64,000 nt of DNA from Ensifer sp. LC11 (GTDB lineage: Bacteria; Pseudomonadota; Alphaproteobacteria; Rhizobiales; Rhizobiaceae), in NCBI RefSeq assembly GCF_001695835.1, contig NZ_MBSO01000018.1, positions 1-64,000 on the forward strand. Reading direction: 5' to 3'. Each line of letters begins with the position of its first letter. Within the stretch, counting starts at the first letter, position 1. Of this stretch, positions 1-64,000 are shown in pieces. Under the pieces are notes generated by a model, which saw only the letters and a program-made list of their open reading frames with translations, made no database searches and was not told the DNA's origin. The translations under genes and the position numbers were made by a program.

Positions 1-1499
1 CCCGCACGGGTGCGGGCAACGAGCGCGCCGACTTCTTCTGCCCGGCGGGCGGAGTCCTTGACGGTCGTGGTGATCTCTTCAAGCGCTGCCGCCGTCTCTT
101 CGACCGAGGCCGCCTGCTGTTCGGTGCGGCGGGCGAGATCGTCGGCGGCCGAGCGGATTTCCGCCGCGCCGGCATCGATGCCGCGGGCATTGGCGCCAAC
201 AGCGCAGAGCGTGTCATGCAGCTTGGCGACCGAGTTGTTGAAGTCGGCGCGCAGACGGTCGAGACGGTCGGAGAACGGGTTGTCAATGCGGTAGGCGAGA
301 TCGCCTTCGGCAAGACGGCCAAGACCGGCCGCGAGACCATCGACGGCCTGCTGCACTTCGGCGGCATCACGCGCCTTCTGCGCCTCGCGCTCCAGGCGTT
401 CGCGCTCCGACAGCGAACGGTTCGCGTCCGCTTCGCTTTCGAGACGGGCGCGTTCGACGGCATTGGCCTTGAAGACGGCGACGGCGGCGGCCATCGAGCC
501 GATCTGGTCGCGACGGTCTTCGCCGGGGATCTCGACGTGGTGGTTGCCGGCCGCAAGCTTCTCCATCGCACCGGTCATGTCCGTCACCGGACGAATGACG
601 AGGCGGTTGAGGAAGGTCGCGAGGAAGACGAGCATCACGCCGACGGCGAGGATCGTGGCGATGGTGGCTGCGATGCGGAACTGGTCGATTGCGGAATAGG
701 CAGCGTCGGCGTCGATGACGAAGCCGACATACCATTCGACCGAGGGAAGGCCCTGCACCGGAACGAAGCTCACCAGCATCGGCTTGCCGCCGAGCTCGGT
801 GTTCATGATACCCGAGCCAATCGTCGGCGTGTCGACCGGGAAAGCGTCGGCGAGCGACTTGGTGACGAGCTTGGCATCCGGGTGGACGAGGATCTGGCCG
901 TCCTTGCTGGCGAGGAAGGCAAAACCTTCGCCGCCGACGTCGACGCCCTTGATCATCGACACCAGCGTATCGAGCGAAAAGTCGCTGGCGGCAACGCCAT
1001 AGAGCTTGCCGTCGCGCTTGACCGGCACGGCGGCGCTGATGATCAGCGCGCCGCTGGAGGCGTCGACATAGGGCTCGGTCAGCACGCGGGCGTCGGCCTT
1101 GACCGCCTGCTGATACCAGGGACGCTGGCGCGGGTCGTAGCCGGCCGGCATCGGATTGTCGGGCCAGGTGATGAACTTGCCGCTCTCGTTGCCGACGTAG
1201 GTCGACATGAATTCGCTGGTGAGAACGTCATTCTTCAGGATCGGCTGGATAGCGCCGTCGTCTGCGAGGTTGCCGGTGGCGTCGGCCACCATCGCCGTCA
1301 GCGTGACGCGGCCGTTCAGCCACTTGGCGACGCTCTGGGCGGCCTGCGTGCCGGAGGAGGCAATGTTCTCCTCGACGGCCTTGGTGGTGGTGCCACGCTG
1401 CAGCGTGTCGATGTAAACGGAAAAGCCGGCAAAGGCGCCGACGACGACACAGGACGCGGCAACCAGAATGCGCGTCATGAGGTTCGATCGCTTGGACAA
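1..1499 (-). CDS. Methyl-accepting chemotaxis protein with dCache amino-acid-type sensor (C-terminus outside window)
   Basis: This is an inner-membrane chemoreceptor that would sense a periplasmic ligand and signal to CheA/CheW. It was read on the minus strand, where no stop occurs before the window edge. There is a membrane segment at about residues 10-31, a periplasmic double-Cache domain to about 265, a second membrane segment at about 268-292, then HAMP-like sequence and the start of the methyl-accepting helix (EQQAASVEETAAALEE). The Cache domain has Y121, R126, W128, Y129, Y144 and D173, which fits the dCache_1AA amino-acid-binding pattern as I recall it. I chose the TTG start (MSKRSNLMTR) because GGGAG lies just upstream. 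An in-frame ATG seven codons later is the alternative. The signalling tip and C-terminus are missing only because the window ends. Confidence 0.92.
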   Translation of the reverse strand, partial: MSKRSNLMTRILVAASCVVVGAFAGFSVYIDTLQRGTTTKAVEENIASSGTQAAQSVAKWLNGRVTLTAMVADATGNLADDGAIQPILKNDVLTSEFMSTYVGNESGKFITWPDNPMPAGYDPRQRPWYQQAVKADARVLTEPYVDASSGALIISAAVPVKRDGKLYGVAASDFSLDTLVSMIKGVDVGGEGFAFLASKDGQILVHPDAKLVTKSLADAFPVDTPTIGSGIMNTELGGKPMLVSFVPVQGLPSVEWYVGFVIDADAAYSAIDQFRIAATIATILAVGVMLVFLATFLNRLVIRPVTDMTGAMEKLAAGNHHVEIPGEDRRDQIGSMAAAVAVFKANAVERARLESEADANRSLSERERLEREAQKARDAAEVQQAVDGLAAGLGRLAEGDLAYRIDNPFSDRLDRLRADFNNSVAKLHDTLCAVGANARGIDAGAAEIRSAADDLARRTEQQAASVEETAAALEEITTTVKDSARRAEEVGALVARTRA

Positions 1500-1859
1500 G
1501 ATGGGCTCCCAATGGGTGCCGGCGGTGGCCGCCGGACATGAGCTCTTAATGATTTTCGCGCAGCATCCCTCGTCCGTCAGGATGACGGCGCGCAGATGTC
1601 TACGGAAAACGTTGAACATGCCAGAAGGCGGAGCCAGCCATGCTTCATGCGGCTGGGGCCACTCGAAATGAGGATAGGCCTATCGCGCCGCACGCTAGCG
1701 ATCGCTATTTAAGAACAAATTAAAATTGATCTATGCAAGTTCGCGATGCCGGCGGCAACGCGATCTTTACCCTCCGGAGGCTAGGACATTGCCCCCGAAC
1801 GCAAACGGGCGCCACAAGGGCACCCGTATCTCACCTCGCAAATGTGCGGAGCGAATGTG
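1500..1859. other. Intergenic stretch without a supported gene
   Basis: About 360 bases separate the chemoreceptor start from the 3' end of the enoyl-CoA hydratase gene; both are read leftward, so the chemoreceptor promoter should lie here. An AT-rich patch at about 1703-1735 is the likeliest place. I see no convincing small gene, repeat or RNA. Confidence 0.5.
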
Positions 1860-2612
1860 TCAGCGGCGCATGAAGGCCTCGAAGGCCGCACGCGCTTCGG
1901 CGCTTTTCAACTGCGCTGCGAAGTGTTTCGCCTCCTCGTCGATGCGTGCCAGGACATCGCTGCGGTCGCCGCGGACGAGATCGCGGGCGATGCGAAGCGC
2001 CTCCGGCGGCTTCTTGGCAAGACGGGCAGCAAGCGCCAGCGTTTCACTCTCCACGGCATCCTGGTCGACGATCTTCCAAATCAGCCCCGCATCCAGCGCG
2101 CCCCTGGCGTCGAGTGGTTCGCCCGCGGCCAACAATGCAAAGGCGCGCTGGTGGCCCATGATGCGAGGGGCGATCAGGCTCGAGGCGGCCTCAGGCACCA
2201 GCGCCAGGTCGACGAAGGGCGTCTTAAACAGCGAGCGTTCGGAGGAAATCGTCAGGTCGCAATGGAGATGGATCGTCGTGCCGATGCCGATCGCGAGGCC
2301 ATCGACGCCCGAGACGATGGGCTTGGCTGCGGTCGCGAGCGCCTTCAGAAACTCGATCACCTCCACGCCCATGGAGCCGCCCATGGCGAAAGCAAGAAAA
2401 TCCGCCATGTCGTTGCCAGCCGAGAAACAGCCGTCCGTACCCAGGAAAGCGGTGGCGCGCACGGCCGGATCGCTTGAGGCGACCGTCAGCGCATTGGTCA
2501 TCTTCGCGTACATGTCGCGGGTGATGGCGTTCTTCTTTTCCGGTCGGTTGAAGCGGATCACCTGGACACCGGGATAGGCTTCCGGTCGCTCGATGAGCAC
2601 GTGGTCGGTCAT
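1860..2612 (-). CDS. Enoyl-CoA hydratase/isomerase family protein
   Basis: A 250-residue crotonase-fold protein, probably acting in fatty-acid or branched-chain acyl-CoA beta-oxidation in the cytoplasm. The N-terminus reads MTDHVLIERPEAYPG, followed by the typical FNRPEKKNAI strand and an oxyanion-hole segment (FSAGNDMADF). The second loop is GVDGLAIGIGTTI. Where classical hydratases have a catalytic Glu the sequence reads VDLALVPEAASS, which keeps a Glu in PEAA. The ATG was chosen over an upstream in-frame start because GAGAGG lies at proper spacing. It sits 11 bases downstream of the acyl-CoA dehydrogenase gene, so the two are probably one operon. Substrate is unknown. Confidence 0.9.
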   Translation of the reverse strand: MTDHVLIERPEAYPGVQVIRFNRPEKKNAITRDMYAKMTNALTVASSDPAVRATAFLGTDGCFSAGNDMADFLAFAMGGSMGVEVIEFLKALATAAKPIVSGVDGLAIGIGTTIHLHCDLTISSERSLFKTPFVDLALVPEAASSLIAPRIMGHQRAFALLAAGEPLDARGALDAGLIWKIVDQDAVESETLALAARLAKKPPEALRIARDLVRGDRSDVLARIDEEAKHFAAQLKSAEARAAFEAFMRR

Positions 2613-2623
2613 GACAATTCCTC

Positions 2624-4405
2624 TCAAGCGAGAACGGCGCGGGCGACGGCCAGGCTGTCGGCGCCGTTGACGACACGATCCTTCAAGGCAGCGGTTTCCG
2701 CCAGAAGGTTTTCCGCGGTGAAGCGGCAAAGCGCGATGCGCTGATCTTCCTTACCGTCGGCCGCTTCGGCCAGACCACCCTTGGCGAGATAGGCGCCAGT
2801 CAGCGCCAGGCCGAACAGGCGCTGGTAGGCGGTGGCGCCAGCGAGCGCTTCGGTGAGCTTCCCGCCAGCGACGGCTGCGATCAGCCATTCTGTGGCCTCG
2901 GAGAGGTCGTCAAGCGCCGCATCGAGGCGAACTGCCGTCTCGCCGAAGCCACTCCGGTTCGACGCTCGCACGGCATCGCCAAGCTCTCGCAGTTCTGCGA
3001 TGAAGCCGCGCACATGCCCACCGTCCGAGAGCGGCAGCTTGCGAGTGACAAGGTCGATCGCCTGGATGCCGTTGGTGCCTTCATAAATCGGGGCGATGCG
3101 AGCGTCGCGCAGGTAGCGGGCGGCACCGGTTTCCTCGATGAAACCCATGCCGCCATGGACCTGGATGCCCATCGAGGCGACGTCGACGCCGGCATCGGTC
3201 GAGAAGGATTTGGCGATCGGCGTCAGCAGGCTGGAGCGCTCCTGCCAGTATTTTGCTTTCTCGCCTTCGGCCGCTTGCGCCATGTCGACGGCGTGGGCAC
3301 AGGCGTAGGAGATCGCACGCGAGCCTTGCGTCAGCGCCTTCATCGTCAAAAGCGTGCGGGCGACATCGGGGTGCTCGATGATCGGGCTCATGCCCTGCCC
3401 GGCCCAGCCGGGCGCCTTGCCCTGGGTCCGTTCCTTGGCGAAAGCGATCGCCTTCTGGGTGGCGGCGTCAGCGATGGCGACGCCCTGCATGCCGACGGCA
3501 AGGCGGGCGTTGTTCATCATCGTGAACATGCAGGCGAGGCCACGGTTTTCCTCGCCGATCAGGTAACCGATCGCGCCCTTTTCAGTGCCGAACTTGCCGT
3601 CGCCATAGATCATCGTGCAGGTCGGAGAACCGTGGATGCCGAGCTTGTGTTCGAGCGAGTGGCAGAAGAGGTCGTTGCGCTCCCCGAGCGATCCATCCGC
3701 ATTGACCAGGAACTTCGGAACGAGGAACAGCGAAATGCCCCGGGTGCCGGCCGGCGCATCGGGAAGCCGCGCCAGGACCAGATGGACGATGTTATCGGTG
3801 AAGTCGTGCTCGCCCCAGGTGATGAAGATCTTCTGGCCGAAGATGCGGTAGCTGCCATCGTCACGACGCTCGGCGCGGGTTTTGAGCACACCGAGGTCGG
3901 AGCCGGCATGCGGCTCCGTGAGGTTCATCGTGCCGGTCCATTCGCCGGAAACCATCTTCGGCAGATAGGTGGCCTTCAGCGTCTCGGAGCCATGCTTTTC
4001 CAACGCTTCGACCGCGCCCATGGTGAGCGTGGGCCCGAGCGCAAAGGCCATGGAGCCGGCGTTCCACATTTCCATGGCGGCGACGTGCAGCATGTGCGGC
4101 AGGTTCTGGCCACCAAACTCTTCCGGCGCCGTCAGCCCGTTCCAGCCGCCGCCGATCCAGTTGTGATAAAGGTCGCGCCAGCCATCCGGGGTCTCAACCT
4201 TGCCTCCGACGAGCCGCGAGCCCTGCTTGTCGCCGACGTCACCGAGCGGCGCGACCTCGTCGGTTGCGAACCGGCCGGCTTCCGAGAGGATGGCATCAAC
4301 AAGGTCCTCGCCGAGGTCGCCAAGCGCGCCCGATTGCAGCGCGTCGCCCATGCCTGCCACGTGTTTCAGCGTGAACGCGATCTCGTCGACGGGTGCCTTG
4401 TACAT
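2624..4405 (-). CDS. Acyl-CoA dehydrogenase (long form with C-terminal extension)
   Basis: A 593-residue FAD-dependent acyl-CoA dehydrogenase of the long bacterial type with an extra C-terminal domain. It introduces the alpha-beta double bond in acyl-CoA and passes electrons to ETF. Diagnostic segments are GEWTGTMNLTEPHAGSDLG, the flavin-contact FITWGEHD region, QVHGGMGFIEE, and IYEGTNGIQAIDL, which contains the usual catalytic Glu. The start MYKAPVDEIAF has GGGAGGA just upstream; the longer reading frame upstream has no such signal. It forms an operon with the downstream enoyl-CoA hydratase. Upstream lies a palindrome-rich candidate operator. Chain-length preference cannot be read from the sequence. 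Confidence 0.94.
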   Translation of the reverse strand: MYKAPVDEIAFTLKHVAGMGDALQSGALGDLGEDLVDAILSEAGRFATDEVAPLGDVGDKQGSRLVGGKVETPDGWRDLYHNWIGGGWNGLTAPEEFGGQNLPHMLHVAAMEMWNAGSMAFALGPTLTMGAVEALEKHGSETLKATYLPKMVSGEWTGTMNLTEPHAGSDLGVLKTRAERRDDGSYRIFGQKIFITWGEHDFTDNIVHLVLARLPDAPAGTRGISLFLVPKFLVNADGSLGERNDLFCHSLEHKLGIHGSPTCTMIYGDGKFGTEKGAIGYLIGEENRGLACMFTMMNNARLAVGMQGVAIADAATQKAIAFAKERTQGKAPGWAGQGMSPIIEHPDVARTLLTMKALTQGSRAISYACAHAVDMAQAAEGEKAKYWQERSSLLTPIAKSFSTDAGVDVASMGIQVHGGMGFIEETGAARYLRDARIAPIYEGTNGIQAIDLVTRKLPLSDGGHVRGFIAELRELGDAVRASNRSGFGETAVRLDAALDDLSEATEWLIAAVAGGKLTEALAGATAYQRLFGLALTGAYLAKGGLAEAADGKEDQRIALCRFTAENLLAETAALKDRVVNGADSLAVARAVLA

Positions 4406-4470
4406 GATGATCCTCCCAGATAGCCAGGTCGCGCGAGAGCGCATCCTCGTTGCGCCGAACACTATTGATT

Positions 4471-4486
4471 TTTACGTAAACGTCAA
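4471..4486. promoter_or_regulatory. Candidate operator upstream of the acyl-CoA dehydrogenase operon
   Basis: The 16-mer TTTACGTAAACGTCAA contains a perfect palindrome (TTTACGTAAA) and a repeated ACGT core; another CAACGTCAA follows. It lies about 65 bases before the dehydrogenase start, in the divergent gap with the transporter gene. From memory it resembles sites of the MerR-family regulator LiuR (branched-chain and fatty acid use). No such regulator is encoded in this window, so the assignment is inference. Confidence 0.45.
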
Positions 4487-4594
4487 CGTCAATCCCGCAC
4501 GCCTTTAGGAACGCGACGCCGTGTCCGACTGTAACAAAACTGTCATCAACGGCGCATAGAAGCCAAGGCATAAGGCTTTTGCCAAGGCGTTCCG

Positions 4595-5584
4595 ATGAAC
4601 CTGATTTCCCCCGAAATACCCGGCATCGTCTGGGCCTATCGTTTCCTGCCCGGCGAAAGCCGCTGCCAGCGCATCGCCACGGACGCTTCGATCGACAGCC
4701 TGCAGTCCGGTGAAGGATGGGTGTGGGTTCATCTGGCGCTCTCCGATGCGCGAACGCCGGCTCTCATCGAGCGGATCAGCAACCTGCCGCCGCTCGCGGT
4801 CGCGACGCTGACCAGCCACGACACCCAGGCCGCGATCACCGTTTCGGACGATATCGTACACGGGACGCTCGTCGACTTCGAGCGCACCTTCGATGCGGTG
4901 ACGAAGACGATCGGCTGGCTGCATTTCGCCGTCAGCGACCGGATCATCATTACCACCCGACTGCATCCCTTGCGCAGCATCGACCGGGTCAAGGCGGCGG
5001 TGGAAAAGAGCTCAAAATGCGCGCGCCCGATCGATCTCTTCGAGATGATCGTGGTCGAGTTCCAGCGCACGCTGATCTCGCTGGTTCTCGAACTGACCGA
5101 GGATCTGAACGTCATCGAGGATCACGTCTATGGCGAAGCCGGGCATCGCCAGCAGCCGGGCCTGGCGCCGTTGCGGCGCACGGTCGTCAGGCTTCACCGG
5201 CATCTGCGCACGATTCTCGCCTTGTTGAGGCGCGCCGCCGCGTCGGACGAGGACGAGGTGCCGCCGGGTTTCATCGATGCGGCCGAGCGACTGTCCGACC
5301 GGCTCGAAGCGGTCGACCGCGACGTCTTCGCACTCCAGGAGCGGGCGCGACTGCTGCACGAGGAAATCGACAGCAAGATCTCCTCGGAGACCAACCGGCA
5401 CCTCTATATCCTGTCGCTGATGACCGCCTTCTTGTTGCCGCCGACCCTCGTCACCGGCTTCTTCGGCATGAACACCGGCGCCCTGCCCTTCGCCGATGGC
5501 ACCGGCACGCTCTATGCAGCGCTGTTCATCGCGCTTTCCATGGGACTTGCCTGGTGGATCCTGAGGCGGATCGGCATACTCTGA
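4595..5584 (+). CDS. zntB: CorA-family divalent cation transporter, ZntB-like
   Basis: A 329-residue inner-membrane transporter of the CorA superfamily. A long cytoplasmic N-terminal domain (about 1-265) leads through a charged helix into two C-terminal membrane segments (about 272-292 and 305-325). The signature loop between them reads FFGMNTGALPF, that is GMN followed by TGALP, which favours ZntB (zinc) over classical magnesium CorA. It is divergent from the acyl-CoA dehydrogenase operon and convergent with the BA14K gene. A separate, truncated magnesium-type corA tail occurs near 54.2 kb. The cation (Zn2+ or other) is inferred from family only. Confidence 0.88.
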   Translation: MNLISPEIPGIVWAYRFLPGESRCQRIATDASIDSLQSGEGWVWVHLALSDARTPALIERISNLPPLAVATLTSHDTQAAITVSDDIVHGTLVDFERTFDAVTKTIGWLHFAVSDRIIITTRLHPLRSIDRVKAAVEKSSKCARPIDLFEMIVVEFQRTLISLVLELTEDLNVIEDHVYGEAGHRQQPGLAPLRRTVVRLHRHLRTILALLRRAAASDEDEVPPGFIDAAERLSDRLEAVDRDVFALQERARLLHEEIDSKISSETNRHLYILSLMTAFLLPPTLVTGFFGMNTGALPFADGTGTLYAALFIALSMGLAWWILRRIGIL

Positions 5585-5594
5585 TTGTCAGAGA

Positions 5595-5623
5595 AAGGGC
5601 CGGAAGCGGAAGCCCCGGCCCTT
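5595..5623 (-). terminator. Hairpin between convergent genes
   Basis: The inverted repeat AAGGGCCGG / CCGGCCCTT with an 11-base loop lies between two convergent stop codons. On the minus strand it is followed by TTTCTCT, a short U-rich tract; on the plus strand there is none. It may end the BA14K transcript and, weakly, the transporter transcript. Confidence 0.55.
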
Positions 5624-5630
5624 GTCGACC

Positions 5631-6095
5631 TCAGCTATAGGGCGAGTAGCACTGCTGGCGCGGGCCGCCATAGGGCTGGTAGGTATTGTCTGAGGCCCTG
5701 TAGGAGCGATAGCGATCGTAGCACCACTGCACATGGCGGCTGCCATAGGCAGGAGCGGGACGCGTGTAACGCGGCGGCTGGGCGATCGCCCCACCGATGA
5801 TCACGCCGGCGCCAAACGCCGCCATCGGATACCACCAGCCGTTATAGTAACGATAGCCGGGGCGGCGATAGTTATAGCCGCGATAGCCGTTGTAATAGTA
5901 ATAGCCGCCGCGACGCTCCATGCCCGGACGGCGATACTGGACGTTCACCGCCTCGCTCTGCTGCTCCACCCGCGGCGGTGCCGGCATAAACGCCAGCGAC
6001 GGTGCGGCCGACGTCACCAGCGCCGCGGCGGCTATCATCGAGCAAAGCCACCTTTTCGTCCCGGTCTTCAAGAAACTCTTCGTCAATCCCTCCAT
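5631..6095 (-). CDS. BA14K-like secreted protein
   Basis: A 154-residue exported protein. After a cleavable-looking signal (hydrophobic [18 protein letters not shown]) comes a Tyr/Gly/Arg-rich stretch, a short hydrophobic segment ([14 protein letters not shown]), and a C-terminal block [19 protein letters not shown]...CYSPYS. That block matches the BA14K family known from Brucella and rhizobia as an immunoreactive, lectin-like protein. Two Cys residues frame the motif and could form a disulfide. The chosen ATG gives a compact signal peptide; the reading frame stays open upstream and the ribosome site is weak, so the start is uncertain. Confidence 0.8.
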
Positions 6096-6506
6096 CACCG
6101 AAAGCACGCTCGAACAGGGCCCGAGAAATCCGTGCCGCAACTGCCATTTCAACCTCAGCATGATTTCACCGGGATCAAACGCGGTTCCCGAGATGCCCCT
6201 CAGCCGGGAAATCCGAAATCGCTCGACAACGCATAAGACACCGGTTTTGTTCCATCTTCCGGTCTCGTTCGACCGGAGCCGCGTCACATCGCAGGCGCAC
6301 GGATGTCAGCGGGTTGGCAAAGAAGGGCTTCTGCCTCGCGTCGCCCACACGTCGGCAGAGATCGGCGGATCGATACAACGCCATCATGTAAGACATCACT
6401 CATATACAGCCGCAGATCGGTATACATTCGCGCCCGGCTCCCGCACAGTCGCGCACGGGGGCTGGGATTTACGATGCGTTAACGATACTGTCGGCAATCT
6501 CAGAGA

Positions 6507-7664
6507 ATGGCAAAGCGGTGTATCTCCACGACACGGATGATTCTGCGCCTCGCGACCTTTCTAGGTCTGGCTTTCGCGGCGACGATCGCTCGCGCCGGTG
6601 AACTGGAGCCATGGAAGACCAAATCGAACGCCATCGTCGTCGATGCCTACGAGATGAACAGCATCGACTGGGAAACGATGCTTTCGGATAAGCGCGTTTC
6701 CGGCTTCATCGCCAAGGCCTCCGACGGCCTGCCCGAAAGCTTCTCCTGCACCGGCGACCACAATGGCGACACGTTCGCCCACTGCAAGACCATGTGGCGC
6801 AAATACGCCGTCAGCCGCGAGCTTTACCAGACACGCCGCATGATCGCCCGCTCGCACAAGCTGCTCTGGGGCGCCTATCACCTCGCTCGGCCAGGCAATC
6901 CCGTAGATCAGGCGAACCACTTCCTCGACTATGCCGAGCCGCGTGACGACGAGTTGATGGTGCTCGATGTCGAGGGCCTCGATCCGGACAAATACATGTC
7001 GCTCGAGGATGCTGCCGTCTTCGCCGGCCACATCAAGACCCGGACCGGGCGCTACCCTATCCTCTACACCAATCACATCACCGCCAAATATATTGCGACG
7101 CACCGCGCCAAGCACCGGCTTTTGTCGCGCCTGCCGCTCTGGTATGCGCGCTATAAGCCCGATATCCGCCAGGTCTTCCCGATGGGCAACTGGGAGAGCT
7201 ATGCGCTTTGGCAGTTCTCCTCGGGCATCAACTGCGGCAAGAGGCGCTGCCCCTATCGGGTGCCGGGCACGCTTGACGATATTGATGTCAATGTCGCGGC
7301 GATGTCGCCGCTCGCTCTGAAGGCGATCTGGGCGCAGGGCGCGCTGCTTCCGGAAAAACCGCTTCCGCTGATCCTCGTCGCGAAGGTCGAAGAAGGAACC
7401 GGTGCGCGTGCGACCGCCCGCGCGACGGCAACAATCGAACAGGCGCCATTGCTCGTCAGCCGCGCGGAAGCGACAGGCGGCGCCGGCAGCGGCGTCGACA
7501 GCATGGTCACCGGCTCGATCGATTTTGCCCGCCAGGAGCGCGCCCTGCACGTGGCAACCGCTGCCGATGACGTCACCCGGCGCGGATGCGCCGAAGCGGC
7601 TGCCCTTACCGACAGCCTGCGGCGCGTCGCGGTCAAGCTGCCCCTATGCAGCAATGCGCAATAA
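6507..7664 (+). CDS. Glycoside hydrolase family 25 (lysozyme-like) secreted protein
   Basis: A 385-residue protein with a signal peptide (ILRLATFLGLAFAATIARA) and a GH25 muramidase domain at about residues 40-265. Visible landmarks are VVDAYEMNSIDW near the start, GFIAKASDG, WGAYHLARPGNPVDQANHFL, the acidic strand LMVLDVEGLD (usual catalytic acids), PILYTNH, and ALWQFSSG followed by DIDVN. GH25 enzymes cleave the MurNAc-GlcNAc bond of peptidoglycan. The roughly 115-residue C-terminal tail has no recognisable domain. A second ATG ten codons downstream would give a tighter signal peptide. The gene stands alone, convergent with the gbcAB pair. Confidence 0.88.
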   Translation: MAKRCISTTRMILRLATFLGLAFAATIARAGELEPWKTKSNAIVVDAYEMNSIDWETMLSDKRVSGFIAKASDGLPESFSCTGDHNGDTFAHCKTMWRKYAVSRELYQTRRMIARSHKLLWGAYHLARPGNPVDQANHFLDYAEPRDDELMVLDVEGLDPDKYMSLEDAAVFAGHIKTRTGRYPILYTNHITAKYIATHRAKHRLLSRLPLWYARYKPDIRQVFPMGNWESYALWQFSSGINCGKRRCPYRVPGTLDDIDVNVAAMSPLALKAIWAQGALLPEKPLPLILVAKVEEGTGARATARATATIEQAPLLVSRAEATGGAGSGVDSMVTGSIDFARQERALHVATAADDVTRRGCAEAAALTDSLRRVAVKLPLCSNAQ

Positions 7665-7707
7665 CGTGCCCCTGAAACCCTGACGCTACCCCTACGCAGA
7701 TCGACGT

Positions 7708-8802
7708 TCAGGCCTCGATCTGCACATCTCCGAGCGGCCGCGAGCAGCAGGCAAGGATGTAGCCTTCGTCGATCTCGTCATCGAGAATGCCGCCATTGTG
7801 GTTCATCTCCACCTCGCCGGCGACCTTCATCACCCGGCAGGTGCCGCAGATACCGCCTTCGCAGGCGGCGCCGATGCGCACACCGTTGGCGCGTGCCGCC
7901 TGCAGGATCGTCTGGCCAGGCTTGGCCTCAATCTCCTTGCCGCTCATGGTGAAGGCGATCTTGGCCGCCTGGACCTCGCCGTCGTCGCTCGCGCCGGCGC
8001 GCACGGCGATCTCTTCGGCCGCCGGAGCCGCCGCCGGCTGAAAGCTCTCCTCGTGATAGCGGCTCATGTCGAAACCAGCCGTCTTCAGCATTTCGCGCAC
8101 GCCGCGCATGAACGGTTCCGGACCGCAGCAAAACACGGTGCGCTCCATGAAATCCGGCGCAAGCAGCGGCAGCTTCGCGCCGTCGATGCGACCGCGCAGG
8201 CCATGCCAGCCGTGGCGCGCTTCATGTCCCTCGACGATGAAGCCGAGGTTCAGCCCGGACATCTGGGTGGCCAGCACCTCGAGTTCGGAGCGGAACAGCA
8301 GATCCTCCGGCCGGCGGGCACAGGAGATGAAGGTGACATCGGTTTCCGGCACACAGTCGGCCATCCAGCGCGTCATCGACATCATCGGGGTGATGCCAGA
8401 GCCGGCGGAGATGAACAGATACTTGTCGCCCGGATGTCGGACGAAGCTGAAATCGCCGAGCGGGCCGAAGGCGCGGAGCGTCATTCCGGGCTTCAGATGA
8501 TCGAACATCCAGCGGGTACCGATGCTGTCGGCCTGCGCCTTCACCGTCACGGCGATCGACAGCGGCCGCGAAGGCGTCGACGACAGCGTGTAGGTGCGCA
8601 TGACCGGCTCGTCGGCGACCGGCAGTTCGAGGGTGACGAACTGGCCGGGCAGGTAGCGGAACCAGGCCGGCTTTTCGGCGCGGAAGGTGAAGGTCATGAC
8701 ATCGGCGGTCTCGACGACAGCCGATGTGCATTCCAGCATCTGCTGCCGGTCGATCCAGACATGCAGCGCGTCGAAATGGTGGAAGGAGGATGCCATCTGC
8801 AT
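7708..8802 (-). CDS. gbcB: Ferredoxin-NAD(P)H reductase component of betaine-type demethylase
   Basis: A 364-residue flavin reductase with a C-terminal plant-type [2Fe-2S] ferredoxin domain. The FAD-binding region holds RTYTLSSTPS, the NAD-binding region FISAGSGITPMMSM and VFCCGPEPFM, and the ferredoxin domain the cluster cysteines in GAACEGGICGTC plus a later Cys in ILACCSRP. It would move electrons from NAD(P)H to the Rieske oxygenase encoded just upstream. The start was set at MQMASSFHH, whose ATG lies one base after the oxygenase stop codon with AAGGG before it, so the two are translationally linked. The long frame upstream overlaps the oxygenase and was rejected. It should share the B12-riboswitch control of the upstream gene. 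Confidence 0.88.
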   Translation of the reverse strand: MQMASSFHHFDALHVWIDRQQMLECTSAVVETADVMTFTFRAEKPAWFRYLPGQFVTLELPVADEPVMRTYTLSSTPSRPLSIAVTVKAQADSIGTRWMFDHLKPGMTLRAFGPLGDFSFVRHPGDKYLFISAGSGITPMMSMTRWMADCVPETDVTFISCARRPEDLLFRSELEVLATQMSGLNLGFIVEGHEARHGWHGLRGRIDGAKLPLLAPDFMERTVFCCGPEPFMRGVREMLKTAGFDMSRYHEESFQPAAAPAAEEIAVRAGASDDGEVQAAKIAFTMSGKEIEAKPGQTILQAARANGVRIGAACEGGICGTCRVMKVAGEVEMNHNGGILDDEIDEGYILACCSRPLGDVQIEA

Positions 8803-8803
8803 G

Positions 8804-10048
8804 TCAGGCGACCCTTGAAAGCGGAGCCGCATCGCCCTCAAGGCGCTGCTCCATGAACTTGCAGTACCATTCGACGAACTGCATCACGCCACCCTCGTGC
8901 TCGGGCGAATAGGGGCCAGGCTCATAGGCCGGTGAGCGGATGCCGAAGGCGTTTTCCTCGACGATCTGGCGATCCTGGTCATTGGTCTCGGTCCAGACAT
9001 GCGTCAGGTCTTCGAGGTTGTAGTCGACACCCTCGACCGCATCCTTGTGGACCAGCCACTTTGTCGTCACCTGCGTTAGTTCAGGCCCAAGCGGCAACAC
9101 CCGGAAGGTGATGGCGTGGTCGGCAAGCACATGGTTCCAGGTCGTCGGATAGTGGAACATCAGGAGCGTGCCGATCTGCTTTTGATGCACATCGGCCGAC
9201 AGCGCCTGCCTGACGGCGCGCGCGCCCGACATGGTGTAGCTTTCGGCATTGTCGATCAGCGGCATCCGGGCGGCGCGGAACTGGCCAGTCGGCGACATCC
9301 GGAACTCGCTCGGCAGCCCGTCCGCCTCGCATTTTGCCCAGTGGGCGGCGATGACCGGATCGTCCTTGGCGCCCTGAACGCCGGTCGCGGTCGGCGCCTC
9401 GGGATAGGTCCGGCAGAGTTCAGGATGGTTGGCGGCACAATGGTAGCACTCGCGGTTATTTTCCCAGACGAGCTTCCAGTTGCCCTTTTCGACGATCGTG
9501 CTTTCGAAGGCGACCTTGGTTTCGCCGAGGCGATGCGGCGCAAGATAGGGCAATGCCAACTCACGAAACGCCGCGAAATCCGCCGGCTTTTCCGACAGGT
9601 TGATGAAGATGTAGCCGCCGACCGTTTCGCAATGAATCGGCTTCAGGCTGTGGGCCGCCTTGTCGAAATCCTCGCCCATTTGGCGCGCAAAGAGCAGTGA
9701 GCCGTCAAGCTCATAGGTCCACTGGTGGTAGGGACAGACAAGCTTTGCCGACGAACCCTTTGCTTGCGTGCAGACACGCGAGCCGCGGTGACGGCAGGAG
9801 TTGTGCAATGCGCGGACCGTGCCCTGACGATCACGGGTTATCACGACGGGAAAGTCGCCGACCTGAACGGTGAAATAGTTGCCGGCCCGCGGGATCTCGC
9901 AGTCATGGCCAATGAACAGCCAATCCCTGTACCAGATGTTTTCCAGATCCTGCCGGTAGTAATCGGGATCGATGTAGAAGGCCCGATCGAGGCTGTAGCC
10001 GTCTCGCTTGCCCTTGAGCTTGCGAAGCATATCGTTCCTGGTGTCCAT
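8804..10048 (-). CDS. gbcA: Rieske [2Fe-2S] oxygenase, glycine betaine demethylase type
   Basis: A 414-residue aromatic-ring-hydroxylase-fold oxygenase. The Rieske motif is C85-x-H87...C105-x2-H108 (NSCRHRGS ... LVCPYHQW). The mononuclear iron site shows ENNRECYHCAANHPEL, with the two His four residues apart after the Asn. The C-terminal block HKDAVEGVDY...TNDQDR closely resembles GbcA of Pseudomonas as I recall it, which demethylates glycine betaine to dimethylglycine. Related substrates (stachydrine, carnitine) are possible. The ATG is preceded by GAGGACAGGAC, which is itself part of a helix able to hide the ribosome site. Upstream in the same leader is a cobalamin riboswitch, unusual for this family. 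Its partner reductase follows directly. Confidence 0.9.
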   Translation of the reverse strand: MDTRNDMLRKLKGKRDGYSLDRAFYIDPDYYRQDLENIWYRDWLFIGHDCEIPRAGNYFTVQVGDFPVVITRDRQGTVRALHNSCRHRGSRVCTQAKGSSAKLVCPYHQWTYELDGSLLFARQMGEDFDKAAHSLKPIHCETVGGYIFINLSEKPADFAAFRELALPYLAPHRLGETKVAFESTIVEKGNWKLVWENNRECYHCAANHPELCRTYPEAPTATGVQGAKDDPVIAAHWAKCEADGLPSEFRMSPTGQFRAARMPLIDNAESYTMSGARAVRQALSADVHQKQIGTLLMFHYPTTWNHVLADHAITFRVLPLGPELTQVTTKWLVHKDAVEGVDYNLEDLTHVWTETNDQDRQIVEENAFGIRSPAYEPGPYSPEHEGGVMQFVEWYCKFMEQRLEGDAAPLSRVA

Positions 10049-10049
10049 G

Positions 10050-10090
10050 TCCTGTCCTCATGCGCCATGTTTCGGAGAGGCAGGACAGGA
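10050..10090 (-). promoter_or_regulatory. Helix that can mask the gbcA ribosome binding site
   Basis: The 9-base arm TCCTGTCCT (10082-10090 read on the minus strand) is perfectly complementary to AGGACAGGA (10050-10058), which holds the Shine-Dalgarno and ends one base before the gbcA ATG. The loop is 23 bases. It lies directly downstream of the cobalamin aptamer, so it is a good candidate for the part that turns ligand binding into a block of translation. Confidence 0.7.
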
Positions 10091-10165
10091 ACCCACACAG
10101 GCGCACGCCCATGCGTTTGAGGCTCCGATCCGGCTGCCCGCCGCAACCCGTTACGGTTATGTCCG

Positions 10166-10340
10166 TCAAGGCTGGTTTCCGGGCTCAGGAGCCGTCCTTT
10201 GCGGACCAGCCCGGCGCCTTCCCGGACGAAACCGTCCAGTGGCCTTCTGCCGAGGCTTTCGCTCCACCACCGTTGCGGGGGCAGCGCCGGGATTTGACCG
10301 GCTTCCCAATTCTCCGCCCTCCCTAAAGGCGGCACCTTGA
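10166..10340 (-). promoter_or_regulatory. Cobalamin (B12) riboswitch aptamer
   Basis: Read on the minus strand, the leader shows the hallmark blocks of the cobalamin aptamer in order: closing helix 5' arm TCAAGG; GGTGCC; AATTGGGAAGCCGGT; AAATCCCGGCGCTGCCCCCG followed by CAACGGT; GCCACTGG; and the B12 box GAGCCCGGAAACCAGCC, then the pairing arm CCTTGA. Such RNAs bind adenosyl- or related cobalamins and lower expression of the gene below. The next gene on this strand is gbcA, 118 bases from the aptamer end, with an SD-masking helix between. No cobalamin synthesis or uptake gene is nearby, so the target appears to be the oxygenase operon. Confidence 0.93.
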
Positions 10341-10672
10341 GTAGCGATATGTAAGCGCGGAAGGCCTTCCGGGAGCTGCCGAATAGCGACATCCAATTCC
10401 AGAATGGCGACACGGAAAAAACTCTTTTCCAGAGCCGAACTCGCAGATATTTTCTTTTGTAAACAGACAGATAGATTAAAGCTTGAGCATTTGCCGCGTT
10501 TTAGGCCAGGCATGCCGCGGGCACGGAAGAGTTTCGCCCGTTTGCGACATACCGTCCAACAGCGGGATGAATTGGCCGAGCGCCGAAAGGAAATCTTTCA
10601 TTAACCATAAACCATTAGCCTTGCGCGGCGGACGACAGGTCCGGCAGGCAGGCAGATGGCGCGCTGACGATC
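10341..10672. other. Divergent intergenic stretch holding the gbcAB promoter
   Basis: About 330 bases separate the riboswitch aptamer from the next rightward gene. The gbcAB promoter must lie here; I cannot point to a convincing -35/-10 pair. A 66-codon plus-strand frame at 10404-10604 has no ribosome site and is not called. Confidence 0.4.
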
Positions 10673-11272
10673 ATGGCAAAGTTCAGATACTACGATGCGG
10701 CGGCCGAGAAGCCGCCGGCAGTCATGCCGAAAACGGCAGTTCACACCGAGTTCCTGCGCACAGGACGGATCACTCGCCGCCAATGGGTTGCGAGCGAACG
10801 CCGCTACTTGAGCTATGAGGAGGTCGCAGACAGGACGGGCAAGAAGCTCACGACTGCCGGCGACACCACGCACAAGCGGATCAACGGTTTCCACACCTCG
10901 ATCCAGTTTCCCAAGATGATCTTCCACCGCACCCTCGCCGGGCGGCCGCACCTTGGCTATTGTCACGTGACCGCCGCGCGAACGCCCGTCACGCCGTCCA
11001 AGGACATCACCTGGTCCTTCTACTTCGCCAATTTCTTCAGCGACCTCGGCGACGAAACGCACTTCTTCGACCGCATCCAGAGCGGCTACTCGCGCATGTA
11101 CTTCGCCGTCGCCATCGAGCCGGACAGCGAAGGCGGGCAGATGGTCATCAACCGCAACGTCCGCGACAATGGGCTCCTGTTCCGCACTGACGACCCCAAG
11201 GTCGCACTGAAGAACGTGCTGATGCTCGGCGCCCGGGACGCCGCGCTGCGCCGCATCATTCGCAGCCTCTGA
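10673..11272 (+). CDS. Conserved hypothetical protein
   Basis: A 199-residue soluble protein that I do not recognise. It has no signal peptide or membrane segment. The N-terminal half is rich in Lys/Arg and aromatic residues (RYYDAAAEKPP, WVASERRYLSYEEVADRTGKK), the middle contains WSFYFANFFSDLGDETHFFDRI, and the end is basic (ARDAALRRIIRSL). It lies divergent from gbcAB and 80 bases before the Sua5 gene, on the same strand, but with its own start region. The ribosome site is weak, so the start is only probable. Confidence 0.65.
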   Translation: MAKFRYYDAAAEKPPAVMPKTAVHTEFLRTGRITRRQWVASERRYLSYEEVADRTGKKLTTAGDTTHKRINGFHTSIQFPKMIFHRTLAGRPHLGYCHVTAARTPVTPSKDITWSFYFANFFSDLGDETHFFDRIQSGYSRMYFAVAIEPDSEGGQMVINRNVRDNGLLFRTDDPKVALKNVLMLGARDAALRRIIRSL

Positions 11273-11352
11273 GCCCTGAGCCCCGGTCACGCGAAGAAAA
11301 TCGTTCTGTTTTCCCGGCGCGTCCGTTAAGGAAGCGACGGAAAGGAAACGGC

Positions 11353-12327
11353 ATGGCTGACATCATCGACACAGGCAGAGAACCGGAGCGCGCGATCGAG
11401 CGTGCCTGCACCGTTCTTGCCGAAGGCGAACCGGTCGCCATTCCGACCGAGACGGTCTACGGGCTTGCCGCTGACGCGACCAATCCGGATGCAATCAGCC
11501 GCATCTACGAGATGAAGGGACGGCCCCGCTTCAATCCGCTCATCTCGCATGTTTCCGACATGGCGATGGCTGAAGTCCATGTGCGCTTTGATCCGATTTC
11601 CCGACGCTTGGCGGAGGCCTTCTGGCCAGGCCCGTTGACGCTGATCCTGCCGCAACGCGCCGACAGCACCGTTCACGCGCTCGCTTCGGCCGGTCTCGAC
11701 ACGCTCGGCATCCGCATGCCCGACGGCTTTTCGCGCCGGGTGATCGCCCGTTTCGCGCGGCCCCTCGCCGCCCCAAGCGCCAACACGTCTGGCAAAATCA
11801 GCCCGACCAGCGCCGCTCACGTCGAAGCCGATCTCGGCAACAAGCTGAGACTGATCCTCGATGCCGGTCCAGCTCAGATCGGGCTGGAGTCGACGATCAT
11901 CAAGGTCGACGGCGACGAGATCCGCCTGCTTCGGCCCGGCGGGCTTGATGCGGCCGAAATCGAAACTCTGCTCGGGCTCCCTGTGATGCGCCCCGAAACC
12001 GCCGGCGCAACCATCGAAGCGCCGGGCATGCTCGCCTCTCATTATGCCCCCGGCGCCGCTGTGCGGCTCGATGCCGTCGAGGTGCGCGCAGGCGAGGCAC
12101 TGGTCCGCTTCGGTGGCGGCCGGATCACCGGCGAGGCACAGGCGACGATCGTGCTTGACCTCAGCCCGACCGGCAATCTCCGGGAAGCCGCTGCCAACCT
12201 TTTCGACTACATGAAGCGGGCGGATGCCAGCGGCGCCGCGACGATTGCCTTCGGGCCGATCCCCTCGGACGGATTGGGCGAGGCGATTATCGACCGGCTG
12301 CAAAGAGCGGCCGCCCCGCGAGAATAG
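11353..12327 (+). CDS. tsaC: L-threonylcarbamoyladenylate synthase (Sua5 type)
   Basis: A 324-residue enzyme that makes threonylcarbamoyl-AMP from Thr, bicarbonate and ATP for the t6A37 modification of ANN-decoding tRNAs. The YrdC domain spans about residues 10-205, with IPTETVYGLAADAT, KGRPRFNPLISHV, FWPGPLTLIL and APSANTSGKISPTSA. The C-terminal Sua5 domain follows (about 220-320) after the linker EAPGMLASHYAPGAAV, which marks the long Sua5 form rather than the short TsaC. The start follows GGAAAGGAAACGGC. The FAD-linked oxidase gene follows after 130 bases. Confidence 0.93.
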   Translation: MADIIDTGREPERAIERACTVLAEGEPVAIPTETVYGLAADATNPDAISRIYEMKGRPRFNPLISHVSDMAMAEVHVRFDPISRRLAEAFWPGPLTLILPQRADSTVHALASAGLDTLGIRMPDGFSRRVIARFARPLAAPSANTSGKISPTSAAHVEADLGNKLRLILDAGPAQIGLESTIIKVDGDEIRLLRPGGLDAAEIETLLGLPVMRPETAGATIEAPGMLASHYAPGAAVRLDAVEVRAGEALVRFGGGRITGEAQATIVLDLSPTGNLREAAANLFDYMKRADASGAATIAFGPIPSDGLGEAIIDRLQRAAAPRE

Positions 12328-12456
12328 GGCGCGCGCTAACTTGCGCGCGTCCAGTCCCAACAGCCACGATCACCATTATGATCGTGGCGATTGGTCCGCG
12401 GATCATCGTGATCCCGACCGGATAGAGCGCCGAAGGCGCAGCGCGAAGGCAGGCCC

Positions 12457-13887
12457 ATGACGACCCTCCCCTCTCCCGAACTCATCGCCTCTTTCGTCGA
12501 GATCGTCGGCAGCGCCAACGCGTTTACCGCCGAGGCGGACAAGGCGCGCTACCTGGTCGAATCCCGAGGGCTTTACCGCGGCACGACGCCGCTGGTGCTT
12601 CGACCGGGATCGGTCGACGAGGTCGCGCGCATCATGAAGCTCGCCAGCGCGACACACACGGCGATCGTACCGCAGGGCGGCAACACCGGCCACGTCGCCG
12701 GGCAGATCCCGCGCGAAGGCAAGGCCGACATCGTGCTTTCGCTCGAACGGTTGAACCGCATCCGCGACATCGATCCGGTCGGCAACGTCATCGTCGCGGA
12801 CGCCGGCTGCATCCTCGCCGACATCCAGAAGGCGGCGGACGATCACAACCGACTGTTTCCGCTGTCGCTGGGCTCGGAGGGCTCCGCCCGGATCGGCGGC
12901 AATCTCTCCACCAATGCCGGCGGCACCGCCGTGCTTGCCTACGGCAACATGCGCCAGCTCTGCCTCGGCCTCGAGGTCGTGCTGCCGACCGGCGAGATCT
13001 GGGATGGATTGCGCCGGCTGAAGAAGGACAATACCGGCTACGATCTGCGCGACCTTTTCATCGGCGCCGAGGGCACGCTCGGTGTCATCACCGGCGCGGT
13101 GCTCAAGCTTTTTCCAAAGCCGCTCGGACACCAGGTGGCTTTCGCCGGCGTGGGCAGCGTCGAGCATGCGCTGGCACTCTTCGACAAGGCGTCCAGCCTT
13201 TGCGGGCCGGCGCTGACCGGCTTCGAGTTGATGCCGCGGCTGGGCGTCGAGTTCACGACGAAACACATTCCCGGCGTTCGCGACCCGATGGAGACGACCC
13301 ACCCCTGGTACACGCTCATCGATATCTCGACGTCCGATTCTGCCGAACGCGCCGCGCAGATGGTGCAGGATCTGATGGAGCAGGGCTTTGCCGCCGGCCT
13401 CATCGAAAACGCCGTGATCGCCGCCAACGAGGCGCAAGGCAAGGCGCTCTGGCATATGCGCGAGAGCATGTCGCCGGCCCAGAAGCCGGAGGGTGGCTCG
13501 ATCAAGCACGACGTCTCCGTGCCCATCTCCAGCATTCCCGCCTTCATGCAAGAGGCGGATGCCGCCGTCATGGAAGCGATACCTGGCGCGCGCATCTGCT
13601 CCTTCGGCCACATGGGCGACGGCAATATCCACTACAACATCTCGCAGCCTGTTGGCGCCGACAAGCAGGCCTTCCTCGACCGCTGGCGCGAGATCAACGC
13701 CATCGTCCATGGCATCGTTCTCAGCTACAACGGCTCGATCTCGGCCGAACACGGTATCGGCCAGCTGAAGCGCGACGAGCTCGCCGAAGTCCGGGCGCCG
13801 ATCGAGATCGCACTGATGCAAAGGATCAAGCATGCCTTCGATCCGGCGGACATCATGAACCCGGACAAGGTGCTACGCGCAGACTGA
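12457..13887 (+). CDS. FAD-binding oxidase, D-2-hydroxyacid dehydrogenase (GlcD/D2HGDH) type
   Basis: A 476-residue flavoprotein of the vanillyl-alcohol-oxidase fold. The N-terminal FAD-binding part carries VPQGGNTGHVAGQIP, LSLGSEGSARIGGNLSTNAGG and FIGAEGTLGVIT. The C-terminal FAD_oxidase_C part carries FGHMGDGNIHYNI (metal-binding His pair) and the closing SAEHGIGQLKRDEL. This pattern fits D-2-hydroxyglutarate or D-lactate/glycolate dehydrogenases; the exact substrate cannot be read. It follows the Sua5 gene on the same strand and probably shares its transcript. The ATG comes just after AAGGCAGGCCC, an acceptable ribosome site. Confidence 0.88.
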   Translation: MTTLPSPELIASFVEIVGSANAFTAEADKARYLVESRGLYRGTTPLVLRPGSVDEVARIMKLASATHTAIVPQGGNTGHVAGQIPREGKADIVLSLERLNRIRDIDPVGNVIVADAGCILADIQKAADDHNRLFPLSLGSEGSARIGGNLSTNAGGTAVLAYGNMRQLCLGLEVVLPTGEIWDGLRRLKKDNTGYDLRDLFIGAEGTLGVITGAVLKLFPKPLGHQVAFAGVGSVEHALALFDKASSLCGPALTGFELMPRLGVEFTTKHIPGVRDPMETTHPWYTLIDISTSDSAERAAQMVQDLMEQGFAAGLIENAVIAANEAQGKALWHMRESMSPAQKPEGGSIKHDVSVPISSIPAFMQEADAAVMEAIPGARICSFGHMGDGNIHYNISQPVGADKQAFLDRWREINAIVHGIVLSYNGSISAEHGIGQLKRDELAEVRAPIEIALMQRIKHAFDPADIMNPDKVLRAD

Positions 13888-13990
13888 CGTTTGCGCGCAA
13901 TCCTCCCCACCGCGCCCTGGCCAGAGTTGCGCGTTCAAGAGAACGCACAAAGGACGCACTCGAACTTTGAACCTAGAGCCTTCTTCCGCT

Positions 13991-16465
13991 CTAGCGGCCG
14001 CCGGTGCGCAGTTGCGAGAGCGACAGGAGCGTCTCGGCACTCACTCCGCCGCCGCCAGCACCGGTCAGGATCGCCAGGCCGGGTGAGACATCCGTGTTGT
14101 TTTCAACGTCATAAAGCGCGGTAAAGCGCTGCAAGAGCTTTTCGAGCTTTTCCGGGTCCTGCAGATCCTTGATGTTGACGGCGCGCTCAAGATAAGCGGC
14201 CTGCGCATCGATCTTGGCGTTCTGAAGGCCCTCGGGCATGCTGTAGGCCGTCTTGATGACTTCGAACAGCGCCCGATCGGCCAGGATATCGTAGGCCGTG
14301 TTGATCTCCGGGGCCTTGCGCTTGAAATAGAGCGCCAGGCGGATGCCGCCATTGTCGGCGCCTTCGCTTTCTTCGAGCGATTGGTTGAGGAAGAGATCGG
14401 CCGTGGTGACGAGGCCGCGCCGGGTCTGGATCTGGCCGGCTTCGCCGCGGACGATCTTGCCGTCCTTGTCGAAATTGAACGACGATACGAGTTCGCGATA
14501 CTTCAGTCCGTCCGGGTCGGTGTTGATGAAACTCTTGGGATCGTTGAGATCGGACGTGAACATGTCCTTGAGATAGCCGACCTTGACCGTTTCAGGATCA
14601 ATACCTCTGCTCACAAGAGCGAAATCGACCAGCCGCCGGTTTTTGAGAAAGGCGTCGAGCGTCTCGACCTTCTCGATCTCGGTGGCGTAGTACTTCGCTT
14701 CCGCCTGTGCCTTCTCCTTGGCGGCCTTCTTCTCGTCATCCGTGCCGAAACGCGACATGGCGATGACATAGGATTTGGCCGTGTTCATGATATCGGGTTG
14801 GCTCTGCGCCAGCTTCGGCGCGCCAAGGGTACCGTCGGGGTTGAAGTTGAACGCCTTGACGAGCTTCACGTAGCGCTCGTCGCGAAGCGTATTGGCGTAG
14901 CTCCTGGGATCATTGAGGTCGCTGGTCAGAATCCGTTTCAGCGTTCGCGAGCTCAACTCCTCGTTTTCGAGTCCGAAGGCGCGCAGCATGAATTGCCGCA
15001 TGCTGCTGTTGTTGAGCAGGCTGTCGATCGACGTCATCGTATTGACCAGGAGCTTGAAGCTCTTGGCCTGGGCCGCGTCCTCGGCGTCGCCCTTGTCGTT
15101 GTAGCGCACCATGTAGCCGTCGGACGTCTTCTTCATCTGGTCGGCGTCCTGCGCCGTCTTACCGGGCTGCAGCGTGCCGTCCGCTTGGAAGTTGAAGGCG
15201 GCGTGCAAGTCCTTGTAAGCGGCATTATCTCCGACGCCAAATTTGTTGACGTAGCTGTTTGGGTCATTGATGTCGCTGGTAAGGATGTTTTCGATGGTCG
15301 ACCTGACCGTCGTCGTCGACGACAAGCCGAAGGCGGTCACGAGGTAGGTGAATATCCGGCTGTCGTTGACGAGGTCCGAGACATTGGTGATGCTGCCGAT
15401 CTTCCCTTCGTAGTAATCCTTGTTGAGAAGCGCTCCAGCCCCGGTCAGACGATCTGAGCCGAGCGGCGTAGTCCCGGGCCGGGTGAACACATAGCGCTCG
15501 TTAAGCATCGTCTTCTTTGCGTCGCTTATCGCCTTCTCACCGGCCGGCACAGTGCCATCGCTATTGAAATTGAAGGTCTCGGCCAGTTTGATGTAGGTTT
15601 CGACACCGCGGATACGGCGGGCGAGCGTATCAAGTTCGTCCTTGAGCGATGCCATCAGCGCTGGTGCCTGATCGCGTGGCGGCAATCTCGCGTCGAGATC
15701 GGCAACGATCGCGTTCTGCTCGTCGATTTTCGCTTGGATCGCCGGCTTGTCGGCAGCGGGCGCGTCAGCCAGTTGGGCGGTGAGGCTGTCAATTTCCCGA
15801 AGGGCCGTAATCCGATTGCCGAGATCCGTCCGCAGTTTGGTCGCTTCGTCCTGTCTCGCCACGGCAGCCATTCGGTCCGCGATCAGGTCCGCTGGTTCGC
15901 GGGTCAAGGCACTGCGAATTTCTGCGTGGGAGTACGTCTTGGGGTCCAGATCGAACAGCGGGAAGGCAAACTCCCGAAGCCTTTCGTTACCGAGAAACTG
16001 ATCGACATCGGTGACCAGATCCATCGCCGCGCCAAAATAAGCCATCTCGCCGCGCATGACCGTGTCGAGGTTGTTGATGCGATCGTTGTAAAGACCGATC
16101 AGCGCGTCCAACTGTGCGCTGGTTTGGGCCACCGGCTTCGACGAACTGAAGCTGAAGGCGGCTGCGAAATTACGGTAGCGTTCATCGTTGAGACGGTTGG
16201 CGAAGCTGTTATCGTCCGAGAGGTCGCTTTCCAGGACCTTGCGCATGAAGGCTTTGGCATAGGTCATATCCTCGAGACCATGCGCCTTCATCGCGTAGGA
16301 GTAGAGACGGTAGTCGTCGAGAAACTCCTCGGCAGTTTTCACCTTGCCGATGTTCTCTTTATAATACTCGATCTCGCGCGCGATCTGTGGCTGCTGGGCG
16401 ATCCGGTTGAGGCTGCTCCTCAAGTCCCGTGTGATGCGACTGAAGTCGAGATAGGTCGATACCAT
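13991..16465 (-). CDS. DUF1217 repeat protein
   Basis: An 824-residue protein made mostly of five copies of a unit of about 130-160 residues that matches the DUF1217 family as I recall it. Each unit has a helix (for example NSSMRQFMLRAFGLENEEL), then a block like ILTSDLNDPRSYANTLRDERYVKLVKAFNF, and often ends in an acidic loop: FNFNPDGTL, FNFQADGTL, FNFDKDGKI, FNFNSDGTV. The loops look like calcium-binding DxDG segments. There is no signal peptide. DUF1217 genes are often found near rhizobial flagellar genes, but none are here. Function is unknown; a surface or flagellum-linked role is only a guess. It is transcribed alone. Confidence 0.8.
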   Translation of the reverse strand: MVSTYLDFSRITRDLRSSLNRIAQQPQIAREIEYYKENIGKVKTAEEFLDDYRLYSYAMKAHGLEDMTYAKAFMRKVLESDLSDDNSFANRLNDERYRNFAAAFSFSSSKPVAQTSAQLDALIGLYNDRINNLDTVMRGEMAYFGAAMDLVTDVDQFLGNERLREFAFPLFDLDPKTYSHAEIRSALTREPADLIADRMAAVARQDEATKLRTDLGNRITALREIDSLTAQLADAPAADKPAIQAKIDEQNAIVADLDARLPPRDQAPALMASLKDELDTLARRIRGVETYIKLAETFNFNSDGTVPAGEKAISDAKKTMLNERYVFTRPGTTPLGSDRLTGAGALLNKDYYEGKIGSITNVSDLVNDSRIFTYLVTAFGLSSTTTVRSTIENILTSDINDPNSYVNKFGVGDNAAYKDLHAAFNFQADGTLQPGKTAQDADQMKKTSDGYMVRYNDKGDAEDAAQAKSFKLLVNTMTSIDSLLNNSSMRQFMLRAFGLENEELSSRTLKRILTSDLNDPRSYANTLRDERYVKLVKAFNFNPDGTLGAPKLAQSQPDIMNTAKSYVIAMSRFGTDDEKKAAKEKAQAEAKYYATEIEKVETLDAFLKNRRLVDFALVSRGIDPETVKVGYLKDMFTSDLNDPKSFINTDPDGLKYRELVSSFNFDKDGKIVRGEAGQIQTRRGLVTTADLFLNQSLEESEGADNGGIRLALYFKRKAPEINTAYDILADRALFEVIKTAYSMPEGLQNAKIDAQAAYLERAVNIKDLQDPEKLEKLLQRFTALYDVENNTDVSPGLAILTGAGGGGVSAETLLSLSQLRTGGR

Positions 16466-16798
16466 GCCTGGCGCCCCGGATTACGCGGGGAAGGTTTGAC
16501 CGGCCCCCGAAACAGAATTCTGACGCGCTATGATTGCAGGACTGGCTTGTGTGTGGCTTTTGCCGGGTCCCCTCATCCGCGCCACGATGCCCGGATCGGA
16601 ACAGAACTGCCAGCGCCGTTGACGAAACGGAAACCCTGGCCGGTCGGCTTTTGCTAACCATCGAAAAACGCAAAGTTTTCTTAACCGCGATTTTTAAGCC
16701 GTTCGGAAAGGGGGCCGCCTATTCTCCCGCCATAGAGGACGAAAAGTCCCGACGAGAAGACCGGATACCGGCTCTCAAGGAAAACAAGGGCGATTGAA

Positions 16799-17365
16799 AT
16801 GCGCAACACACTCTCTCAACCCGCATGGGTCGAAAACACGCTCCGTCTTGATCCGAAGCGCTTTCCACAGCAAGCAAGCTACGCTTTGCGCGATCACACG
16901 GGTAATGTCACGATCAGCCTGGACGAGCGTGGCGCAGTTCTGCGCAAGGTGCTACCATCGAGCGGCCTGCCGCTTTCGATCGCACTGCCGGCGCGGGCAT
17001 TCAAAGGGGTCGCGGCTCGCGCGATCGATCACGGCGACGGAGACGTTACAGTGACGCTGGAACTTCATCACGACGACCCGGACCTCTGCGTTCCGCTGCT
17101 CGTCGCACACGACCTGTCCGACATTGCCGCCGACTGGCGCGCCTGGGCAGAGGCATACCGCATTCCGATGTTGATGGTCGAAGCCGATGGCGTGGCAAGG
17201 CCGCTCGAAGAGCATCTGGGCGACGTGCGCACGGCGCCCGTCAAGCCGCGGCGCCGCCACTCCTTTTTCGCGGAGCGCCGGCCGCGCTTCCTCGTGCGCC
17301 GCTCCACCGGCACACTTGGCGTTCACATGAAAATCGACGGGCGCGAAATCATCGCCCGAAGCTGA
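16799..17365 (+). CDS. DUF6101 family protein
   Basis: A 188-residue protein confined, as far as I recall, to Rhizobiales. It begins MRNTLSQPAWVENTLRLDPKRFPQQ and has a central acidic beta-rich part (VTLELHHDDPDLCVPLLVAHDLSDIAADWRAW). The C-terminus is strongly basic (KPRRRHSFFAERRPRFLVRRS). There is no signal peptide or membrane span. The central phrase resembles PilZ-like or DUF6101 annotated proteins, but no function is established. It has about 330 bases of upstream space shared with the divergent DUF1217 gene. Confidence 0.75.
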   Translation: MRNTLSQPAWVENTLRLDPKRFPQQASYALRDHTGNVTISLDERGAVLRKVLPSSGLPLSIALPARAFKGVAARAIDHGDGDVTVTLELHHDDPDLCVPLLVAHDLSDIAADWRAWAEAYRIPMLMVEADGVARPLEEHLGDVRTAPVKPRRRHSFFAERRPRFLVRRSTGTLGVHMKIDGREIIARS

Positions 17366-17490
17366 ATTCTCTGCATACCTCCAGCGCGACAGCCGGCCGT
17401 TCCCTGCGGCCGGCTGTCGGCGTTTGAGCTATTGTATCTACCATGAGTTTGCACGGTTTTTTGCCTGCTCCGCTCCAGCCCTCACGGACA

Positions 17491-17590
17491 CAATTGCGGA
17501 CGGGAAGCGGTTTCACACTTTTCCCGGAATTGGCCCGCTCCTTTACGCAATTCCGAACGGAAAACCGGTTCCCACTTTTCCTGGAATTGC
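17491..17590. repeat. Two tandem rhizobial intergenic palindromes
   Basis: Two related units lie side by side: 17491-17532 and 17547-17590. Each starts with CAATT, ends with GGAATTG, and holds a core of the form AANCGGTTNCNCACTTTTCC. Their ends are inverted repeats. Frames reading through them on either strand are artefacts. Similar units occur at 37346-37390 and, with different ends, at 33025-33074 and 38344-38393. Confidence 0.75.
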
Positions 17591-17677
17591 TCGAGATGTT
17601 CCCGCGGAAACAGCAGCCTCGCCTTCTTCGTGCCATATCGGCTCCATAGCCAAGACCACGAAAGAAGGAGAAACCCG

Positions 17678-17782
17678 ATGCGCAAGCATATCGCCTCAGC
17701 CGTTGCCGTCATCCTGTCCAGCTTCCGTGCGCGTCACGAGGCGAAGAAGCGCAAGGCTGCCCGCGAGATCAGCTGGGCGTGA
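17678..17782 (+). CDS. Small basic protein (34 residues)
   Basis: This short frame starts at an ATG with AAGAAGGAGAAACCCG immediately before it, one of the strongest ribosome sites in the window. The product has a short hydrophobic N-terminal helix (IASAVAVILSSF) followed by a Lys/Arg/His-rich tail (RARHEAKKRKAAREISWA), so it may sit on the inner face of the membrane or bind nucleic acid. A clear terminator follows 46 bases later, which makes a discrete short transcript likely. It resembles other tiny rhizobial proteins of unknown role; I cannot name a family. Confidence 0.6.
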   Translation: MRKHIASAVAVILSSFRARHEAKKRKAAREISWA

Positions 17783-17828
17783 GGTCTATCGGCCCGCCAT
17801 GGCGCGGGCGACAGAACGCATGAAGACG

Positions 17829-17854
17829 ATCCTCCGCAGCGACGGAGGATTTTT
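17829..17854 (+). terminator. Rho-independent terminator after the 34-residue gene
   Basis: A perfect 8-bp stem ATCCTCCG / CGGAGGAT closes a six-base loop (CAGCGA) and is followed by TTTTC. It directly abuts the ubiA stop codon on the other strand. Confidence 0.85.
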
Positions 17855-18813
17855 CATATCAGGCGCAGAAACAACGCCAGCACCAATCCGGCAAAGACAA
17901 TCAGACCGACGATCCCGTTGAACTTGAACAGTGCCAGGCACTGCGCCGCATCGTGGATGTTCAGGACGAGGATCTGGTAGGTCAACAACGCCGCGGCGAT
18001 CAAAAGGCCGACATAGGCGACGGCACCCGCACCGGCTGCGATGAACGACAGGAAGATGAGCAGCGTCGCGATACCGTAGAGACCGATCAGCCACGGCCGC
18101 GGATTTTCGCCGAAGCGCCGTGCCGTCGAACGCACGCCGATCAGTTCGTCATCCTCCTTGTCCTGATAGGCATAGATCGTATCGTAGCCGATCGTCCAGG
18201 CGATGGCCGCGCCGTAAAGCAGCACCGACGCCAAGGACAACGTGCCAAATTCGACCGACCACCCCATCAAGGCGCCCCAGGAAAAGGCCAGGCCCAGGAA
18301 GAACTGCGGCCAGTCGGTAAAACGTTTGGCAAAGGGATAGATCGCGACGATCGCCAGCGACAGGATACCGAGCGCGATCGAGAACGTGTTGAACTGGAGC
18401 AGCACAACAAGGCCGACAAGCGCCTGCAACACCATGAACACCTTCGCCTGGAGACGCGAGACGCGTCCCGACGGCAGCGGCCGCGAGCGGGTACGGGCCA
18501 CCTCCATGTCGATGTCGTGATCGACGATGTCATTGTAGGTGCAGCCGGCACCGCGCATGGCAATGGCGCCGGCCGCGAACAGGAAACAATGGAACAGGAA
18601 GCGGCCGAACGAGAACTGGCCGGTACCAACCGCCGCACCCGAGGCCAGCGCCACGGACCACAGGCAGGGCAACAGCAGCAACTGCCAGCCGATCGGACGA
18701 TCCCAGCGGGCAAGCTGCGCATAGGGCCAGAGCGCGCGCGGCAGCACGCGATAGACCCAGTTGTTGGACGGCGCGTCATGCACGCGCCCGGAATCGGCGG
18801 AGAACGTGTTCAT
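17854..18813 (-). CDS. ubiA: 4-hydroxybenzoate polyprenyltransferase
   Basis: A 319-residue integral membrane prenyltransferase that attaches the polyprenyl tail to 4-hydroxybenzoate in ubiquinone synthesis. The first aspartate-rich motif is NDIVDHDID (about residues 94-102) and the second is YQDKEDDELIGVRSTA in the second half; both bind the Mg-diphosphate of the prenyl donor. Roughly eight to nine hydrophobic segments are visible. The ATG at MNTFSADSGRV gives the expected family length with a short N-terminal extension. The polyprenyl donor would come from the synthase encoded near 39.6-40.7 kb. Confidence 0.95.
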   Translation of the reverse strand: MNTFSADSGRVHDAPSNNWVYRVLPRALWPYAQLARWDRPIGWQLLLLPCLWSVALASGAAVGTGQFSFGRFLFHCFLFAAGAIAMRGAGCTYNDIVDHDIDMEVARTRSRPLPSGRVSRLQAKVFMVLQALVGLVVLLQFNTFSIALGILSLAIVAIYPFAKRFTDWPQFFLGLAFSWGALMGWSVEFGTLSLASVLLYGAAIAWTIGYDTIYAYQDKEDDELIGVRSTARRFGENPRPWLIGLYGIATLLIFLSFIAAGAGAVAYVGLLIAAALLTYQILVLNIHDAAQCLALFKFNGIVGLIVFAGLVLALFLRLI

Positions 18814-18886
18814 GTCTCTGTTTGACGCCGGGCGCCCGGCCGGTCAAGCGGCGAGATCGCCGCAGACCTTGGGGACAGGTGCCAGA

Positions 18887-19693
18887 TCAGGGAAGGCTGA
18901 AGTCGAACCGGTAGGTCGCCGACAGACCGACGAGCACCTGGTTACGGCTGCCACGCTCCCGAACGAGGCTGGAATCGGCGGCGGGGCCAAGCAGGCGCTT
19001 GTATTCGGCGTAGGCGCTGGTCTCGAGCTTTTCCGTCGCCTGCCAGGTGATCGCGGCACCGACACCGGCGGAACCGACGCCGCCATGCGGGCTGTAGGTG
19101 CTGAGGCCGGATGCAGCAGCCTCGCTACCGTTCACGCCGTAGTAAGCCGTGTAATAGCCGCTGGTGGCGGCGGTGAGCCGCGGGCCGCCGGAAATGCGGA
19201 CATTGCTGCTGACATCGGCAAAGGCATCGGCCGCAACATCGGCCACGACACCGTGGTGACTGCGAATGCCCTGCCGGACTTCGCCGCGCACGCGCAGCCA
19301 ATCGGTCGGGTAGACTTCCGCGAAGCCGCCGAGTTCACCGCCGAACTTGACCGGGTCGAGCCCGCTCAGGTCGCTCGACGTGCCGGCGTCGCGTTCGAAG
19401 ATCAGCTTGCCGACGAGACCGGCGCGGAAACTCCCCTGATCGACCAACGCATAGGACATGTTGTCGTTGCGCGAGGAGAAACGGACGGTGCTACCGCTCT
19501 TGCCGAGCGAGATCAGCGGTGCGGCCTGAAACATGCGCTTCGAGGCGCCCTCGTATTTCGGGCCGAAAAAGCCGGTGGCTCCAACCTTCAGATACCAGTC
19601 GCCGGACCAGAAATGCTGGCCGTCACCGGCCGACGCGGCATTCGCCGACAGCAAAAGGGTTCCAGAAAGGAGAAAAAGAGAACGGATACGCAA
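18887..19693 (-). CDS. MipA/OmpV family outer membrane protein
   Basis: A 268-residue protein with a signal peptide (MRIRSLFLLSGTLLLSANAASA) followed by an amphipathic beta-barrel-type sequence ending in the typical aromatic terminus (ATYRFDFSLP). Segments such as WYLKVGATGFFGPKYEGA, the FSSRNDNMSYAL block and EYKRLLGPAADSSLVRERGSRNQ match the MipA/OmpV pattern. Members are outer-membrane barrels, some scaffolding peptidoglycan enzymes; the role here is unknown. Gene order gives little help: it lies between ubiA and an AraC regulator with spacers of 73 and 171 bases. Confidence 0.85.
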   Translation of the reverse strand: MRIRSLFLLSGTLLLSANAASAGDGQHFWSGDWYLKVGATGFFGPKYEGASKRMFQAAPLISLGKSGSTVRFSSRNDNMSYALVDQGSFRAGLVGKLIFERDAGTSSDLSGLDPVKFGGELGGFAEVYPTDWLRVRGEVRQGIRSHHGVVADVAADAFADVSSNVRISGGPRLTAATSGYYTAYYGVNGSEAAASGLSTYSPHGGVGSAGVGAAITWQATEKLETSAYAEYKRLLGPAADSSLVRERGSRNQVLVGLSATYRFDFSLP

Positions 19694-19864
19694 GAAACAA
19701 CTCCGGAAGAATCATTCGCCGGGGCGAAGTTTGACCGTGCCGCTGCGCCGAGGGAGGGATGTGGGCAGGAACGACACGAGGGCGAGTTATTGCGGCTTGT
19801 TCCTACGATTCCGTTAACCAGGTCAATTCAGCCTTCCTTTGCCATACCCGATCGTCAACGCCGA

Positions 19865-20689
19865 CTACTGCCCCAGATAGGTCTTGAGATAGGCGCTCGG
19901 CGGGCTGCCGAGCATGCGGCGGAACATGGTCGTAAAGGCCGCCACGTTCTCATATCCGGCATCGAGCGCGACATTGGTGATCGGCTCGCCGTCGGCCAGA
20001 AGCGGCAGCGAGGCGAAGATACAGGCCTGCTGCCGCCAGGTGACGAAGCTGACCCCCGTCTCGTTGCGAAACAGCCGCGTGAACGATCGCCGGCTGAGAC
20101 CCATCCGATCCGCCCATTGGTCGATGCTCGCTGCCGCCGACGGCGCTTGAAGGAACTGGCGGCAGAGCGAGGCAAGCTTTTCGTCGCGCGGGAACGGCAG
20201 GCCGAGCGGGCGCTCCTGCAATCGGCCAATTTCCTCGAGCAACAGATCCGTGACCAGCTGCTCGCGCCGCGCCGACATCGTCTCGTTTTCAACGCTGACG
20301 AGCGCATCGACAAGGCTTCCGGCCAGCGGATTGATTTCCATCACCATCGGCCGCTCGGCGCGCAGCAGCTCCGGCGCAAAATAGATCGAGTGCATGCGCA
20401 CGTCGCTGATCATTTCGGCCGAATGTTCCATGCCTGCCGGGATCAACAGGGCGTGGCCGGGCGGCACCATCCAGCGTCCGCGCTCGGTGCGCATCAGCAC
20501 CACGCCGCCGCGCGCCCACCAGAGCTGGGTGCGCGTATGGCTATGGAAAGGAACCAGGAGACCCGCGTTGTAGTCGCGCCCGAGGGCCAGCACGGGAGCA
20601 TTTCCGGTCTCGATCCAGTCGAGGTTCCGGAAATGATCTTCGTCCGGCAGTTGAGGCAAGGGAAACCGGCGGATCGACATTTGGCCCAC
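19865..20689 (-). CDS. AraC-family transcriptional regulator with N-terminal cupin
   Basis: A 274-residue DNA-binding regulator. The N-terminal half is a cupin-like sensor (LLVPFHSHTRTQLWWARGG ... WMVPPGHALLIPAGMEHSAEM). The C-terminal half, about residues 185-272, is a double helix-turn-helix of the AraC type (LSRRSFTRLFRNETGVSFVTWRQQ; ITNVALDAGYENVAAFTTMFRRMLGSPPSAY). It is divergent from the Fsr-type exporter, separated by 99 bases, so it most likely controls that exporter. The start may also be the Met three codons further on. The inducer is unknown. Confidence 0.9.
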   Translation of the reverse strand: MGQMSIRRFPLPQLPDEDHFRNLDWIETGNAPVLALGRDYNAGLLVPFHSHTRTQLWWARGGVVLMRTERGRWMVPPGHALLIPAGMEHSAEMISDVRMHSIYFAPELLRAERPMVMEINPLAGSLVDALVSVENETMSARREQLVTDLLLEEIGRLQERPLGLPFPRDEKLASLCRQFLQAPSAAASIDQWADRMGLSRRSFTRLFRNETGVSFVTWRQQACIFASLPLLADGEPITNVALDAGYENVAAFTTMFRRMLGSPPSAYLKTYLGQ

Positions 20690-20788
20690 TCACGAAAGAA
20701 ATCGACCACATCACAAAAGCAGGCCAACCGCAACCCCAGTACAGATAGCCACGCCGCACACAACCATCGACACGGCAGGGAAACACCC

Positions 20789-21985
20789 ATGTCATCAGTG
20801 ACTTCAACCACGGGGATCACCCCGGAAAAGACGGCCTTCTCCGTCATCCTCGCCGTCAGCTTCTGCCATATGCTGAACGACATCATGCAGTCGCTTCTGA
20901 CGGCACTCTACCCGCTGCTCAAGGCGAACTATTCGCTCGATTTCGTGCAGATCGGCCTCTTGACCTTCACCTTCCAGCTGACGGCTTCGATGCTGCAGCC
21001 GGCGGTTGGCATCATTACCGATCGCTGGGCACTTCCCTATTCGCTGCCGCTTGCCATGCTGTCGACCTGCAGCGGCCTGATCCTGCTTGCGAATGCCCAA
21101 CATTTCTGGGTGCTGCTCATCGCGGCAAGCCTGATCGGCGTCGGCTCGGCGATCTTCCATCCGGAATCCTCACGCATCGCCCGCCTCGCTTCAGGCGGCC
21201 GCCACGGTCTGGCGCAATCGCTGTTCCAGGTGGGCGGCAATGCCGGCAGCGCCATGGGACCGCTGCTCGCCGCCTTCATCGTCATTCCCTTCGGCCAGGG
21301 CAGCCTCAGCTGGTTCTCGATCGTCGCGATCATCGGCTTCTTCGTGCTTTCCTGGGTCAGCACCTGGTACGTTCGCCATCGCCGCACGACGATGAGCCGG
21401 CCGGCACCGAGCCGTGCCCTGCCCCTGCCGAAGGGCCGGGTGATCTGGGCGGTCGCCGTGCTCGTATTGCTGACGGCCACCAAGAATGTCTACATGGCGA
21501 GCATCTCCAGCTACTTCACCTTCTTCGTCATCGAGAAGTTCGGGGTCGACGTGCAACAGGCGCAGCTGATGTTGTTCCTGTTCCTTGGCGCAGCGGCGGC
21601 CGGAACCTTCCTCGGCGGCCCGATCGGCGACCGCTATGGCGCCCGCTTCGTCATCTGGTTTTCGATCCTCGGCGTCATCCCCTTCGCCTTGATGCTGCCC
21701 TATGCGAACCTCTTCTGGACCGGCGTCCTCTCCGTCATCATCGGCCTGATCTTCTCCTCGGCGTTCTCGGCGATCGTCGTCTTCGCCCAGGAGCTGGTAC
21801 CGGGTCGGGTCGGGCTGATTGCCGGCGTGTTCTTCGGTTTCGCCTTCGGTTTCGGCGGCATGGGCGCGGCCGTGCTCGGCATCTTCGCCGACCGACAGGG
21901 CATCGAGTTCGTCTACACCATCTGCTCCTATCTGCCGCTGCTCGGGATCCTCACAATCCTGCTGCCGAGACTCCCGGCGAAGTAG
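20789..21985 (+). CDS. fsr: MFS exporter of the fosmidomycin-resistance (Fsr) type
   Basis: A 398-residue membrane protein with about twelve hydrophobic segments. It begins MSSVTSTTGITPEKTAFSVI and carries early Fsr-like segments (FCHMLNDIMQSLLTALYPLLK; GLLTFTFQLTASMLQPAVG; GVGSAIFHPESSRIA). The family exports fosmidomycin and similar compounds in E. coli; the natural substrate here is unknown. The reading frame stays open for 676 codons upstream, but that part overlaps two minus-strand genes and has no function, so the ATG preceded by GGCAGGGAAACACCC was chosen. A strong terminator follows. The divergent AraC gene is the likely regulator. Confidence 0.88.
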   Translation: MSSVTSTTGITPEKTAFSVILAVSFCHMLNDIMQSLLTALYPLLKANYSLDFVQIGLLTFTFQLTASMLQPAVGIITDRWALPYSLPLAMLSTCSGLILLANAQHFWVLLIAASLIGVGSAIFHPESSRIARLASGGRHGLAQSLFQVGGNAGSAMGPLLAAFIVIPFGQGSLSWFSIVAIIGFFVLSWVSTWYVRHRRTTMSRPAPSRALPLPKGRVIWAVAVLVLLTATKNVYMASISSYFTFFVIEKFGVDVQQAQLMLFLFLGAAAAGTFLGGPIGDRYGARFVIWFSILGVIPFALMLPYANLFWTGVLSVIIGLIFSSAFSAIVVFAQELVPGRVGLIAGVFFGFAFGFGGMGAAVLGIFADRQGIEFVYTICSYLPLLGILTILLPRLPAK

Positions 21986-22015
21986 CGTTTCCTGCCAAAA
22001 TCCGCATGAATTCCA

Positions 22016-22044
22016 CCGGGCGCCGCCATGCGGCGCCCGGTTTT
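22016..22044 (+). terminator. Rho-independent terminator after fsr
   Basis: An 11-bp perfect GC-rich stem (CCGGGCGCCGC / GCGGCGCCCGG) with a three-base loop is followed by TTTT, 31 bases after the exporter stop codon. Confidence 0.85.
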
Positions 22045-22158
22045 GCGTCCGTTTCGCAAGCGGCGATCAAAACCCGTCGTCGCGGTCGCAGCCCTACGTA
22101 ATCATTCATCAATTTTTGCGCGCTACGGTCGTTCGAAGGGCTTGGGCAGGGGTGTATT

Positions 22159-23199
22159 ATGCAGGGGCGATCGGCGATTCCCGCCTTTCTGGCGACGTTG
22201 CTTCTTGCGACGGCGGTAAAGGCCGAGACGCTGAACCTCCTGATCTGGGAATCCTACATCGACCAGAAGATCCTTGACCGCTGGACGTCGATAACAGGCG
22301 TCGCGGTGCATCAGGTCTACTACGACAGCGGCGACACCCGCGACGAGGTGCTGGCCGATCCGAACAGCCGCGTCGACCTCGTGGTAACAGGCGAAAACAG
22401 CGCCGCCCTCTTCGGGCGCAAGGGCGTTCTGGAAAAGCTCGATGAGAGCAACGTCGCTTCACTCAGAGATTACGACGAAAGCTGGCGCAAGCGCTGCTCG
22501 GGCCGCGGCTTGCCCTATCTCTGGGGCACGATGGGCATTCTCTACCGATCGGACGTCGTGTCCGACGCGCCGACATCCTGGCAAGACCTCATGCGTCCGG
22601 CTCCGTCGCTTGCCAAGCATGTCGCCATGTACGACGACCACAACGAGGCCTTCGTCGCGCCGCTCATGCTGCTCGGTCAATCGATCAACACGAACGACAG
22701 CGCGACACTCAAAGCCGCCTTCACGATGATGAAGGAACAGGCGCCTTCAGTCCTCACCTACGAGTACATCATCAGCTCTATCCAGAACCCGGCGGTGAGC
22801 AAGGACATCTACATGGCGCTTGGGTATAGCGGCGACCAGCACGTCCTCAACGGCAAGGCCGGCACTCCGGGTGTCTGGCGCTACACGGTTCCCAAGGAAG
22901 GCACGCTTTCCTGGCTTGACTGCATGTCGGTCGTTGCCAAATCGCAAAACAAGGATCGGGCGCTGGCGCTGCTCGATTATCTCGGTTCGCCGGGAAGCGC
23001 TGCCGCCAATGCACTCGCCCTCAACATGCCGACGGCAAGCAAGGCCGCCTATGCGCTTCTGCCGGAAGCCGTCCGCTCAGACCCCGCGATCTACCCCTCG
23101 CCCGACATCCTGGCCAAGAGCCAGTATCAACAGGAACTGTCCACAGAGTCGGTGCAGCTGCGCCGACGCATCATCAGCACATTGGCGAATTTCCAGTGA
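22159..23199 (+). CDS. Periplasmic polyamine-type binding protein (NspS/PotD-like)
   Basis: A 346-residue exported binding protein: signal peptide to about residue 22 (FLATLLLATAVKA), then the PotD-type opening LNLLIWESYIDQKILDRWTS and family segments VYYDSGDTRDEVLADP, VDLVVTGENSAALFGRKG, LPYLWGTMGILYR and WRYTVPKEGTLSWLDCMSVVAKSQN. PotD-type proteins bind spermidine or putrescine. No ABC permease or ATPase gene is nearby; instead the stop codon overlaps the start of a membrane GGDEF-EAL protein (GTGA). That is the arrangement of NspS-MbaA in Vibrio cholerae, where the binding protein signals polyamines to a cyclic-di-GMP enzyme instead of feeding a transporter. Confidence 0.85.
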   Translation: MQGRSAIPAFLATLLLATAVKAETLNLLIWESYIDQKILDRWTSITGVAVHQVYYDSGDTRDEVLADPNSRVDLVVTGENSAALFGRKGVLEKLDESNVASLRDYDESWRKRCSGRGLPYLWGTMGILYRSDVVSDAPTSWQDLMRPAPSLAKHVAMYDDHNEAFVAPLMLLGQSINTNDSATLKAAFTMMKEQAPSVLTYEYIISSIQNPAVSKDIYMALGYSGDQHVLNGKAGTPGVWRYTVPKEGTLSWLDCMSVVAKSQNKDRALALLDYLGSPGSAAANALALNMPTASKAAYALLPEAVRSDPAIYPSPDILAKSQYQQELSTESVQLRRRIISTLANFQ

Positions 23200-25565
23200 A
23201 CCTCGGCAAACGCGCGCTCATCCTGATCTTTCCCGTGGTGCTTGCCGGCTATCTGCTGGCGGCGGTCTCGGTCCACGTCACGCAAAGCCGCTCCATCCGG
23301 GCGCTTGAACATGCCAAGCTGTCGCAGCGCCTCGAGCATGCGGCCGCCGTCTTCCAGAACGAGATCGGCCGCAGCAAAGGTTTTCTCAACGCGCTTTTGA
23401 ATGGCAATTCGCTGCGCCAGTACGTTTCTGAAACGGATGCGAGCTACCGGGCCAATGCGCTCGGCGTCCGGTTGCAGGAAAGCGTCAAGTCGCTGCTCGA
23501 TGATCCGACCGGCTACGTCTCGCTGGCGCTTCTAAGCTCCGATCTGCAATCCGAATACTACTTCGAGAACAGCCGGGATCCCTTCGCTGAGATCGACGAC
23601 GCCCAGCTCAACCTCGCCCGCAGGCTGATCCGCGAAGACACGCTCACCGACTGGACCTATCTTTACGAAGCCGGACAAAGACCGCGCATCGTCTATTCCT
23701 TCTTCCTCGATCCGGTTGCCTTCACCCGGCCGCTGCCGAGCAAGAAATCGAGTGCGCTGCTCGTGCAAGTCGCGATCCAGCCGGACCGCTTCCTCGACAT
23801 GCAGCAGGCACTGAAGAAGGAATACGGCTCCGACATCCTCCTCCAGCCCTGGCCGCTGGCAATCACAGACGACCTTTCGGCGAGTGTTCATCTCGGCCCT
23901 TCGCTCTATGCTACGCTGACCGTTTCAAGCGACCATTTCGAAGCACTCATGGCTCGGCAGAGATTCCTGCTGGCGCTCGGCGCCGTCGCCATGAGCCTGT
24001 TTTCGATCTGGCTGATCATCATGCTGATCCGCCGTTTCATCACCGATCCGATCGCGACCCTCGACGCCAACGTCATGGCGGTGATGGTCGGGGCACGTGA
24101 CGAGATCCGCGATATGGAAGAAAAGGGTGAGATCGGGCGCCTCACCGAAAACATCCGCGAGTTGCACCGCCAGTCCGTGCAATCGCTCAAGCTGGTGCAG
24201 CGCAGTTCCTGGACCGACACCCTGACCGGGATCAGCAACCGCGGACATTTCAATGCGCTTGCCGCCGGCGCCGTGCGCGAGGCGATCGCGGCCGGCGAAA
24301 AATGCAGCCTGCTCTTCATCGACATCGACAACTTCAAGTTCGTCAACGACAAACATGGCCACGAGATCGGCGACGAACTTTTGAAAACGCTGGCGACCCG
24401 CATCGCCGAGCACGTTGACGCCATCACCGAGCGGCGCGAACAGAAACCCGCCATTCTCGCGCGCCTGTCCGGCGACGAATTCGCCGTGCTGGTGCGTTCG
24501 CGGCCGGGCGACGGGACGGTCAGAGAAATCTCGGCCGCCATTCTTTCGCTGTTCGAGGACGGCTTCGAGGTCTCCGATAAGCGTTACCCGGTCACCGCAA
24601 GCATCGGCGCGGCGATCTGCCCGGATGATGCGACCAATCTCGCCGAGCTGATCTCGAACGCCGATGCGGCGATGTATCAGGCCAAGGTGAGCGGAAAGAA
24701 CCGGTCTTCCCGTTTCTCGCGCGCCCTTCACGACAAACGCACGCGGCTGCGCCAGATCCAGGATGAGCTGCGCTCGCTTGATCCGGACGAACAGTTCCAT
24801 CTCGTCTATATGCCGATGGTCAATGCCGAAGGCCGCGTGACCGGTTGCGAGGCGTTGCTGCGCTGGTACTCGCCGGTTCTCGGCAACGTCACGCCTGACG
24901 AATTTGTGCCGATTGCCGAAAGCTCCGGCCTCTTCACCAAGATCGACTGGTGGGTGATCAACAAGGCGATGTCGGACTGTGGGCAGCTCAAGGCGCTCTT
25001 CGGGCCGGAAACGGTGCTCGCGATCAACATCTCCTCTGCCGAACTGCACTCCAAGGCGATAGCCGAGCATTTCTCGGAGTGCCTGGAGCGGCACGGGCTT
25101 GAAGCGCGCTCGATCGAAATCGAACTCACCGAAACCTTCGCCGTCAAGTTCAGCGACCAGCTGCGCCGCAACATCGATGCCCTACGCCAGAGAGGGTTCC
25201 GCCTTTCGATCGATGATTTCGGCGCCGGCTACACCTCCGTCCAGCAGATCATCGAATACACCGCCGACACGATCAAACTCGACCGGGCGCTCGTGTCGAA
25301 CCTCACGGCGTCGCAGTCGCTGCCGGTGCTGAAGGCTCTGATCGCGCTCTGCCACGCCAAGGATGTCGCGGTCGTCGGCGAAGGCATCGACACGCCGGAG
25401 AAGCTCTCGATGCTGACCGCGGCCGGTTGCGATCTGTTCCAGGGCTATCTCATCAGCAAGCCGTTGCCGATCGAAGACCTGGCAATCTGGGCGCTAACGC
25501 GCACCGCCCGCTACGCAAACGATGAGGGCCACGACGACCTGCCAAGCCGGCAAGCCATCGCCTGA
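23196..25565 (+). CDS. Membrane GGDEF-EAL protein, MbaA-like
   Basis: A 789-residue cyclic-di-GMP enzyme. A first membrane segment (about 7-27), a periplasmic sensor of about 230 residues, a second membrane segment (about 256-277), a HAMP-like linker, a GGDEF domain from about 340 with SGDEF at 425-429, and an EAL domain with E552-A-L. The inhibitory RxxD site before SGDEF is absent (QKPA). The EAL domain keeps the residues expected for phosphodiesterase activity (NIS, ELTE, DDFG, KLD, GEG, QGY). The GTG start overlaps the binding-protein stop, implying coupled translation. SGDEF may still be active, as reported for MbaA. Likely controls biofilm or motility in response to polyamines. Confidence 0.88.
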   Translation: MNLGKRALILIFPVVLAGYLLAAVSVHVTQSRSIRALEHAKLSQRLEHAAAVFQNEIGRSKGFLNALLNGNSLRQYVSETDASYRANALGVRLQESVKSLLDDPTGYVSLALLSSDLQSEYYFENSRDPFAEIDDAQLNLARRLIREDTLTDWTYLYEAGQRPRIVYSFFLDPVAFTRPLPSKKSSALLVQVAIQPDRFLDMQQALKKEYGSDILLQPWPLAITDDLSASVHLGPSLYATLTVSSDHFEALMARQRFLLALGAVAMSLFSIWLIIMLIRRFITDPIATLDANVMAVMVGARDEIRDMEEKGEIGRLTENIRELHRQSVQSLKLVQRSSWTDTLTGISNRGHFNALAAGAVREAIAAGEKCSLLFIDIDNFKFVNDKHGHEIGDELLKTLATRIAEHVDAITERREQKPAILARLSGDEFAVLVRSRPGDGTVREISAAILSLFEDGFEVSDKRYPVTASIGAAICPDDATNLAELISNADAAMYQAKVSGKNRSSRFSRALHDKRTRLRQIQDELRSLDPDEQFHLVYMPMVNAEGRVTGCEALLRWYSPVLGNVTPDEFVPIAESSGLFTKIDWWVINKAMSDCGQLKALFGPETVLAINISSAELHSKAIAEHFSECLERHGLEARSIEIELTETFAVKFSDQLRRNIDALRQRGFRLSIDDFGAGYTSVQQIIEYTADTIKLDRALVSNLTASQSLPVLKALIALCHAKDVAVVGEGIDTPEKLSMLTAAGCDLFQGYLISKPLPIEDLAIWALTRTARYANDEGHDDLPSRQAIA

Positions 25566-25609
25566 ACGGCGCCAATTGCGGGAATCGCAGCCTGAAGTCC
25601 CGTTTCCGC

Positions 25610-25638
25610 TTGACCTCGCCGCCCTGTCGTCCTAACCG
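25610..25638 (+). promoter_or_regulatory. Possible promoter of purD
   Basis: TTGACC and TAACCG are separated by 17 bases, 34 bases before the purD ATG and within the gap after the GGDEF-EAL gene. The -35 box matches well, the -10 box poorly. Confidence 0.35.
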
Positions 25639-25671
25639 CAGCGCAGCAATTTCGGGATATCGGGGGCTGCA

Positions 25672-26943
25672 ATGAAGGTTCTTCTGATCGGTTCGGGTGG
25701 GCGCGAACACGCTCTTGCATGGAAGATCGCGCAGTCGCCCAAGCTGACGAAGCTCTATGCGGCGCCGGGCAATCCCGGCATCGCCGAAGAAGCGACCATC
25801 GTTGCGCTCGACACCGAAGATCATGCGGCTGTCGCCGACTTCTGCCGCAGCGAAGCGATCGATTTCGTTGTCGTCGGCCCGGAAGGACCACTGGTTGCAG
25901 GTCTCGCCGACGTGCTGCGCTCAGCCGGCATCGCCGTTTTCGGCCCGTCGGCCGCCGCTGCCCAGCTTGAAGGCTCCAAGGGCTTCACCAAGGACCTCTG
26001 CGCCCGCTACGACATTCCGACTGGAGCCTATGGCCGGTTCACCGATGCCGACAACGCCAAGGCCTATGTGCGCGCCCAGGGCGCGCCGATCGTCATCAAG
26101 GCCGATGGTCTGGCCGCCGGCAAGGGCGTAACTGTTGCCATGAGCCTCGACGAGGCGCTCGCCGCCGTCGACGACTGTTTTTCCGGCGCCTTTGGCGCTG
26201 CCGGCGCCGAAGTGGTGGTCGAGGCCTATCTCGACGGCGAGGAAGCAAGCTTCTTCTGCCTCTCAGACGGCAAGACGGCGCTGGCGCTTGCCTCCGCGCA
26301 GGATCACAAGCGTGTCGGCGACGGCGATACCGGGCCGAACACCGGCGGCATGGGTGCCTATTCGCCCGCGCCGGTCATGACGGCGGAAGTGATCGAACGC
26401 ACGATGAAGGAAATCATCGAGCCGACGATGCGCGGCATGGCGGAAAGCGGCCATCCCTTCTCCGGCGTCTTCTTTGCCGGGCTGATGATCACGGCCAAGG
26501 GACCGGAACTCATCGAATACAATGTCCGTTTCGGCGACCCGGAATGCCAGGTGCTGATGATGCGAATGAAGAGCGACCTGCTGCCGCTGCTCTACGCGGC
26601 CGCGACCGGCACGCTTGACGGCATGTCGGCCGAATGGCGCGACGAGACGGCGCTGACCGTGGTCATGGCCTCCAAGGGTTATCCGGGGAGCTACGCCAAG
26701 AACACGCCGATCGATGCCCTTCCCACAGCGTCCGACACCACCAAGGTGTTTCACGCCGGCACGGCGATGAAGGACGGCGCACTGGTTGCAACCGGCGGCC
26801 GCGTCCTCAACATCACCGCAACGGGGACAAGTGTCAGTGCGGCCAAGGACAGGGCCTATGCCGCGGTGTCTGCTGTCTCCTGGGACAATGGCTTCTACCG
26901 GAATGACATCGGCTGGCGCGCGGTTGCGCGCGAAAAAGCCTGA
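25672..26943 (+). CDS. purD: Phosphoribosylamine-glycine ligase
   Basis: A 423-residue ATP-grasp enzyme for the second step of purine synthesis (phosphoribosylamine + glycine + ATP to GAR). It begins [19 protein letters not shown], with [16 protein letters not shown], the ATP-grasp segment [35 protein letters not shown] and [18 protein letters not shown], all diagnostic for GARS. Length is normal and no key residue appears missing. It is transcribed after the GGDEF-EAL gene with a 106-base gap and probably has its own promoter and terminator. Confidence 0.97.
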
Positions 26944-26988
26944 TCCACGGCGGGGCGAACCGAACTCGTCCCGGATCATTCTATTTTT
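26941..26988 (+). terminator. Probable terminator overlapping the purD stop
   Basis: TGATC, starting at the purD stop codon, pairs with GATCA, and inside it CGGGGCGA pairs with TCGTCCCG (one G-T pair) around a seven-base loop. The hairpin is followed by TTCTATTTTT. A five-base bulge makes it imperfect. Confidence 0.55.
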
Positions 26989-27056
26989 ACCAATTCTCCT
27001 GACGGGAAAGTAAGGGAGAGCACATATTCTCGCGCTAACAATGCGGGAGAAAATCT

Positions 27057-27578
27057 ATGCGCCTGTTGCTGATCACCACCGTACTCGGGCTTGCTGCGGG
27101 CAACGCTCAGGCGTCATCGATCGACACGGTCGCATCCGGCACGACCGACAACGCCAGTGTTTCGACGGTCTCTTGCGCCGCATGCCCGCCGCTGCAATCG
27201 AAAAAGAAGGTGACCTATGTCGTGCCCACGATCGCTGCGGGCGACGAAACCATCGAACTCAAGAAGATCAACGGCGAAATGAAGATGGTGCGCACCGAGG
27301 CCTGGCTCGGTGGCTCACCGGTCGTCTTCGTTAGCAAGCCCTCGCAAGAGGTTATCAAAACGGCGGCCGCCGAAAGCGCCCCTTCGCCGACCGTAACCGT
27401 CTCGTCGAACGCCGACGTCGAGAACGCCGAAGCCGATGACCCACACATGCTCTCGATCGATCAGACGGCAAAGACCGCTGCCGTCACACCGATCGGCGCG
27501 TCGGTGGCTGGTGCGCCCGTGGTCGAAGAGGGCTCACAGCATTTTGATCCGTCCACCTTCGAACTTCGGCTAAACTGA
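27057..27578 (+). CDS. Exported hypothetical protein
   Basis: A 173-residue protein with a signal peptide (MRLLLITTVLGLAAGNAQA). The mature part starts with a short Cys motif (SCAACPPLQSKKK), then a beta-type segment (VTYVVPTIAAGDETIELKKINGEMKMVRTEAWLGGSPVVFVSK) and a low-complexity Ala/Ser/Val/Thr tail. I do not recognise a named family; similar exported proteins are common in Rhizobiales. It stands alone and is closed by a strong terminator. Confidence 0.7.
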   Translation: MRLLLITTVLGLAAGNAQASSIDTVASGTTDNASVSTVSCAACPPLQSKKKVTYVVPTIAAGDETIELKKINGEMKMVRTEAWLGGSPVVFVSKPSQEVIKTAAAESAPSPTVTVSSNADVENAEADDPHMLSIDQTAKTAAVTPIGASVAGAPVVEEGSQHFDPSTFELRLN

Positions 27579-27658
27579 CCCTCTATCGGGAAAGTTCCCT
27601 GCCCCGCTCAGCCGTCCCCCTGCATACAAGGCTGACGGGCGTTTCGCTGCACAGCGAG

Positions 27659-27697
27659 AGATTGCGCCCCTGAGAGAAGCGGGGGCGCAATCTTTTT
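27659..27697 (+). terminator. Strong rho-independent terminator
   Basis: A perfect 12-bp stem (AGATTGCGCCCC / GGGGCGCAATCT) with an 11-base loop is followed by TTTTTAT. It ends the transcript of the exported protein; the stem also sits right beside the stop codon of the convergent DUF523 gene. Confidence 0.9.
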
Positions 27698-28199
27698 ATC
27701 GGGGCTCTTCCAATCCTTCGATCCGCGCGACCAACGCGTCGATCTGCTTGTCCGAATAGACTTCTACGCCATGTGTGGCGAGCAGCGCGGCCGTCACCCC
27801 TGCGCCCGGATGACGCGCTCCGGAGAAACTGCCGTCATAGACGAAACCGGGCCCGCAGGACGGGCTGCCGTCGATCAGCAGCGCGAAGCGACAGTTGGTC
27901 TCCTGCGCCAGCGACAGGGCATTTTCCGCCGCACGGACGAAATCCTCCGTCACATCGCGGCCGTTGATCTCGATCACTCCGGCACTGCCAGCGAGCACAT
28001 CACTGCCGACGGCGCCGGCGGCAATCTCTGCCGGCGGACGCGGCACCGGCATGCCGGCGGACATTTCCGGACAGATGGTCACAAGACGGCCCTCAGCGCG
28101 CCAACGATCGACCGCCGGGTGAAGCAGCGGCTTCGACTGGCCGTCATAGCGGACGGCATGGCCCATGAGACAGGCGCTGACGAGGATTTTTGCGGGCAT
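27696..28199 (-). CDS. DUF523 family protein
   Basis: A 167-residue protein with three conserved Cys-bearing segments: ILVSACLMGHAVRYDG near the start, TICPEMSAGMPVPRPP and LIDGSPSCGPGFVYDG. This is the DUF523 pattern, which resembles enzymes that bind an iron-sulfur cluster or metal; the function is not known. The ATG (MPAKILVS) gives the full-length domain. It is followed downstream by the convergent terminator. Upstream comes the cupin gene on the same strand, 62 bases away. Confidence 0.85.
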   Translation of the reverse strand: MPAKILVSACLMGHAVRYDGQSKPLLHPAVDRWRAEGRLVTICPEMSAGMPVPRPPAEIAAGAVGSDVLAGSAGVIEINGRDVTEDFVRAAENALSLAQETNCRFALLIDGSPSCGPGFVYDGSFSGARHPGAGVTAALLATHGVEVYSDKQIDALVARIEGLEEPR

Positions 28200-28261
28200 G
28201 GACCTCTCCTACCCCGACCTCGTCCCGTCATCAAGCGCGATCAGGCGGCCGCAGCGTCGCA

Positions 28262-28642
28262 TCAGACCCAGCGGTCATTTTCCGCGGTGCGCGCACCACC
28301 CTCGTGGCCGGTGTTGAGCGTGCCGCGCGGCTCTATCAGCAGCATCTTCACCTCGCTTTCGGCATAGGGTTTGTGCTCGACGCCCTTCGGCACGACGTAC
28401 ATTTCACCTGGGCCGAGCGTTACCGCGCCATCGCGAAAATCGATGCGCAGCGTGCCTTCGAGCACGATGAACGCCTCGTCGGTGTCCTTGTGATCATGCC
28501 AGATGAAATCACCCTCGATGCGCACGATCTTGAACTGGTAGTCGTTGAGTTCGGCAATCACACGCGGTTGCCATTGATCGCTGAAGAGCGAGAGCTTCTC
28601 GGCGAAATTGATCGGCTTGTGGGTCTTCGTCGCGGTATCCAT
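28262..28642 (-). CDS. Single-domain cupin protein
   Basis: A 126-residue cupin. Metal ligands are visible in DFIWHDHKDTDEAFIVLEG (His-x-His...Glu) and in the second cupin motif PGEMYVVPKGVEHKPYA (His). The ATG (MDTATKTHKP) follows GATGGAGACAGCCG, a good ribosome site; the reading frame continues upstream into the glyS gene region and was not used. Small cupins of this type are enzymes or sensors of varied substrate, so no function is assigned. It lies just downstream of glyS on the same strand, 109 bases away. Confidence 0.85.
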   Translation of the reverse strand: MDTATKTHKPINFAEKLSLFSDQWQPRVIAELNDYQFKIVRIEGDFIWHDHKDTDEAFIVLEGTLRIDFRDGAVTLGPGEMYVVPKGVEHKPYAESEVKMLLIEPRGTLNTGHEGGARTAENDRWV

Positions 28643-28751
28643 CGGCTGTCTCCATCGGTTTGATGGGGACAGCATATAGAGCGCCGGGAGGTGCCCCGCT
28701 TGAACGTTTGTGCAAGCGGGAGCTTCAGCCGGCCGCAGGCAGCCGCGCCCC

Positions 28752-30917
28752 TTATCCGGCGATCTTGGAGAAGTCGGCAACCGTGCCGGTGGCCGAGCGG
28801 ATGAGGCCGAGCAGCGCCAGACGGTTTGCGCGGATCGCGGCATCATCGTCATTGACGAGCACGTCGTTGAAGAACTGGTCGACCGGCTCGCGCAGCTTGG
28901 CCAATGCCTGCATCGCCGAACGGAAATCTTCCTTGGCGATAGCGTCGCGCGCTTCACCGGAACCGACCTTAACAGCCTGATGCAACGCCTTTTCGGCGTC
29001 GAGACGGAAGAGACCGGCATCGACGCCGTCGGCGACAGTCGTTCCCTTCTTCTCTTCGGCAGCCAGGATCTGGGTCGCGCGCTTGGTGCCGGCGAGCAAG
29101 TTGCGGCCCTCCTCATCGGTGATGAAGGCCGTCAGCGCCTCGACACGACGAGCGATCATCAAAAGGTCGTCCGCGTCCGGCGTCAGCACTGCGTCGATCA
29201 GGTCGTAACGGGCACCGAGGTCGCGCAGATAGACCTTGAGACGGTCATGGAAGAAGGAAAGCAGGTCAGCCGAGACATCGGCCGAAAGTGCCGGCTTCTG
29301 CGCGCGAAGGGCAATCAGTGCCGTTTCAAAAGCGGGCAGCAGCGCGAGGCGCGCCTTGCCTTCCAGAATCAAACGGATGACGCCGAGCGCGGCACGGCGC
29401 AGCGCAAAAGGGTCCTTCGAGCCGGTCGGCTTTTCGTCGATTGCCCAGAAGCCGACCAGCGTGTCGAGCTTGTCGGCGAGCGCGACGGTGACGGCGACCG
29501 GATCGGTCGGCGCGCGGTCCGAGGGGCCATTCGGCTTCCAGTGGTCTTCGATCGCGGTGGCGACAGAATCGTTCTCGCCCTGGAGCAAGGCATACTTGCG
29601 GCCCATGATGCCCTGAAGTTCGGGGAATTCACCGACGGCTTCGGTGCGCAGGTCAGCCTTGGCGAGCACGACGGCACGGTCGACGAGATCAGGATCCGCG
29701 CCGGTCACCTTGGCGAGTTCACCGGCCAGCGCCCGGATGCGGGCGACACGCTCGCCCTGCGTGCCGAGCTTGGCGTGGAAGGTGACGTTCAGCGCATCGA
29801 GCTTGGCCATGCGCTGGTCGAGCGGCTTCTTGAGATCGAGGCCGAACTTCTCCGCCGACGCTTCCAGCGTTTCGAGATCCGGCAGGTTGCCCTGGTCACG
29901 GTGCCAGAAATGCGCCGCGTCCGAAAGGCGGGCGCGCACCACTTTGCCATTGCCGTGCACGATCTCCTTGCCGCCGTCCTTCGCCTCGATGTTCGAAACG
30001 AGGATGAACTTGTTGGAGAGCGTTTCGGCGCCCGGCGCGCGGGTGACGAAGCACTTCTGGTTGGTCTTGATCGTCAGGCGGATGATTTCCGAGGGGATTT
30101 CGAGATAGGCGTCCTCGAAGCTGCCCATCAACACCTGCGGCCATTCGACGAGGCCGGAGACTTCTTCGAGCAGGCCCTCGTCTTCCACGAGTTCCAGACC
30201 ATTGGCAAAGGCGATGTTGCGCGCATCGGCAACGATCATCTCCTTGCGGCGTTCGCCGTCGAGAACGACCTTCGCCTTTTCAAGCTTTTCGGCGTAGTCG
30301 GCAAAGCGGCGAACGGTGATCGCCTCCGGCGCATGGAAACGATGGCCGTAGGTGACATTCGAGGCAACGATACCATCGACTTCGAACGGGATGACCTTGG
30401 TCTCATCGGTTTCCGAGCCGAAGGTGCAGACGATCGACTGCAGCGGGCGGACCCAGCGCAGCGCACCCGGCTTGGCCGATGCCACGCCGGAGCGCATCGG
30501 CTTCGGCCAAGGGAAATTGCGGATGATATCAGGCATCGCTTCGGCGACGATCTCTTCGGCAGGACGCCCCGGCTTGACGATATGGGCGACGTAGAAATCG
30601 CCCTTTTTCGGGTCGCTGTGGACATGCGCCTCACTGATCGACGAAAGGCCGGCGCCACGCAGGAAGCCTTCGATCGCCTTTTCGTTGGCGTCGGTGCGCG
30701 GTCCCTTGCGCTCTTCGCGGACATCGGCGGAACGGGCGTTGAGGCCGCGCACGTCGAGCGTCAGCCGGCGCGGCGTCCAATATTCGCGCGCACCCTCATA
30801 GGTCAGGCCCGCCTCGACCAATGCATCGGTCAGCAGCTTCTTGAGGTCGCCGGCCGCCTTGCGCTGCAGGCGGGCAGGAATTTCCTCGGAGCGGAGTTCG
30901 ATAAGAAGATCGGGCAT
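28752..30917 (-). CDS. glyS: Glycyl-tRNA synthetase beta subunit
   Basis: A 721-residue beta subunit of the alpha2beta2 glycyl-tRNA synthetase. It opens with [21 protein letters not shown] and includes typical beta-subunit segments such as [55 protein letters not shown] and VADFSKIAG at the C-terminal anticodon-binding region. The ATG was preferred over a more upstream in-frame start because it matches the family's first residues. It works with GlyQ encoded at about 36-36.9 kb on the same strand, separated by lemA, DUF2207 and aroA genes. Confidence 0.96.
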
Positions 30918-31030
30918 GGCACTGACTTTTTCTGTTCCTGACGGTTGCGGCGGACTTAGCAATCTCTGGCAAGAATGTCACCAAGCCCGATGATGAATTT
31001 GGCTGTCTATGCGCGGGCCCGCAGGCGGTT

Positions 31031-32980
31031 TCACCAGCCGCCGCCGCCGCCACCACCGCCACCGCCGCCGGAAAAGCCGCCGCCGGTCGAAAACCCTGAC
31101 GAAGACGATTTGGGCGGGGGCGGCAGTGCCGAGGTCATCGTGTCGGCCATGGAACCAGCGAAGCCGCCGATGCGGTCTCCAAATGTGCTCGAGCCGAAAC
31201 CATCGCCCTGGTACCAGCTCGGCTGATAGGCGGCGGCCGCGGCCGCACCGGCCGCCGCAGCAAGCAGCCAGCGATCGAAGGTCTCGGTCCAGGGTTTCTC
31301 TACGCCGAGCGCCACGGCATAGGGCAGAAGCGTTTCGAAATGCCGGGGCGACATCTCCGGCGCGCCCTGCATGTTCATCCGGTCCTTTTCGGCGAGCGTC
31401 ATGTACTGGCGGAGCCCGTCGATGCCATCCATCATCCGGGTACCAAGCGGCGTGGGTGCGCCCATCAGGAAGAAGAACAGCACGTTGGCCAGCACGATGG
31501 CACCGATCACGAACAACAGCGGCAGTTCGTCGGTTTCGGCCGCCGAATAGAAGACGGCGGCAAGGATCGCCGAGAAGATCGTGAACGCGACAAAGCCGAT
31601 GAAGGCGACCACCACGATCGACATGATCCGGATCATCAGGCTCTTCTCTCGGCGAAGGGACTTGCCGACGGAGACCGCAAGGATCGAAACGAAGAAGGCG
31701 ATGAAAACAGGAACGATTACCAGAGGCAGGCTGTCCTCGCTGAGATCGCCGAAGAGGAAGACCGCCGCGATCGACAGCACCGACAGGATGACGCCGGCAA
31801 TGATGTAACCGCTGTTGGCGTGGTAGTACTTGCCGCGATGCTCGCGCTCCATCGCATTTCGAAAATCCGCGCCGGTCGCCTGCACCCGCGTGCCGTGGGC
31901 GCGATCGATCGTGAGCTTGCCGCCGGCAGTATTGACCGCCTTCATCACGGCCGCTTCGCCGGTCGGCAGCTTTTCGTCACTCTTCTTGCCCGTCGCGGCG
32001 ATGACGATGGCGCTCTTCAGATCGTCGAGGACGACGTGGCCCTTGACCGCCAGGTTAAGTGCTGCCGCCGACAGCGCGGTCCAGCCCTCGCCGGAAAAGC
32101 CCTTGTTGTCGATATAGTTGACCAGCGCCGGAGAGATCCCCTCAGGCGGATCCCAGCGCGGCACCATGACGCCGCGGTCCGGGTCTCGCCCGACCCGCAG
32201 CCAGGCCTGGCTGTAGTAGAGCAGGACGAGCGCAAGCCCCGCACCGGCGATGACGAGTGCGAGATGGTCGCGCAGCCACCAGGCGTTCTCCTGGCTGGAG
32301 GACGGCCGGTCGATACTGCCCTTCGGCATCTTGATGGCGATCGTCAGCCCTTCGCGCGGATCGAGACGGCGGGTGGTGGCGAAGAAAATCTCGCTGCCGT
32401 CCCGCGATGCGCGGGCGTCCTTGCCGGTCGCGCCATAGCCGCCGGTGAAATAATCGAGCGCCTCCGCCCTGACGCCCTCCGGCAGCGTCACCGTTGCGCT
32501 CGCCTCGTCGATCGGAAAGTCCCACTCGGTGCCGGTGACGTTCCAGTAGAGTTCGTCGTGGTCGTCGAAGAAGCGGATCTGGCGGCCAGTCTCATAGGTG
32601 AACTGGAAGGTGTGTTCGCCCGGCTCGAGAAAGACCTCGGCCGAACCGGTGTAAATGCGGATGCCGCCGCTGATCGATTCCGTGCGGTAGGGCTCCTCCG
32701 CGCCGTCGCGCTCGACCGATAGCAGCGTGAAGTCCACCTTGCTGCGCTTGCCCTTCGCATCGGTGAAGGTCATGGGCAGGTCGCGATAGATGCCGCGACG
32801 GATCTTGTTGCCTTCGACCGTCGCCGTGATCGTCTCGGTCACCGTCATCGTGCCGTCCTTGCCAAGATCGATGACGGAGCGATAGGCGGAGAAGGCTTCC
32901 TCCGCCCGCCCGATGCCCGCCGTCGCCAGCAAAAACACCAAAAAGGCAAATGCGGCAGCGAGACGGGCCATGCGGATCAA
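31031..32980 (-). CDS. DUF2207 family membrane protein
   Basis: A 649-residue protein: signal-like N-terminus ([19 protein letters not shown]), an extracytoplasmic DUF2207 domain (about 28-235; [32 protein letters not shown]), a membrane segment near 240 ([20 protein letters not shown]), a cytoplasmic part, a cluster of membrane segments at about 395-510, and a Gly-rich C-terminus ending in a run of Gly and Trp. The TTG start is 5 bases after GGAAG; an ATG three codons later is the alternative. Rhizobial genomes often place this gene beside lemA, suggesting a shared envelope function, which is unknown. Confidence 0.85.
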
Positions 32981-33024
32981 GCTTTCTTCCGGTTGAGGAT
33001 CAAGGCGCGGCGATTTGATCGGTC

Positions 33025-33074
33025 AGAGCGGGATGCCGGCGCAAAACCGCATGTACTTTTCCTCATCCCGCTCT
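33025..33074. repeat. Intergenic palindromic repeat unit
   Basis: The ends AGAGCGGGATG and CATCCCGCTCT are perfect inverted repeats of 11 bases; the middle is CAAAACCGCATGTACTTTTCC. The same core and related ends occur at 38344-38393. It lies between the DUF2207 and aroA genes. Confidence 0.75.
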
Positions 33075-33077
33075 CGC

Positions 33078-34349
33078 TCACGGCCGGTCGCCGGTAAATT
33101 CGACGCCGAGGGAGGCGAGCGCGTCCCAGTAGGCCGGGTAGGTTTTGGCGACGCAGCCCGGATCCTCGATCGTGATGCCATGGATTTTCAAGCCGGCAAG
33201 CGCGAAGCTCATGGCGATGCGGTGATCGGCAAAGGTGTCGATCGAAGCAGGCAAGGTCTGCCCCGCAAGCGCAGGATCGGACGAGACGATCAGGTCGTCG
33301 CCTTCCTCATGGGCCAGTCCGGGCCGGATCGCGCTGAGACCCAGCGAAAGCGCACGCACGCGATCGCACTCCTTGACGCGCAGGTTGGCGAGGCCGACGA
33401 AGCGCACCGGGGTCTTGTTGAAGGCGGCGAGCACGGCGATCGTCGGGATCGCGTCCTGCATCTGCGAACCGTCGATGACATCAGGCAGGTTCGGGAAGCT
33501 TGAGATCACCGCATGGGCGCGCGCATCCGGCTGCGAGAAGGCCGTCGCCGGAACGCCGAGATCGATGGCACCGCCGGTCAGCACTTCGGCCGCCCAGAGA
33601 TAGGTCGCAGCCGACGCGTCCGGCTCGATGACATAGTCCGCCGCGCGATATCCGGTCGGCGCAACCTGCCAGACCGACGGGCTCACCTGCTCCACTTCGG
33701 CGCCGAAGGCCCGCATGGCCGCAACCGTCAGGTCGATGTAACCGCGGGCGCCGATCTCGTCGCCGGCAAGCTCGATGCTAACAGGTCCTTTGGCGCCCGG
33801 GGCCGCCATCAGCAATGCCGAAACGTATTGGCTGGAAAGGCCGGCGTCGATGACGACGCGACCGGCCGGGAAGCCGCCCGTCCCCTTGACCGTCACCGGC
33901 GGGCAGCCGGTTTCGGAGGTGACTTCGACGCCGAGGGTACCGAGAGCCTCGACCAGCGGCTTGATCGGTCGCTTGCGCATATGCTGGTCGCCGTCGACCA
34001 CAACAGTGCCGTCGACAAGGGCGGCGGCCGCCGCCAGAAAGCGCGTCGCGGTTCCCGCATTGCCGAGGAACAAGGGGGCCGCCGGCGGCAGGAGTTTGCC
34101 CGTGCTTGTCACGACAAAAGTCGTGTCGTCGGGCTCGCTGACCTCGACACCCATCGCCCGGAGCGCTTCCGCCATGTAGCGGGTGTCGTCGCTCTTCAGC
34201 GCGCCGGTCAGCCGGCTCGTGCCTTTCGCAAGACCGGCCAAGAGCAGCGCCCGGTTGGTGATCGACTTCGAGCCCGGCGGGCGCACATGGCCGCGGAGTG
34301 GGTGATCGATCGGCAGGATGGTCAGCTTCTTCATGGTATCGGAGGTCAT
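33078..34349 (-). CDS. aroA: 3-phosphoshikimate 1-carboxyvinyltransferase (EPSP synthase), class I-like
   Basis: A 423-residue enzyme that joins shikimate 3-phosphate and PEP in aromatic amino acid synthesis. Landmarks are PPGSKSITNRALLLAGLAKG, the LFLGNAGTATRFLAAA loop that contacts PEP, SSQYVSALLMAAPGA, RVKECDRVRALS and FADHRIAMSFALAG. The general pattern follows the class I (E. coli-like) enzymes and not the CP4-type class II sequence common in Agrobacterium/Rhizobium. The Gly of LGNAGTA is kept; the position of E. coli Pro101 is Phe. The start MTSDTMKKL follows AAGAGACCCAAGCC; a Met five codons later is possible. It sits oddly between lemA and DUF2207. Confidence 0.92.
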   Translation of the reverse strand: MTSDTMKKLTILPIDHPLRGHVRPPGSKSITNRALLLAGLAKGTSRLTGALKSDDTRYMAEALRAMGVEVSEPDDTTFVVTSTGKLLPPAAPLFLGNAGTATRFLAAAAALVDGTVVVDGDQHMRKRPIKPLVEALGTLGVEVTSETGCPPVTVKGTGGFPAGRVVIDAGLSSQYVSALLMAAPGAKGPVSIELAGDEIGARGYIDLTVAAMRAFGAEVEQVSPSVWQVAPTGYRAADYVIEPDASAATYLWAAEVLTGGAIDLGVPATAFSQPDARAHAVISSFPNLPDVIDGSQMQDAIPTIAVLAAFNKTPVRFVGLANLRVKECDRVRALSLGLSAIRPGLAHEEGDDLIVSSDPALAGQTLPASIDTFADHRIAMSFALAGLKIHGITIEDPGCVAKTYPAYWDALASLGVEFTGDRP

Positions 34350-34431
34350 GGCTTGGGTCTCTTGATGCGAAGGGCGCCGCAGCGGGAACCCGCGGCGCGG
34401 AATACTCGGGAGGCGTGCTACGTATACAGGA

Positions 34432-34980
34432 TCAGAACCTGACCTGCGGTACGGCACGATCGGCTTCGTTGGTGATCTCGAAATAGCCGGCTTTGACAAA
34501 GCGGAAGGTGTTGGCGATCAGGTTCGACGGGAAGCTCTCGACCTTGACGTTGAGATCGCGGGCAGCGCCATTGTAATAGCGGCGCGACATCTGGATCTCG
34601 CCTTCGATCGTCTCCAGCGAGCGCTGCAGCTCAGCGAAATTCTCGTTCGCCTTCAGGTCCGGATAGGCTTCTGCGAGCGCAAACAGCTTGCCGAGCGCCT
34701 GGGACAGTGCCCCTTCCGCCTGGGCGCGACCTTCGACATCACCTGCCGGAACCGCCTGCGCCCGATTGCGCATGGCGATCACCTCTTCGAGCGTCGACTT
34801 CTCGTGCGCTGCGTAACCCTTCACCGTTTCGATCAGGTTGGGGATGAGATCGGCGCGGCGCTTCAGCTGCACGTCGATGCCGGACCAGGCCTCCTCGGCA
34901 ACCTGACGCGCCTTGACGAGGCCGTTATAGACGAAAACCAGATACAGGATCACGACGACGCCGATTGCCAGGCCGATCAT
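34432..34980 (-). CDS. lemA: LemA family protein
   Basis: A 182-residue protein with an N-terminal membrane anchor (GLAIGVVVILYLVFVYNGLV) and the LemA helical bundle (RQVAEEAWSGIDVQLKRRADLIPNLIETVKGYAAHEKSTLEEVIAMRNRA). It probably faces the periplasm, since LemA proteins have a short cytoplasmic N-terminus. It is followed by aroA and the DUF2207 gene on the same strand. In many bacteria LemA partners with a TPM- or DUF2207-type membrane protein; the function remains undefined. Confidence 0.92.
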   Translation of the reverse strand: MIGLAIGVVVILYLVFVYNGLVKARQVAEEAWSGIDVQLKRRADLIPNLIETVKGYAAHEKSTLEEVIAMRNRAQAVPAGDVEGRAQAEGALSQALGKLFALAEAYPDLKANENFAELQRSLETIEGEIQMSRRYYNGAARDLNVKVESFPSNLIANTFRFVKAGYFEITNEADRAVPQVRF

Positions 34981-35228
34981 AGGGTACCCTCCAAAAAACT
35001 CGCGCAGAGATTAGCATTCGCCTCTCAGCTTCAAAGCGCTTTCTGCAGCATTCGGCCGGAGAAACGCTCTCCTCCCCAACTGTCGCGCGCTTCGTGAACG
35101 CACTGTTCACCGCCGCGAGACGCACTCAGACCCAAACACCTCGATTCCTGTTCCATCGGGAACGGCGGCCGGACCGATGATCGGCGATAGTCGATCCATC
35201 GAACAAACCCGGAAACGAAGTGAAGACC

Positions 35229-35426
35229 ATGAAAACGCTCGTAACTCTCATCAACGTGATCGCCTTTACGGCGCTCTTCGTTGCCTATGCGAGCGCTGCT
35301 TCCGCTGAGCGGCCGACCGGGGTTCGCCGCGCTCTGCAGACCTATTCCGGCCAAGTCTATACCGGTGCCTATCCCACGCTGAAGCCGGTCTGCAAGAGGA
35401 ACGCCGGCGTAACCCTGATCATCTGA
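35229..35426 (+). CDS. Small exported hypothetical protein (65 residues)
   Basis: A short frame starting MKTLVTLINVIAFTALFVAYASAASAERPTG: a clear signal peptide with a likely cleavage after ASA. The mature part of about 40 residues is polar (LQTYSGQVYTGAYPTLKPVCKRNAG) with one Cys. It overlaps the end of the convergent ATPase gene by 8 bases. The ribosome site is weak (GAAGTGAAGACC) and an in-frame GTG three codons earlier is possible. No family is recognised. Confidence 0.55.
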   Translation: MKTLVTLINVIAFTALFVAYASAASAERPTGVRRALQTYSGQVYTGAYPTLKPVCKRNAGVTLII

Positions 35427-35985
35427 CCGCCGATGGGTCAGCGATCCGTGCCGCGATCGCTTCGGCCGCCGCATCCGCACCAAGCGCAGTCACGTCGATT
35501 TCGATCAGCTGGTCACTGCTGCCACGCAACAGGCGATGTCTTCCGCGCAAGCCCAGAAGCACATCGGGATCGGTCAGCTTGTGCAGTTTGCTTCGGCCCG
35601 CACGTGTCAGACGCTTGAGATTTTCCGCGACATCGCAATCGACCACGACCGCAACGAAGCGGGCGCCACGCTCTCGCGCGAGCTCGGCGCAGTCTTCGAA
35701 GGCGCGGGTATCGGCGACGTCATCGGAGAGCGCGTCGGTGAAGACGAAGGACTGCTTGAACGACGCCATCGCCAGATGCTCGAACACGCTTGCGCGGACC
35801 GCAGACCGCAGCGAGCGATAGAGCGGGTCACTGCGCGCAAACAGAGCCTCGGCAGGGTTGATCAGCGTGTGGTTGTCGGCGAGCCGCGCGCCGAGCCTTT
35901 CGGCCAGATGGCGCGCGATCGTCAGCTTGCCGGTGCCCGGCCAGCCGTTGATGTGAACGACGAGGCTCGTTGGCTGTGCGCTCAA
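35419..35985 (-). CDS. AAA/P-loop ATPase, kinase-like
   Basis: A 188-residue nucleotide-binding protein with Walker A motif GWPGTGKLT near residues 14-22 and a kinase-like arrangement after it ([39 protein letters not shown]; ends in a Rossmann-like tail). This pattern is found in small adenylate- or shikimate-type kinases of unknown substrate. The start is TTG and overlaps the glyQ stop (TTGA), so translation is coupled to glyQ. The 3' end overlaps the small exported gene on the other strand. Confidence 0.75.
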
Positions 35986-36938
35986 GCGGCGTCCCGGTTA
36001 AGGTTCGCGCCGCCTGCATCGGTCAGCAGGAAAGCTTCGCCACAGGCCTTCGCCAAGGTGCGCACACGCAGGATGTAGCTCTGGCGTTCCGTGACCGAGA
36101 TGACGCCACGGGCATCGAGCAGGTTGAACACATGGCTCGCCTTGATGCACTGGTCATAGGCGGGGAAGACGCACTTGTGCAGGTGGTTGTTGCTGTGATC
36201 GCCCGGCGCGCCGGCCGCAAGCAGCGCCTGGCACTCGGCTTCCGCATCGATGAAATGCTGATGCAGCATGGCGGTGTTGGCGTATTCGAAATTGTAGCGC
36301 GAGTACTCCTGCTCGGCCTGCAGGAAGACATCGCCATAGCTGATCTTCTCGGCGCCCTCGCGGCCGTTGAAGTTCAGGTCGTAAACGTTGTCGACGCCCT
36401 GCACATACATGGCGAGGCGTTCGAGACCATAGGTCAGTTCACCGGAGACCGGCGAGCATTCGATACCGCAGACCTGTTGGAAATAGGTGAACTGCGACAC
36501 TTCCATACCGTCGCACCAGCACTCCCAGCCAAGGCCCCAGGCGCCGAGCGTCGGGCTTTCCCAGTCGTCCTCGACAAAGCGGATATCGTGCAGCAGCGGA
36601 TCGAGACCGATCGCCTCCAGCGAGCCGAGATAGAGCTCCTGCAGATTGGACGGATTCGGCTTCAGCAGCACCTGGTACTGATAGTAGTGCTGCAGCCTGT
36701 TGGGGTTTTCGCCGTAGCGGCCATCGGTCGGGCGGCGCGACGGCTGCACATAGGCCGCGCGCCAGGGACGCGGCCCGAGCGCACGCAAGGTCGTTGCCGG
36801 ATGGAACGTGCCGGCGCCCACTTCCATGTCGTAGGGCTGCAGCACGGCGCAACCCTTATCGGCCCAGTAGTTGTGCAATGTCAGGATCAGAGCCTGAAAC
36901 GAGCGCTTCGGGTTCATATGATCGGGCAGAGTGGTCAT
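35982..36938 (-). CDS. glyQ: Glycyl-tRNA synthetase alpha subunit
   Basis: A 318-residue catalytic-side subunit of the tetrameric glycyl-tRNA synthetase. It has the class II signature segments [65 protein letters not shown], and [21 protein letters not shown]. It starts at [14 protein letters not shown]; the Met eight residues in is an alternative. The beta subunit gene glyS is about 5 kb downstream on the same strand. A small kinase-like gene overlaps its 3' end. Confidence 0.97.
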
Positions 36939-37077
36939 GGATCGCGTCCGAATTCTTCCAAAAAATGAGCCGGACAGGTGCCATGCCTGATGACGAGGGT
37001 CAAGCGCTACGGCGCCGCGATGCCAAATAGGCGCGCAGCAGTCCGCCGCCCTTCAATTCGCAGGATACGTGCGTTGC

Positions 37078-37269
37078 CTACTCGTCGTCGCGCTTCAGCC
37101 TGTATTCACCGGTTTCCGGATCCTGAACCAGCGTCCCTTGCGCACCGGTCTGCTCCTGACGGCGTGCCTGTTCGCGCTGGCGCGTCAGCCGTTGCGCATC
37201 GGACACGAACTTGCGGTAGCCGAGCCAGAAGATGAAACCTGCGATCAGGAGCAGGATAAGTTGCGGCAT
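37078..37269 (-). CDS. Small membrane protein (63 residues)
   Basis: The start MPQLILLLIAGFIFWLGYRKF is preceded by GGGAGGA, a near-perfect ribosome site; a longer frame begins 13 codons upstream without one. One transmembrane helix (about 3-20) is followed by a charged helix rich in Gln/Arg (DAQRLTRQREQARRQEQ) and an acidic end. No family is recognised. It sits between the S49 peptidase gene and glyQ, all on the minus strand, and may share their transcript. Confidence 0.7.
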   Translation of the reverse strand: MPQLILLLIAGFIFWLGYRKFVSDAQRLTRQREQARRQEQTGAQGTLVQDPETGEYRLKRDDE

Positions 37270-37345
37270 TTTTCCTCCCAGGGCGCGCGCGAGGGCGTTT
37301 CCGATCACAATGACGTCGTCGGGCGCCCTATCTCATTTGTCTTAC

Positions 37346-37390
37346 GCAATTTCCGGACGCGAAACCGTGCGGCATTTTCGCCGGAATTGC
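37346..37390. repeat. Intergenic palindromic repeat unit
   Basis: Starts GCAATTTCCGG and ends CCGGAATTGC, an inverted pair. The internal core (GAAACCG ... CATTTTCGCC) is a diverged form of the core at 17547-17590. It lies just past the S49 peptidase stop codon. Confidence 0.65.
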
Positions 37391-37397
37391 TTGGGGC

Positions 37398-38264
37398 TTA
37401 GAGCCCGAACCGCGCCCACAATGCCCTCTCCTCGATTGCTTCGGCAAGTCCCGCCGCTGCCGATGCGGCCAGAGGCGCGGCAATGCCGCCAGCGACGGCT
37501 GTACCGGTCTGCCGGCGGCCAAAAAGGCTTCGCACCGGCTGGATGAGTTCGAGCCGTGCTTTCTCGCCATAGCGCTTCTTCACCTCGCCACGCAAGTCGC
37601 CAAGCCCATCGATGAGCCCCAGCTCCAACCCACGTCGACCGGTCCAGAAAAGTCCGGAGAAGATATCCGGATCGTCGGCGAGCATTTGCCCGCGCCGCGC
37701 CTTGACCATCTGGATGAAAGTATCATGGATATCGAGCTGCAGGTTCTTCAGAAACGCGATGTCCTGTTCCTTTTCCGGCTGGAACGGATCGAGCATCACC
37801 TTGTTTTCGCCGGCGGTATAGACGCGCCGCTCGACACCGATTTTCTTCAGCAGTTCCGGAAAACCGAAGCCGCCGGAGACGACGCCGATCGAGCCGACGA
37901 TCGAGGTCGGATCGGCGATGATCTCATCGCCGGCAAGGGCAATCATGTAGCCGCCCGAGGCCGCGACGTCCTCGACGAAAATGAGGACGCGCTTCTTCTT
38001 CTCCTGAGCGAGGTCTCGGATGCGCTGGTAGATCAGTCGCGACTGCACCGGGGAACCGCCGGGCGAATTGACAGAAATCGCGACCGCGGGAGCCTCCTTC
38101 AGCGCAAAGGCCTTTTCAAGCAGAGGTGCTGCCGTTGCCAGGTTGAGCGCCGGCCGAAACTGCCCGCCGCCAGCCATGATCGCGCCGTGAAGCCGGACAA
38201 CGGGGATCGTCACCCCCTCCTTGCGAAAACGCTTGGGCAACATCCGTCTCAGGAACGCCTTCAT
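37398..38264 (-). CDS. S49 family peptidase (SppA/SohB-like)
   Basis: A 288-residue serine protease of the signal-peptide-peptidase A family. The nucleophile motif is DVAASGGYMIALAGDEI, followed by the general-base Lys in YTAGENKVMLDPF. Early segments VVRLHGAIMAGGG and VNSPGGSPVQS are also typical. There is no N-terminal signal, only a short basic start (MKAFLRRMLPKRFRKEG), and the C-terminus has a hydrophobic Ala/Gly-rich tail (AVAGGIAAPLAASAAAGLAEA). Such enzymes degrade membrane-bound peptides; length is that of the short bacterial form. The start is the only good ATG. Confidence 0.9.
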   Translation of the reverse strand: MKAFLRRMLPKRFRKEGVTIPVVRLHGAIMAGGGQFRPALNLATAAPLLEKAFALKEAPAVAISVNSPGGSPVQSRLIYQRIRDLAQEKKKRVLIFVEDVAASGGYMIALAGDEIIADPTSIVGSIGVVSGGFGFPELLKKIGVERRVYTAGENKVMLDPFQPEKEQDIAFLKNLQLDIHDTFIQMVKARRGQMLADDPDIFSGLFWTGRRGLELGLIDGLGDLRGEVKKRYGEKARLELIQPVRSLFGRRQTGTAVAGGIAAPLAASAAAGLAEAIEERALWARFGL

Positions 38265-38343
38265 TTCAACTCCTGCCTGCTAGATCACGATGATTTTGGG
38301 TCCGATCGACCAAAATCACAAACGCGATCGGTTCTCATAAATC

Positions 38344-38393
38344 AGAGCGGGATTCTGGCGGCAAACCGCATACACTTTTCCTCATCCACTCCG
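38344..38393. repeat. Intergenic palindromic repeat unit
   Basis: Begins AGAGCGGGATT and ends CATCCACTCC, an imperfect inverted pair. The core GGCAAACCGCATACACTTTTCC shares AAACCG and ACTTTTCC with the other units. It lies between the S49 peptidase and the methyltransferase genes, in a 202-base gap. Confidence 0.65.
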
Positions 38394-38466
38394 ATGGCCA
38401 CGTGTTCTGACCCGTCCATGCCCATGTATGCACTGACGTGGCAAACGCAATGCCACATACGGTAAA

Positions 38467-39243
38467 TCAGCGGCGACGATAGGCCGCCCGGCCATTGTTG
38501 AGATCATCGACATGATCCGCGAACCGATGCCCCTCTTCATGCATGACGAGCGGTGCGCGCAGTACCAGCCGTTTGCGGCTCTGCTTGATCGCGGTCACCA
38601 GGATGCGCACGGCGTTTTCGCCAACCCGCGGGTGGAGCGCCGTGATCTCGATACCACCGAAGCGGCGGCCACAGGCGGCGATAATCTCGGCGATCGATTC
38701 CGGCCGGGCGATCAGCGACAATTGCCCGCCCGGTTTCATGATCGCGCCGGCGGTCTTCACCCAGACCTCGAAGAGCCCGTCGCTCATCGCGTGGGCCTCG
38801 GCCTTGAGGCTGTCAGGAGTCTTGCGGTCGGACGCGTCGTTGAAGGGCGGATTCATGATCACATGGTCAAAGCTGTCGTCCGCAAGGCCGGCTGCCACGC
38901 GCACCTTGCCTGCCAGCGACACATCCACCTCCAGCACCGAGACCCGCGCCGCAAAGCGGGCGTTTTCGATGAGCTTCAGGCTGCGGCGGGCATAGTCCGC
39001 CATGATCGGCGAGCGCTCCACCAGGACCACCTCCGCACCATCCATTCGCGAGGCCACGGCCATGCCGGCTGCCCCCGCACCGGCGCCAAGATCGGCGACG
39101 CGGCAGGGAAGACGGTCCGAAGAAACGAGCGATGCCAGCAGCATCGCGTCCATGCCGGACCGATGCCCCTGCCCCAGCGGCTGCACGACATGGAACTTGC
39201 CGCGATGGAAGGCATCGACGGTTTCGGTTGCCGCAGCGGTCAT
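38467..39243 (-). CDS. SAM-dependent methyltransferase, TrmN6-like
   Basis: A 258-residue class I methyltransferase. SAM-binding motif I is VADLGAGAGAAGMAV and the catalytic motif is NPPFNDAS, the NPP[FY] type used on exocyclic amino groups. With the N-terminal DAFHRGKFHVVQPLGQGHRSGMDAMLLA this resembles the TrmN6 (YfiC-like) tRNA1(Val) adenine-37 N6-methyltransferase family. The ATG (MTAAATETVDAF) was preferred to an upstream GTG that has AAGG before it; the family usually starts close to TVDAFHRG. A DUF2007 gene lies just upstream on the same strand. Confidence 0.85.
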   Translation of the reverse strand: MTAAATETVDAFHRGKFHVVQPLGQGHRSGMDAMLLASLVSSDRLPCRVADLGAGAGAAGMAVASRMDGAEVVLVERSPIMADYARRSLKLIENARFAARVSVLEVDVSLAGKVRVAAGLADDSFDHVIMNPPFNDASDRKTPDSLKAEAHAMSDGLFEVWVKTAGAIMKPGGQLSLIARPESIAEIIAACGRRFGGIEITALHPRVGENAVRILVTAIKQSRKRLVLRAPLVMHEEGHRFADHVDDLNNGRAAYRRR

Positions 39244-39304
39244 AGCGCAGTTGCCCGCAGCATCCGCAGGAAGCCTGTGGTGCCCACCCACCTTGCATGC
39301 GGAT

Positions 39305-39526
39305 TCACGGCCGCAGCTCCGCCTCGAGACCGGCGTCGATCAGGATCCGGCGCGCAGCGTCCGCGTCCTCTTCCGCAACCAGAAAACGGCGCGGCAGCAG
39401 GCCAAGCGAACCTTCGAGAATGCTCATCCCCTGATCAGCAATGAGGCTGGCGATACCGGCATCCTTCATCAGGCTCTCGGCAAAGGAGAGCACGACGACA
39501 TCGTTGGTACGAATCAATTCCTTCAT
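39305..39526 (-). CDS. DUF2007 family protein
   Basis: A 73-residue protein with the DUF2007 (GlnB-like fold) pattern: MKELIRTNDVVVLSFAESLMKDAGIASLIADQGMSILEGSLG ... RRFLVAEEDADAARRIL. These short proteins are found alone or fused to others and their role is unknown. It precedes the methyltransferase gene by about 60 bases on the same strand and is divergent from the polyprenyl synthase gene. Confidence 0.88.
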   Translation of the reverse strand: MKELIRTNDVVVLSFAESLMKDAGIASLIADQGMSILEGSLGLLPRRFLVAEEDADAARRILIDAGLEAELRP

Positions 39527-39633
39527 CCGGCGGTTTTTCCTGTCCTATTTCAGCAAGCGGGACAATTCGCCTCTTGCCGCACGGGACACCCCTTCCTATT
39601 GTCGAAAGCGACAATGAAAACAGGAGTCCCGGT

Positions 39634-40650
39634 GTGGGCGTAGTGATACCGCTGGAAGACAGCAAAAACAAACAGGCGTCCGTAAAGCCTCTCGTTGACC
39701 TGACAGCAGCGGACATGGAGCGCGTCAACCAGCTCATCCTGTCGAAGGCCGGCTCCGACGTTCAGATGATTCCCGAGGTCGCCAACCACCTGATTTCTTC
39801 CGGCGGCAAGCGTCTGCGCCCGATGCTGACGCTCGCCTCCGCCTCGATGTTCGGCTACGAGGGCGACGCCCACGTCAAGCTCGCCACCAGCGTCGAGTTC
39901 ATGCATACGGCGACCCTTCTGCATGATGACGTCGTCGACGAAAGCGACCTTCGCCGCGGCAAGTCCACTGCGCGCACGATCTGGGGCAACCAGGCGAGCG
40001 TGCTCGTCGGCGACTTTCTGCTCGGGCAGGCGTTCCGCATGATGGTCGACGTCGGCTCGCTCGACGCGCTCGACGTGCTGTCGACGGCCGCTTCCGTCAT
40101 CGCCGAGGGCGAAGTGCTGCAGCTGTCGGTCGCCAAGAACATGGAGACCACCGAGGACGACTATCTCCAGGTGATCCGTGCCAAGACGGCAGCGCTCTTT
40201 GCCGCCGCCGCCGAAGTCGGGCCGATCGTCGCCCAGACCAGCAAATCCGACCGCAATGCGCTGAAATCCTACGGCATGAATCTCGGCCTCGCCTTCCAGC
40301 TCGTCGACGACGTGCTCGACTATGGCGGCTCGTCGAGCGATCTCGGCAAGAACGTCGGCGACGACTTCCGCGAGGGCAAGATCACGCTTCCGGTGATCCT
40401 TTCCTACCGCCGCGGCACGGCGGAAGACCGCGCCTTCTGGCGCGAGGCGATCGAAGGCGGCGACAGCAGCGATGCGAACCTCGACAAGGCGCTCGGCCTG
40501 ATCAAGCGCTACGGTGGCCTCAGCGACACCATCGCGCGGGCCCAGCACTACGGCACGATTGCCCGCGACGCGCTGGCGCCGCTACCGGCTTCTCCCTGGA
40601 AATCGGCGCTGACGGAAGTCATCGACTTCTGCATCGACCGGGTGAGCTGA
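39634..40650 (+). CDS. ispB: Polyprenyl diphosphate synthase (octa-/decaprenyl)
   Basis: A 338-residue trans-prenyltransferase that builds the long isoprenoid tail of ubiquinone. The first aspartate-rich motif is LLHDDVVDESDLRRG and the second is FQLVDDVLDYGG, with GGKRLRPML near the start. Residues before the first DDxxD include SVEFMHTATL, in line with a long-chain product. The GTG start (MGVVIPLEDSKNKQ) has AGGAG seven bases upstream; the longer TTG-initiated frame was rejected. In related rhizobia the chain is often decaprenyl, which cannot be read from sequence. UbiA at 17.9-18.8 kb would use the product. Confidence 0.92.
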   Translation: MGVVIPLEDSKNKQASVKPLVDLTAADMERVNQLILSKAGSDVQMIPEVANHLISSGGKRLRPMLTLASASMFGYEGDAHVKLATSVEFMHTATLLHDDVVDESDLRRGKSTARTIWGNQASVLVGDFLLGQAFRMMVDVGSLDALDVLSTAASVIAEGEVLQLSVAKNMETTEDDYLQVIRAKTAALFAAAAEVGPIVAQTSKSDRNALKSYGMNLGLAFQLVDDVLDYGGSSSDLGKNVGDDFREGKITLPVILSYRRGTAEDRAFWREAIEGGDSSDANLDKALGLIKRYGGLSDTIARAQHYGTIARDALAPLPASPWKSALTEVIDFCIDRVS

Positions 40651-40810
40651 CGGGACGCCAGCCGGGCCAGGACAGACGACAGGATTTTCTTGCCGCGTTG
40701 CGCCAAAAAAGCCATTCTGTTCCTCAAGAGTTGTGCTGGCCAATGCGGCTGACTCCGAAAACAACCCTCAGTGGTGCGCAAGGCCGAGCGATCGGCACGA
40801 AAGGTTTGAC

Positions 40811-42646
40811 ATGCGGCAAATGACGATCCTCCGCCTCCTCAGCGGCGCTGCACTGCTGGCTCTTGCCGCGGTCAGCACCAGCTACCCGGCTTTCGCCGAG
40901 GAGAAGGCTGCCGCCACCGAGGAAAGCGAACCCTTCGACATCAAGACGGTGAACACCTTCGCCGGCGCATTCCTTGCCGCCCGCACCGCCGACACGGATC
41001 GCGATTTCGCCTCGGCCACCGAACTGTACAAGATCGCGCTGCAGTTCGAGCCCAACAACAATGACGTCAAGCAGCGGCTGATGATCACGCTGCTGATGGC
41101 CGGTCAGTTCGACGACGGCGCAAAAATTGCCGAGCAGCTCAAATCCGACCCGGCTGTCGAGCGCATCACCACGGTCATCCGCGCGATCGAAGCGATCCGC
41201 AAGCGTGAGTATCGCAATGCGCAGAAACTCCTGAACTACCAGGGCCCCAACGACCTTGACCGGCTGATGAACGGCCTGCTTTCCGCCTGGGCAAAGTTCG
41301 GTCAGGGCAAGCCGAAGGAAGCGCTGGCGCAGATCAACGGGCTGGATGGCCCCGAATGGTTCCGGGTGTTCAAGAACTATCACGCGGGAGCGATCGCCGT
41401 TGCCGCGGGCGATAAGCAGACGGCGCGGACGAGGCTCAACGACGCCATTCTGGATCGCGAAGGCGGAAGTGCCGCGCCTGACACCTTCATGCGGGCGGTC
41501 GAGGCACTCGCCCGCTTCGAGGCGCGCGAAAACAACAAGCAGAAAGCGCTCGACACCATCGCCGTCGGCGAAAACATGGTCAACAACTACACGCCGCTGC
41601 AGGCGCTCCGGACCAACATCGAAAACGGTGTACCGCAGGAACAGCAGGTCAAGAACGCCACTCAGGGTGCCGCAGCGGTGCTCTTCTCGATCGGCGCCGC
41701 GCTCAACCGCGAGGGCGCCGAAGATATTGTCTCGCTCTATCTGCAGACCGCGCGCCGGCTCGACCCCGACAGCGCCGACATCCTGGTCATGCTCGGCGGC
41801 ATTGCCGAAAACCTGAAGAAGCCGGATGAGGCGATCGAGCTTTACAAGGCTATTCCGGAGAACTCACCGATGCGGCGGGTCTCCGAACTGCAGCTTGGCC
41901 TCAGCCTGGCGAGCATCGGCAAGGTCGACGAGGCGAAGAAGCACCTGAAGGCGCTGATCGACGTCGATCCGAAGAACATCCGCAATTATCTCGCCTATGG
42001 CAGCGTGCTCTCCGACGCCAAGGACTACAAGGAGATGGGCGAACTCTACGACCGGGCCGTCGACCAGATCGGGCCGGTGCCGAAGCGCAGCGACTGGACC
42101 GTATTCTTCCAGCGCGGCATCGCCTACGAGCGCCAGAAGCTCTGGGAGAAGGCCGAGCCGAACTTCCGCAAGGCGCTGGAGCTCAACCCGGACCAACCGC
42201 AGGTGCTGAACTACCTCGGCTATTCCTGGGTCGACATGAACACCAATCTCGACGAAGGCCTCGAGATGATCCGCAAGGCGGTCGAGCTCAAGCCTGATGA
42301 CGGCTACATCGTCGATTCGCTCGGCTGGGCCTATTTCCGCATGAACCGCTTCGATGAGGCCGTCGTTGAGCTGGAAAAGGCGGCCGAGCTCATGGCCGGC
42401 GATCCGACGATCAACGATCACCTTGGTGATGCCTACTGGCGTGTGGGCCGCAAGCTCGAGGCCGTGTTCCAGTGGACCCAGACGCTTGAGCTGAAGCCCG
42501 AGGAAGCTGAGATCCCGAAGATCAAGGCAAAGATCGAGAACGGTCTGCCGCCGCTGAAGGAAACGGTTCCTGCCTCGGCCGACGCCAAGGAGACGGCGCC
42601 GAAGAAAGTGACCCCGGAAGCCCCCGCACCGGACAAGAAGTCCTGA
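40811..42646 (+). CDS. Exported tetratricopeptide repeat protein
   Basis: A 611-residue protein with a signal peptide (LLSGAALLALAAVSTSYPAFA) and a long series of TPR motifs, such as RDFASATELYKIALQFEPNNND, LYLQTARRLDPDSADILVMLGGIAENLKKPDEAIELYKAIPE, WEKAEPNFRKALELNPDQPQVLNYLGYSWVD and NRFDEAVVELEKAAELMAGD. It probably acts as a periplasmic scaffold. The ATG follows GAAAGG; the frame is open upstream without a ribosome site. The C-terminal tail is Lys/Pro/Ala-rich. It is followed 7 bases later by ispE, and probably co-transcribed with it. Confidence 0.88.
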   Translation: MRQMTILRLLSGAALLALAAVSTSYPAFAEEKAAATEESEPFDIKTVNTFAGAFLAARTADTDRDFASATELYKIALQFEPNNNDVKQRLMITLLMAGQFDDGAKIAEQLKSDPAVERITTVIRAIEAIRKREYRNAQKLLNYQGPNDLDRLMNGLLSAWAKFGQGKPKEALAQINGLDGPEWFRVFKNYHAGAIAVAAGDKQTARTRLNDAILDREGGSAAPDTFMRAVEALARFEARENNKQKALDTIAVGENMVNNYTPLQALRTNIENGVPQEQQVKNATQGAAAVLFSIGAALNREGAEDIVSLYLQTARRLDPDSADILVMLGGIAENLKKPDEAIELYKAIPENSPMRRVSELQLGLSLASIGKVDEAKKHLKALIDVDPKNIRNYLAYGSVLSDAKDYKEMGELYDRAVDQIGPVPKRSDWTVFFQRGIAYERQKLWEKAEPNFRKALELNPDQPQVLNYLGYSWVDMNTNLDEGLEMIRKAVELKPDDGYIVDSLGWAYFRMNRFDEAVVELEKAAELMAGDPTINDHLGDAYWRVGRKLEAVFQWTQTLELKPEEAEIPKIKAKIENGLPPLKETVPASADAKETAPKKVTPEAPAPDKKS

Positions 42647-42653
42647 CGATCCC

Positions 42654-43568
42654 ATGTCGGAAGGCGGCATTGCGGGCTTCGCGCTGACGCGCGCAGCACC
42701 CGCCAAGATCAACCTGGCACTGCACGTCGTCGGCCAGCGGGCCGACGGCCACCATCTTCTCGAAAGTCTCGTCACGTTTGCCGATCGCGGCGACCGGATC
42801 GGCCTTTCGCCGGCCGTCGCGGATCGCTTCACGGTGTCCGGACCCTTTGCGGCCGAGCTGCCATTGGATGCCAGCGCCCAAGGCGGCAATCTGGTTCTGA
42901 AGGCCCGGGACCTGCTGCGCGCGGAGCTGCGTTTGCTTGATCCGGCAGCCGCCGGCCCCGTCCATTTGCATCTGGAAAAGAACCTGCCTCTCGCCTCGGG
43001 CATCGGCGGCGGCTCTGCCGATGCGGCAGCGACACTTCGCGCGCTTCTTGAACTCTGGGGAGCGGCGATCGAACCTTCGCGTCTCGATGCTATCGCGCTG
43101 AGACTTGGGGCCGATGTGCCGATGTGCCTCAACGGCAGCCCTCTTCTGGCGAAAGGGATTGGCGAAGAAATTTCCCCGCTCAGCGACTTTCCCTCGCTGG
43201 CAATGGTCCTCGTCAATCCGCTGGTCGCAGTCTCGACGCCCGTGGTCTTCCGGACGCTCAAGAACAAGACCAACCCACGGCTCGCCCTGCCCCGCGCTCC
43301 AGAGACGGGAAGCGAATGGCTCTCTGCCATGGCCTCGATGCGCAACGACCTGCAGCCACCAGCCGAGAGCCTGGAGCCCGTCATTGGGGCGGTTTGCCAG
43401 GCCCTCGGGGAAACCGGTGCAGCGCTCGCGCGGATGTCCGGTTCGGGCGCCACGTGCTTCGGCATTTTCGAGAACGACGAAGGCGCTGAGCGCGCGGCGG
43501 GCGCTCTTTCTGTCGCACATCCCGGATGGTACGTTCTCGCCTGCAAGACGACAGGAAAAGGAGCATAA
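42654..43568 (+). CDS. ispE: 4-diphosphocytidyl-2-C-methyl-D-erythritol kinase
   Basis: A 304-residue GHMP kinase of the MEP isoprenoid pathway. The substrate-binding start is RAAPAKINLALHVVGQRADGHHLLESLV and the ATP loop is PLASGIGGGSADAAATLRALLELWG; GHMP motif 3 appears near the end (ARMSGSGATCFGIFEN). It starts 7 bases after the TPR gene stop and ends one base before the moaB ATG, so the three genes look like one operon. It supplies precursors for ubiquinone and other prenyl compounds, matching the polyprenyl synthase upstream. Confidence 0.95.
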   Translation: MSEGGIAGFALTRAAPAKINLALHVVGQRADGHHLLESLVTFADRGDRIGLSPAVADRFTVSGPFAAELPLDASAQGGNLVLKARDLLRAELRLLDPAAAGPVHLHLEKNLPLASGIGGGSADAAATLRALLELWGAAIEPSRLDAIALRLGADVPMCLNGSPLLAKGIGEEISPLSDFPSLAMVLVNPLVAVSTPVVFRTLKNKTNPRLALPRAPETGSEWLSAMASMRNDLQPPAESLEPVIGAVCQALGETGAALARMSGSGATCFGIFENDEGAERAAGALSVAHPGWYVLACKTTGKGA

Positions 43569-43569
43569 A

Positions 43570-44112
43570 ATGGCTGGCATCGACGAGAACCGCTCCTTCA
43601 TTCCGGTCGGCATCGCCATCCTCACCGTGTCAGACACGCGCACGCTTGCCGACGACAAATCCGGCGACACGCTGGAAGCGCGGGTCCGCGACGCGGGACA
43701 CCGGCTGGAGGCGCGCACGATCGTTCCCGACGACAAAACCAAGGTCCATGATCAGGTGAAGGCCTGGACGCTCGATCCGGCCATCGACGTGGTGATCACC
43801 ACAGGAGGCACGGGATTTACCGGCCGCGACGTGACACCGGAGGCGCTGGAACCTCTCTTCGAAAAACGCATGGACGGGTTCTCCGAGGTGTTTCACCGGA
43901 TCTCCTACGAGAAGATCGGCACCTCGACCATTCAGTCGCGCGCGACCGGTGGCGTTGCCAACGCCACCTTCATCTTCGTTCTGCCCGGCTCACCCGGCGC
44001 CTGCCGCGACGCGTGGGACGGCATATTGAAACAGCAGCTCGACTACCGGCACATGCCCTGCAACTTCGTCGAGATCATGCCGAGGCTCGACGAACACCTG
44101 AAACGCGGCTGA
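43570..44112 (+). CDS. moaB: Molybdenum cofactor biosynthesis protein B
   Basis: A 180-residue MogA/MoaB-fold protein. Landmarks are GIAILTVSDTRTLADDKSGDTLEAR, the nucleotide-binding VVITTGGTGFTGRDVTPEAL, and LPGSPGACRDAWDGIL. It adenylylates molybdopterin or has a related role in molybdenum cofactor synthesis. The ATG has AAGGAG 8 bases before it and lies one base after the ispE stop codon. The frame is open upstream inside ispE and was not used. Confidence 0.93.
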   Translation: MAGIDENRSFIPVGIAILTVSDTRTLADDKSGDTLEARVRDAGHRLEARTIVPDDKTKVHDQVKAWTLDPAIDVVITTGGTGFTGRDVTPEALEPLFEKRMDGFSEVFHRISYEKIGTSTIQSRATGGVANATFIFVLPGSPGACRDAWDGILKQQLDYRHMPCNFVEIMPRLDEHLKRG

Positions 44113-44199
44113 TGATGGCAGGCATTCTGGCGCAGCCGTCCCTGTTACCTTTGTAACTGACAGCTGCTTTTCGTCCCGTTAGCTTCTGACCGTCAGCCA

Positions 44200-44382
44200 G
44201 CGAAGAACCAACGCCGCACCATCCACTCTTCGCACTGCAAAGACGCCTTTCCGCCTATGTCCCTAAGCGGGGAGAACTGTAGGATACGACGTGCAGCCAG
44301 AATGCTGCCCGGCAAGAAATCTATCAAACAAAGTGATTTGAGAGCCGCTTGGAGGTGCCGTCCCCGGACTGGCACCTTTTTT
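44200..44382 (+). ncRNA. Possible small RNA or structured 3' UTR ending in a strong terminator
   Basis: The gap after moaB holds no reading frame but has two hairpins. GCGAAGA (44200-44206) pairs with TCTTCGC (44227-44233), and a terminator AGGTGCC ... GGCACCT (44353-44377) has an inner stem GTCC/GGAC and is followed by TTTTTT. The terminator is about 240 bases past the moaB stop, which is long for a simple 3' end, so a separate sRNA is possible. It does not match any RNA family I recall. No promoter is obvious. Confidence 0.45.
44353..44382 (+). terminator. Rho-independent terminator
   Basis: The hairpin AGGTGCC-GTCC-CC-GGAC-T-GGCACCT, with only a single unpaired T between helix parts, is followed by TTTTTT. 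It is oriented for the plus strand, that is for moaB or for a small RNA after it. Confidence 0.9.
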
Positions 44383-44396
44383 GTTTGTCGATGCGC

Positions 44397-44933
44397 TCAG
44401 GAGCGCACTGCCACCTGTCTGCCCTCAAGCGCGACCCAAGCCGGAACGAGCTCGGTCGAAAGTTTGCGGACCGCCCGAACATTCGTCATGTCACCAAGGC
44501 ACATGTTGCCGCGTGCCGCCGCAAGTGCATCGTGCTTGTGCATGAGGAAGCCAGTCTCCAACGGCTTCTTTCGCCCCGCCAGGCGACGGAGGAACGGCTT
44601 TCGGTGCATTCTGGAATGGGAGAAGCGTGCCGGGGCCTTGTTGAGCGAGACATATTCGGCCAGTTCGTCGACCCAACGGCCGAGCAGGCGGGCGCCCGGC
44701 TCCAGCAACATCACCCATTCACCACGCGCAGAACGGACCACGTCAGCCAGGTCCCAATCCTGACAGAAGCGGCATCCGGCCGCGTCCGCGACGTGCGATG
44801 AGCCGTCTTTGGATCCGTGATCAAGAATAATCACGTCGCTGACGAGCCCCTCCACCGCACCGGCGACCAGCACCGAAAGCGTTTGTGCCAGCTCGGCTTC
44901 GTTGTCCCGTGTTTCCATGATGATGGTCAGCAT
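44397..44933 (-). CDS. Glycosyltransferase family 2-like protein
   Basis: A 178-residue protein with a GT-A-type start MLTIIMETRDNEAELAQTLSVLVAGAVEGLVSDVIILDHGSKDGSSHVADAAGC, where HGSKDGS corresponds to the DxSxDGS loop of GT2 enzymes. The middle part ARGEWVMLLEPGARL fits the strand ending in the usual DxD region, but here it reads EPGARL, so the metal motif is not canonical. It is shorter than most GT2 enzymes. The ATG follows AGGAGAGACC, and the longer frame upstream was rejected. Acceptor and sugar are unknown; it may be inactive. Confidence 0.65.
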   Translation of the reverse strand: MLTIIMETRDNEAELAQTLSVLVAGAVEGLVSDVIILDHGSKDGSSHVADAAGCRFCQDWDLADVVRSARGEWVMLLEPGARLLGRWVDELAEYVSLNKAPARFSHSRMHRKPFLRRLAGRKKPLETGFLMHKHDALAAARGNMCLGDMTNVRAVRKLSTELVPAWVALEGRQVAVRS

Positions 44934-45116
44934 GGTCTCTCCTACCGCATCAAGGCCGGGATTGCTACATCCTCGCCCCTCCCGCTCCGCGCGCGCAGCT
45001 CGAAAGACGGCACAGGGCCGAAGACTCATTTTTTGTTCTTGTATTGTTCTCGTTTTCGCGATAGGAAAACAATCAGAACAAAACGGGATCAGATATCTGA
45101 TTCCGGGGAGATTCCA

Positions 45117-46274
45117 ATGACCGAGCTGTCTCAGATCAGGCAGGGCGCGCTTGCGCCCGCCAACACGGCAGATGTGGCCGAAGCGATGATGAGCGCAACG
45201 GGCCTCCGGATCGACATCGACCGTCGCCGGGGACGCGGCGCCGGGATGAACATGTCCGGCCGGTTCGAACCGCAATCGCGCGAAACTTTCGACGATGGTT
45301 GGGAAAGCCTTGAGGATCTGCCGCCGTTCAAAACCGAAGTCCAGGTCGAGAAACCACGTTCGGTGATCACCAGGAACGAGTCGCCGGATATCTCCTTCGA
45401 CCGTTCGATCAACCCCTATCGCGGCTGCGAACATGGCTGCATCTACTGCTTCGCCCGGCCAACCCACGCCTATATGGGCCTGTCCGCCGGACTTGACTTC
45501 GAAGCGAAGCTCTTTGCCAAGCCGGATGCCCCGCGGCTCCTGGAGCGCGAGCTGGCGCGGCCGGATTACAAGGTGAGGCCGATCGCCATCGGCACCAACA
45601 CCGACCCCTACCAGCCGATCGAGAAGGAATGGCGCGTCATGCGTCAGATCCTTGAGGTGCTGCGGGACGCCAATCACCCGGTCATGATCGTCACCAAGTC
45701 AGCGATGGTCACCCGCGACATCGACATCCTGGCGCCGATGGCTGAAAAGGGCTTGGTGCGGGTCGGCATCTCGGTCACGACGCTCGACCGGAAGATGGCT
45801 CGGACCATGGAGCCGCGCGCGGCGACCCCGCCCAAGCGACTCGATGCCATGCGTGCAATCGCCGAGGCCGGCATCCCGACCGGCGTTCTCGTTTCTCCGA
45901 TCATCCCGGCGCTGAACGATCACGAGATCGAAAGGGTTCTCGAAGCGGCAAGGACGGCCGGCGCGACGGAGGCGAGCTACGTTCTTTTGCGGCTGCCGCT
46001 GGAGGTGAGCCCACTCTTTCGCGACTGGCTGCTGCGCAGTTACCCGGACCGTTACCGGCATGTCATGTCGCTCGTCCGCTCGATGCGCGGTGGCAAGGAT
46101 TACGACGCCGAATTCGGCAAGCGCATGAAGGGTGCCGGTCCCTATGCCTGGCAGATCGGACGCCGCTTCGATCTGGCGGTCAAGCGGCTGGGCTTCAATC
46201 CGACACGCCGGCAGTTGCGTGACGATCTGTTCGTGCCGCCGCTTGGAACGGGGGTGCAGCTCTCGCTTCTTTGA
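45117..46274 (+). CDS. PA0069-family radical SAM protein
   Basis: A 385-residue protein with the radical SAM cluster motif CEHGCIYC (CxxxCxxC) in the segment NPYRGCEHGCIYCFARPTHAY. Other family marks are AIGTNTDPYQPIEKEWRVMRQ, VMIVTKSAMVTRDIDIL, VGISVTTLD and VLVSPIIPALNDHEI. It is related to SplB-like proteins and is widely conserved in Proteobacteria; the reaction is unknown. The ATG has GGGGAG before it; the frame reads on upstream but without support. The gene is divergent from the glycosyltransferase gene with a 183-base gap. Confidence 0.85.
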   Translation: MTELSQIRQGALAPANTADVAEAMMSATGLRIDIDRRRGRGAGMNMSGRFEPQSRETFDDGWESLEDLPPFKTEVQVEKPRSVITRNESPDISFDRSINPYRGCEHGCIYCFARPTHAYMGLSAGLDFEAKLFAKPDAPRLLERELARPDYKVRPIAIGTNTDPYQPIEKEWRVMRQILEVLRDANHPVMIVTKSAMVTRDIDILAPMAEKGLVRVGISVTTLDRKMARTMEPRAATPPKRLDAMRAIAEAGIPTGVLVSPIIPALNDHEIERVLEAARTAGATEASYVLLRLPLEVSPLFRDWLLRSYPDRYRHVMSLVRSMRGGKDYDAEFGKRMKGAGPYAWQIGRRFDLAVKRLGFNPTRRQLRDDLFVPPLGTGVQLSLL

Positions 46275-46401
46275 AAGCTTCCCCGCGTGGCCACGCAAGG
46301 CTGCCGAAGCGCGTGACCGGCCAGAAGCAGGATATGCCGACGGCGACGTGAGATCACCTACAGGCCTGCTGGCCCAAAGTGTCTGAAGCCATATCGCAGT
46401 T

Positions 46402-46432
46402 CCGGTGCCCCGTCCCCCGTTCAGGGCACCGG
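46402..46432. other. Nine-bp inverted repeat between genes
   Basis: CCGGTGCCC and GGGCACCGG form a perfect 9-bp stem with a 13-base loop, 127 bases after the radical SAM gene. There is no T-run on either side, so it may be a rho-dependent pause or a chance GC-rich palindrome. Confidence 0.4.
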
Positions 46433-46505
46433 CCATCCCCCCGTCCGCCGCCGCACTCGGACTTGGGGGCTTGAAGAGAATCGGTCGATCGTGCGAATTT
46501 GACGT

Positions 46506-47153
46506 ATGTCTCGCAGATCGCCCGATTCTCCCCTTTTTCCCGATATCATCGAAGCGCCCGATTTCAGTTTTGAACTTTCGGCCAAGCGCGACGGTTTCTG
46601 GCCGGTCGCCGGCGCTGATGAGGCCGGCCGCGGACCGCTCGCGGGGCCGGTCGTTGCCGCCGCTGTCATTCTCGATCCAGATGCCATTCCGGACGGGCTC
46701 GACGATAGCAAGAAGCTCAGCTCTCAGGCCCGCGAGACGCTCTTTGAGAAAATCCTTGCCACTGCGGATGTGTCGATCGCGTCGGCCTCGGCCGGCACGA
46801 TCGATTCCACCGATATTCGCAAGGCAAGCCTGGAAGCGATGCGCCGCGCCGTGGCCGGCCTCCCCTCAACCGCCCGCTTCGTGCTCGTTGACGGCCGCGA
46901 CGTGCCGCCGGGACTGTCCTGCCATGCCAAAGCCGTGGTGAAGGGCGATGCTCGCTCGCTGTCGATTGCCGCGGCGTCGATCGTGGCCAAGGTGACGCGT
47001 GACCGCATGATGGCGCGCGCCGACCTGGCGCATCCGGGCTACGGCTTCGCGCTGCATGCGGGCTACGCGACGGTGACGCATCGCCGCGCCATTGAGGCCC
47101 AAGGGCCCTGCGCACTCCATCGCATGAGCTTCCGGCCCCTGCGCCAGGACTGA
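46506..47153 (+). CDS. rnhB: Ribonuclease HII
   Basis: A 215-residue RNase HII that removes single ribonucleotides and RNA primers from DNA. The active-site acids are seen in [16 protein letters not shown] (Asp, Glu), in LVDGRDVP and in [24 protein letters not shown] (Asp). The protein is complete and normal in length, ending [12 protein letters not shown]. The start [10 protein letters not shown] was taken with the family's usual N-terminus, although the ribosome site is weak (TTGACGT). A near-identical copy of the last 75 codons follows immediately downstream. Confidence 0.95.
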
Positions 47154-47505
47154 AGCGCCGAGCGTTCCTATAAGCGCACCAAGGGACGCACTGTGTGCCT
47201 AGGCGATCCTTCCGCGCCAAAGCCGCCGTGAAGGGCGATGCTCGCTCGCTGTCGATCGCCGCGGCGTCGATCGTGGCCAAGGTGACGCGTGACCGCATGA
47301 TGGCGCGCGCCGACTTGGCGCATCCGGGCTACGGCTTCGCGCTGCATGCGGGCTACGCGACGGTGACGCATCGCCGCGCCATTGAGGCTCAAGGGCCCTG
47401 CGCACTCCATCGCATGAGCTTCCGGCCCCTACGCCAGGACTGAAGCACCGAGCGTTCCTATAAGCGCACCTAGGGATGCTCGGTGTGCCTGGCCATCTTC
47501 CGCGG
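46926..47505 (+). repeat. Tandem 290-bp duplication of the rnhB 3' end
   Basis: The sequence from 46926 to about 47215 is repeated at 47216 to about 47505 with an offset of exactly 290 bases. Over the first 240 bases I count eight substitutions. Five codons differ before the stop codon; four changes are silent and one is Val to Ala. Similarity continues through the stop codon into the spacer (GCGTTCCTATAAGCGCAC is shared) and fades after about 47470. Confidence 0.9.
47216..47443 (+). pseudogene. Truncated second copy of rnhB (C-terminal 75 codons)
   Basis: This fragment encodes [17 protein letters not shown] through [12 protein letters not shown] in frame with no start codon of its own that has a ribosome site; an open frame begins a few codons upstream in the junction sequence. 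It lacks the first two active-site acids, so it cannot be an RNase. It is best explained as a remnant of a duplicated or recombined rnhB. Confidence 0.85.
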
Positions 47506-47699
47506 CCGGTGGTTTCACGTGCACGCAGAACGCTGCAGGAACCGTACAGCGCCAAATCTTGAAGGTAGTTTTCGATCCGCCGCGCGGACGTCGCGCCGTA
47601 TGCTCTGCGGCCCTGCCAACGCGACTTTCCACAGCGCCACGGCGTTTTGCCGCTTCAGCGCGACAGAAAGCGCACCCCTCGCACGGGTCGACCTACAAA

Positions 47700-47725
47700 C
47701 AAAAAGCCCCGCGCAAGGCGGGGCT
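47700..47725 (-). terminator. Rho-independent terminator of the atp operon
   Basis: On the minus strand AGCCCCGC pairs with GCGGGGCT (8 bp, five-base loop) and is followed by TTTTTG. It lies 25 bases past the atpF stop codon. Confidence 0.92.
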
Positions 47726-47749
47726 CTTCAATCGGAATGTCCGAATTTG

Positions 47750-48235
47750 TTAGTTCAGGCGTGCCTTGACTTCGCCAAGCGCCTTTTTGAACAATTCGCT
47801 CTGGGCACCGGCGTCAGCCTTGGCGGCAACAACCTTTTCGGCAGCGCTGATAGCCAGATCGACGGCGGCCGAACGAACGGCGTTGATCGCGTCGCTTTCG
47901 GCCTGCTTGATCTTCTGCTCCGACAGCGCGGTCCGGCGGGCGACGAATTCCTCCGTCTTCTGCTTGGCTTCTGCGGTCAGCATTTCGGCTTCGCGCTGAG
48001 CGGCGGCAACGATACCGGCAGCTTCCGCTTCGGCATCCTTGCGCTTGCGCTGGTATTCGGCAACGAGGGCCTGGGCTTCTTCGCGCAGGCGCTTGGCTTC
48101 GGCCAGTTCGTTGGTGATCTTGTCGGCACGGGCGTCTAGCGCCTTGCCCATCATGCCCGGAACCTTGAGATAGGCGATCAGGACGAAGAACAGGATCAAG
48201 CCGACGAGGGCATAGAAGGTCGCATCAAGATGCAT
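47750..48235 (-). CDS. atpF: ATP synthase F0 subunit b
   Basis: A 161-residue stator subunit. One N-terminal membrane helix (ALVGLILFFVLIAYL) is followed by a long, mostly charged coiled-coil (KALDARADKITNELAEAKRLREEAQALVAEYQRKRKDAEAEAA...) that reaches toward F1. It is the last gene of the F0 operon. Start MHLDATFYALVGL immediately follows the b' gene by 13 bases. Confidence 0.95.
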   Translation of the reverse strand: MHLDATFYALVGLILFFVLIAYLKVPGMMGKALDARADKITNELAEAKRLREEAQALVAEYQRKRKDAEAEAAGIVAAAQREAEMLTAEAKQKTEEFVARRTALSEQKIKQAESDAINAVRSAAVDLAISAAEKVVAAKADAGAQSELFKKALGEVKARLN

Positions 48236-48248
48236 GGTTCAGTGCTCC

Positions 48249-48866
48249 TCAGTTACCGGCCGATGCCTTGACGGCAGCGACGATCTCAGCCTTGGTGACG
48301 GTGCCGCCAATGAGCTGCTTGACGACGGCGGTCGCAGTTTCCTCGGCGATCGCGCCGACGTCCGCGAGTGCCTTGGTCTTGATGTCGGCGATACGGTCTT
48401 CCGCAGCGGCGATCTTCTTGGAAAGATCGGCTTCGACAGCGTTGCGATCGGCGACAGCCTTGGACTTGGCAGCCTCGCGCGCACCGTCGGCAATCTGATG
48501 ACCCTTGGCCTTGGCCGTTGCCAATTCCTGCTCATAGGATGCGATGGCGGCGTCGGCTTCGCCCTTCAGGCGCGACGCTTCGTCGAGATCCTGAGCGATC
48601 CGGTCGTGACGGGTTTCAAGAATTCCGCCGATACGCGGAATGATGACCTTCGACATCAAAAGATAGAAGAGGCCAAACGTGATCGCGAGCCAAAGCAGCT
48701 GCGATGCGAAATGGGTCGAATCGAAGGGCGGGAACACGCCGGAGCCAGCCTCGCCTTCGTGGGCCACACCCGTTTCGGTGTGCACCTCACCGGCCGCAGC
48801 GGCATCGTGTGCTTCGGCGCCTTCAGTGGTGGTTGACTGCTGGGCATAGGCCGCGGTCACAAACAT
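48249..48866 (-). CDS. atpF2: ATP synthase F0 subunit b'
   Basis: A 205-residue b'-type subunit with a longer N-terminal acidic/His region ([28 protein letters not shown]), one membrane helix ([21 protein letters not shown]) and a helical tail ([37 protein letters not shown]). Alphaproteobacteria carry both b and b', here in that order. The ATG (MFVTAAYAQ) has GGAGGTGA upstream and was preferred to the Met six codons earlier, which lacks a ribosome site. Confidence 0.93.
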
Positions 48867-48942
48867 GCTCACCTCCAGGTGCACTCAAGAATATGCGCGG
48901 CCGCGGCCTTTTGACGGGCCGCGGCCGAAACTCCAGCCGTTA

Positions 48943-49170
48943 TTAGACGGCGAAGAGGAGGAGCAGGGCTACGAGCAGCGAGAAGATGCCCAGAGCTTCC
49001 GTAACGGCGAAGCCGAATACGAGGCGGCCGAACTGACCGTCAGCAGCCGACGGATTGCGCAGTGCGCCGGACAGGTAGCTGCCGAAGATGTTGCCGAGGC
49101 CGAGAGCCGTGCCGGCCATACCGAGGCAAGCGAGACCTGCGCCGATGTACTTTGCTGCTTCCGCTTCCAT
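48943..49170 (-). CDS. atpE: ATP synthase F0 subunit c
   Basis: A 75-residue hairpin proteolipid of the proton ring: two helices ([36 protein letters not shown] and [29 protein letters not shown]). The essential carboxylate is the Glu in VTEALGIF of the second helix. The polar loop ALRNP between helices is as expected for contact with the rotor. Position between a and b' is the standard operon order. Confidence 0.96.
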
Positions 49171-49252
49171 GATTGAACTCCTTCGAATGGTGTTGCGGCT
49201 TAGGATTGTGCTTCCGGCGGAGAGCCGGCCGGAAGCAAGCGACTGTTATTCC

Positions 49253-50005
49253 TTAGTGGCTTCCGGGATGCACAGCGTCGTTGAGGTACATGCAGGTCAG
49301 TACCGCGAAGACATAGGCCTGGAGGAAGCAGACGAGGAATTCAAGACCGGTGATGGCGACGGTCATGATGAGCGGCAGGATCGCACCACCGATACCCAGC
49401 GCTCCAAGAGCGCTCAGCGAGGTGACGAAGCCAGCGAAAACCTTCAGCGTGATGTGGCCGGCCAACATATTGGCAAAGAGACGGACCGAGAGGCTGATGG
49501 GACGGGAAAGGAACGAGATGATTTCAATCGCCACGACCAGCGGCAACAGCACACCCGGCACGCCGTGAGGCACGAAGAGCTTCAGGAAGCCGAAGCCGTG
49601 CTTGTAGAAACCATAAAACACCACCGTACCGATGACGAACAGCGCAAGCGCGAACGTAACGATGATCTGGCTGGTGATGGTGAAGAAGTAAGGGAACATG
49701 CCGAGCAGGTTCGCCGTCAGGATGAACATGAACAGCGAGAACACCATCGGGAAGAACTTCATGCCGCCGTTGCCCGCACCTTCGCGCAGCATCGAAGCGA
49801 TGAATTCATAGGACATTTCCGAAACCGACTGCAGGCGCGTCGGGACCAGCCCGCGCTGCGATGTCGTCAGGTAGAGGAAACCGGCCGCGGCACCCACGGT
49901 CGCAACCATGAACAGCGACGCATTGGTGAAGGAAAAGTCAATTCCGCCAATTTCGATCGGGACAATCTTATTGACCAGGAACTGGTGGGTCGGATCGTTT
50001 GACAC
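49253..50005 (-). CDS. atpB: ATP synthase F0 subunit a
   Basis: A 250-residue membrane subunit that forms the proton path against the c ring. Segments include [59 protein letters not shown] (with the essential Arg in SLSVRLFAN) and [25 protein letters not shown] near the C-terminus. Length and pattern are normal for alphaproteobacterial subunit a. Confidence 0.96.
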
Positions 50006-50065
50006 CGCGCTTCTCTTTCGTTCTGCCCGCCTTGAGAGCGGATACCGTGTTTTTCGGGCGACGCC

Positions 50066-50425
50066 TCAGGCGTCATCTCCGTCCGTCTTGTCATTTCCTG
50101 AACTGCGCTTGACCGAGTCGAGTGTTGCCACCATCCCCGCCGAACGCAGTACATTCAACACACCGGCACAAAAGCCAAGGAGCAGGAAAATGATCATGCC
50201 CCACGGCCCTGTACCCGCAAAGTGGTCCAAAAGATAGCCCAGAAACGCCCCGACAACGATGCCGGCGATGAACTCGCTCGAGAGCTTCATCGCCGCCGCA
50301 TAGCCCTTGCGGCTTTCGGCGGCTCGTGCCTCCGCTACATCAGGCGCATGAGGCCTCTTGGCCTCAATCTTATCGCCGAGCTGCTTCAGCCGTGCTTCCA
50401 GACTGTCTTCAGGTTTCTCCGCCAC
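50066..50425 (-). CDS. atpI: ATP synthase subunit I / AtpI-like assembly protein
   Basis: A 119-residue protein with two hydrophobic segments (FIAGIVVGAFLGYLLDHFAG and WGMIIFLLLGFCAGVLNVLR) after a charged N-terminus. It matches the small AtpI/AtpZ family that precedes F0 genes and helps assemble the c ring or supply Mg2+. It is the first gene of the operon (I-a-c-b'-b), with a good promoter 105 bases upstream. Confidence 0.88.
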   Translation of the reverse strand: MAEKPEDSLEARLKQLGDKIEAKRPHAPDVAEARAAESRKGYAAAMKLSSEFIAGIVVGAFLGYLLDHFAGTGPWGMIIFLLLGFCAGVLNVLRSAGMVATLDSVKRSSGNDKTDGDDA

Positions 50426-50727
50426 GTGGCTACTCCCTTGTCGTCCTCACCGGGGTCTTCGACCGCGATTTCGGCCACACAATAAGCTGCCGTTCAAGCC
50501 ACGTTTCGGCCCCATTTGAAGTCGCGCGCAACATAGTTTTAGGCACCCGCATAGTCAAGGCATGCGGACCGCTTGAGCGTGGACAATATTTTACAATGAA
50601 TTCAAATGGATATGCTCATTCCACCTGTTCCGGCGCATGCTCCGCGCAGGAATCCTGCCATTTGGCCGGCGGGAATCTTCATTCGCTCAGAAGAAACGAA
50701 AGACGGCGGAATCGCGTCGGACGCCGA
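50426..50727. other. Intergenic stretch between atpI and the SleB-type gene
   Basis: About 300 bases with the atp promoter in the left half (listed separately). I see no gene or repeat in the remainder; the right half lies past the 3' end of the SleB-type gene. Confidence 0.5.
50530..50558 (-). promoter_or_regulatory. Sigma-70-type promoter of the F0 operon
   Basis: Read on the minus strand, CTTGACT gives a strong -35 (TTGACT) and TATGTT a good -10, separated by exactly 17 bases. It lies about 105 bases upstream of the atpI ATG. CTTGAC is the usual rhizobial -35 form. Confidence 0.7.
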
Positions 50728-51903
50728 TCAGCTCCAGCCGCCGCCATAGGTCCGGTAGAAGATGTGCAGGCCAATCTTGCCGACACGCTTCATCGTCTTC
50801 GCCCAGGGCGGATTGACGTAGGTTGCGTGGTAATGGGTCGCCGAGCCCACTTCCGGCAGCCAGATCTTGCCGGCGGTGACTGCCATAGCCACTTCCTTGG
50901 CCGTCTTCCAGTGCGAGCGCGAATAGATGAGGTCGCGGATCATGTCGCAGGCGAAGGAAAACTGGCAGCGGTTGCGCCAGCTCTTGTTCTGATAGACGAC
51001 GCCACAGATGCTTTTTGGATAGGTGGGGTTGCGGACACGATTGAGAATCACCTGCGCGACCGCGGCCTGGCCCTTGAGCGGCTCGCTGCGCGCTTCGAAA
51101 TAAATGCCTTCGGCGAGGCAGGTCTGTTCTTCCTTGCTGAAAGCCGACGCCGGCAGCGGGGTGGCGGCCCAGGCGTGATCGTCCGGCGCGATCTCGGGGA
51201 TGAAGCGGCCGGCGTTCTTGTCTTCGCGCAGAATCGAATCAAAGGGCGATTCACGCGCATAGTCCGGCTCGGGCCGGACGTAAGCAGTCGCAAGAATGTC
51301 GGGCCTGTCGTTGGTGACGAGCTTGGCCAGCATCGGTGAAACACCGGGATCTGCTTTTGGCGGCTTCTTCCGATAGAAGGCCGTGGCGATCTCGATCTCC
51401 TTGCCCTTGAGGCGGGACTTGGCAAAAACCATCTTCTCCCCCTCCTCGAAGCGCGGCTCCGTCAAGGAACTCGTTCGCTGCAGGATGGAGCCGGCGGTGA
51501 AATCCTTGGGCGGCGTCACTGGGGTCACAGCGACGATGCGGCCCTTCTTGGCATTGCGGTTGACGCGATCCTCATCAGGGGTGCCCGAATGCTTGGTTTC
51601 GGAGGTCAGGGCCACGCGGCTGCCATCAGGCATGTTGATGCCGGCGCCGCCATCGAGCGCGCCTGTGGTGATCGGGTCGGAAAAGACCATCTCGACCTCG
51701 TGGATCGAGCCTGCCGGCGACGGCGTCATGTACATGCGCCAGCGCTCGCCGCCACGATTGATCCCGGACAGAAAGGTTGCGAGGTCCGCATAGGCGGCAA
51801 CGGAGGGAAACCCGAGATAAAGGGCAAGACCGATGATCGCAGGCGCCGTCCACGCAGAAACGTTCAGGCGAGACTTTTGACGCAGGTTCCGACTCTTACG
51901 CAC
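50728..51903 (-). CDS. Cell wall hydrolase, SleB-type domain
   Basis: A 391-residue protein with an N-terminal anchor or signal helix (SAWTAPAIIGLALYLGFPSVAAYA), a long linker domain of about 240 residues, and a C-terminal hydrolase domain (about 265-385: EEQTCLAEGIYFEARSEPLKGQAAVAQVILNRV ... SICGVVYQNKSWRNRCQFSFACD) whose first Glu residues suit lytic-transglycosylase-like chemistry on peptidoglycan. The GTG start (VRKSRNLRQK) has GGAG seven bases before it; an earlier GTG gives 11 extra residues without a ribosome site. Confidence 0.85.
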   Translation of the reverse strand: MRKSRNLRQKSRLNVSAWTAPAIIGLALYLGFPSVAAYADLATFLSGINRGGERWRMYMTPSPAGSIHEVEMVFSDPITTGALDGGAGINMPDGSRVALTSETKHSGTPDEDRVNRNAKKGRIVAVTPVTPPKDFTAGSILQRTSSLTEPRFEEGEKMVFAKSRLKGKEIEIATAFYRKKPPKADPGVSPMLAKLVTNDRPDILATAYVRPEPDYARESPFDSILREDKNAGRFIPEIAPDDHAWAATPLPASAFSKEEQTCLAEGIYFEARSEPLKGQAAVAQVILNRVRNPTYPKSICGVVYQNKSWRNRCQFSFACDMIRDLIYSRSHWKTAKEVAMAVTAGKIWLPEVGSATHYHATYVNPPWAKTMKRVGKIGLHIFYRTYGGGWS

Positions 51904-52190
51904 CAACCGACTCCACGCAACGCTAACAGGCGGCACGGCTTCGCCAGCGCCGGCGAGAGGCCAGCGTCAGGGATTCCGCGCGGGGAAGCTTAGACAATCA
52001 AGCAGCCGGACACTCCGCCGGCACCGCTCCGTTCGAGCCTTGAAAATGAAGCATTAACCTTGATGTTTGGTTAATGCAGCCTGGCTGAAGAACACCTGCC
52101 TCGCAAATGCAAACGGGACCGCCTCGGTTTCGAAGCGGCCCCGTTGAAAGCGATTGTCGGCCGCCCTGCCCGATGATCGGCGTTGCGACG

Positions 52191-54089
52191 TCAGATGATG
52201 ACGTGCGACCCGAGTTCGACGACGCGGTTGGTCGGCAGTCGGAAATAGTCCGAAGGATCGATCGCGGCATTGGCAAGCGCGATGAACAGCCGGTCCTGCC
52301 AGTGCGGCATACCGGATTCGGCATCCGGCACGAGCTTGCGGCGCCCGAGATAGAACGACGTCGACATGATGTCGAACTTCAGACCCGACTTGCGGAAAAG
52401 GCCAAGCGCCTGCGAGACGTTCTGCGTCTCCATGAAACCAAAGCGCATTTCGAGCAGCGTGAAGCGATCCGATAGGGGCTGCATGCTCACCCGCTCTGAT
52501 TTCGGCACTTTCGGGGTATTCGCCGTGCGGATCGTCAAAATGAAGTTCTGATTATGCAGCACGTGATTGTGCTTGATGTTGTGCAAGAGCGCCGCCGGGG
52601 TCGATTCCGGATCGCTCGTCAGGAACACTGCCGTACCGGGCACAGCGACCGGCGCGTGTTCGCTCTTGCGCTCGATCGACTTGATGAAGCTCGCCAGCGG
52701 TATGTCGATATGGCGGGTCTTGGCGTGCAGGATCTCGGTGCCGCGCCTCCAGGTCCACATGATGATGATAAATGTGGCGGCGATCAGCACCGGCACATAA
52801 CCACCGTCGTGGACCTTCAGCATGTTGGCGCCAAGAAAGATGAACTCCAGCGCAAAAAGCGGCACCAGCACTGCCGCTGCCGCAAGTGCCGACCAGTTCC
52901 AGCGCATGCGCAGGAACTCGAAGGAAAGCACGGTCGTCACCACCATCGCGCCGGTCACCGAGATGCCGTAGGCGGTCGCCAGCGATTCGGAAGAGCCAAA
53001 GACGAAGACCAGCGCCATGACGCCGAACATCAACAGCGTGTTGACGTTGGGCAGGTAGATCTGGCCGGTGTGGGTTTCGGATGTATGGAAGATCGCCATG
53101 CGCGGCAGGAAGCCGAGGTGGATCGCCTGACGTGTCAGCGAGAAGGCGCCGGTAATCACGGCCTGGCTGGCGATGATGGTCGCCGCCGTCGCCAGAATAA
53201 CCACCGGCAACAGCGCCCATTTCGGGAACATCAGAAAGAACGGATCGGACATGGCTTCCGGGTTCCTCAACACGAAGGCGCCCTGACCGAGATAGTTGAG
53301 CGTCAGCGCCGGAAAGACGATCAGGAACCAGGCCCACTGGATCGGGCGGCGACCAAAATGGCCAAGGTCGGCGTAGAGCGCCTCGGCCCCCGTCACCGTC
53401 AGGAAGACGGCGCCGAGCACGATGATGCCGACATAGCCTTCGGTCAGCATGAAGCTCACGGCATAGTAGGGGTTGAAGGCCTTGAAGATCGCCATGTCGT
53501 CGGCGATGTGGACGAGGCCGATGCCGCCCATCACCAGGAACCAGACGAGCGTGATCGGCCCGAAGAAGTTGGAGACGGCCGCCGTTCCCTTTGACTGCAC
53601 GGCAAAGAGCATGAGCAGGATCACCACCGCGATTGGAACCACATATTCCGATAGCGCTGGCGTCACCAGTTTGAGACCTTCGACGGCTGAAAGAACCGAC
53701 AGAGCCGGTGTGATCATCGCGTCACCGATGAAGAGGGCTGCACCGGCGATGCCCATGAAAAAGAGGATCGATGCGTGTCCGTTGGCGGACTTCATCAGAA
53801 GAGCGAGCAACGACAGCGTGCCACCCTCCCCCTGGTTGTCGGCGCGCAACAGAAACAGCACATACTTGATCGTGACGATGATCGTCAGCGTCCAGATCAT
53901 CAGCGAGATCAGGCCGATGATCTCCACGTCGGTCAAGCCGTCATGGGAAACCGGGCGCAGCGCTTCGCGAAAGGCGTAGAGCGGGCTGGTGCCGATATCG
54001 CCGTAGACGACACCGATCGAGCCAAGCCCGAGGATCAGCAGGCGGCGCAGATCCTTCGGCTCGTGAGAGGGGGCATGCGATTGGGTCAT
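52191..54089 (-). CDS. kup: Low-affinity potassium transporter Kup
   Basis: A 632-residue KUP/HAK potassium importer with about twelve membrane helices. The typical start [28 protein letters not shown] is complete, followed by [12 protein letters not shown] and [34 protein letters not shown]. The C-terminal cytoplasmic part (from about 450) is full length and ends at a normal stop. The ATG is preceded by AGTAGGTTTGC. A remnant of corA lies directly upstream. The order kup-mrp-LuxR matches my memory of the S. meliloti chromosome. Confidence 0.95.
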
Positions 54090-54318
54090 GCAAACCTACT
54101 GGCCATCAAAGCCAGCCTTTCCAGCGGAAAAGAAGAAGGGGATCACAGCCGATGTCAGCATCGCCGCGAGTGCCCAGGGATAGGCGCGTTGCCATTCCAG
54201 TTCGGGCATGACGCGGAAGTTCATGCCATAGACCGAGGCAACCAGGGTCGGCGGGGCGACGGCAGTCCCATCGGCGCAATAGCCGGTGATCATGCAACCG
54301 TCCTCGTCATGCAAACCT
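54086..54318. repeat. 13-bp direct repeat flanking the corA remnant
   Basis: The 13-mer GTCATGCAAACCT occurs at 54086-54098 and again at 54306-54318. The first copy, read on the other strand, includes the kup ATG and the bases just before it. The 207 bases between them contain the corA remnant. This looks like an insertion or short-homology recombination that duplicated the kup start context. Confidence 0.75.
54096..54300 (-). pseudogene. corA: Remnant of a magnesium transporter corA C-terminus
   Basis: Only the last 60 or so codons of a CorA protein are present: APPTLVASVYGMNFRVMPELEWQRAYPWALAAMLTSAVIPFFF. The GMN motif and the following membrane helix are intact, but the N-terminal domain and the first membrane helix are missing. 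The expected ending ...LLLFRWKGWL-stop is in the next frame, so a one-base indel in the CCCTTCTTCTTTTCC run has also broken the tail. The remnant cannot make a transporter. Confidence 0.8.
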
Positions 54319-54657
54319 TAGTGCCGAACAGCGAAGGCGAAAGGTCGTGCGCCACAAAATACCCACAATAGAAATCCATCGGATGCAGCGTTCCGCCAGT
54401 CAGGACAAAGTCTTCAACTCAGTCATCGCGAGAGGCCGAAATCTCCGGCGAGAAGGCGTGAGGTTGGGCACCTTCGTAAGTGAGGCAAGGCATATGGCGC
54501 AACGCAGACGCAAAATCAATGCCCTCTTGCTTGTCGACACGCGGGCGCACACGGCCGCTCCGCCGCCACCCTATCCCATGTTCGCTTAAATCAAAACCGA
54601 TTCAAGGGCAAAACGAATCGAGCCGAGCAACGCCGATAAGGATCGCCGCGGGGGCGA
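54319..54657. other. Intergenic stretch between the corA remnant and mrp
   Basis: About 340 bases with no supported gene. One 80-codon plus-strand frame lacks a ribosome site and resembles no known protein. No obvious repeat or terminator was seen. Confidence 0.5.
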
Positions 54658-55821
54658 TCATTCGAAGACGATGGTCGGTGCCGCGCGGCTCTTGTCTTGC
54701 TGCTGGGCAGACAGCTGTTCCCAGACCTTGGACGCGATATCCCGATAGACCCGCGCGACTTCGCCAGTCGGATCCGATGCGACCAGGGGCGTGCCCGCAT
54801 CCGATGTTTCGCGAATGCCCATGGTGAGCGGCACTTCGCCGAGGAACGGGACGCCGATGCGTTCGGCCTCCTTGCGGGCGCCGCCATGGCCGAAGATATC
54901 GTAGCGGTTGCCCGTATCCGGGGCGATGAAGTAGCTCATGTTCTCGACGATGCCGAGAACCGGAACCTCAACCTTTCGGAACATCGCCAGGCCCTTGCGG
55001 GCATCGATCAGCGCCAGGTCCTGGGGCGTCGAGACGATGACGGCACCGGCAAGCGGGACCTGCTGGGCCATGGTCAACTGTGCGTCGCCGGTACCCGGCG
55101 GCATGTCGACAACCAGGACGTCGAGATCGCCCCAGGCGACTTCGCGCAGCATCTGCAATAGCGCCGACTGGATCATCGGGCCGCGCCAGATCATCGCCAC
55201 CTCCTCGTCGACGAGGAAGCCCATGGACATGACCTTGAGGCCGTAGTTTTCCATCGGGCGGATGAGGCGGCCTTCGATCTGCTGCGGCCGGCCGGAAATC
55301 TTCAACAGACGCGGCATCGACGGGCCGTAGATATCGGCATCGAGCAAACCGACCTTCAAGCCGTTTGCCTTCAGCGCCAGCGCCAGATTGACCGACGTCG
55401 TCGACTTGCCGACGCCCCCCTTACCCGAAGCAACCGCGATGATCGCACCGACACCCGGGATTCCGGCCTTGGCGGGAGGCCCGCCTGCGGGACGCTGGGC
55501 ATGGGAGTGGCCGGCATGAGATGGCGCCGAGGGTTGCGGACGCTGGACCGGCGCGCCGCCGGGAGCCGCCTTGCGGTCGGCGGTCAATGCCACCATGGCC
55601 GCCGTGATTCCCGGGATTTCGCGCACCACGCGCTCGGCCGCGGCCCGCATCGGCTCCAGTTCCTTGGCGCGGTCGGCCGGCACGGTAATCGAGAAATAGG
55701 CCTTGCCGTCGGAAATGAAGACGTCCGACACGAGCCCAAGGTCGACAATGTTGCCTTCCATGTCCGGGCCGCGAACCGCCCGCAGCTTCTCAAGAACCAC
55801 TTCTCTGGTGACTTCCGGCAT
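54658..55821 (-). CDS. mrp: Mrp/NBP35-type Fe-S cluster carrier ATPase
   Basis: A 387-residue P-loop ATPase that carries or inserts Fe-S clusters. It begins with an MIP18-like N-terminal domain (MPEVTREVVLEKLRAVRGPDMEGNIVDLGLV), then a Pro/Gly/His-rich linker, then the Walker-type SGKGGVGKSTTSVNLALALK and further ATPase segments (LLDADIYGPSMPRLL; DVLVVDMPPGTGDAQLTM). The CxxC expected in Mrp proteins is not seen in the usual place (VENMSYFIAPDTGNRYDIFGHGG), as in several rhizobial homologues. The start follows GAGGGCGCG. Confidence 0.92.
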   Translation of the reverse strand: MPEVTREVVLEKLRAVRGPDMEGNIVDLGLVSDVFISDGKAYFSITVPADRAKELEPMRAAAERVVREIPGITAAMVALTADRKAAPGGAPVQRPQPSAPSHAGHSHAQRPAGGPPAKAGIPGVGAIIAVASGKGGVGKSTTSVNLALALKANGLKVGLLDADIYGPSMPRLLKISGRPQQIEGRLIRPMENYGLKVMSMGFLVDEEVAMIWRGPMIQSALLQMLREVAWGDLDVLVVDMPPGTGDAQLTMAQQVPLAGAVIVSTPQDLALIDARKGLAMFRKVEVPVLGIVENMSYFIAPDTGNRYDIFGHGGARKEAERIGVPFLGEVPLTMGIRETSDAGTPLVASDPTGEVARVYRDIASKVWEQLSAQQQDKSRAAPTIVFE

Positions 55822-55954
55822 CGCGCCCTCTCATTCTTTTCTTAATTCCTTAGATAGTCGAGGCGGGGCGCTTCGCCAATGCGACATAACGGAAAAAGGA
55901 AGGGCCACCACTCGCCCTGGTGTCCGTACATCCGGGATCACCTGGAGGCGAGCA

Positions 55955-56143
55955 GTGGCCCTTTTCTTCGCGACCTTCGTGGGCGCTGTCTTCTTTTTAG
56001 TCCCCTCTGGACATGCCAATAGAAATGCAGGATGCGTGCCAACTTCGCTGAACACAGATATAGATAGAAGATTCAATCAGATAGCCTGCCTAGGCTCTGG
56101 CCCGGCGCTGACAATAGGTGCCCAGTTTCTGAGCATCGCCTGA
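55955..56143 (+). CDS. Small exported protein (62 residues)
   Basis: A GTG start with GGAGG six bases upstream opens a frame encoding a signal peptide (ALFFATFVGAVFFLVPSGHA) followed by a 42-residue mature part with two Cys residues (NRNAGCVPTSLNTDIDRR and FNQIACLGSGPAL), spaced to allow a disulfide. The frame could be read further upstream but only the GTG has a ribosome site. No family is recognised. It is divergent from mrp. Confidence 0.55.
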   Translation: MALFFATFVGAVFFLVPSGHANRNAGCVPTSLNTDIDRRFNQIACLGSGPALTIGAQFLSIA

Positions 56144-56355
56144 GAAATCGCTCAGCTTTGGAGCATTTCGCCACATCGCGCGTTCGTTCTGAACGCACTG
56201 AGAGCGCGGGAAAACCTTTCGCTCGCGGTCGTTTCACCATGAGAACGGGACGCGCCAGAATAGAGCTGGCGCGCGACCTGCATCGCAACTGCACAGCCGC
56301 ACGGCAATCGGCCCGGCCGTCGCCGAGGCAACGGCGAAAGCGGGAACCTTGGGGC

Positions 56356-57129
56356 TTAGCTGATGTAGCCCTTTTTCATCGCCTTCACGACCGCCTGGGT
56401 GCGGTTGACGGCGTCAAGCTTCTTGGTCACGTGATTGAGGTAGTGATTGACCGTATGCTCGGAGAGCCCGAGGATGCCGGCGATCTCGGCGCTGGTCTTT
56501 CCGGCGGCCGTCCAGCTCAAACACTGGATCTCGCGTTCCGAAAGGGCGGCACCGCTGCTCTTCCATACGGAGCCGATCTCGGCGAGACGGTTGTAGACAT
56601 GGATCGCGATCATCTGCAGTTCCATGGTGACCGTCATCGGCAGCTCGACCAGAGGTCCCATCAAGATGACAGCACCGCGCCCGCCTTCGGCATCGTGGAC
56701 CGGGAAGTAGCTCGCCTGGAAGATGCCGTTTTCGCGCAGCATTGCGATATATTCGGCCGCCGATTCCGGCTTGCCGCCCTCGCCCTCCCAGTCTGCGAGC
56801 GTGACCTGGAACGGCGTCGTCGTCTCACGCAGCCGGCGCACGCCGGTGCTGAAGCGCAGCATCGACAGGCTGTCATACTTGTTCAACAGTTCTGCCGGCA
56901 TGTTGGAGATGACGGTGCTTGCAGCCAGACGCTCCACATCGATCGAGGGGATCGAGCAGATAAGAAAGGTCTTGAAGCCAAAGACCTGCGTTACCCTCCG
57001 CATGTAGCGGATGATATCGAACTGGGTCTCAAGCTTTGCGATCTCGGACGCGAAATCACCGCCCCGGGGCAGATCTGCGTCAGTCATCCCGGTCGTCATC
57101 GTATCCTGCATTCGCGCGTTCCATGGCAT
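56356..57129 (-). CDS. LuxR-type regulator (first of a tandem pair)
   Basis: A 257-residue regulator with an N-terminal autoinducer-binding-like domain and a C-terminal LuxR helix-turn-helix (about 190-250: LSEREIQCLSWTAAGKTSAEIAGILGLSEHTVNHYLNHVTKKLDAVNRTQAVVKAMKKGYI). In the ligand domain, NMPAELLNKYDSLSMLRFSTGV lacks the Trp and Asp expected in acyl-homoserine-lactone receptors. No luxI gene is nearby. Start is uncertain; several Met codons follow (also at residue 7, 11 and 15). The second LuxR-type gene lies upstream, 144 bases away on the same strand. Confidence 0.88.
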   Translation of the reverse strand: MPWNARMQDTMTTGMTDADLPRGGDFASEIAKLETQFDIIRYMRRVTQVFGFKTFLICSIPSIDVERLAASTVISNMPAELLNKYDSLSMLRFSTGVRRLRETTTPFQVTLADWEGEGGKPESAAEYIAMLRENGIFQASYFPVHDAEGGRGAVILMGPLVELPMTVTMELQMIAIHVYNRLAEIGSVWKSSGAALSEREIQCLSWTAAGKTSAEIAGILGLSEHTVNHYLNHVTKKLDAVNRTQAVVKAMKKGYIS

Positions 57130-57273
57130 TCATCGAGTATCAAATAGACCGAGCCGGCCGCCAATGCCAACAGATGTTCGAGTTTCCCCGCCGCCTCGAC
57201 CCAAAAGTCTGTGTATTTCCCCCCGCGAAGGGCCAACGCCGTCATCGGCATCGCGCACGGCGCGTAAAGATTG

Positions 57274-58014
57274 TCAATTGATCAACCCGGCACGCATGGC
57301 TTTTGCAACGGTCTGGACCCGATTGACCGAATCCAACTTGCGCGTCGCACGGTTCAGATAGTGATTGACCGTGTATTCGGACAACGCCAGGATTTTCGCC
57401 ATTTCACTTGTGGTCTTGCCCGCTGCCGCCCAGCGCAGGCACTCCACCTCGCGGCGTGACAGGCTTCCCGCACCGCGCCGGTCGCGATCACGAACTTCCA
57501 TATATTTGCTGTAGAGCACGCCGGCCCACAGGTTGAGCTCCTGAAGCTCGTCGTTCGAGACCACGGGGCGGTCGCCACCAAAGGCGATCGCCGCGCGATG
57601 CCCGCCCGCATCGTGCACCGGCAAATAGAGTCCGCGCGGCATGTTCGCCTGCTCGAAGACGCAGATGGCCGCATCGCCCTTGCCGTCGGAGCGGCGGCGC
57701 GCCAATTGATGCGCATCGTAGGTAAAGGGAATCGTGCTGCGGCGCAGCCGCTGGATCACCGGGCTACCATTGATCAGCCCGGCACTGTCATACCCCTTGA
57801 GGAAAGCGGCCGGGTAGTTCGTCATCAGCGCGTTGACCGACAGGCTGTTGCAATCCGTCTCGGGGACGGCAAGCACCAGGAAGCCCCGGAAACCGTAGGC
57901 ATCCGCAACCTGCGTGATCACACGCTTTATATCGTCTTCGCAACAGATCGGCCCCCGGATGGTCCGCCCATCAGGAAGCGTCAACGCCGACAAATTCGCG
58001 CTGAAATCGATCAT
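57274..58014 (-). CDS. LuxR-type regulator (second of a tandem pair)
   Basis: A 246-residue protein with the same layout: ligand-binding-like N-terminus and HTH (LSRREVECLRWAAAGKTTSEMAKILALSEYTVNHYLNRATRKLDSVNRVQTVAKAMRAGLIN). The domain motif TNYPAAFLKGYDSAGLINGSPVIQRLR keeps the NYP and Tyr but has Phe for Trp and Ser for the Asp of the DPV motif. The ATG follows GGAGAAGGGCGGAAG. The two genes resemble each other and are probably paralogues; such pairs (for example VisN/VisR) work together, but the motility genes that would support that name are not here. Confidence 0.88.
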   Translation of the reverse strand: MIDFSANLSALTLPDGRTIRGPICCEDDIKRVITQVADAYGFRGFLVLAVPETDCNSLSVNALMTNYPAAFLKGYDSAGLINGSPVIQRLRRSTIPFTYDAHQLARRRSDGKGDAAICVFEQANMPRGLYLPVHDAGGHRAAIAFGGDRPVVSNDELQELNLWAGVLYSKYMEVRDRDRRGAGSLSRREVECLRWAAAGKTTSEMAKILALSEYTVNHYLNRATRKLDSVNRVQTVAKAMRAGLIN

Positions 58015-58208
58015 CTTCCGCCCTTCTCCACATCCGGAACCGCGCAGGAACCGGCCGCTGACGCCGCATGAAGATCACGTCAAATTTCTACCAATACCAA
58101 AATCAAACCAGACTAAGACCATCCACGAACCTGAGTCTGATATATTAAAAGCTATCGAGCTTGACGCGCCACGTCCAGTCGATGTTTCTAATTTACCGTA
58201 AAGTGAAT

Positions 58209-59030
58209 TCAAGGTCCACCGCGCCCGGGACCGAGACGGATCACCGCCTCCTCGCCAATCGCTCTTGCGACCTCCCGAACCGGCGCCGCCCAGGCCGACA
58301 ATTGCTCCATGGTGACCCGGTAGGCGGGACCGGTCACGGAGATTCCGGCCGCAAGTTCACCACCGGGAATGGAGATCGGTGCCGCAACGCAGCGGATCTC
58401 CGCCTCATGCTCCTCGCGATCGAAGGCATGGCCGTCGCGCCGGATCTCCTCGATCTCCGCCAGCAATGTGGCGGCCGACCGGTGCGTATGCGACGTGAAT
58501 GCGTGAAATTCGGTCCGAGCCAACACACGCTCCAGCTGTGGCTGCCCAAGCAGGGACAGCGCCGCCTTACCTATTCCGGTGCAATAGGCCGGCGACGCCT
58601 TGCCGATCTGCGAGCTCATGCGCACCGTCTGGCGGCTCTCCACCTTATCCACATAGACGATCTCCGTTTCGCGCAGGATGCCAAGATGCACGGTCTCGCC
58701 GGTCAATTCGTGCAGGCGCTGCAGATGGGGCTCGGCCACGTCGCGAAACCGGTTGGCGGACCAGGAACGATAGGCAAGCGTCAGCAGACGAAGGCCAGGC
58801 TCGTAGGAAAGGTCGCGTCGCTGGATCAGCAAGTCCTCCTCGACAAGGTGGCTAAGCAATCGGTGCAGGGTGCCGCGCGGCTGGCCGGACCTGGCAAGAA
58901 TATCGGTGAAACGCTGCGGGCCATCGGCCGTGACCACCGCCTCCAGCACCGCGATCGCCTTGCCGAGCGTGCCGGTGCCCGCCTCGGTCCGGCTTTCATC
59001 CATTGCGCCTGTCGCTTCATTGGTCATCAT
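58209..59030 (-). CDS. IclR-family transcriptional regulator
   Basis: A 273-residue regulator. The N-terminal winged helix (LGKAIAVLEAVVTADGPQRFTDILARSGQPRGTLHRLLSHLVEEDLL) is followed by the IclR effector domain (LTGETVHLGILRETEIVYVDKVES ... YCTGIGKAALSLL ... EIRCVAAPI). It is divergent from the D-galactose catabolism genes with a promoter and a 17-bp palindrome in between, so it most likely represses or controls that operon. Effector is unknown; galactonate or a keto-deoxy acid is likely. Confidence 0.9.
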   Translation of the reverse strand: MMTNEATGAMDESRTEAGTGTLGKAIAVLEAVVTADGPQRFTDILARSGQPRGTLHRLLSHLVEEDLLIQRRDLSYEPGLRLLTLAYRSWSANRFRDVAEPHLQRLHELTGETVHLGILRETEIVYVDKVESRQTVRMSSQIGKASPAYCTGIGKAALSLLGQPQLERVLARTEFHAFTSHTHRSAATLLAEIEEIRRDGHAFDREEHEAEIRCVAAPISIPGGELAAGISVTGPAYRVTMEQLSAWAAPVREVARAIGEEAVIRLGPGRGGP

Positions 59031-59075
59031 GGCTCACTCGTCTCCGACAGTCATCGCCGCATCGCGCGCTCGACC

Positions 59076-59104
59076 TTGACAAGATAGACGCTTCAACGCG
59101 ATAA
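59076..59104 (+). promoter_or_regulatory. Promoter of the dgo operon
   Basis: TTGACA and CGATAA are separated by 17 bases. The box pair lies 75 bases before the dehydrogenase ATG and just upstream of the palindrome at 59124, in a place where a repressor would block transcription. Confidence 0.55.
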
Positions 59105-59123
59105 TTCCATATATTAAAATCAA

Positions 59124-59140
59124 GTTCCAAATAATGGAAC
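59124..59140. promoter_or_regulatory. Likely IclR-type operator
   Basis: GTTCCAAATAATGGAAC is a perfect inverted repeat (GTTCCA / TGGAAC) around a five-base AT-rich centre. An additional AATTCCATATATT half-site lies about 20 bases upstream. Both are in the divergent gap between the IclR gene and the dgo operon. Confidence 0.6.
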
Positions 59141-59179
59141 TATACGAGACACCACGCGGCTTTCTGGGGATGCAGGACA

Positions 59180-59950
59180 ATGCCGGTGCCTAGAGCACAG
59201 TTTCACGATTTGAGGGACCGCTGTGTGTTGGTTACCGGCGGCGGCTCCGGTATCGGCGCTGCGCTGGTCGAGAGCTTCGCCCATCAAGGCGCACGCGTTG
59301 CCTTCGTCGATATCGACGAGCAGGCGAGCGTCGCACTTGCCGAAAGGCTTGGCGAGGAAACCGGTGCCGCACCGCATTTCATTCTCGCCGACCTGCGCAA
59401 CGTCGAAGCGGTACAAAGAGCCGCAGAGACCGCCGCAGCGTCGCTCGGCGCGATCCATGTGCTCGTCAATAATGCCGCGCGCGACGACCGCGAGGCAATG
59501 GAAGCGGTAACGGAAGCAAGCTGGGATGAGAGCCAGGCCGTCAATCTGCGCCATTTCTTCTTCATGAGCCAGGCGGTTGCACCGCATATGCGTCGGGCTG
59601 GCGGCGGCTCGATCGTCAATTTCTCGTCGATCGCCTTTCTGCTCAACATGGCCGAGATCCCGGCCTACGCGACCGCCAAGGCCGGAATAGTCGGCCTCAC
59701 CAAATCGCTCGCCGGCAAGCTCGGCCCCGACAATATCCGCGTCAACGCGATCCTGCCTGGCATGATCGTCACCGAACGGCAGAAACGGCTGTGGCTCAGT
59801 GACGAAGCAATTGCCGGCATGCAGGAAAGGCAATGCCTGAAACGCAGCCTGACTGAGGACGACCTCGTCGGCCCCTGCCTGTACCTCGCGTCGGAATGCT
59901 CGTTGGGCATGACCGCGCAAACAATGATCATCGATGGAGGCGCACTTTGA
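59180..59950 (+). CDS. Short-chain dehydrogenase, probable D-galactose 1-dehydrogenase
   Basis: A 256-residue SDR oxidoreductase. The cofactor motif is VTGGGSGIGAAL, NNAARDD and the catalytic SSIAFLLNMAEIPAYATAKAGI with Ser, Tyr and Lys. The C-terminal TAQTMIIDGGAL is typical. As first gene of the operon with a lactonase, dehydratase, kinase and aldolase of galactonate, it fits the first step, oxidation of D-galactose to galactonolactone. Other aldose substrates are possible. The ATG follows ATGCAGGACA. Confidence 0.85.
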   Translation: MPVPRAQFHDLRDRCVLVTGGGSGIGAALVESFAHQGARVAFVDIDEQASVALAERLGEETGAAPHFILADLRNVEAVQRAAETAAASLGAIHVLVNNAARDDREAMEAVTEASWDESQAVNLRHFFFMSQAVAPHMRRAGGGSIVNFSSIAFLLNMAEIPAYATAKAGIVGLTKSLAGKLGPDNIRVNAILPGMIVTERQKRLWLSDEAIAGMQERQCLKRSLTEDDLVGPCLYLASECSLGMTAQTMIIDGGAL

Positions 59951-60870
59951 TGACGGCAGCCTATTATGCCGCAGTCGACTGGGGAACCACGAGTTTCCGG
60001 CTGTGGATCATCGGCGAGGATGGCTCGGTGCTCGCCGAACGCCGCAGCGGCGAAGGCATGACCACAGCCAACAAGACCGGCTTCCATGCGATCCTGGAGC
60101 GGCATCTTGCCGCCGTCGATGCGCCAAGCCATCTGCCCGCGATCATCTGCGGCATGGCGGGGGCCAAACAGGGGTGGGTCGAGGCCGGCTATCTCGACAC
60201 CCCGGCGGCGCTTTCCGACATCGCCTCCCACGCCGTTGCCGTTCCGGATCTCGACCGCGATATCCGCATCCTGCCGGGTCTTGCACAACGCGACAAACGG
60301 CATCCGGACGTGATGCGCGGCGAGGAAACCCAGTTGCTTGGCGCAGCTGCTGAACTCGGCCGCGGTCGGCACCTCGTTTGCATGCCGGGAACCCACAGCA
60401 AGTGGGTTCGGCTCGAAGACGGCGCTGTCAGCGGTTTTGCCACCTTCATGACCGGCGAACTGTTCGATGTGATCTCGAAGCACTCGATCCTCAGCCACTC
60501 GATCGCGGACGCGCACATTTTTTCCGGCGATCATCCCGCCTTTGCGGCGGCAGTTGCCGAAGCGCGGACCAATTCGGCGCTTGGAACCAGCTTGCTGTTT
60601 GGCGCGCGCGCCGGACAGCTGCTGCATGGGGCAAGTGCCACCGATGCCAAGGCGTTGCTGTCCGGCACGCTGATCGGTCTCGAAATCGCCGGCGCACTGG
60701 CAACGGCGGCCGAGACAATCGACAGCATCTGCCTGGTTGCCTCCGGATCACTCGGCACACTCTATCAGGCAGCGCTCGAAAGCCTCGATTGCCCTCTTGC
60801 CATCGTCGATGCCGATGCGGCTGTGCGCACCGGTCTGTCGACTGCCGCTCAGGCCATCTGGCCCCTTTGA
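59950..60870 (+). CDS. dgoK: 2-dehydro-3-deoxygalactonokinase
   Basis: A 306-residue sugar-acid kinase. It opens with YYAAVDWGTTSFRLWIIGEDG, an actin-fold ATPase start, and includes PAIICGMAGAKQGWVEAGY and LGTSLLFGARAGQLL. It phosphorylates 2-keto-3-deoxygalactonate at O6. The ATG overlaps the stop codon of the dehydrogenase (TGATG), so translation is coupled. The longer frame upstream is not used. Confidence 0.93.
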   Translation: MTAAYYAAVDWGTTSFRLWIIGEDGSVLAERRSGEGMTTANKTGFHAILERHLAAVDAPSHLPAIICGMAGAKQGWVEAGYLDTPAALSDIASHAVAVPDLDRDIRILPGLAQRDKRHPDVMRGEETQLLGAAAELGRGRHLVCMPGTHSKWVRLEDGAVSGFATFMTGELFDVISKHSILSHSIADAHIFSGDHPAFAAAVAEARTNSALGTSLLFGARAGQLLHGASATDAKALLSGTLIGLEIAGALATAAETIDSICLVASGSLGTLYQAALESLDCPLAIVDADAAVRTGLSTAAQAIWPL

Positions 60871-60885
60871 ACGAAAGACACTCCC

Positions 60886-61521
60886 ATGAACCGCATCCCC
60901 TTTCCGCCGATGAAATATCCGCTGATCGCAATCCTGCGCGGCCTCAAGCCGGAGGAAACCGAAGGCGTCGTCGGTGCGCTGATCGAGACCGGCTTCTCCG
61001 CCATCGAGATCCCGCTGAATTCGCCCGATCCGTTCCGCTCGATCGAGACGGCCGTAAAGATGGCACCCGAGGGCTGCCTCATCGGCGCCGGCACGGTGCT
61101 GACCACAGCACAGGTCGAACAGCTCGCCGATGTCGGCGGCCGACTGATGGTGAGCCCGAATGTCGAACCGGTGGTCATCTCGCTTGCGGCAAGCAAGGGC
61201 ATGGTCACCATGCCCGGGGTGCTGACGCCGACAGAGGCGCTCTCGGCGGCGGCCGCCGGTGCGACCGGTCTCAAATTCTTCCCGGCAAGCGTGCTTGGGC
61301 CATCGGGTATCACCGCCATCCGCGCCATCCTGCCGCCGGAACTGGAGATCGCCGCCGTCGGCGGGGTTTCCGATGCGAACTTCGGCGATTACGCCAAGGC
61401 CGGCATCCGCAGCTTCGGTCTCGGCTCGAGCCTCTACAAGCCTGGCATGAGCGCTGCCGAAGTCCGCGAGCGCGCGGTCGCAACCGTCAAGGCCTATGAC
61501 GCCGTCTACGGAGCACGATGA
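60886..61521 (+). CDS. dgoA: 2-dehydro-3-deoxy-6-phosphogalactonate aldolase
   Basis: A 211-residue class I aldolase of the KDPG/KDPGal family. Segments are YPLIAILRGLKPEETEGVVGALIETGFSAIEIPLNSPDP (with the Glu), GAGTVLTTAQVEQLADVGG, MPGVLTPTEALSAAAAGATGLKFFPAS (with the Schiff-base Lys) and AVGGVSDANFGDYAKAG. It splits the keto-deoxy phosphate into pyruvate and glyceraldehyde 3-phosphate. It starts 15 bases after dgoK. Confidence 0.94.
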   Translation: MNRIPFPPMKYPLIAILRGLKPEETEGVVGALIETGFSAIEIPLNSPDPFRSIETAVKMAPEGCLIGAGTVLTTAQVEQLADVGGRLMVSPNVEPVVISLAASKGMVTMPGVLTPTEALSAAAAGATGLKFFPASVLGPSGITAIRAILPPELEIAAVGGVSDANFGDYAKAGIRSFGLGSSLYKPGMSAAEVRERAVATVKAYDAVYGAR

Positions 61522-62405
61522 TGAGCGATACCATTCCCTTTTCCGGCAGCATCCTTTGCGAGGAGACCTCGCTCCTCGGGGAAGGCCCAACCTATGACCC
61601 GGCCACCGGCACCGCCTGGTGGTTCAACATCAAGGGCCAGAAGCTGCACGAGCTGCACCTCGAAAGCGGGCGCAAGACCGTGCATGCCCTGCCCTTCCTC
61701 GGCAGCGTGCTGGCCGTCATCGACCCGGCCCGGCAACTGATCGCGACCGACCAGGGGCTGTTTGTCCGCGATACGCGGACCGGTGCATCCAGCCTGCTTG
61801 TCACGCTCAAGGACAAGCCCGGCAATCGTTCCAACGACGGCCGCGTCCATGCGTCCGGTTCGCTGTGGATCGGCACCATGGGCCGCAGTGCCGAGAAGGG
61901 CGCCGGCGCGATCTATCACGTGGCCGGCACCAAGGTGACGAAACTCTACGACAGCATCACCATTCCCAACAGCATCTGCTTTTCACCTGACGGTAGCGTC
62001 GCCTATTTCGTCGATACCGACGTCAACCACCTGATGCGCGTCGACATCGATGCCGAGACGGGGCTGCCGAAGGGTGAACCAAGCCTGCTCGTCGACGGCA
62101 GCGGCGAAGCCGGCGGCATCGACGGCTCGGTGTGCGATGCCGATGGCCTGATCTGGAACGCCCGCTGGGGCAGCGGCACGGTCGACGTATACCGCCCTGA
62201 TGGTGCGCGGATCGCACGCTATGCCGTCCCGACGACGCAACCGAGCTGCACGGCCTTCATCGGACCGAAGGCCGACCGCATGCTGGTGACGTCGGCCTGG
62301 CAGGACCTGGACGACGCAACGCGGGCGGCCGACCCGCACGCCGGAAAGACGTTTGAACTCGGCATCACGGTCAAGGGACGCTTCGAGCCGGCATTCCGGC
62401 TCTGA
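61518..62405 (+). CDS. SMP-30/gluconolactonase family lactonase
   Basis: A 295-residue six-bladed propeller lactonase. Metal-binding segments are LLGEGPTYDPATGTAWWFNI (Glu), KDKPGNRSNDGRVHASGSLWIGTMG (Asn), and NSICFSPDGSVAYFVDTDVNHLMRVDI (Asp/Asn). It would open galactonolactone to galactonate, step two of the pathway. Its ATG overlaps the dgoA stop codon (ATGATG), so the two are coupled. Confidence 0.9.
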   Translation: MMSDTIPFSGSILCEETSLLGEGPTYDPATGTAWWFNIKGQKLHELHLESGRKTVHALPFLGSVLAVIDPARQLIATDQGLFVRDTRTGASSLLVTLKDKPGNRSNDGRVHASGSLWIGTMGRSAEKGAGAIYHVAGTKVTKLYDSITIPNSICFSPDGSVAYFVDTDVNHLMRVDIDAETGLPKGEPSLLVDGSGEAGGIDGSVCDADGLIWNARWGSGTVDVYRPDGARIARYAVPTTQPSCTAFIGPKADRMLVTSAWQDLDDATRAADPHAGKTFELGITVKGRFEPAFRL

Positions 62406-62487
62406 TGAACGACAGCACTGGCGCAACGCCAAGAAAAAGTCATACAATTAATCCAAGCGATGAATCGCATGGAGAGGGAGTGCTCGC

Positions 62488-64000
62488 ATGAGCGACAAGA
62501 AAAAAGAACTGCGCAGCCGCCACTGGTACGGCGGCACCGACAAGGATGGATTTATCCACCGCTCCTGGATGAAGAACCAGGGCTTTCCTGATCACGTCTT
62601 CGACGGTCGTCCGATCATCGGTATCTGTAACACCTGGTCGGAGTTGACGCCCTGCAACAGCCACCTGCGCATTCTGGCAGAAGGCGTAAAGCGCGGCGTC
62701 TGGGAGGCCGGTGGTTTTCCGGTCGAGTTCCCGGTATCTTCGCTCGGCGAGACGCAGATGCGACCGACGGCAATGCTGTTTCGCAACCTGCTCGCGATGG
62801 ATGTCGAAGAGGCGATCCGCGCCTATGGCATCGACGGCGTGGTGCTGCTCGGCGGCTGCGACAAGACGACCCCCGGCCAGCTCATGGGGGCGGCCTCCGT
62901 CGACCTGCCGACGATCGTTGTTTCCTCCGGCCCGATGCTGAACGGCAAGTGGAAGGGCAAGGACATTGGCTCCGGCACGGACGTCTGGAAATTTTCCGAA
63001 GCCGTACGCGCCGGTGATATGAGCATGCAGGAGTTCATGGCCGCCGAAAGCGGCATGTCGCGCTCACCGGGCGTGTGCATGACAATGGGTACCGCCACCA
63101 CGATGGCCTCGATCGTTGAGGCAATGGGCCTGTCTCTGCCGACCAATGCTGCCCTGCCCGCCGTCGATGCCCGCCGCATGGCGCTGTCGCACATGACGGG
63201 CAAACGCATCGTCGAAATGGTGCACGAAGACCTGCGGCTATCGAAGCTGCTGACGAGGAAGAACTTCGAGAACGGCATCATCGCCAATGCCGCCGTCGGC
63301 GGTTCGACCAACGCCGTCGTGCACATGCTGGCCATTGCCGGCCGCGCCGGCGTCGACCTCAAGCTTGAAGATTTCGATCGCGTCGGTGGACAGGTGCCCT
63401 GCATCGTCAACTGTATGCCATCGGGCAAGTATCTGATCGAAGACCTCGCCTATGCCGGCGGCCTGCCGGCGGTCATGAACCGCATCCAGCACCTGCTGCA
63501 CGCCGATGCGCCGACGGTCTTCGGCGTACCGATCAGCAAATACTGGGAAGACGCCGAGGTCTACAACGACGACGTCATCCGCCCGCTCGACAATCCGCTT
63601 CGGGCTGCCGCAGGCATCCGGGTGCTCAAGGGCAATCTTGCGCCGAACGGCGCCGTCATCAAGCCTTCGGCCGCGAGCGAGCATCTGCTGGTTCACGAGG
63701 GCCCCGCCTATGTGTTCGAGACCATCGAGGAGCTGAAGGCAAAGATCGACGACCCGGACCTGCCGGTGACCGAGGATACCATCCTCGTGCTCAAGGGCTG
63801 TGGACCGAAGGGCTACCCGGGCATGGCCGAAGTCGGCAACATGCCGATCCCGCGTCGCCTCGTCGAAAAGGGCGTGCGCGACATGGTGCGCGTGTCGGAC
63901 GCCCGCATGTCGGGTACGGCCTTCGGCACCGTCGTCCTGCACGTCAGCCCGGAATCGAATGCCGGAGGACCGCTTGCGATCGTCAAGACCGGCGACCGCA
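62488..64000 (+). CDS. IlvD/Edd family sugar-acid dehydratase (3' end outside window)
   Basis: The 5' part, 504 codons, of a dehydratase with the [2Fe-2S] or [4Fe-4S] Cys segments CNTWSELTPCN, LLGGCDKTTPGQLMG and SRSPGVCMTMGTATTMA. It fits sugar-acid dehydratases of the IlvD/Edd group and not the true IlvD, given the start SRHWYGGTDKDGFIHRSWMKNQG. In this operon it would convert galactonate to 2-keto-3-deoxygalactonate, step three. The ATG is preceded by GAGAGGGAGTGCTCGC. It is cut by the window end. Confidence 0.9.
   Translation, partial: MSDKKKELRSRHWYGGTDKDGFIHRSWMKNQGFPDHVFDGRPIIGICNTWSELTPCNSHLRILAEGVKRGVWEAGGFPVEFPVSSLGETQMRPTAMLFRNLLAMDVEEAIRAYGIDGVVLLGGCDKTTPGQLMGAASVDLPTIVVSSGPMLNGKWKGKDIGSGTDVWKFSEAVRAGDMSMQEFMAAESGMSRSPGVCMTMGTATTMASIVEAMGLSLPTNAALPAVDARRMALSHMTGKRIVEMVHEDLRLSKLLTRKNFENGIIANAAVGGSTNAVVHMLAIAGRAGVDLKLEDFDRVGGQVPCIVNCMPSGKYLIEDLAYAGGLPAVMNRIQHLLHADAPTVFGVPISKYWEDAEVYNDDVIRPLDNPLRAAAGIRVLKGNLAPNGAVIKPSAASEHLLVHEGPAYVFETIEELKAKIDDPDLPVTEDTILVLKGCGPKGYPGMAEVGNMPIPRRLVEKGVRDMVRVSDARMSGTAFGTVVLHVSPESNAGGPLAIVKTGDR

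Follow-up and report, generated by a model that had tools for sequence, protein, structure and literature searches.

The window, meaning the whole 64-kb stretch of DNA that was analysed, was searched with cmscan over its entire length, and the cobalamin riboswitch RF00174 was the sole match at the gathering threshold. The aptamer lies at 10153-10354 on the minus strand and was matched over the complete model (positions 1-189) with a covariance score of 117.2 bits against a gathering threshold of 31.5 bits (E 9.6e-29), which rules out chance similarity as its source. The initial annotation had seen all main blocks of a B12 aptamer at 10166-10340. This interval falls within the Rfam match, the blocks GGTGCC, GGGAAGCCGGT, CGCTGCCCCCG, GCCACTGG and GAGCCCGGAAACCAGCC as well as the closing TCAAGG/CCTTGA helix were found in the sequence, and the Rfam search that it had proposed gave a score far from low or absent. 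The 3' end of the aptamer is 104 nt away from the start codon of a Rieske oxygenase gene (8804-10048, minus strand), which is the next gene on this strand with no cobalamin gene between, as had been noted. The presence of a complete cobalamin riboswitch before a gbcAB-like operon is confirmed.

The oxygenase has 414 amino acid residues with the domains PF00355 and PF00848 and resembles GbcA (NF058607, 512 bits). A GbcB-like ferredoxin reductase (NF058606, 398 bits; PF00970, PF00175 and PF00111) is encoded at 7708-8841 on the minus strand and was scanned as the stretch 7711-8811; its frame opens at TTG 8841, and the likely start is the ATG at 8802. Like GbcAB of Pseudomonas and Chromohalobacter, to which the most similar curated models belong, the pair consists of a Rieske oxygenase and a reductase. 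Unlike them, both proteins stay below the equivalog cut-offs, with 512 against 670 bits for the oxygenase and 398 against 500 bits for the reductase, and the oxygenase is 45-48% identical to the eight over-cut-off GbcA members compared. The name gbcA given in the initial annotation therefore stands as the most similar curated model but not as a member above the curated cut-off.

In a quick tree that took in 8 of the 17 GbcA members over the cut-off, the clade of the window oxygenase was set apart from the gammaproteobacterial-type GbcA and from Sinorhizobium Stc2 (SH-aLRT 96). The identity to Stc2, a stachydrine demethylase, is 55%, and with this value and its place outside the Stc2 clade of the quick tree the oxygenase was rejected as an Stc2. 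The nearest named orthologues among the best 80 of 592 stretches are from Sinorhizobium and Ensifer, with 90% identity. Inside the window clade lies also an orthologue from Paracoccus ferrooxidans pFER3 with 70% identity. It is adjoined by a GbdR-like regulator (187 bits, cut-off 480) and a reductase, and its cluster also encodes a glutathione-independent formaldehyde dehydrogenase, a BCCT transporter, ETF subunits, FolD and an FAD oxidoreductase; in its leader, no riboswitch was found with nhmmer. Since this cluster of the same clade is of the glycine betaine type, glycine betaine is most likely the substrate of the window oxygenase. Together with the operator-like repeat described below, the P. 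ferrooxidans cluster suggests that the enzyme converts glycine betaine to dimethylglycine.

Directly 3' of the aptamer, a hairpin with the sequence GGTTGC-GGCGG-GCAGCC was found at 10132-10148 (minus strand). Its GGNGG loop can pair with the CCCC of L5 (CCCCC) with one bulged base. In known cobalamin riboswitch structures the P13/L13 loop kisses L5 (PMC9600662), and the hairpin in the window fits P13/L13, so that the same L13-L5 contact may be predicted here. A strict GGNGG-loop hairpin is present in 79 of 87 riboswitch-bearing leaders (78 found by script and the window's own found separately), and a looser rule likewise recovered it in 79 of them, whereas shuffled sequences averaged 4.1 of 87. 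The stem showed compensatory changes at three pairs and was 95% paired, compared with 23-43% when slid (37 distinct segments). The eight leaders without the strict hairpin come mostly from MttB-bearing genomes.

Between aptamer and gene, a second hairpin at 10050-10090 (minus strand) could sequester the Shine-Dalgarno sequence by nine perfect pairs of TCCTGTCCT (10090-10082) with AGGACAGGA (10058-10050). Only 1 of 60 shuffles of the window leader was equally good. Across the leaders general support was weak: p<=0.05 was reached in 9 of 79 only, the mean z of -0.56 was not significant against -0.22 in riboswitch-less controls, and a duplex test was unconvincing, with -14.4 kcal/mol for the leaders' own pairs and -13.9 kcal/mol for swapped ones. 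With this general proof having failed, masking of the Shine-Dalgarno sequence is possible. An intrinsic terminator as expression platform was rejected, as none was found in the window leader. With this hairpin available to cover the Shine-Dalgarno sequence of the window leader and with no terminator in sight, translational control is the likelier mode.

Upstream of the aptamer by 31 nt, the direct repeat TGTCGC-N15-TGTCGC is located at 10386-10412 (minus strand). It is the only match of this pattern in the window (0.04 expected by chance) and probably is an operator for an AraC-family activator of the GbdR/CdhR type. The CdhR site of P. aeruginosa is GGTCGC-N15-GGTCGC and is described as very similar to that of GbdR (PMC5806209). 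In the putative operator of the window, the half-sites likewise are direct repeats that share a TCGC-like core and stand 15 bp apart, an architecture that is conserved among gbcA promoters. The repeat TGTCGY-N14..16-TGTCGY was found in 61 of the 87 riboswitch-bearing gbcA promoters, where 250 nt upstream of the aptamer were searched, and in 38 of 39 riboswitch-less ones, where 450 nt were searched; given these unequal lengths, a strict comparison of the two rates is not possible. Mononucleotide shuffles gave 0 of 2520. Its end is 31 nt away from the aptamer in most leaders with a riboswitch (range 10-44). L040, the only riboswitch-less locus that lacks the repeat, is flanked by a GbdR-like gene. 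The pattern occurred 15 times in the own genome compared with 7 times for the reversed control, and it was not found in the mtgBC and mtgD loci L021 and L098. Because the repeat stands in both promoter sets and resembles the CdhR site, an activator that responds to quaternary amines, presumably of the GbdR/CdhR type, probably controls the promoter with or without the riboswitch, which would be a removable layer.

The RF00174 element at gbcA is one of seven in the own genome. Judged by the neighbouring genes, the other six precede metE, nrdEF, an ABC transporter, a nitroreductase-family gene, cbtA and cobU/cobW. The binding protein of the transporter is similar to BtuF, with 48.5 bits that fall short of the cut-off for BtuF, the nitroreductase-family gene was read as bluB, and the match at cobU/cobW is weak (32.5 bits). 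The metE and nrdEF genes are close together at L015:6208-13661, each with one cobalamin riboswitch. Within this regulon gbcAB is the odd one, unless a B12-dependent counterpart exists for it too.

Such a counterpart, a B12-dependent betaine methyltransferase route, had been proposed in the initial annotation, and the genome bears it out. Four MttB-family (MTTB) genes are present. One of them, mtgB, adjoins the genes of the corrinoid protein MtgC and a DUF1638 protein, and the same contig encodes MtgD, a methyltetrahydrofolate:corrinoid methyltransferase. MtgB, MtgC, MtgD, a MetF-like protein, a RamA/AcsV-like activase and DUF1638 are thereby assembled in a region of about 13 kb. MtgC contains PF02310 and PF02607, and its best NCBIfam match is 'glycine betaine-specific corrinoid protein MtgC' with 210 bits, which is below the equivalog cut-off of 370 bits (NF047996). 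In all eight further loci examined, including those of genome G102 and Ciceribacter lividus, MtgC and DUF1638 were also encoded near the MttB gene. The genome therefore encodes a B12-dependent enzyme for the same step, and GbcAB and the Mtg route would share one substrate.

In Ruegeria pomeroyi, MtgB, MtgC, MtgD, MetF2, RamA and DUF1638 were identified for glycine betaine demethylation, and mutants of mtgC and mtgD lost growth on betaine (PMC12478193). Likely counterparts of this whole set lie in the one region of the window genome. The same article reports a second betaine pathway in Sinorhizobium meliloti (Barra et al. 2006), for which it proposes MtgBCD, and it mentions bacteria with GbcAB but without MtgBCDE; the window genome has both routes and a riboswitch that links them. 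In the available part of PMC12478193, the only mention of 'riboswitch' is a glycine riboswitch in a reference.

Some further MttB-family genes and a structure were observed. The product of the own mtgB (L021:7318-8889) matches PDB 4yyc, a 'putative trimethylamine methyltransferase', over its full length with 1130 bits, and this solved structure may be the betaine methyltransferase discussed here. Just beyond the window, about 57 kb from gbcA, lies an MttB paralogue (G000:C18:66843-68336; L023:6826-8394), which is 54% identical to the mtgB beside mtgC and is adjoined by a LysR gene. An MttB gene is found on the contig of gbcA, about 48-66 kb away from it, in eight relatives (G003, G054, G057, G071, G075, G100, G103 and G138). 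On another contig of the own genome (G000:C12, L019:4854-13400), a divergent MttB-family gene adjoins a second Rieske oxygenase together with two FAD oxidoreductase/GcvT-type genes that are dimethylglycine-dehydrogenase-like, a possible second pair of a corrinoid enzyme and an oxygenase.

One alternative is that the riboswitch is real and B12-responsive but that the enzyme pair acts on another quaternary amine, such as proline betaine, with a different MttB-family enzyme. This would agree with the four paralogues, with the activity of MttB-family enzymes on several betaines (PMC12478193), with the 55% identity to the stachydrine demethylase and with the GbcA cut-off that was not reached. We regard it as unlikely, since the window clade is apart from Stc2, the 70% identical P. 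ferrooxidans orthologue stands in a glycine-betaine-type cluster, and an MttB gene is found beside MtgC in the own genome and in the eight further loci.

The occurrence of the riboswitch and of MttB was then compared among the gbcA orthologues. In a family sample of 151 genomes, 68 had a match at E<=1e-90 and 53 an orthologue of at least 64.7% identity; the loci of all 53 were scanned with Rfam, and MttB was scored at E<=1e-40. RF00174 was upstream of gbcA in 37 of the 53 and absent in 16. Both riboswitch and MttB were present in 36 genomes and neither in 15, with one genome having the riboswitch only (G094) and one MttB only (G102; Fisher 4e-11). Three homologues of 54-57% identity on the Stc2 side of the quick tree (G090, G002 and G098) were left out of this count; they were scanned and are without riboswitch, although G090 and G098 have MttB. 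Also left out were fourteen homologues of 41-47% identity (L081-L094), with no riboswitch in the four that were scanned, and seven further matches.

A second set consisted of named genomes, represented by the best 80 of 592 confirmed stretches in a scan of GTDB genomes. Their leaders were searched with an nhmmer profile that separated 37 positive and 16 negative controls without error, the positives being the sequences from which it was built. MttB was searched in all 80 genomes, the completeness of which is not stated. Among these best 80 of 592, the aptamer was found in 54, all of them with MttB; 25 had neither, Ciceribacter lividus had MttB only, and none had the riboswitch only (Fisher 7e-20). 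The riboswitch-bearing ones among the 80 include Sinorhizobium, Ensifer, Shinella, Mesorhizobium, Aminobacter, Labrys, Pannonibacter, some Rhizobium and others. Those without both include Rhizobium leguminosarum and relatives, Agrobacterium, Brucella/Ochrobactrum, Martelella and others. Rhizobial-type gbcA genes were also found in a record titled Bacillus subtilis SK6B4 (L173) and in a MAG titled Arenimonas (L114); these assemblies are probably mislabelled or mixed.

Seven loci are common to both sets. When merged, the 126 distinct gbcA orthologues comprised 86 with both traits, 37 with neither, two with MttB only and one with the riboswitch only. The riboswitch is kept with the B12-dependent enzyme and absent without it, with 3 discordant cases among 126. 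This co-distribution is the strongest evidence of the analysis. The comparison of leaders had been suggested in the initial annotation, and its logic, that the oxygen-dependent demethylase is made when B12 is scarce, gains support from a riboswitch whose presence tracks MttB almost perfectly.

We then asked how often the two traits have changed. On a careful gene tree of the 53 orthologues each trait changed 9 times. Independent pairs on its well-supported branches gave 5-6 concordant, 0 opposed and 0-2 without difference, with a median p of 0.031 in the sign test (range 0.031-0.0625). On a quick tree of the 126, the traits changed 11 and 9 times. Fewer pairs were supported there, with means of 4.4 and 4.7 concordant and 0 opposed, and the sign test alone stayed above 0.05 (median p 0.125 and 0.0625). 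The Pagel test for correlated change, applied on midpoint-rooted gbcA gene trees and not on species trees, gave a likelihood ratio of 33.0 for the 53 (p 1.2e-6) and of 37.8 for the 126 (p 1.3e-7), where three label shuffles gave 0.8-2.8. The two trees disagree in the rate estimates that bear on the order in which MttB and the riboswitch were lost. That the absence at gbcA merely reflects a wholesale loss of B12 riboswitches was ruled out for the family sample, since at least one other RF00174 element was retained in 16 of 16 genomes without the gbcA riboswitch, as seen with stricter filters that lose weak matches.

These data bear on the alternative that the riboswitch and the mtg genes are baggage of certain lineages, inherited and lost together with no functional link. 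The losses are indeed clustered in the Rhizobium leguminosarum/Agrobacterium, Brucella/Ochrobactrum and Martelella groups, and the pair sign test is only borderline. Against this, each trait changed about nine times on the tree of the 53 orthologues, and the Pagel tests strongly favour dependence. Moreover, the operator-like repeat stays in 38 of the 39 promoters that are without the riboswitch, and the other B12 riboswitches are kept in all 16 genomes. We consider joint inheritance without function very improbable.

The discordant genomes were inspected individually. The aptamer of G094, the only riboswitch-bearing genome without MttB, is visibly decayed: 19 of 87 conserved columns are changed, with the B12 box and L5 among the affected parts, and a search of its leader for a P13 hairpin found none. 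Changes are also seen in MttB-bearing genomes, since the aptamer of G061 (L044, 2850-3046) is partly degraded with 11 of 87 conserved columns changed, and 8 of 87 are changed in G084 (L060). In G102 and in Ciceribacter lividus (L119), mtgB, mtgC and the DUF1638 gene are close together and no riboswitch precedes gbcA. These two exceptions are counted against the reading that B12 selects between the two routes, as are the changed aptamers of G061 and G084 and the eight leaders without a strict P13 hairpin.

In four genomes of the family sample the gbcAB operon stands beside other genes of the B12 regulon (G131, G035, G062 and G033; loci L232, L233, L234 and L235). gbcAB adjoins metE or core metE in all four and nrdAB in G131, G035 and G062, with a separate RF00174 element for every one of these operons. 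The metE of G033 and the nrdB of G062 were identified by tblastn. In G062, nrdB is separated from the gbcA riboswitch by a BtuF-like gene, and core metE is preceded by an unnamed gene. These genomes were chosen for the other riboswitches that had been seen near gbcA and thus do not sample the family at random. Within flanks of only 1.5-2.5 kb, a neighbour of the metE or nrd type was found at 6 of the 87 loci with the riboswitch and at none of the 39 without it. The proposed control of gbcAB by B12 as a B12-independent enzyme is further supported by these islands, because three B12-independent enzymes stand together, each with its own B12 sensor. Another very improbable alternative, that the riboswitch serves B12 economy or the supply of methionine and C1 units, with MetH stopping when B12 is lacking, C1 units from GbcAB feeding MetE or other needs and MtgBCD being incidental, would suit the neighbouring metE and gbcAB with their riboswitches in some genomes and the link between betaine and methionine metabolism (PMC12478193), but it does not predict the absence of the riboswitch without MttB in genomes that keep gbcA and, in the family sample, also keep other B12 riboswitches.

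A fluoride riboswitch (RF01734, 36.9 bits) was seen near one nrdAB-gbcAB-metE island (L233:15084-15142). Divergent back-to-back pairs of cobalamin riboswitches about 60 nt apart were observed at G070:C32:27562-28023, G101:C2:83970-84427, G040:C11:120062-120523, G105:C1:1307016-1307477 and elsewhere.

The aptamer and its conservation, the P13 hairpin, the partner route, the co-distribution and the operator-like repeat, all directly observed, are as a whole best explained by a repression of the O2-dependent demethylase GbcAB by B12 when the corrinoid route can work, which we consider highly probable. When cobalamin is plentiful, the leader RNA would bind it and the gbcAB operon would be off, and betaine would be demethylated by MtgB-MtgC-MtgD with the methyl group passed to tetrahydrofolate. 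When cobalamin is scarce, the unbound RNA would allow the O2- and NADH-dependent GbcAB to be made, which would release the methyl group as formaldehyde. The OFF direction is predicted from sequence and context. The operator of the GbdR/CdhR type would add a probable substrate control, so that the operon may respond to 'betaine present AND B12 low'. gbcAB would thus be a B12-independent stand-in, as metE is for MetH and class I nrd is for NrdJ, except that its step is catabolic and its partner not homologous to it.

The riboswitch of metE has the same aptamer class, and its logic is the one proposed for gbcAB: the enzyme that needs no B12 is repressed as long as its B12-dependent equivalent can work (PMC9600662, PMC2211319). 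In contrast to metE, gbcAB encodes a Rieske oxygenase of catabolism, and its counterpart, a corrinoid methyltransferase made of three parts, is not homologous to it. The class I nrd riboswitch likewise represses a B12-independent enzyme when the B12-dependent one can work, and RF00174 precedes nrdEF in the own genome and nrdAB beside gbcAB in relatives. Whereas class I nrd is biosynthetic and essential, gbcAB is optional and catabolic and probably also induced by its substrate. Another parallel concerns a desaturase, a type of enzyme that uses oxygen. In a metagenome survey, a cobalamin riboswitch was described on a fatty-acid desaturase gene, which like gbcAB encodes an enzyme outside B12 metabolism under RF00174, and an unknown B12-dependent counterpart was suggested (PMC2211319). 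The available part of that survey leaves this counterpart unnamed, whereas the one of gbcAB is present and co-distributed.

The initial annotation knew of no control of this kind for gbcAB, and in the openly licensed literature, to which the search was confined, we found no description of a B12 riboswitch controlling it. To our knowledge, gbcAB would be the first catabolic oxygenase under a cobalamin riboswitch. The RNA class and the regulatory logic are known, and the kind of target is new. A catabolic oxygenase thus joins the likely targets of cobalamin riboswitches, and the presence of a riboswitch may be used for finding non-homologous enzyme pairs that do one job.

For the Rhizobiaceae and their relatives, it seems probable that methionine synthase, ribonucleotide reductase and betaine demethylase form a three-step B12-independence regulon, sometimes in one island with three separate riboswitches, which decides the fate of the methyl group and in which the gbcAB riboswitch is retained almost exclusively alongside the corrinoid route. 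Rhizobia use glycine betaine, an osmolyte that is abundant in plants and microbes, as a nutrient. These bacteria carry two routes for it, and B12 is the probable signal that chooses between them. If this is true, the availability of B12 decides whether the methyl group of betaine is kept as methyl-tetrahydrofolate or leaves as formaldehyde, for which O2 and NADH are spent.
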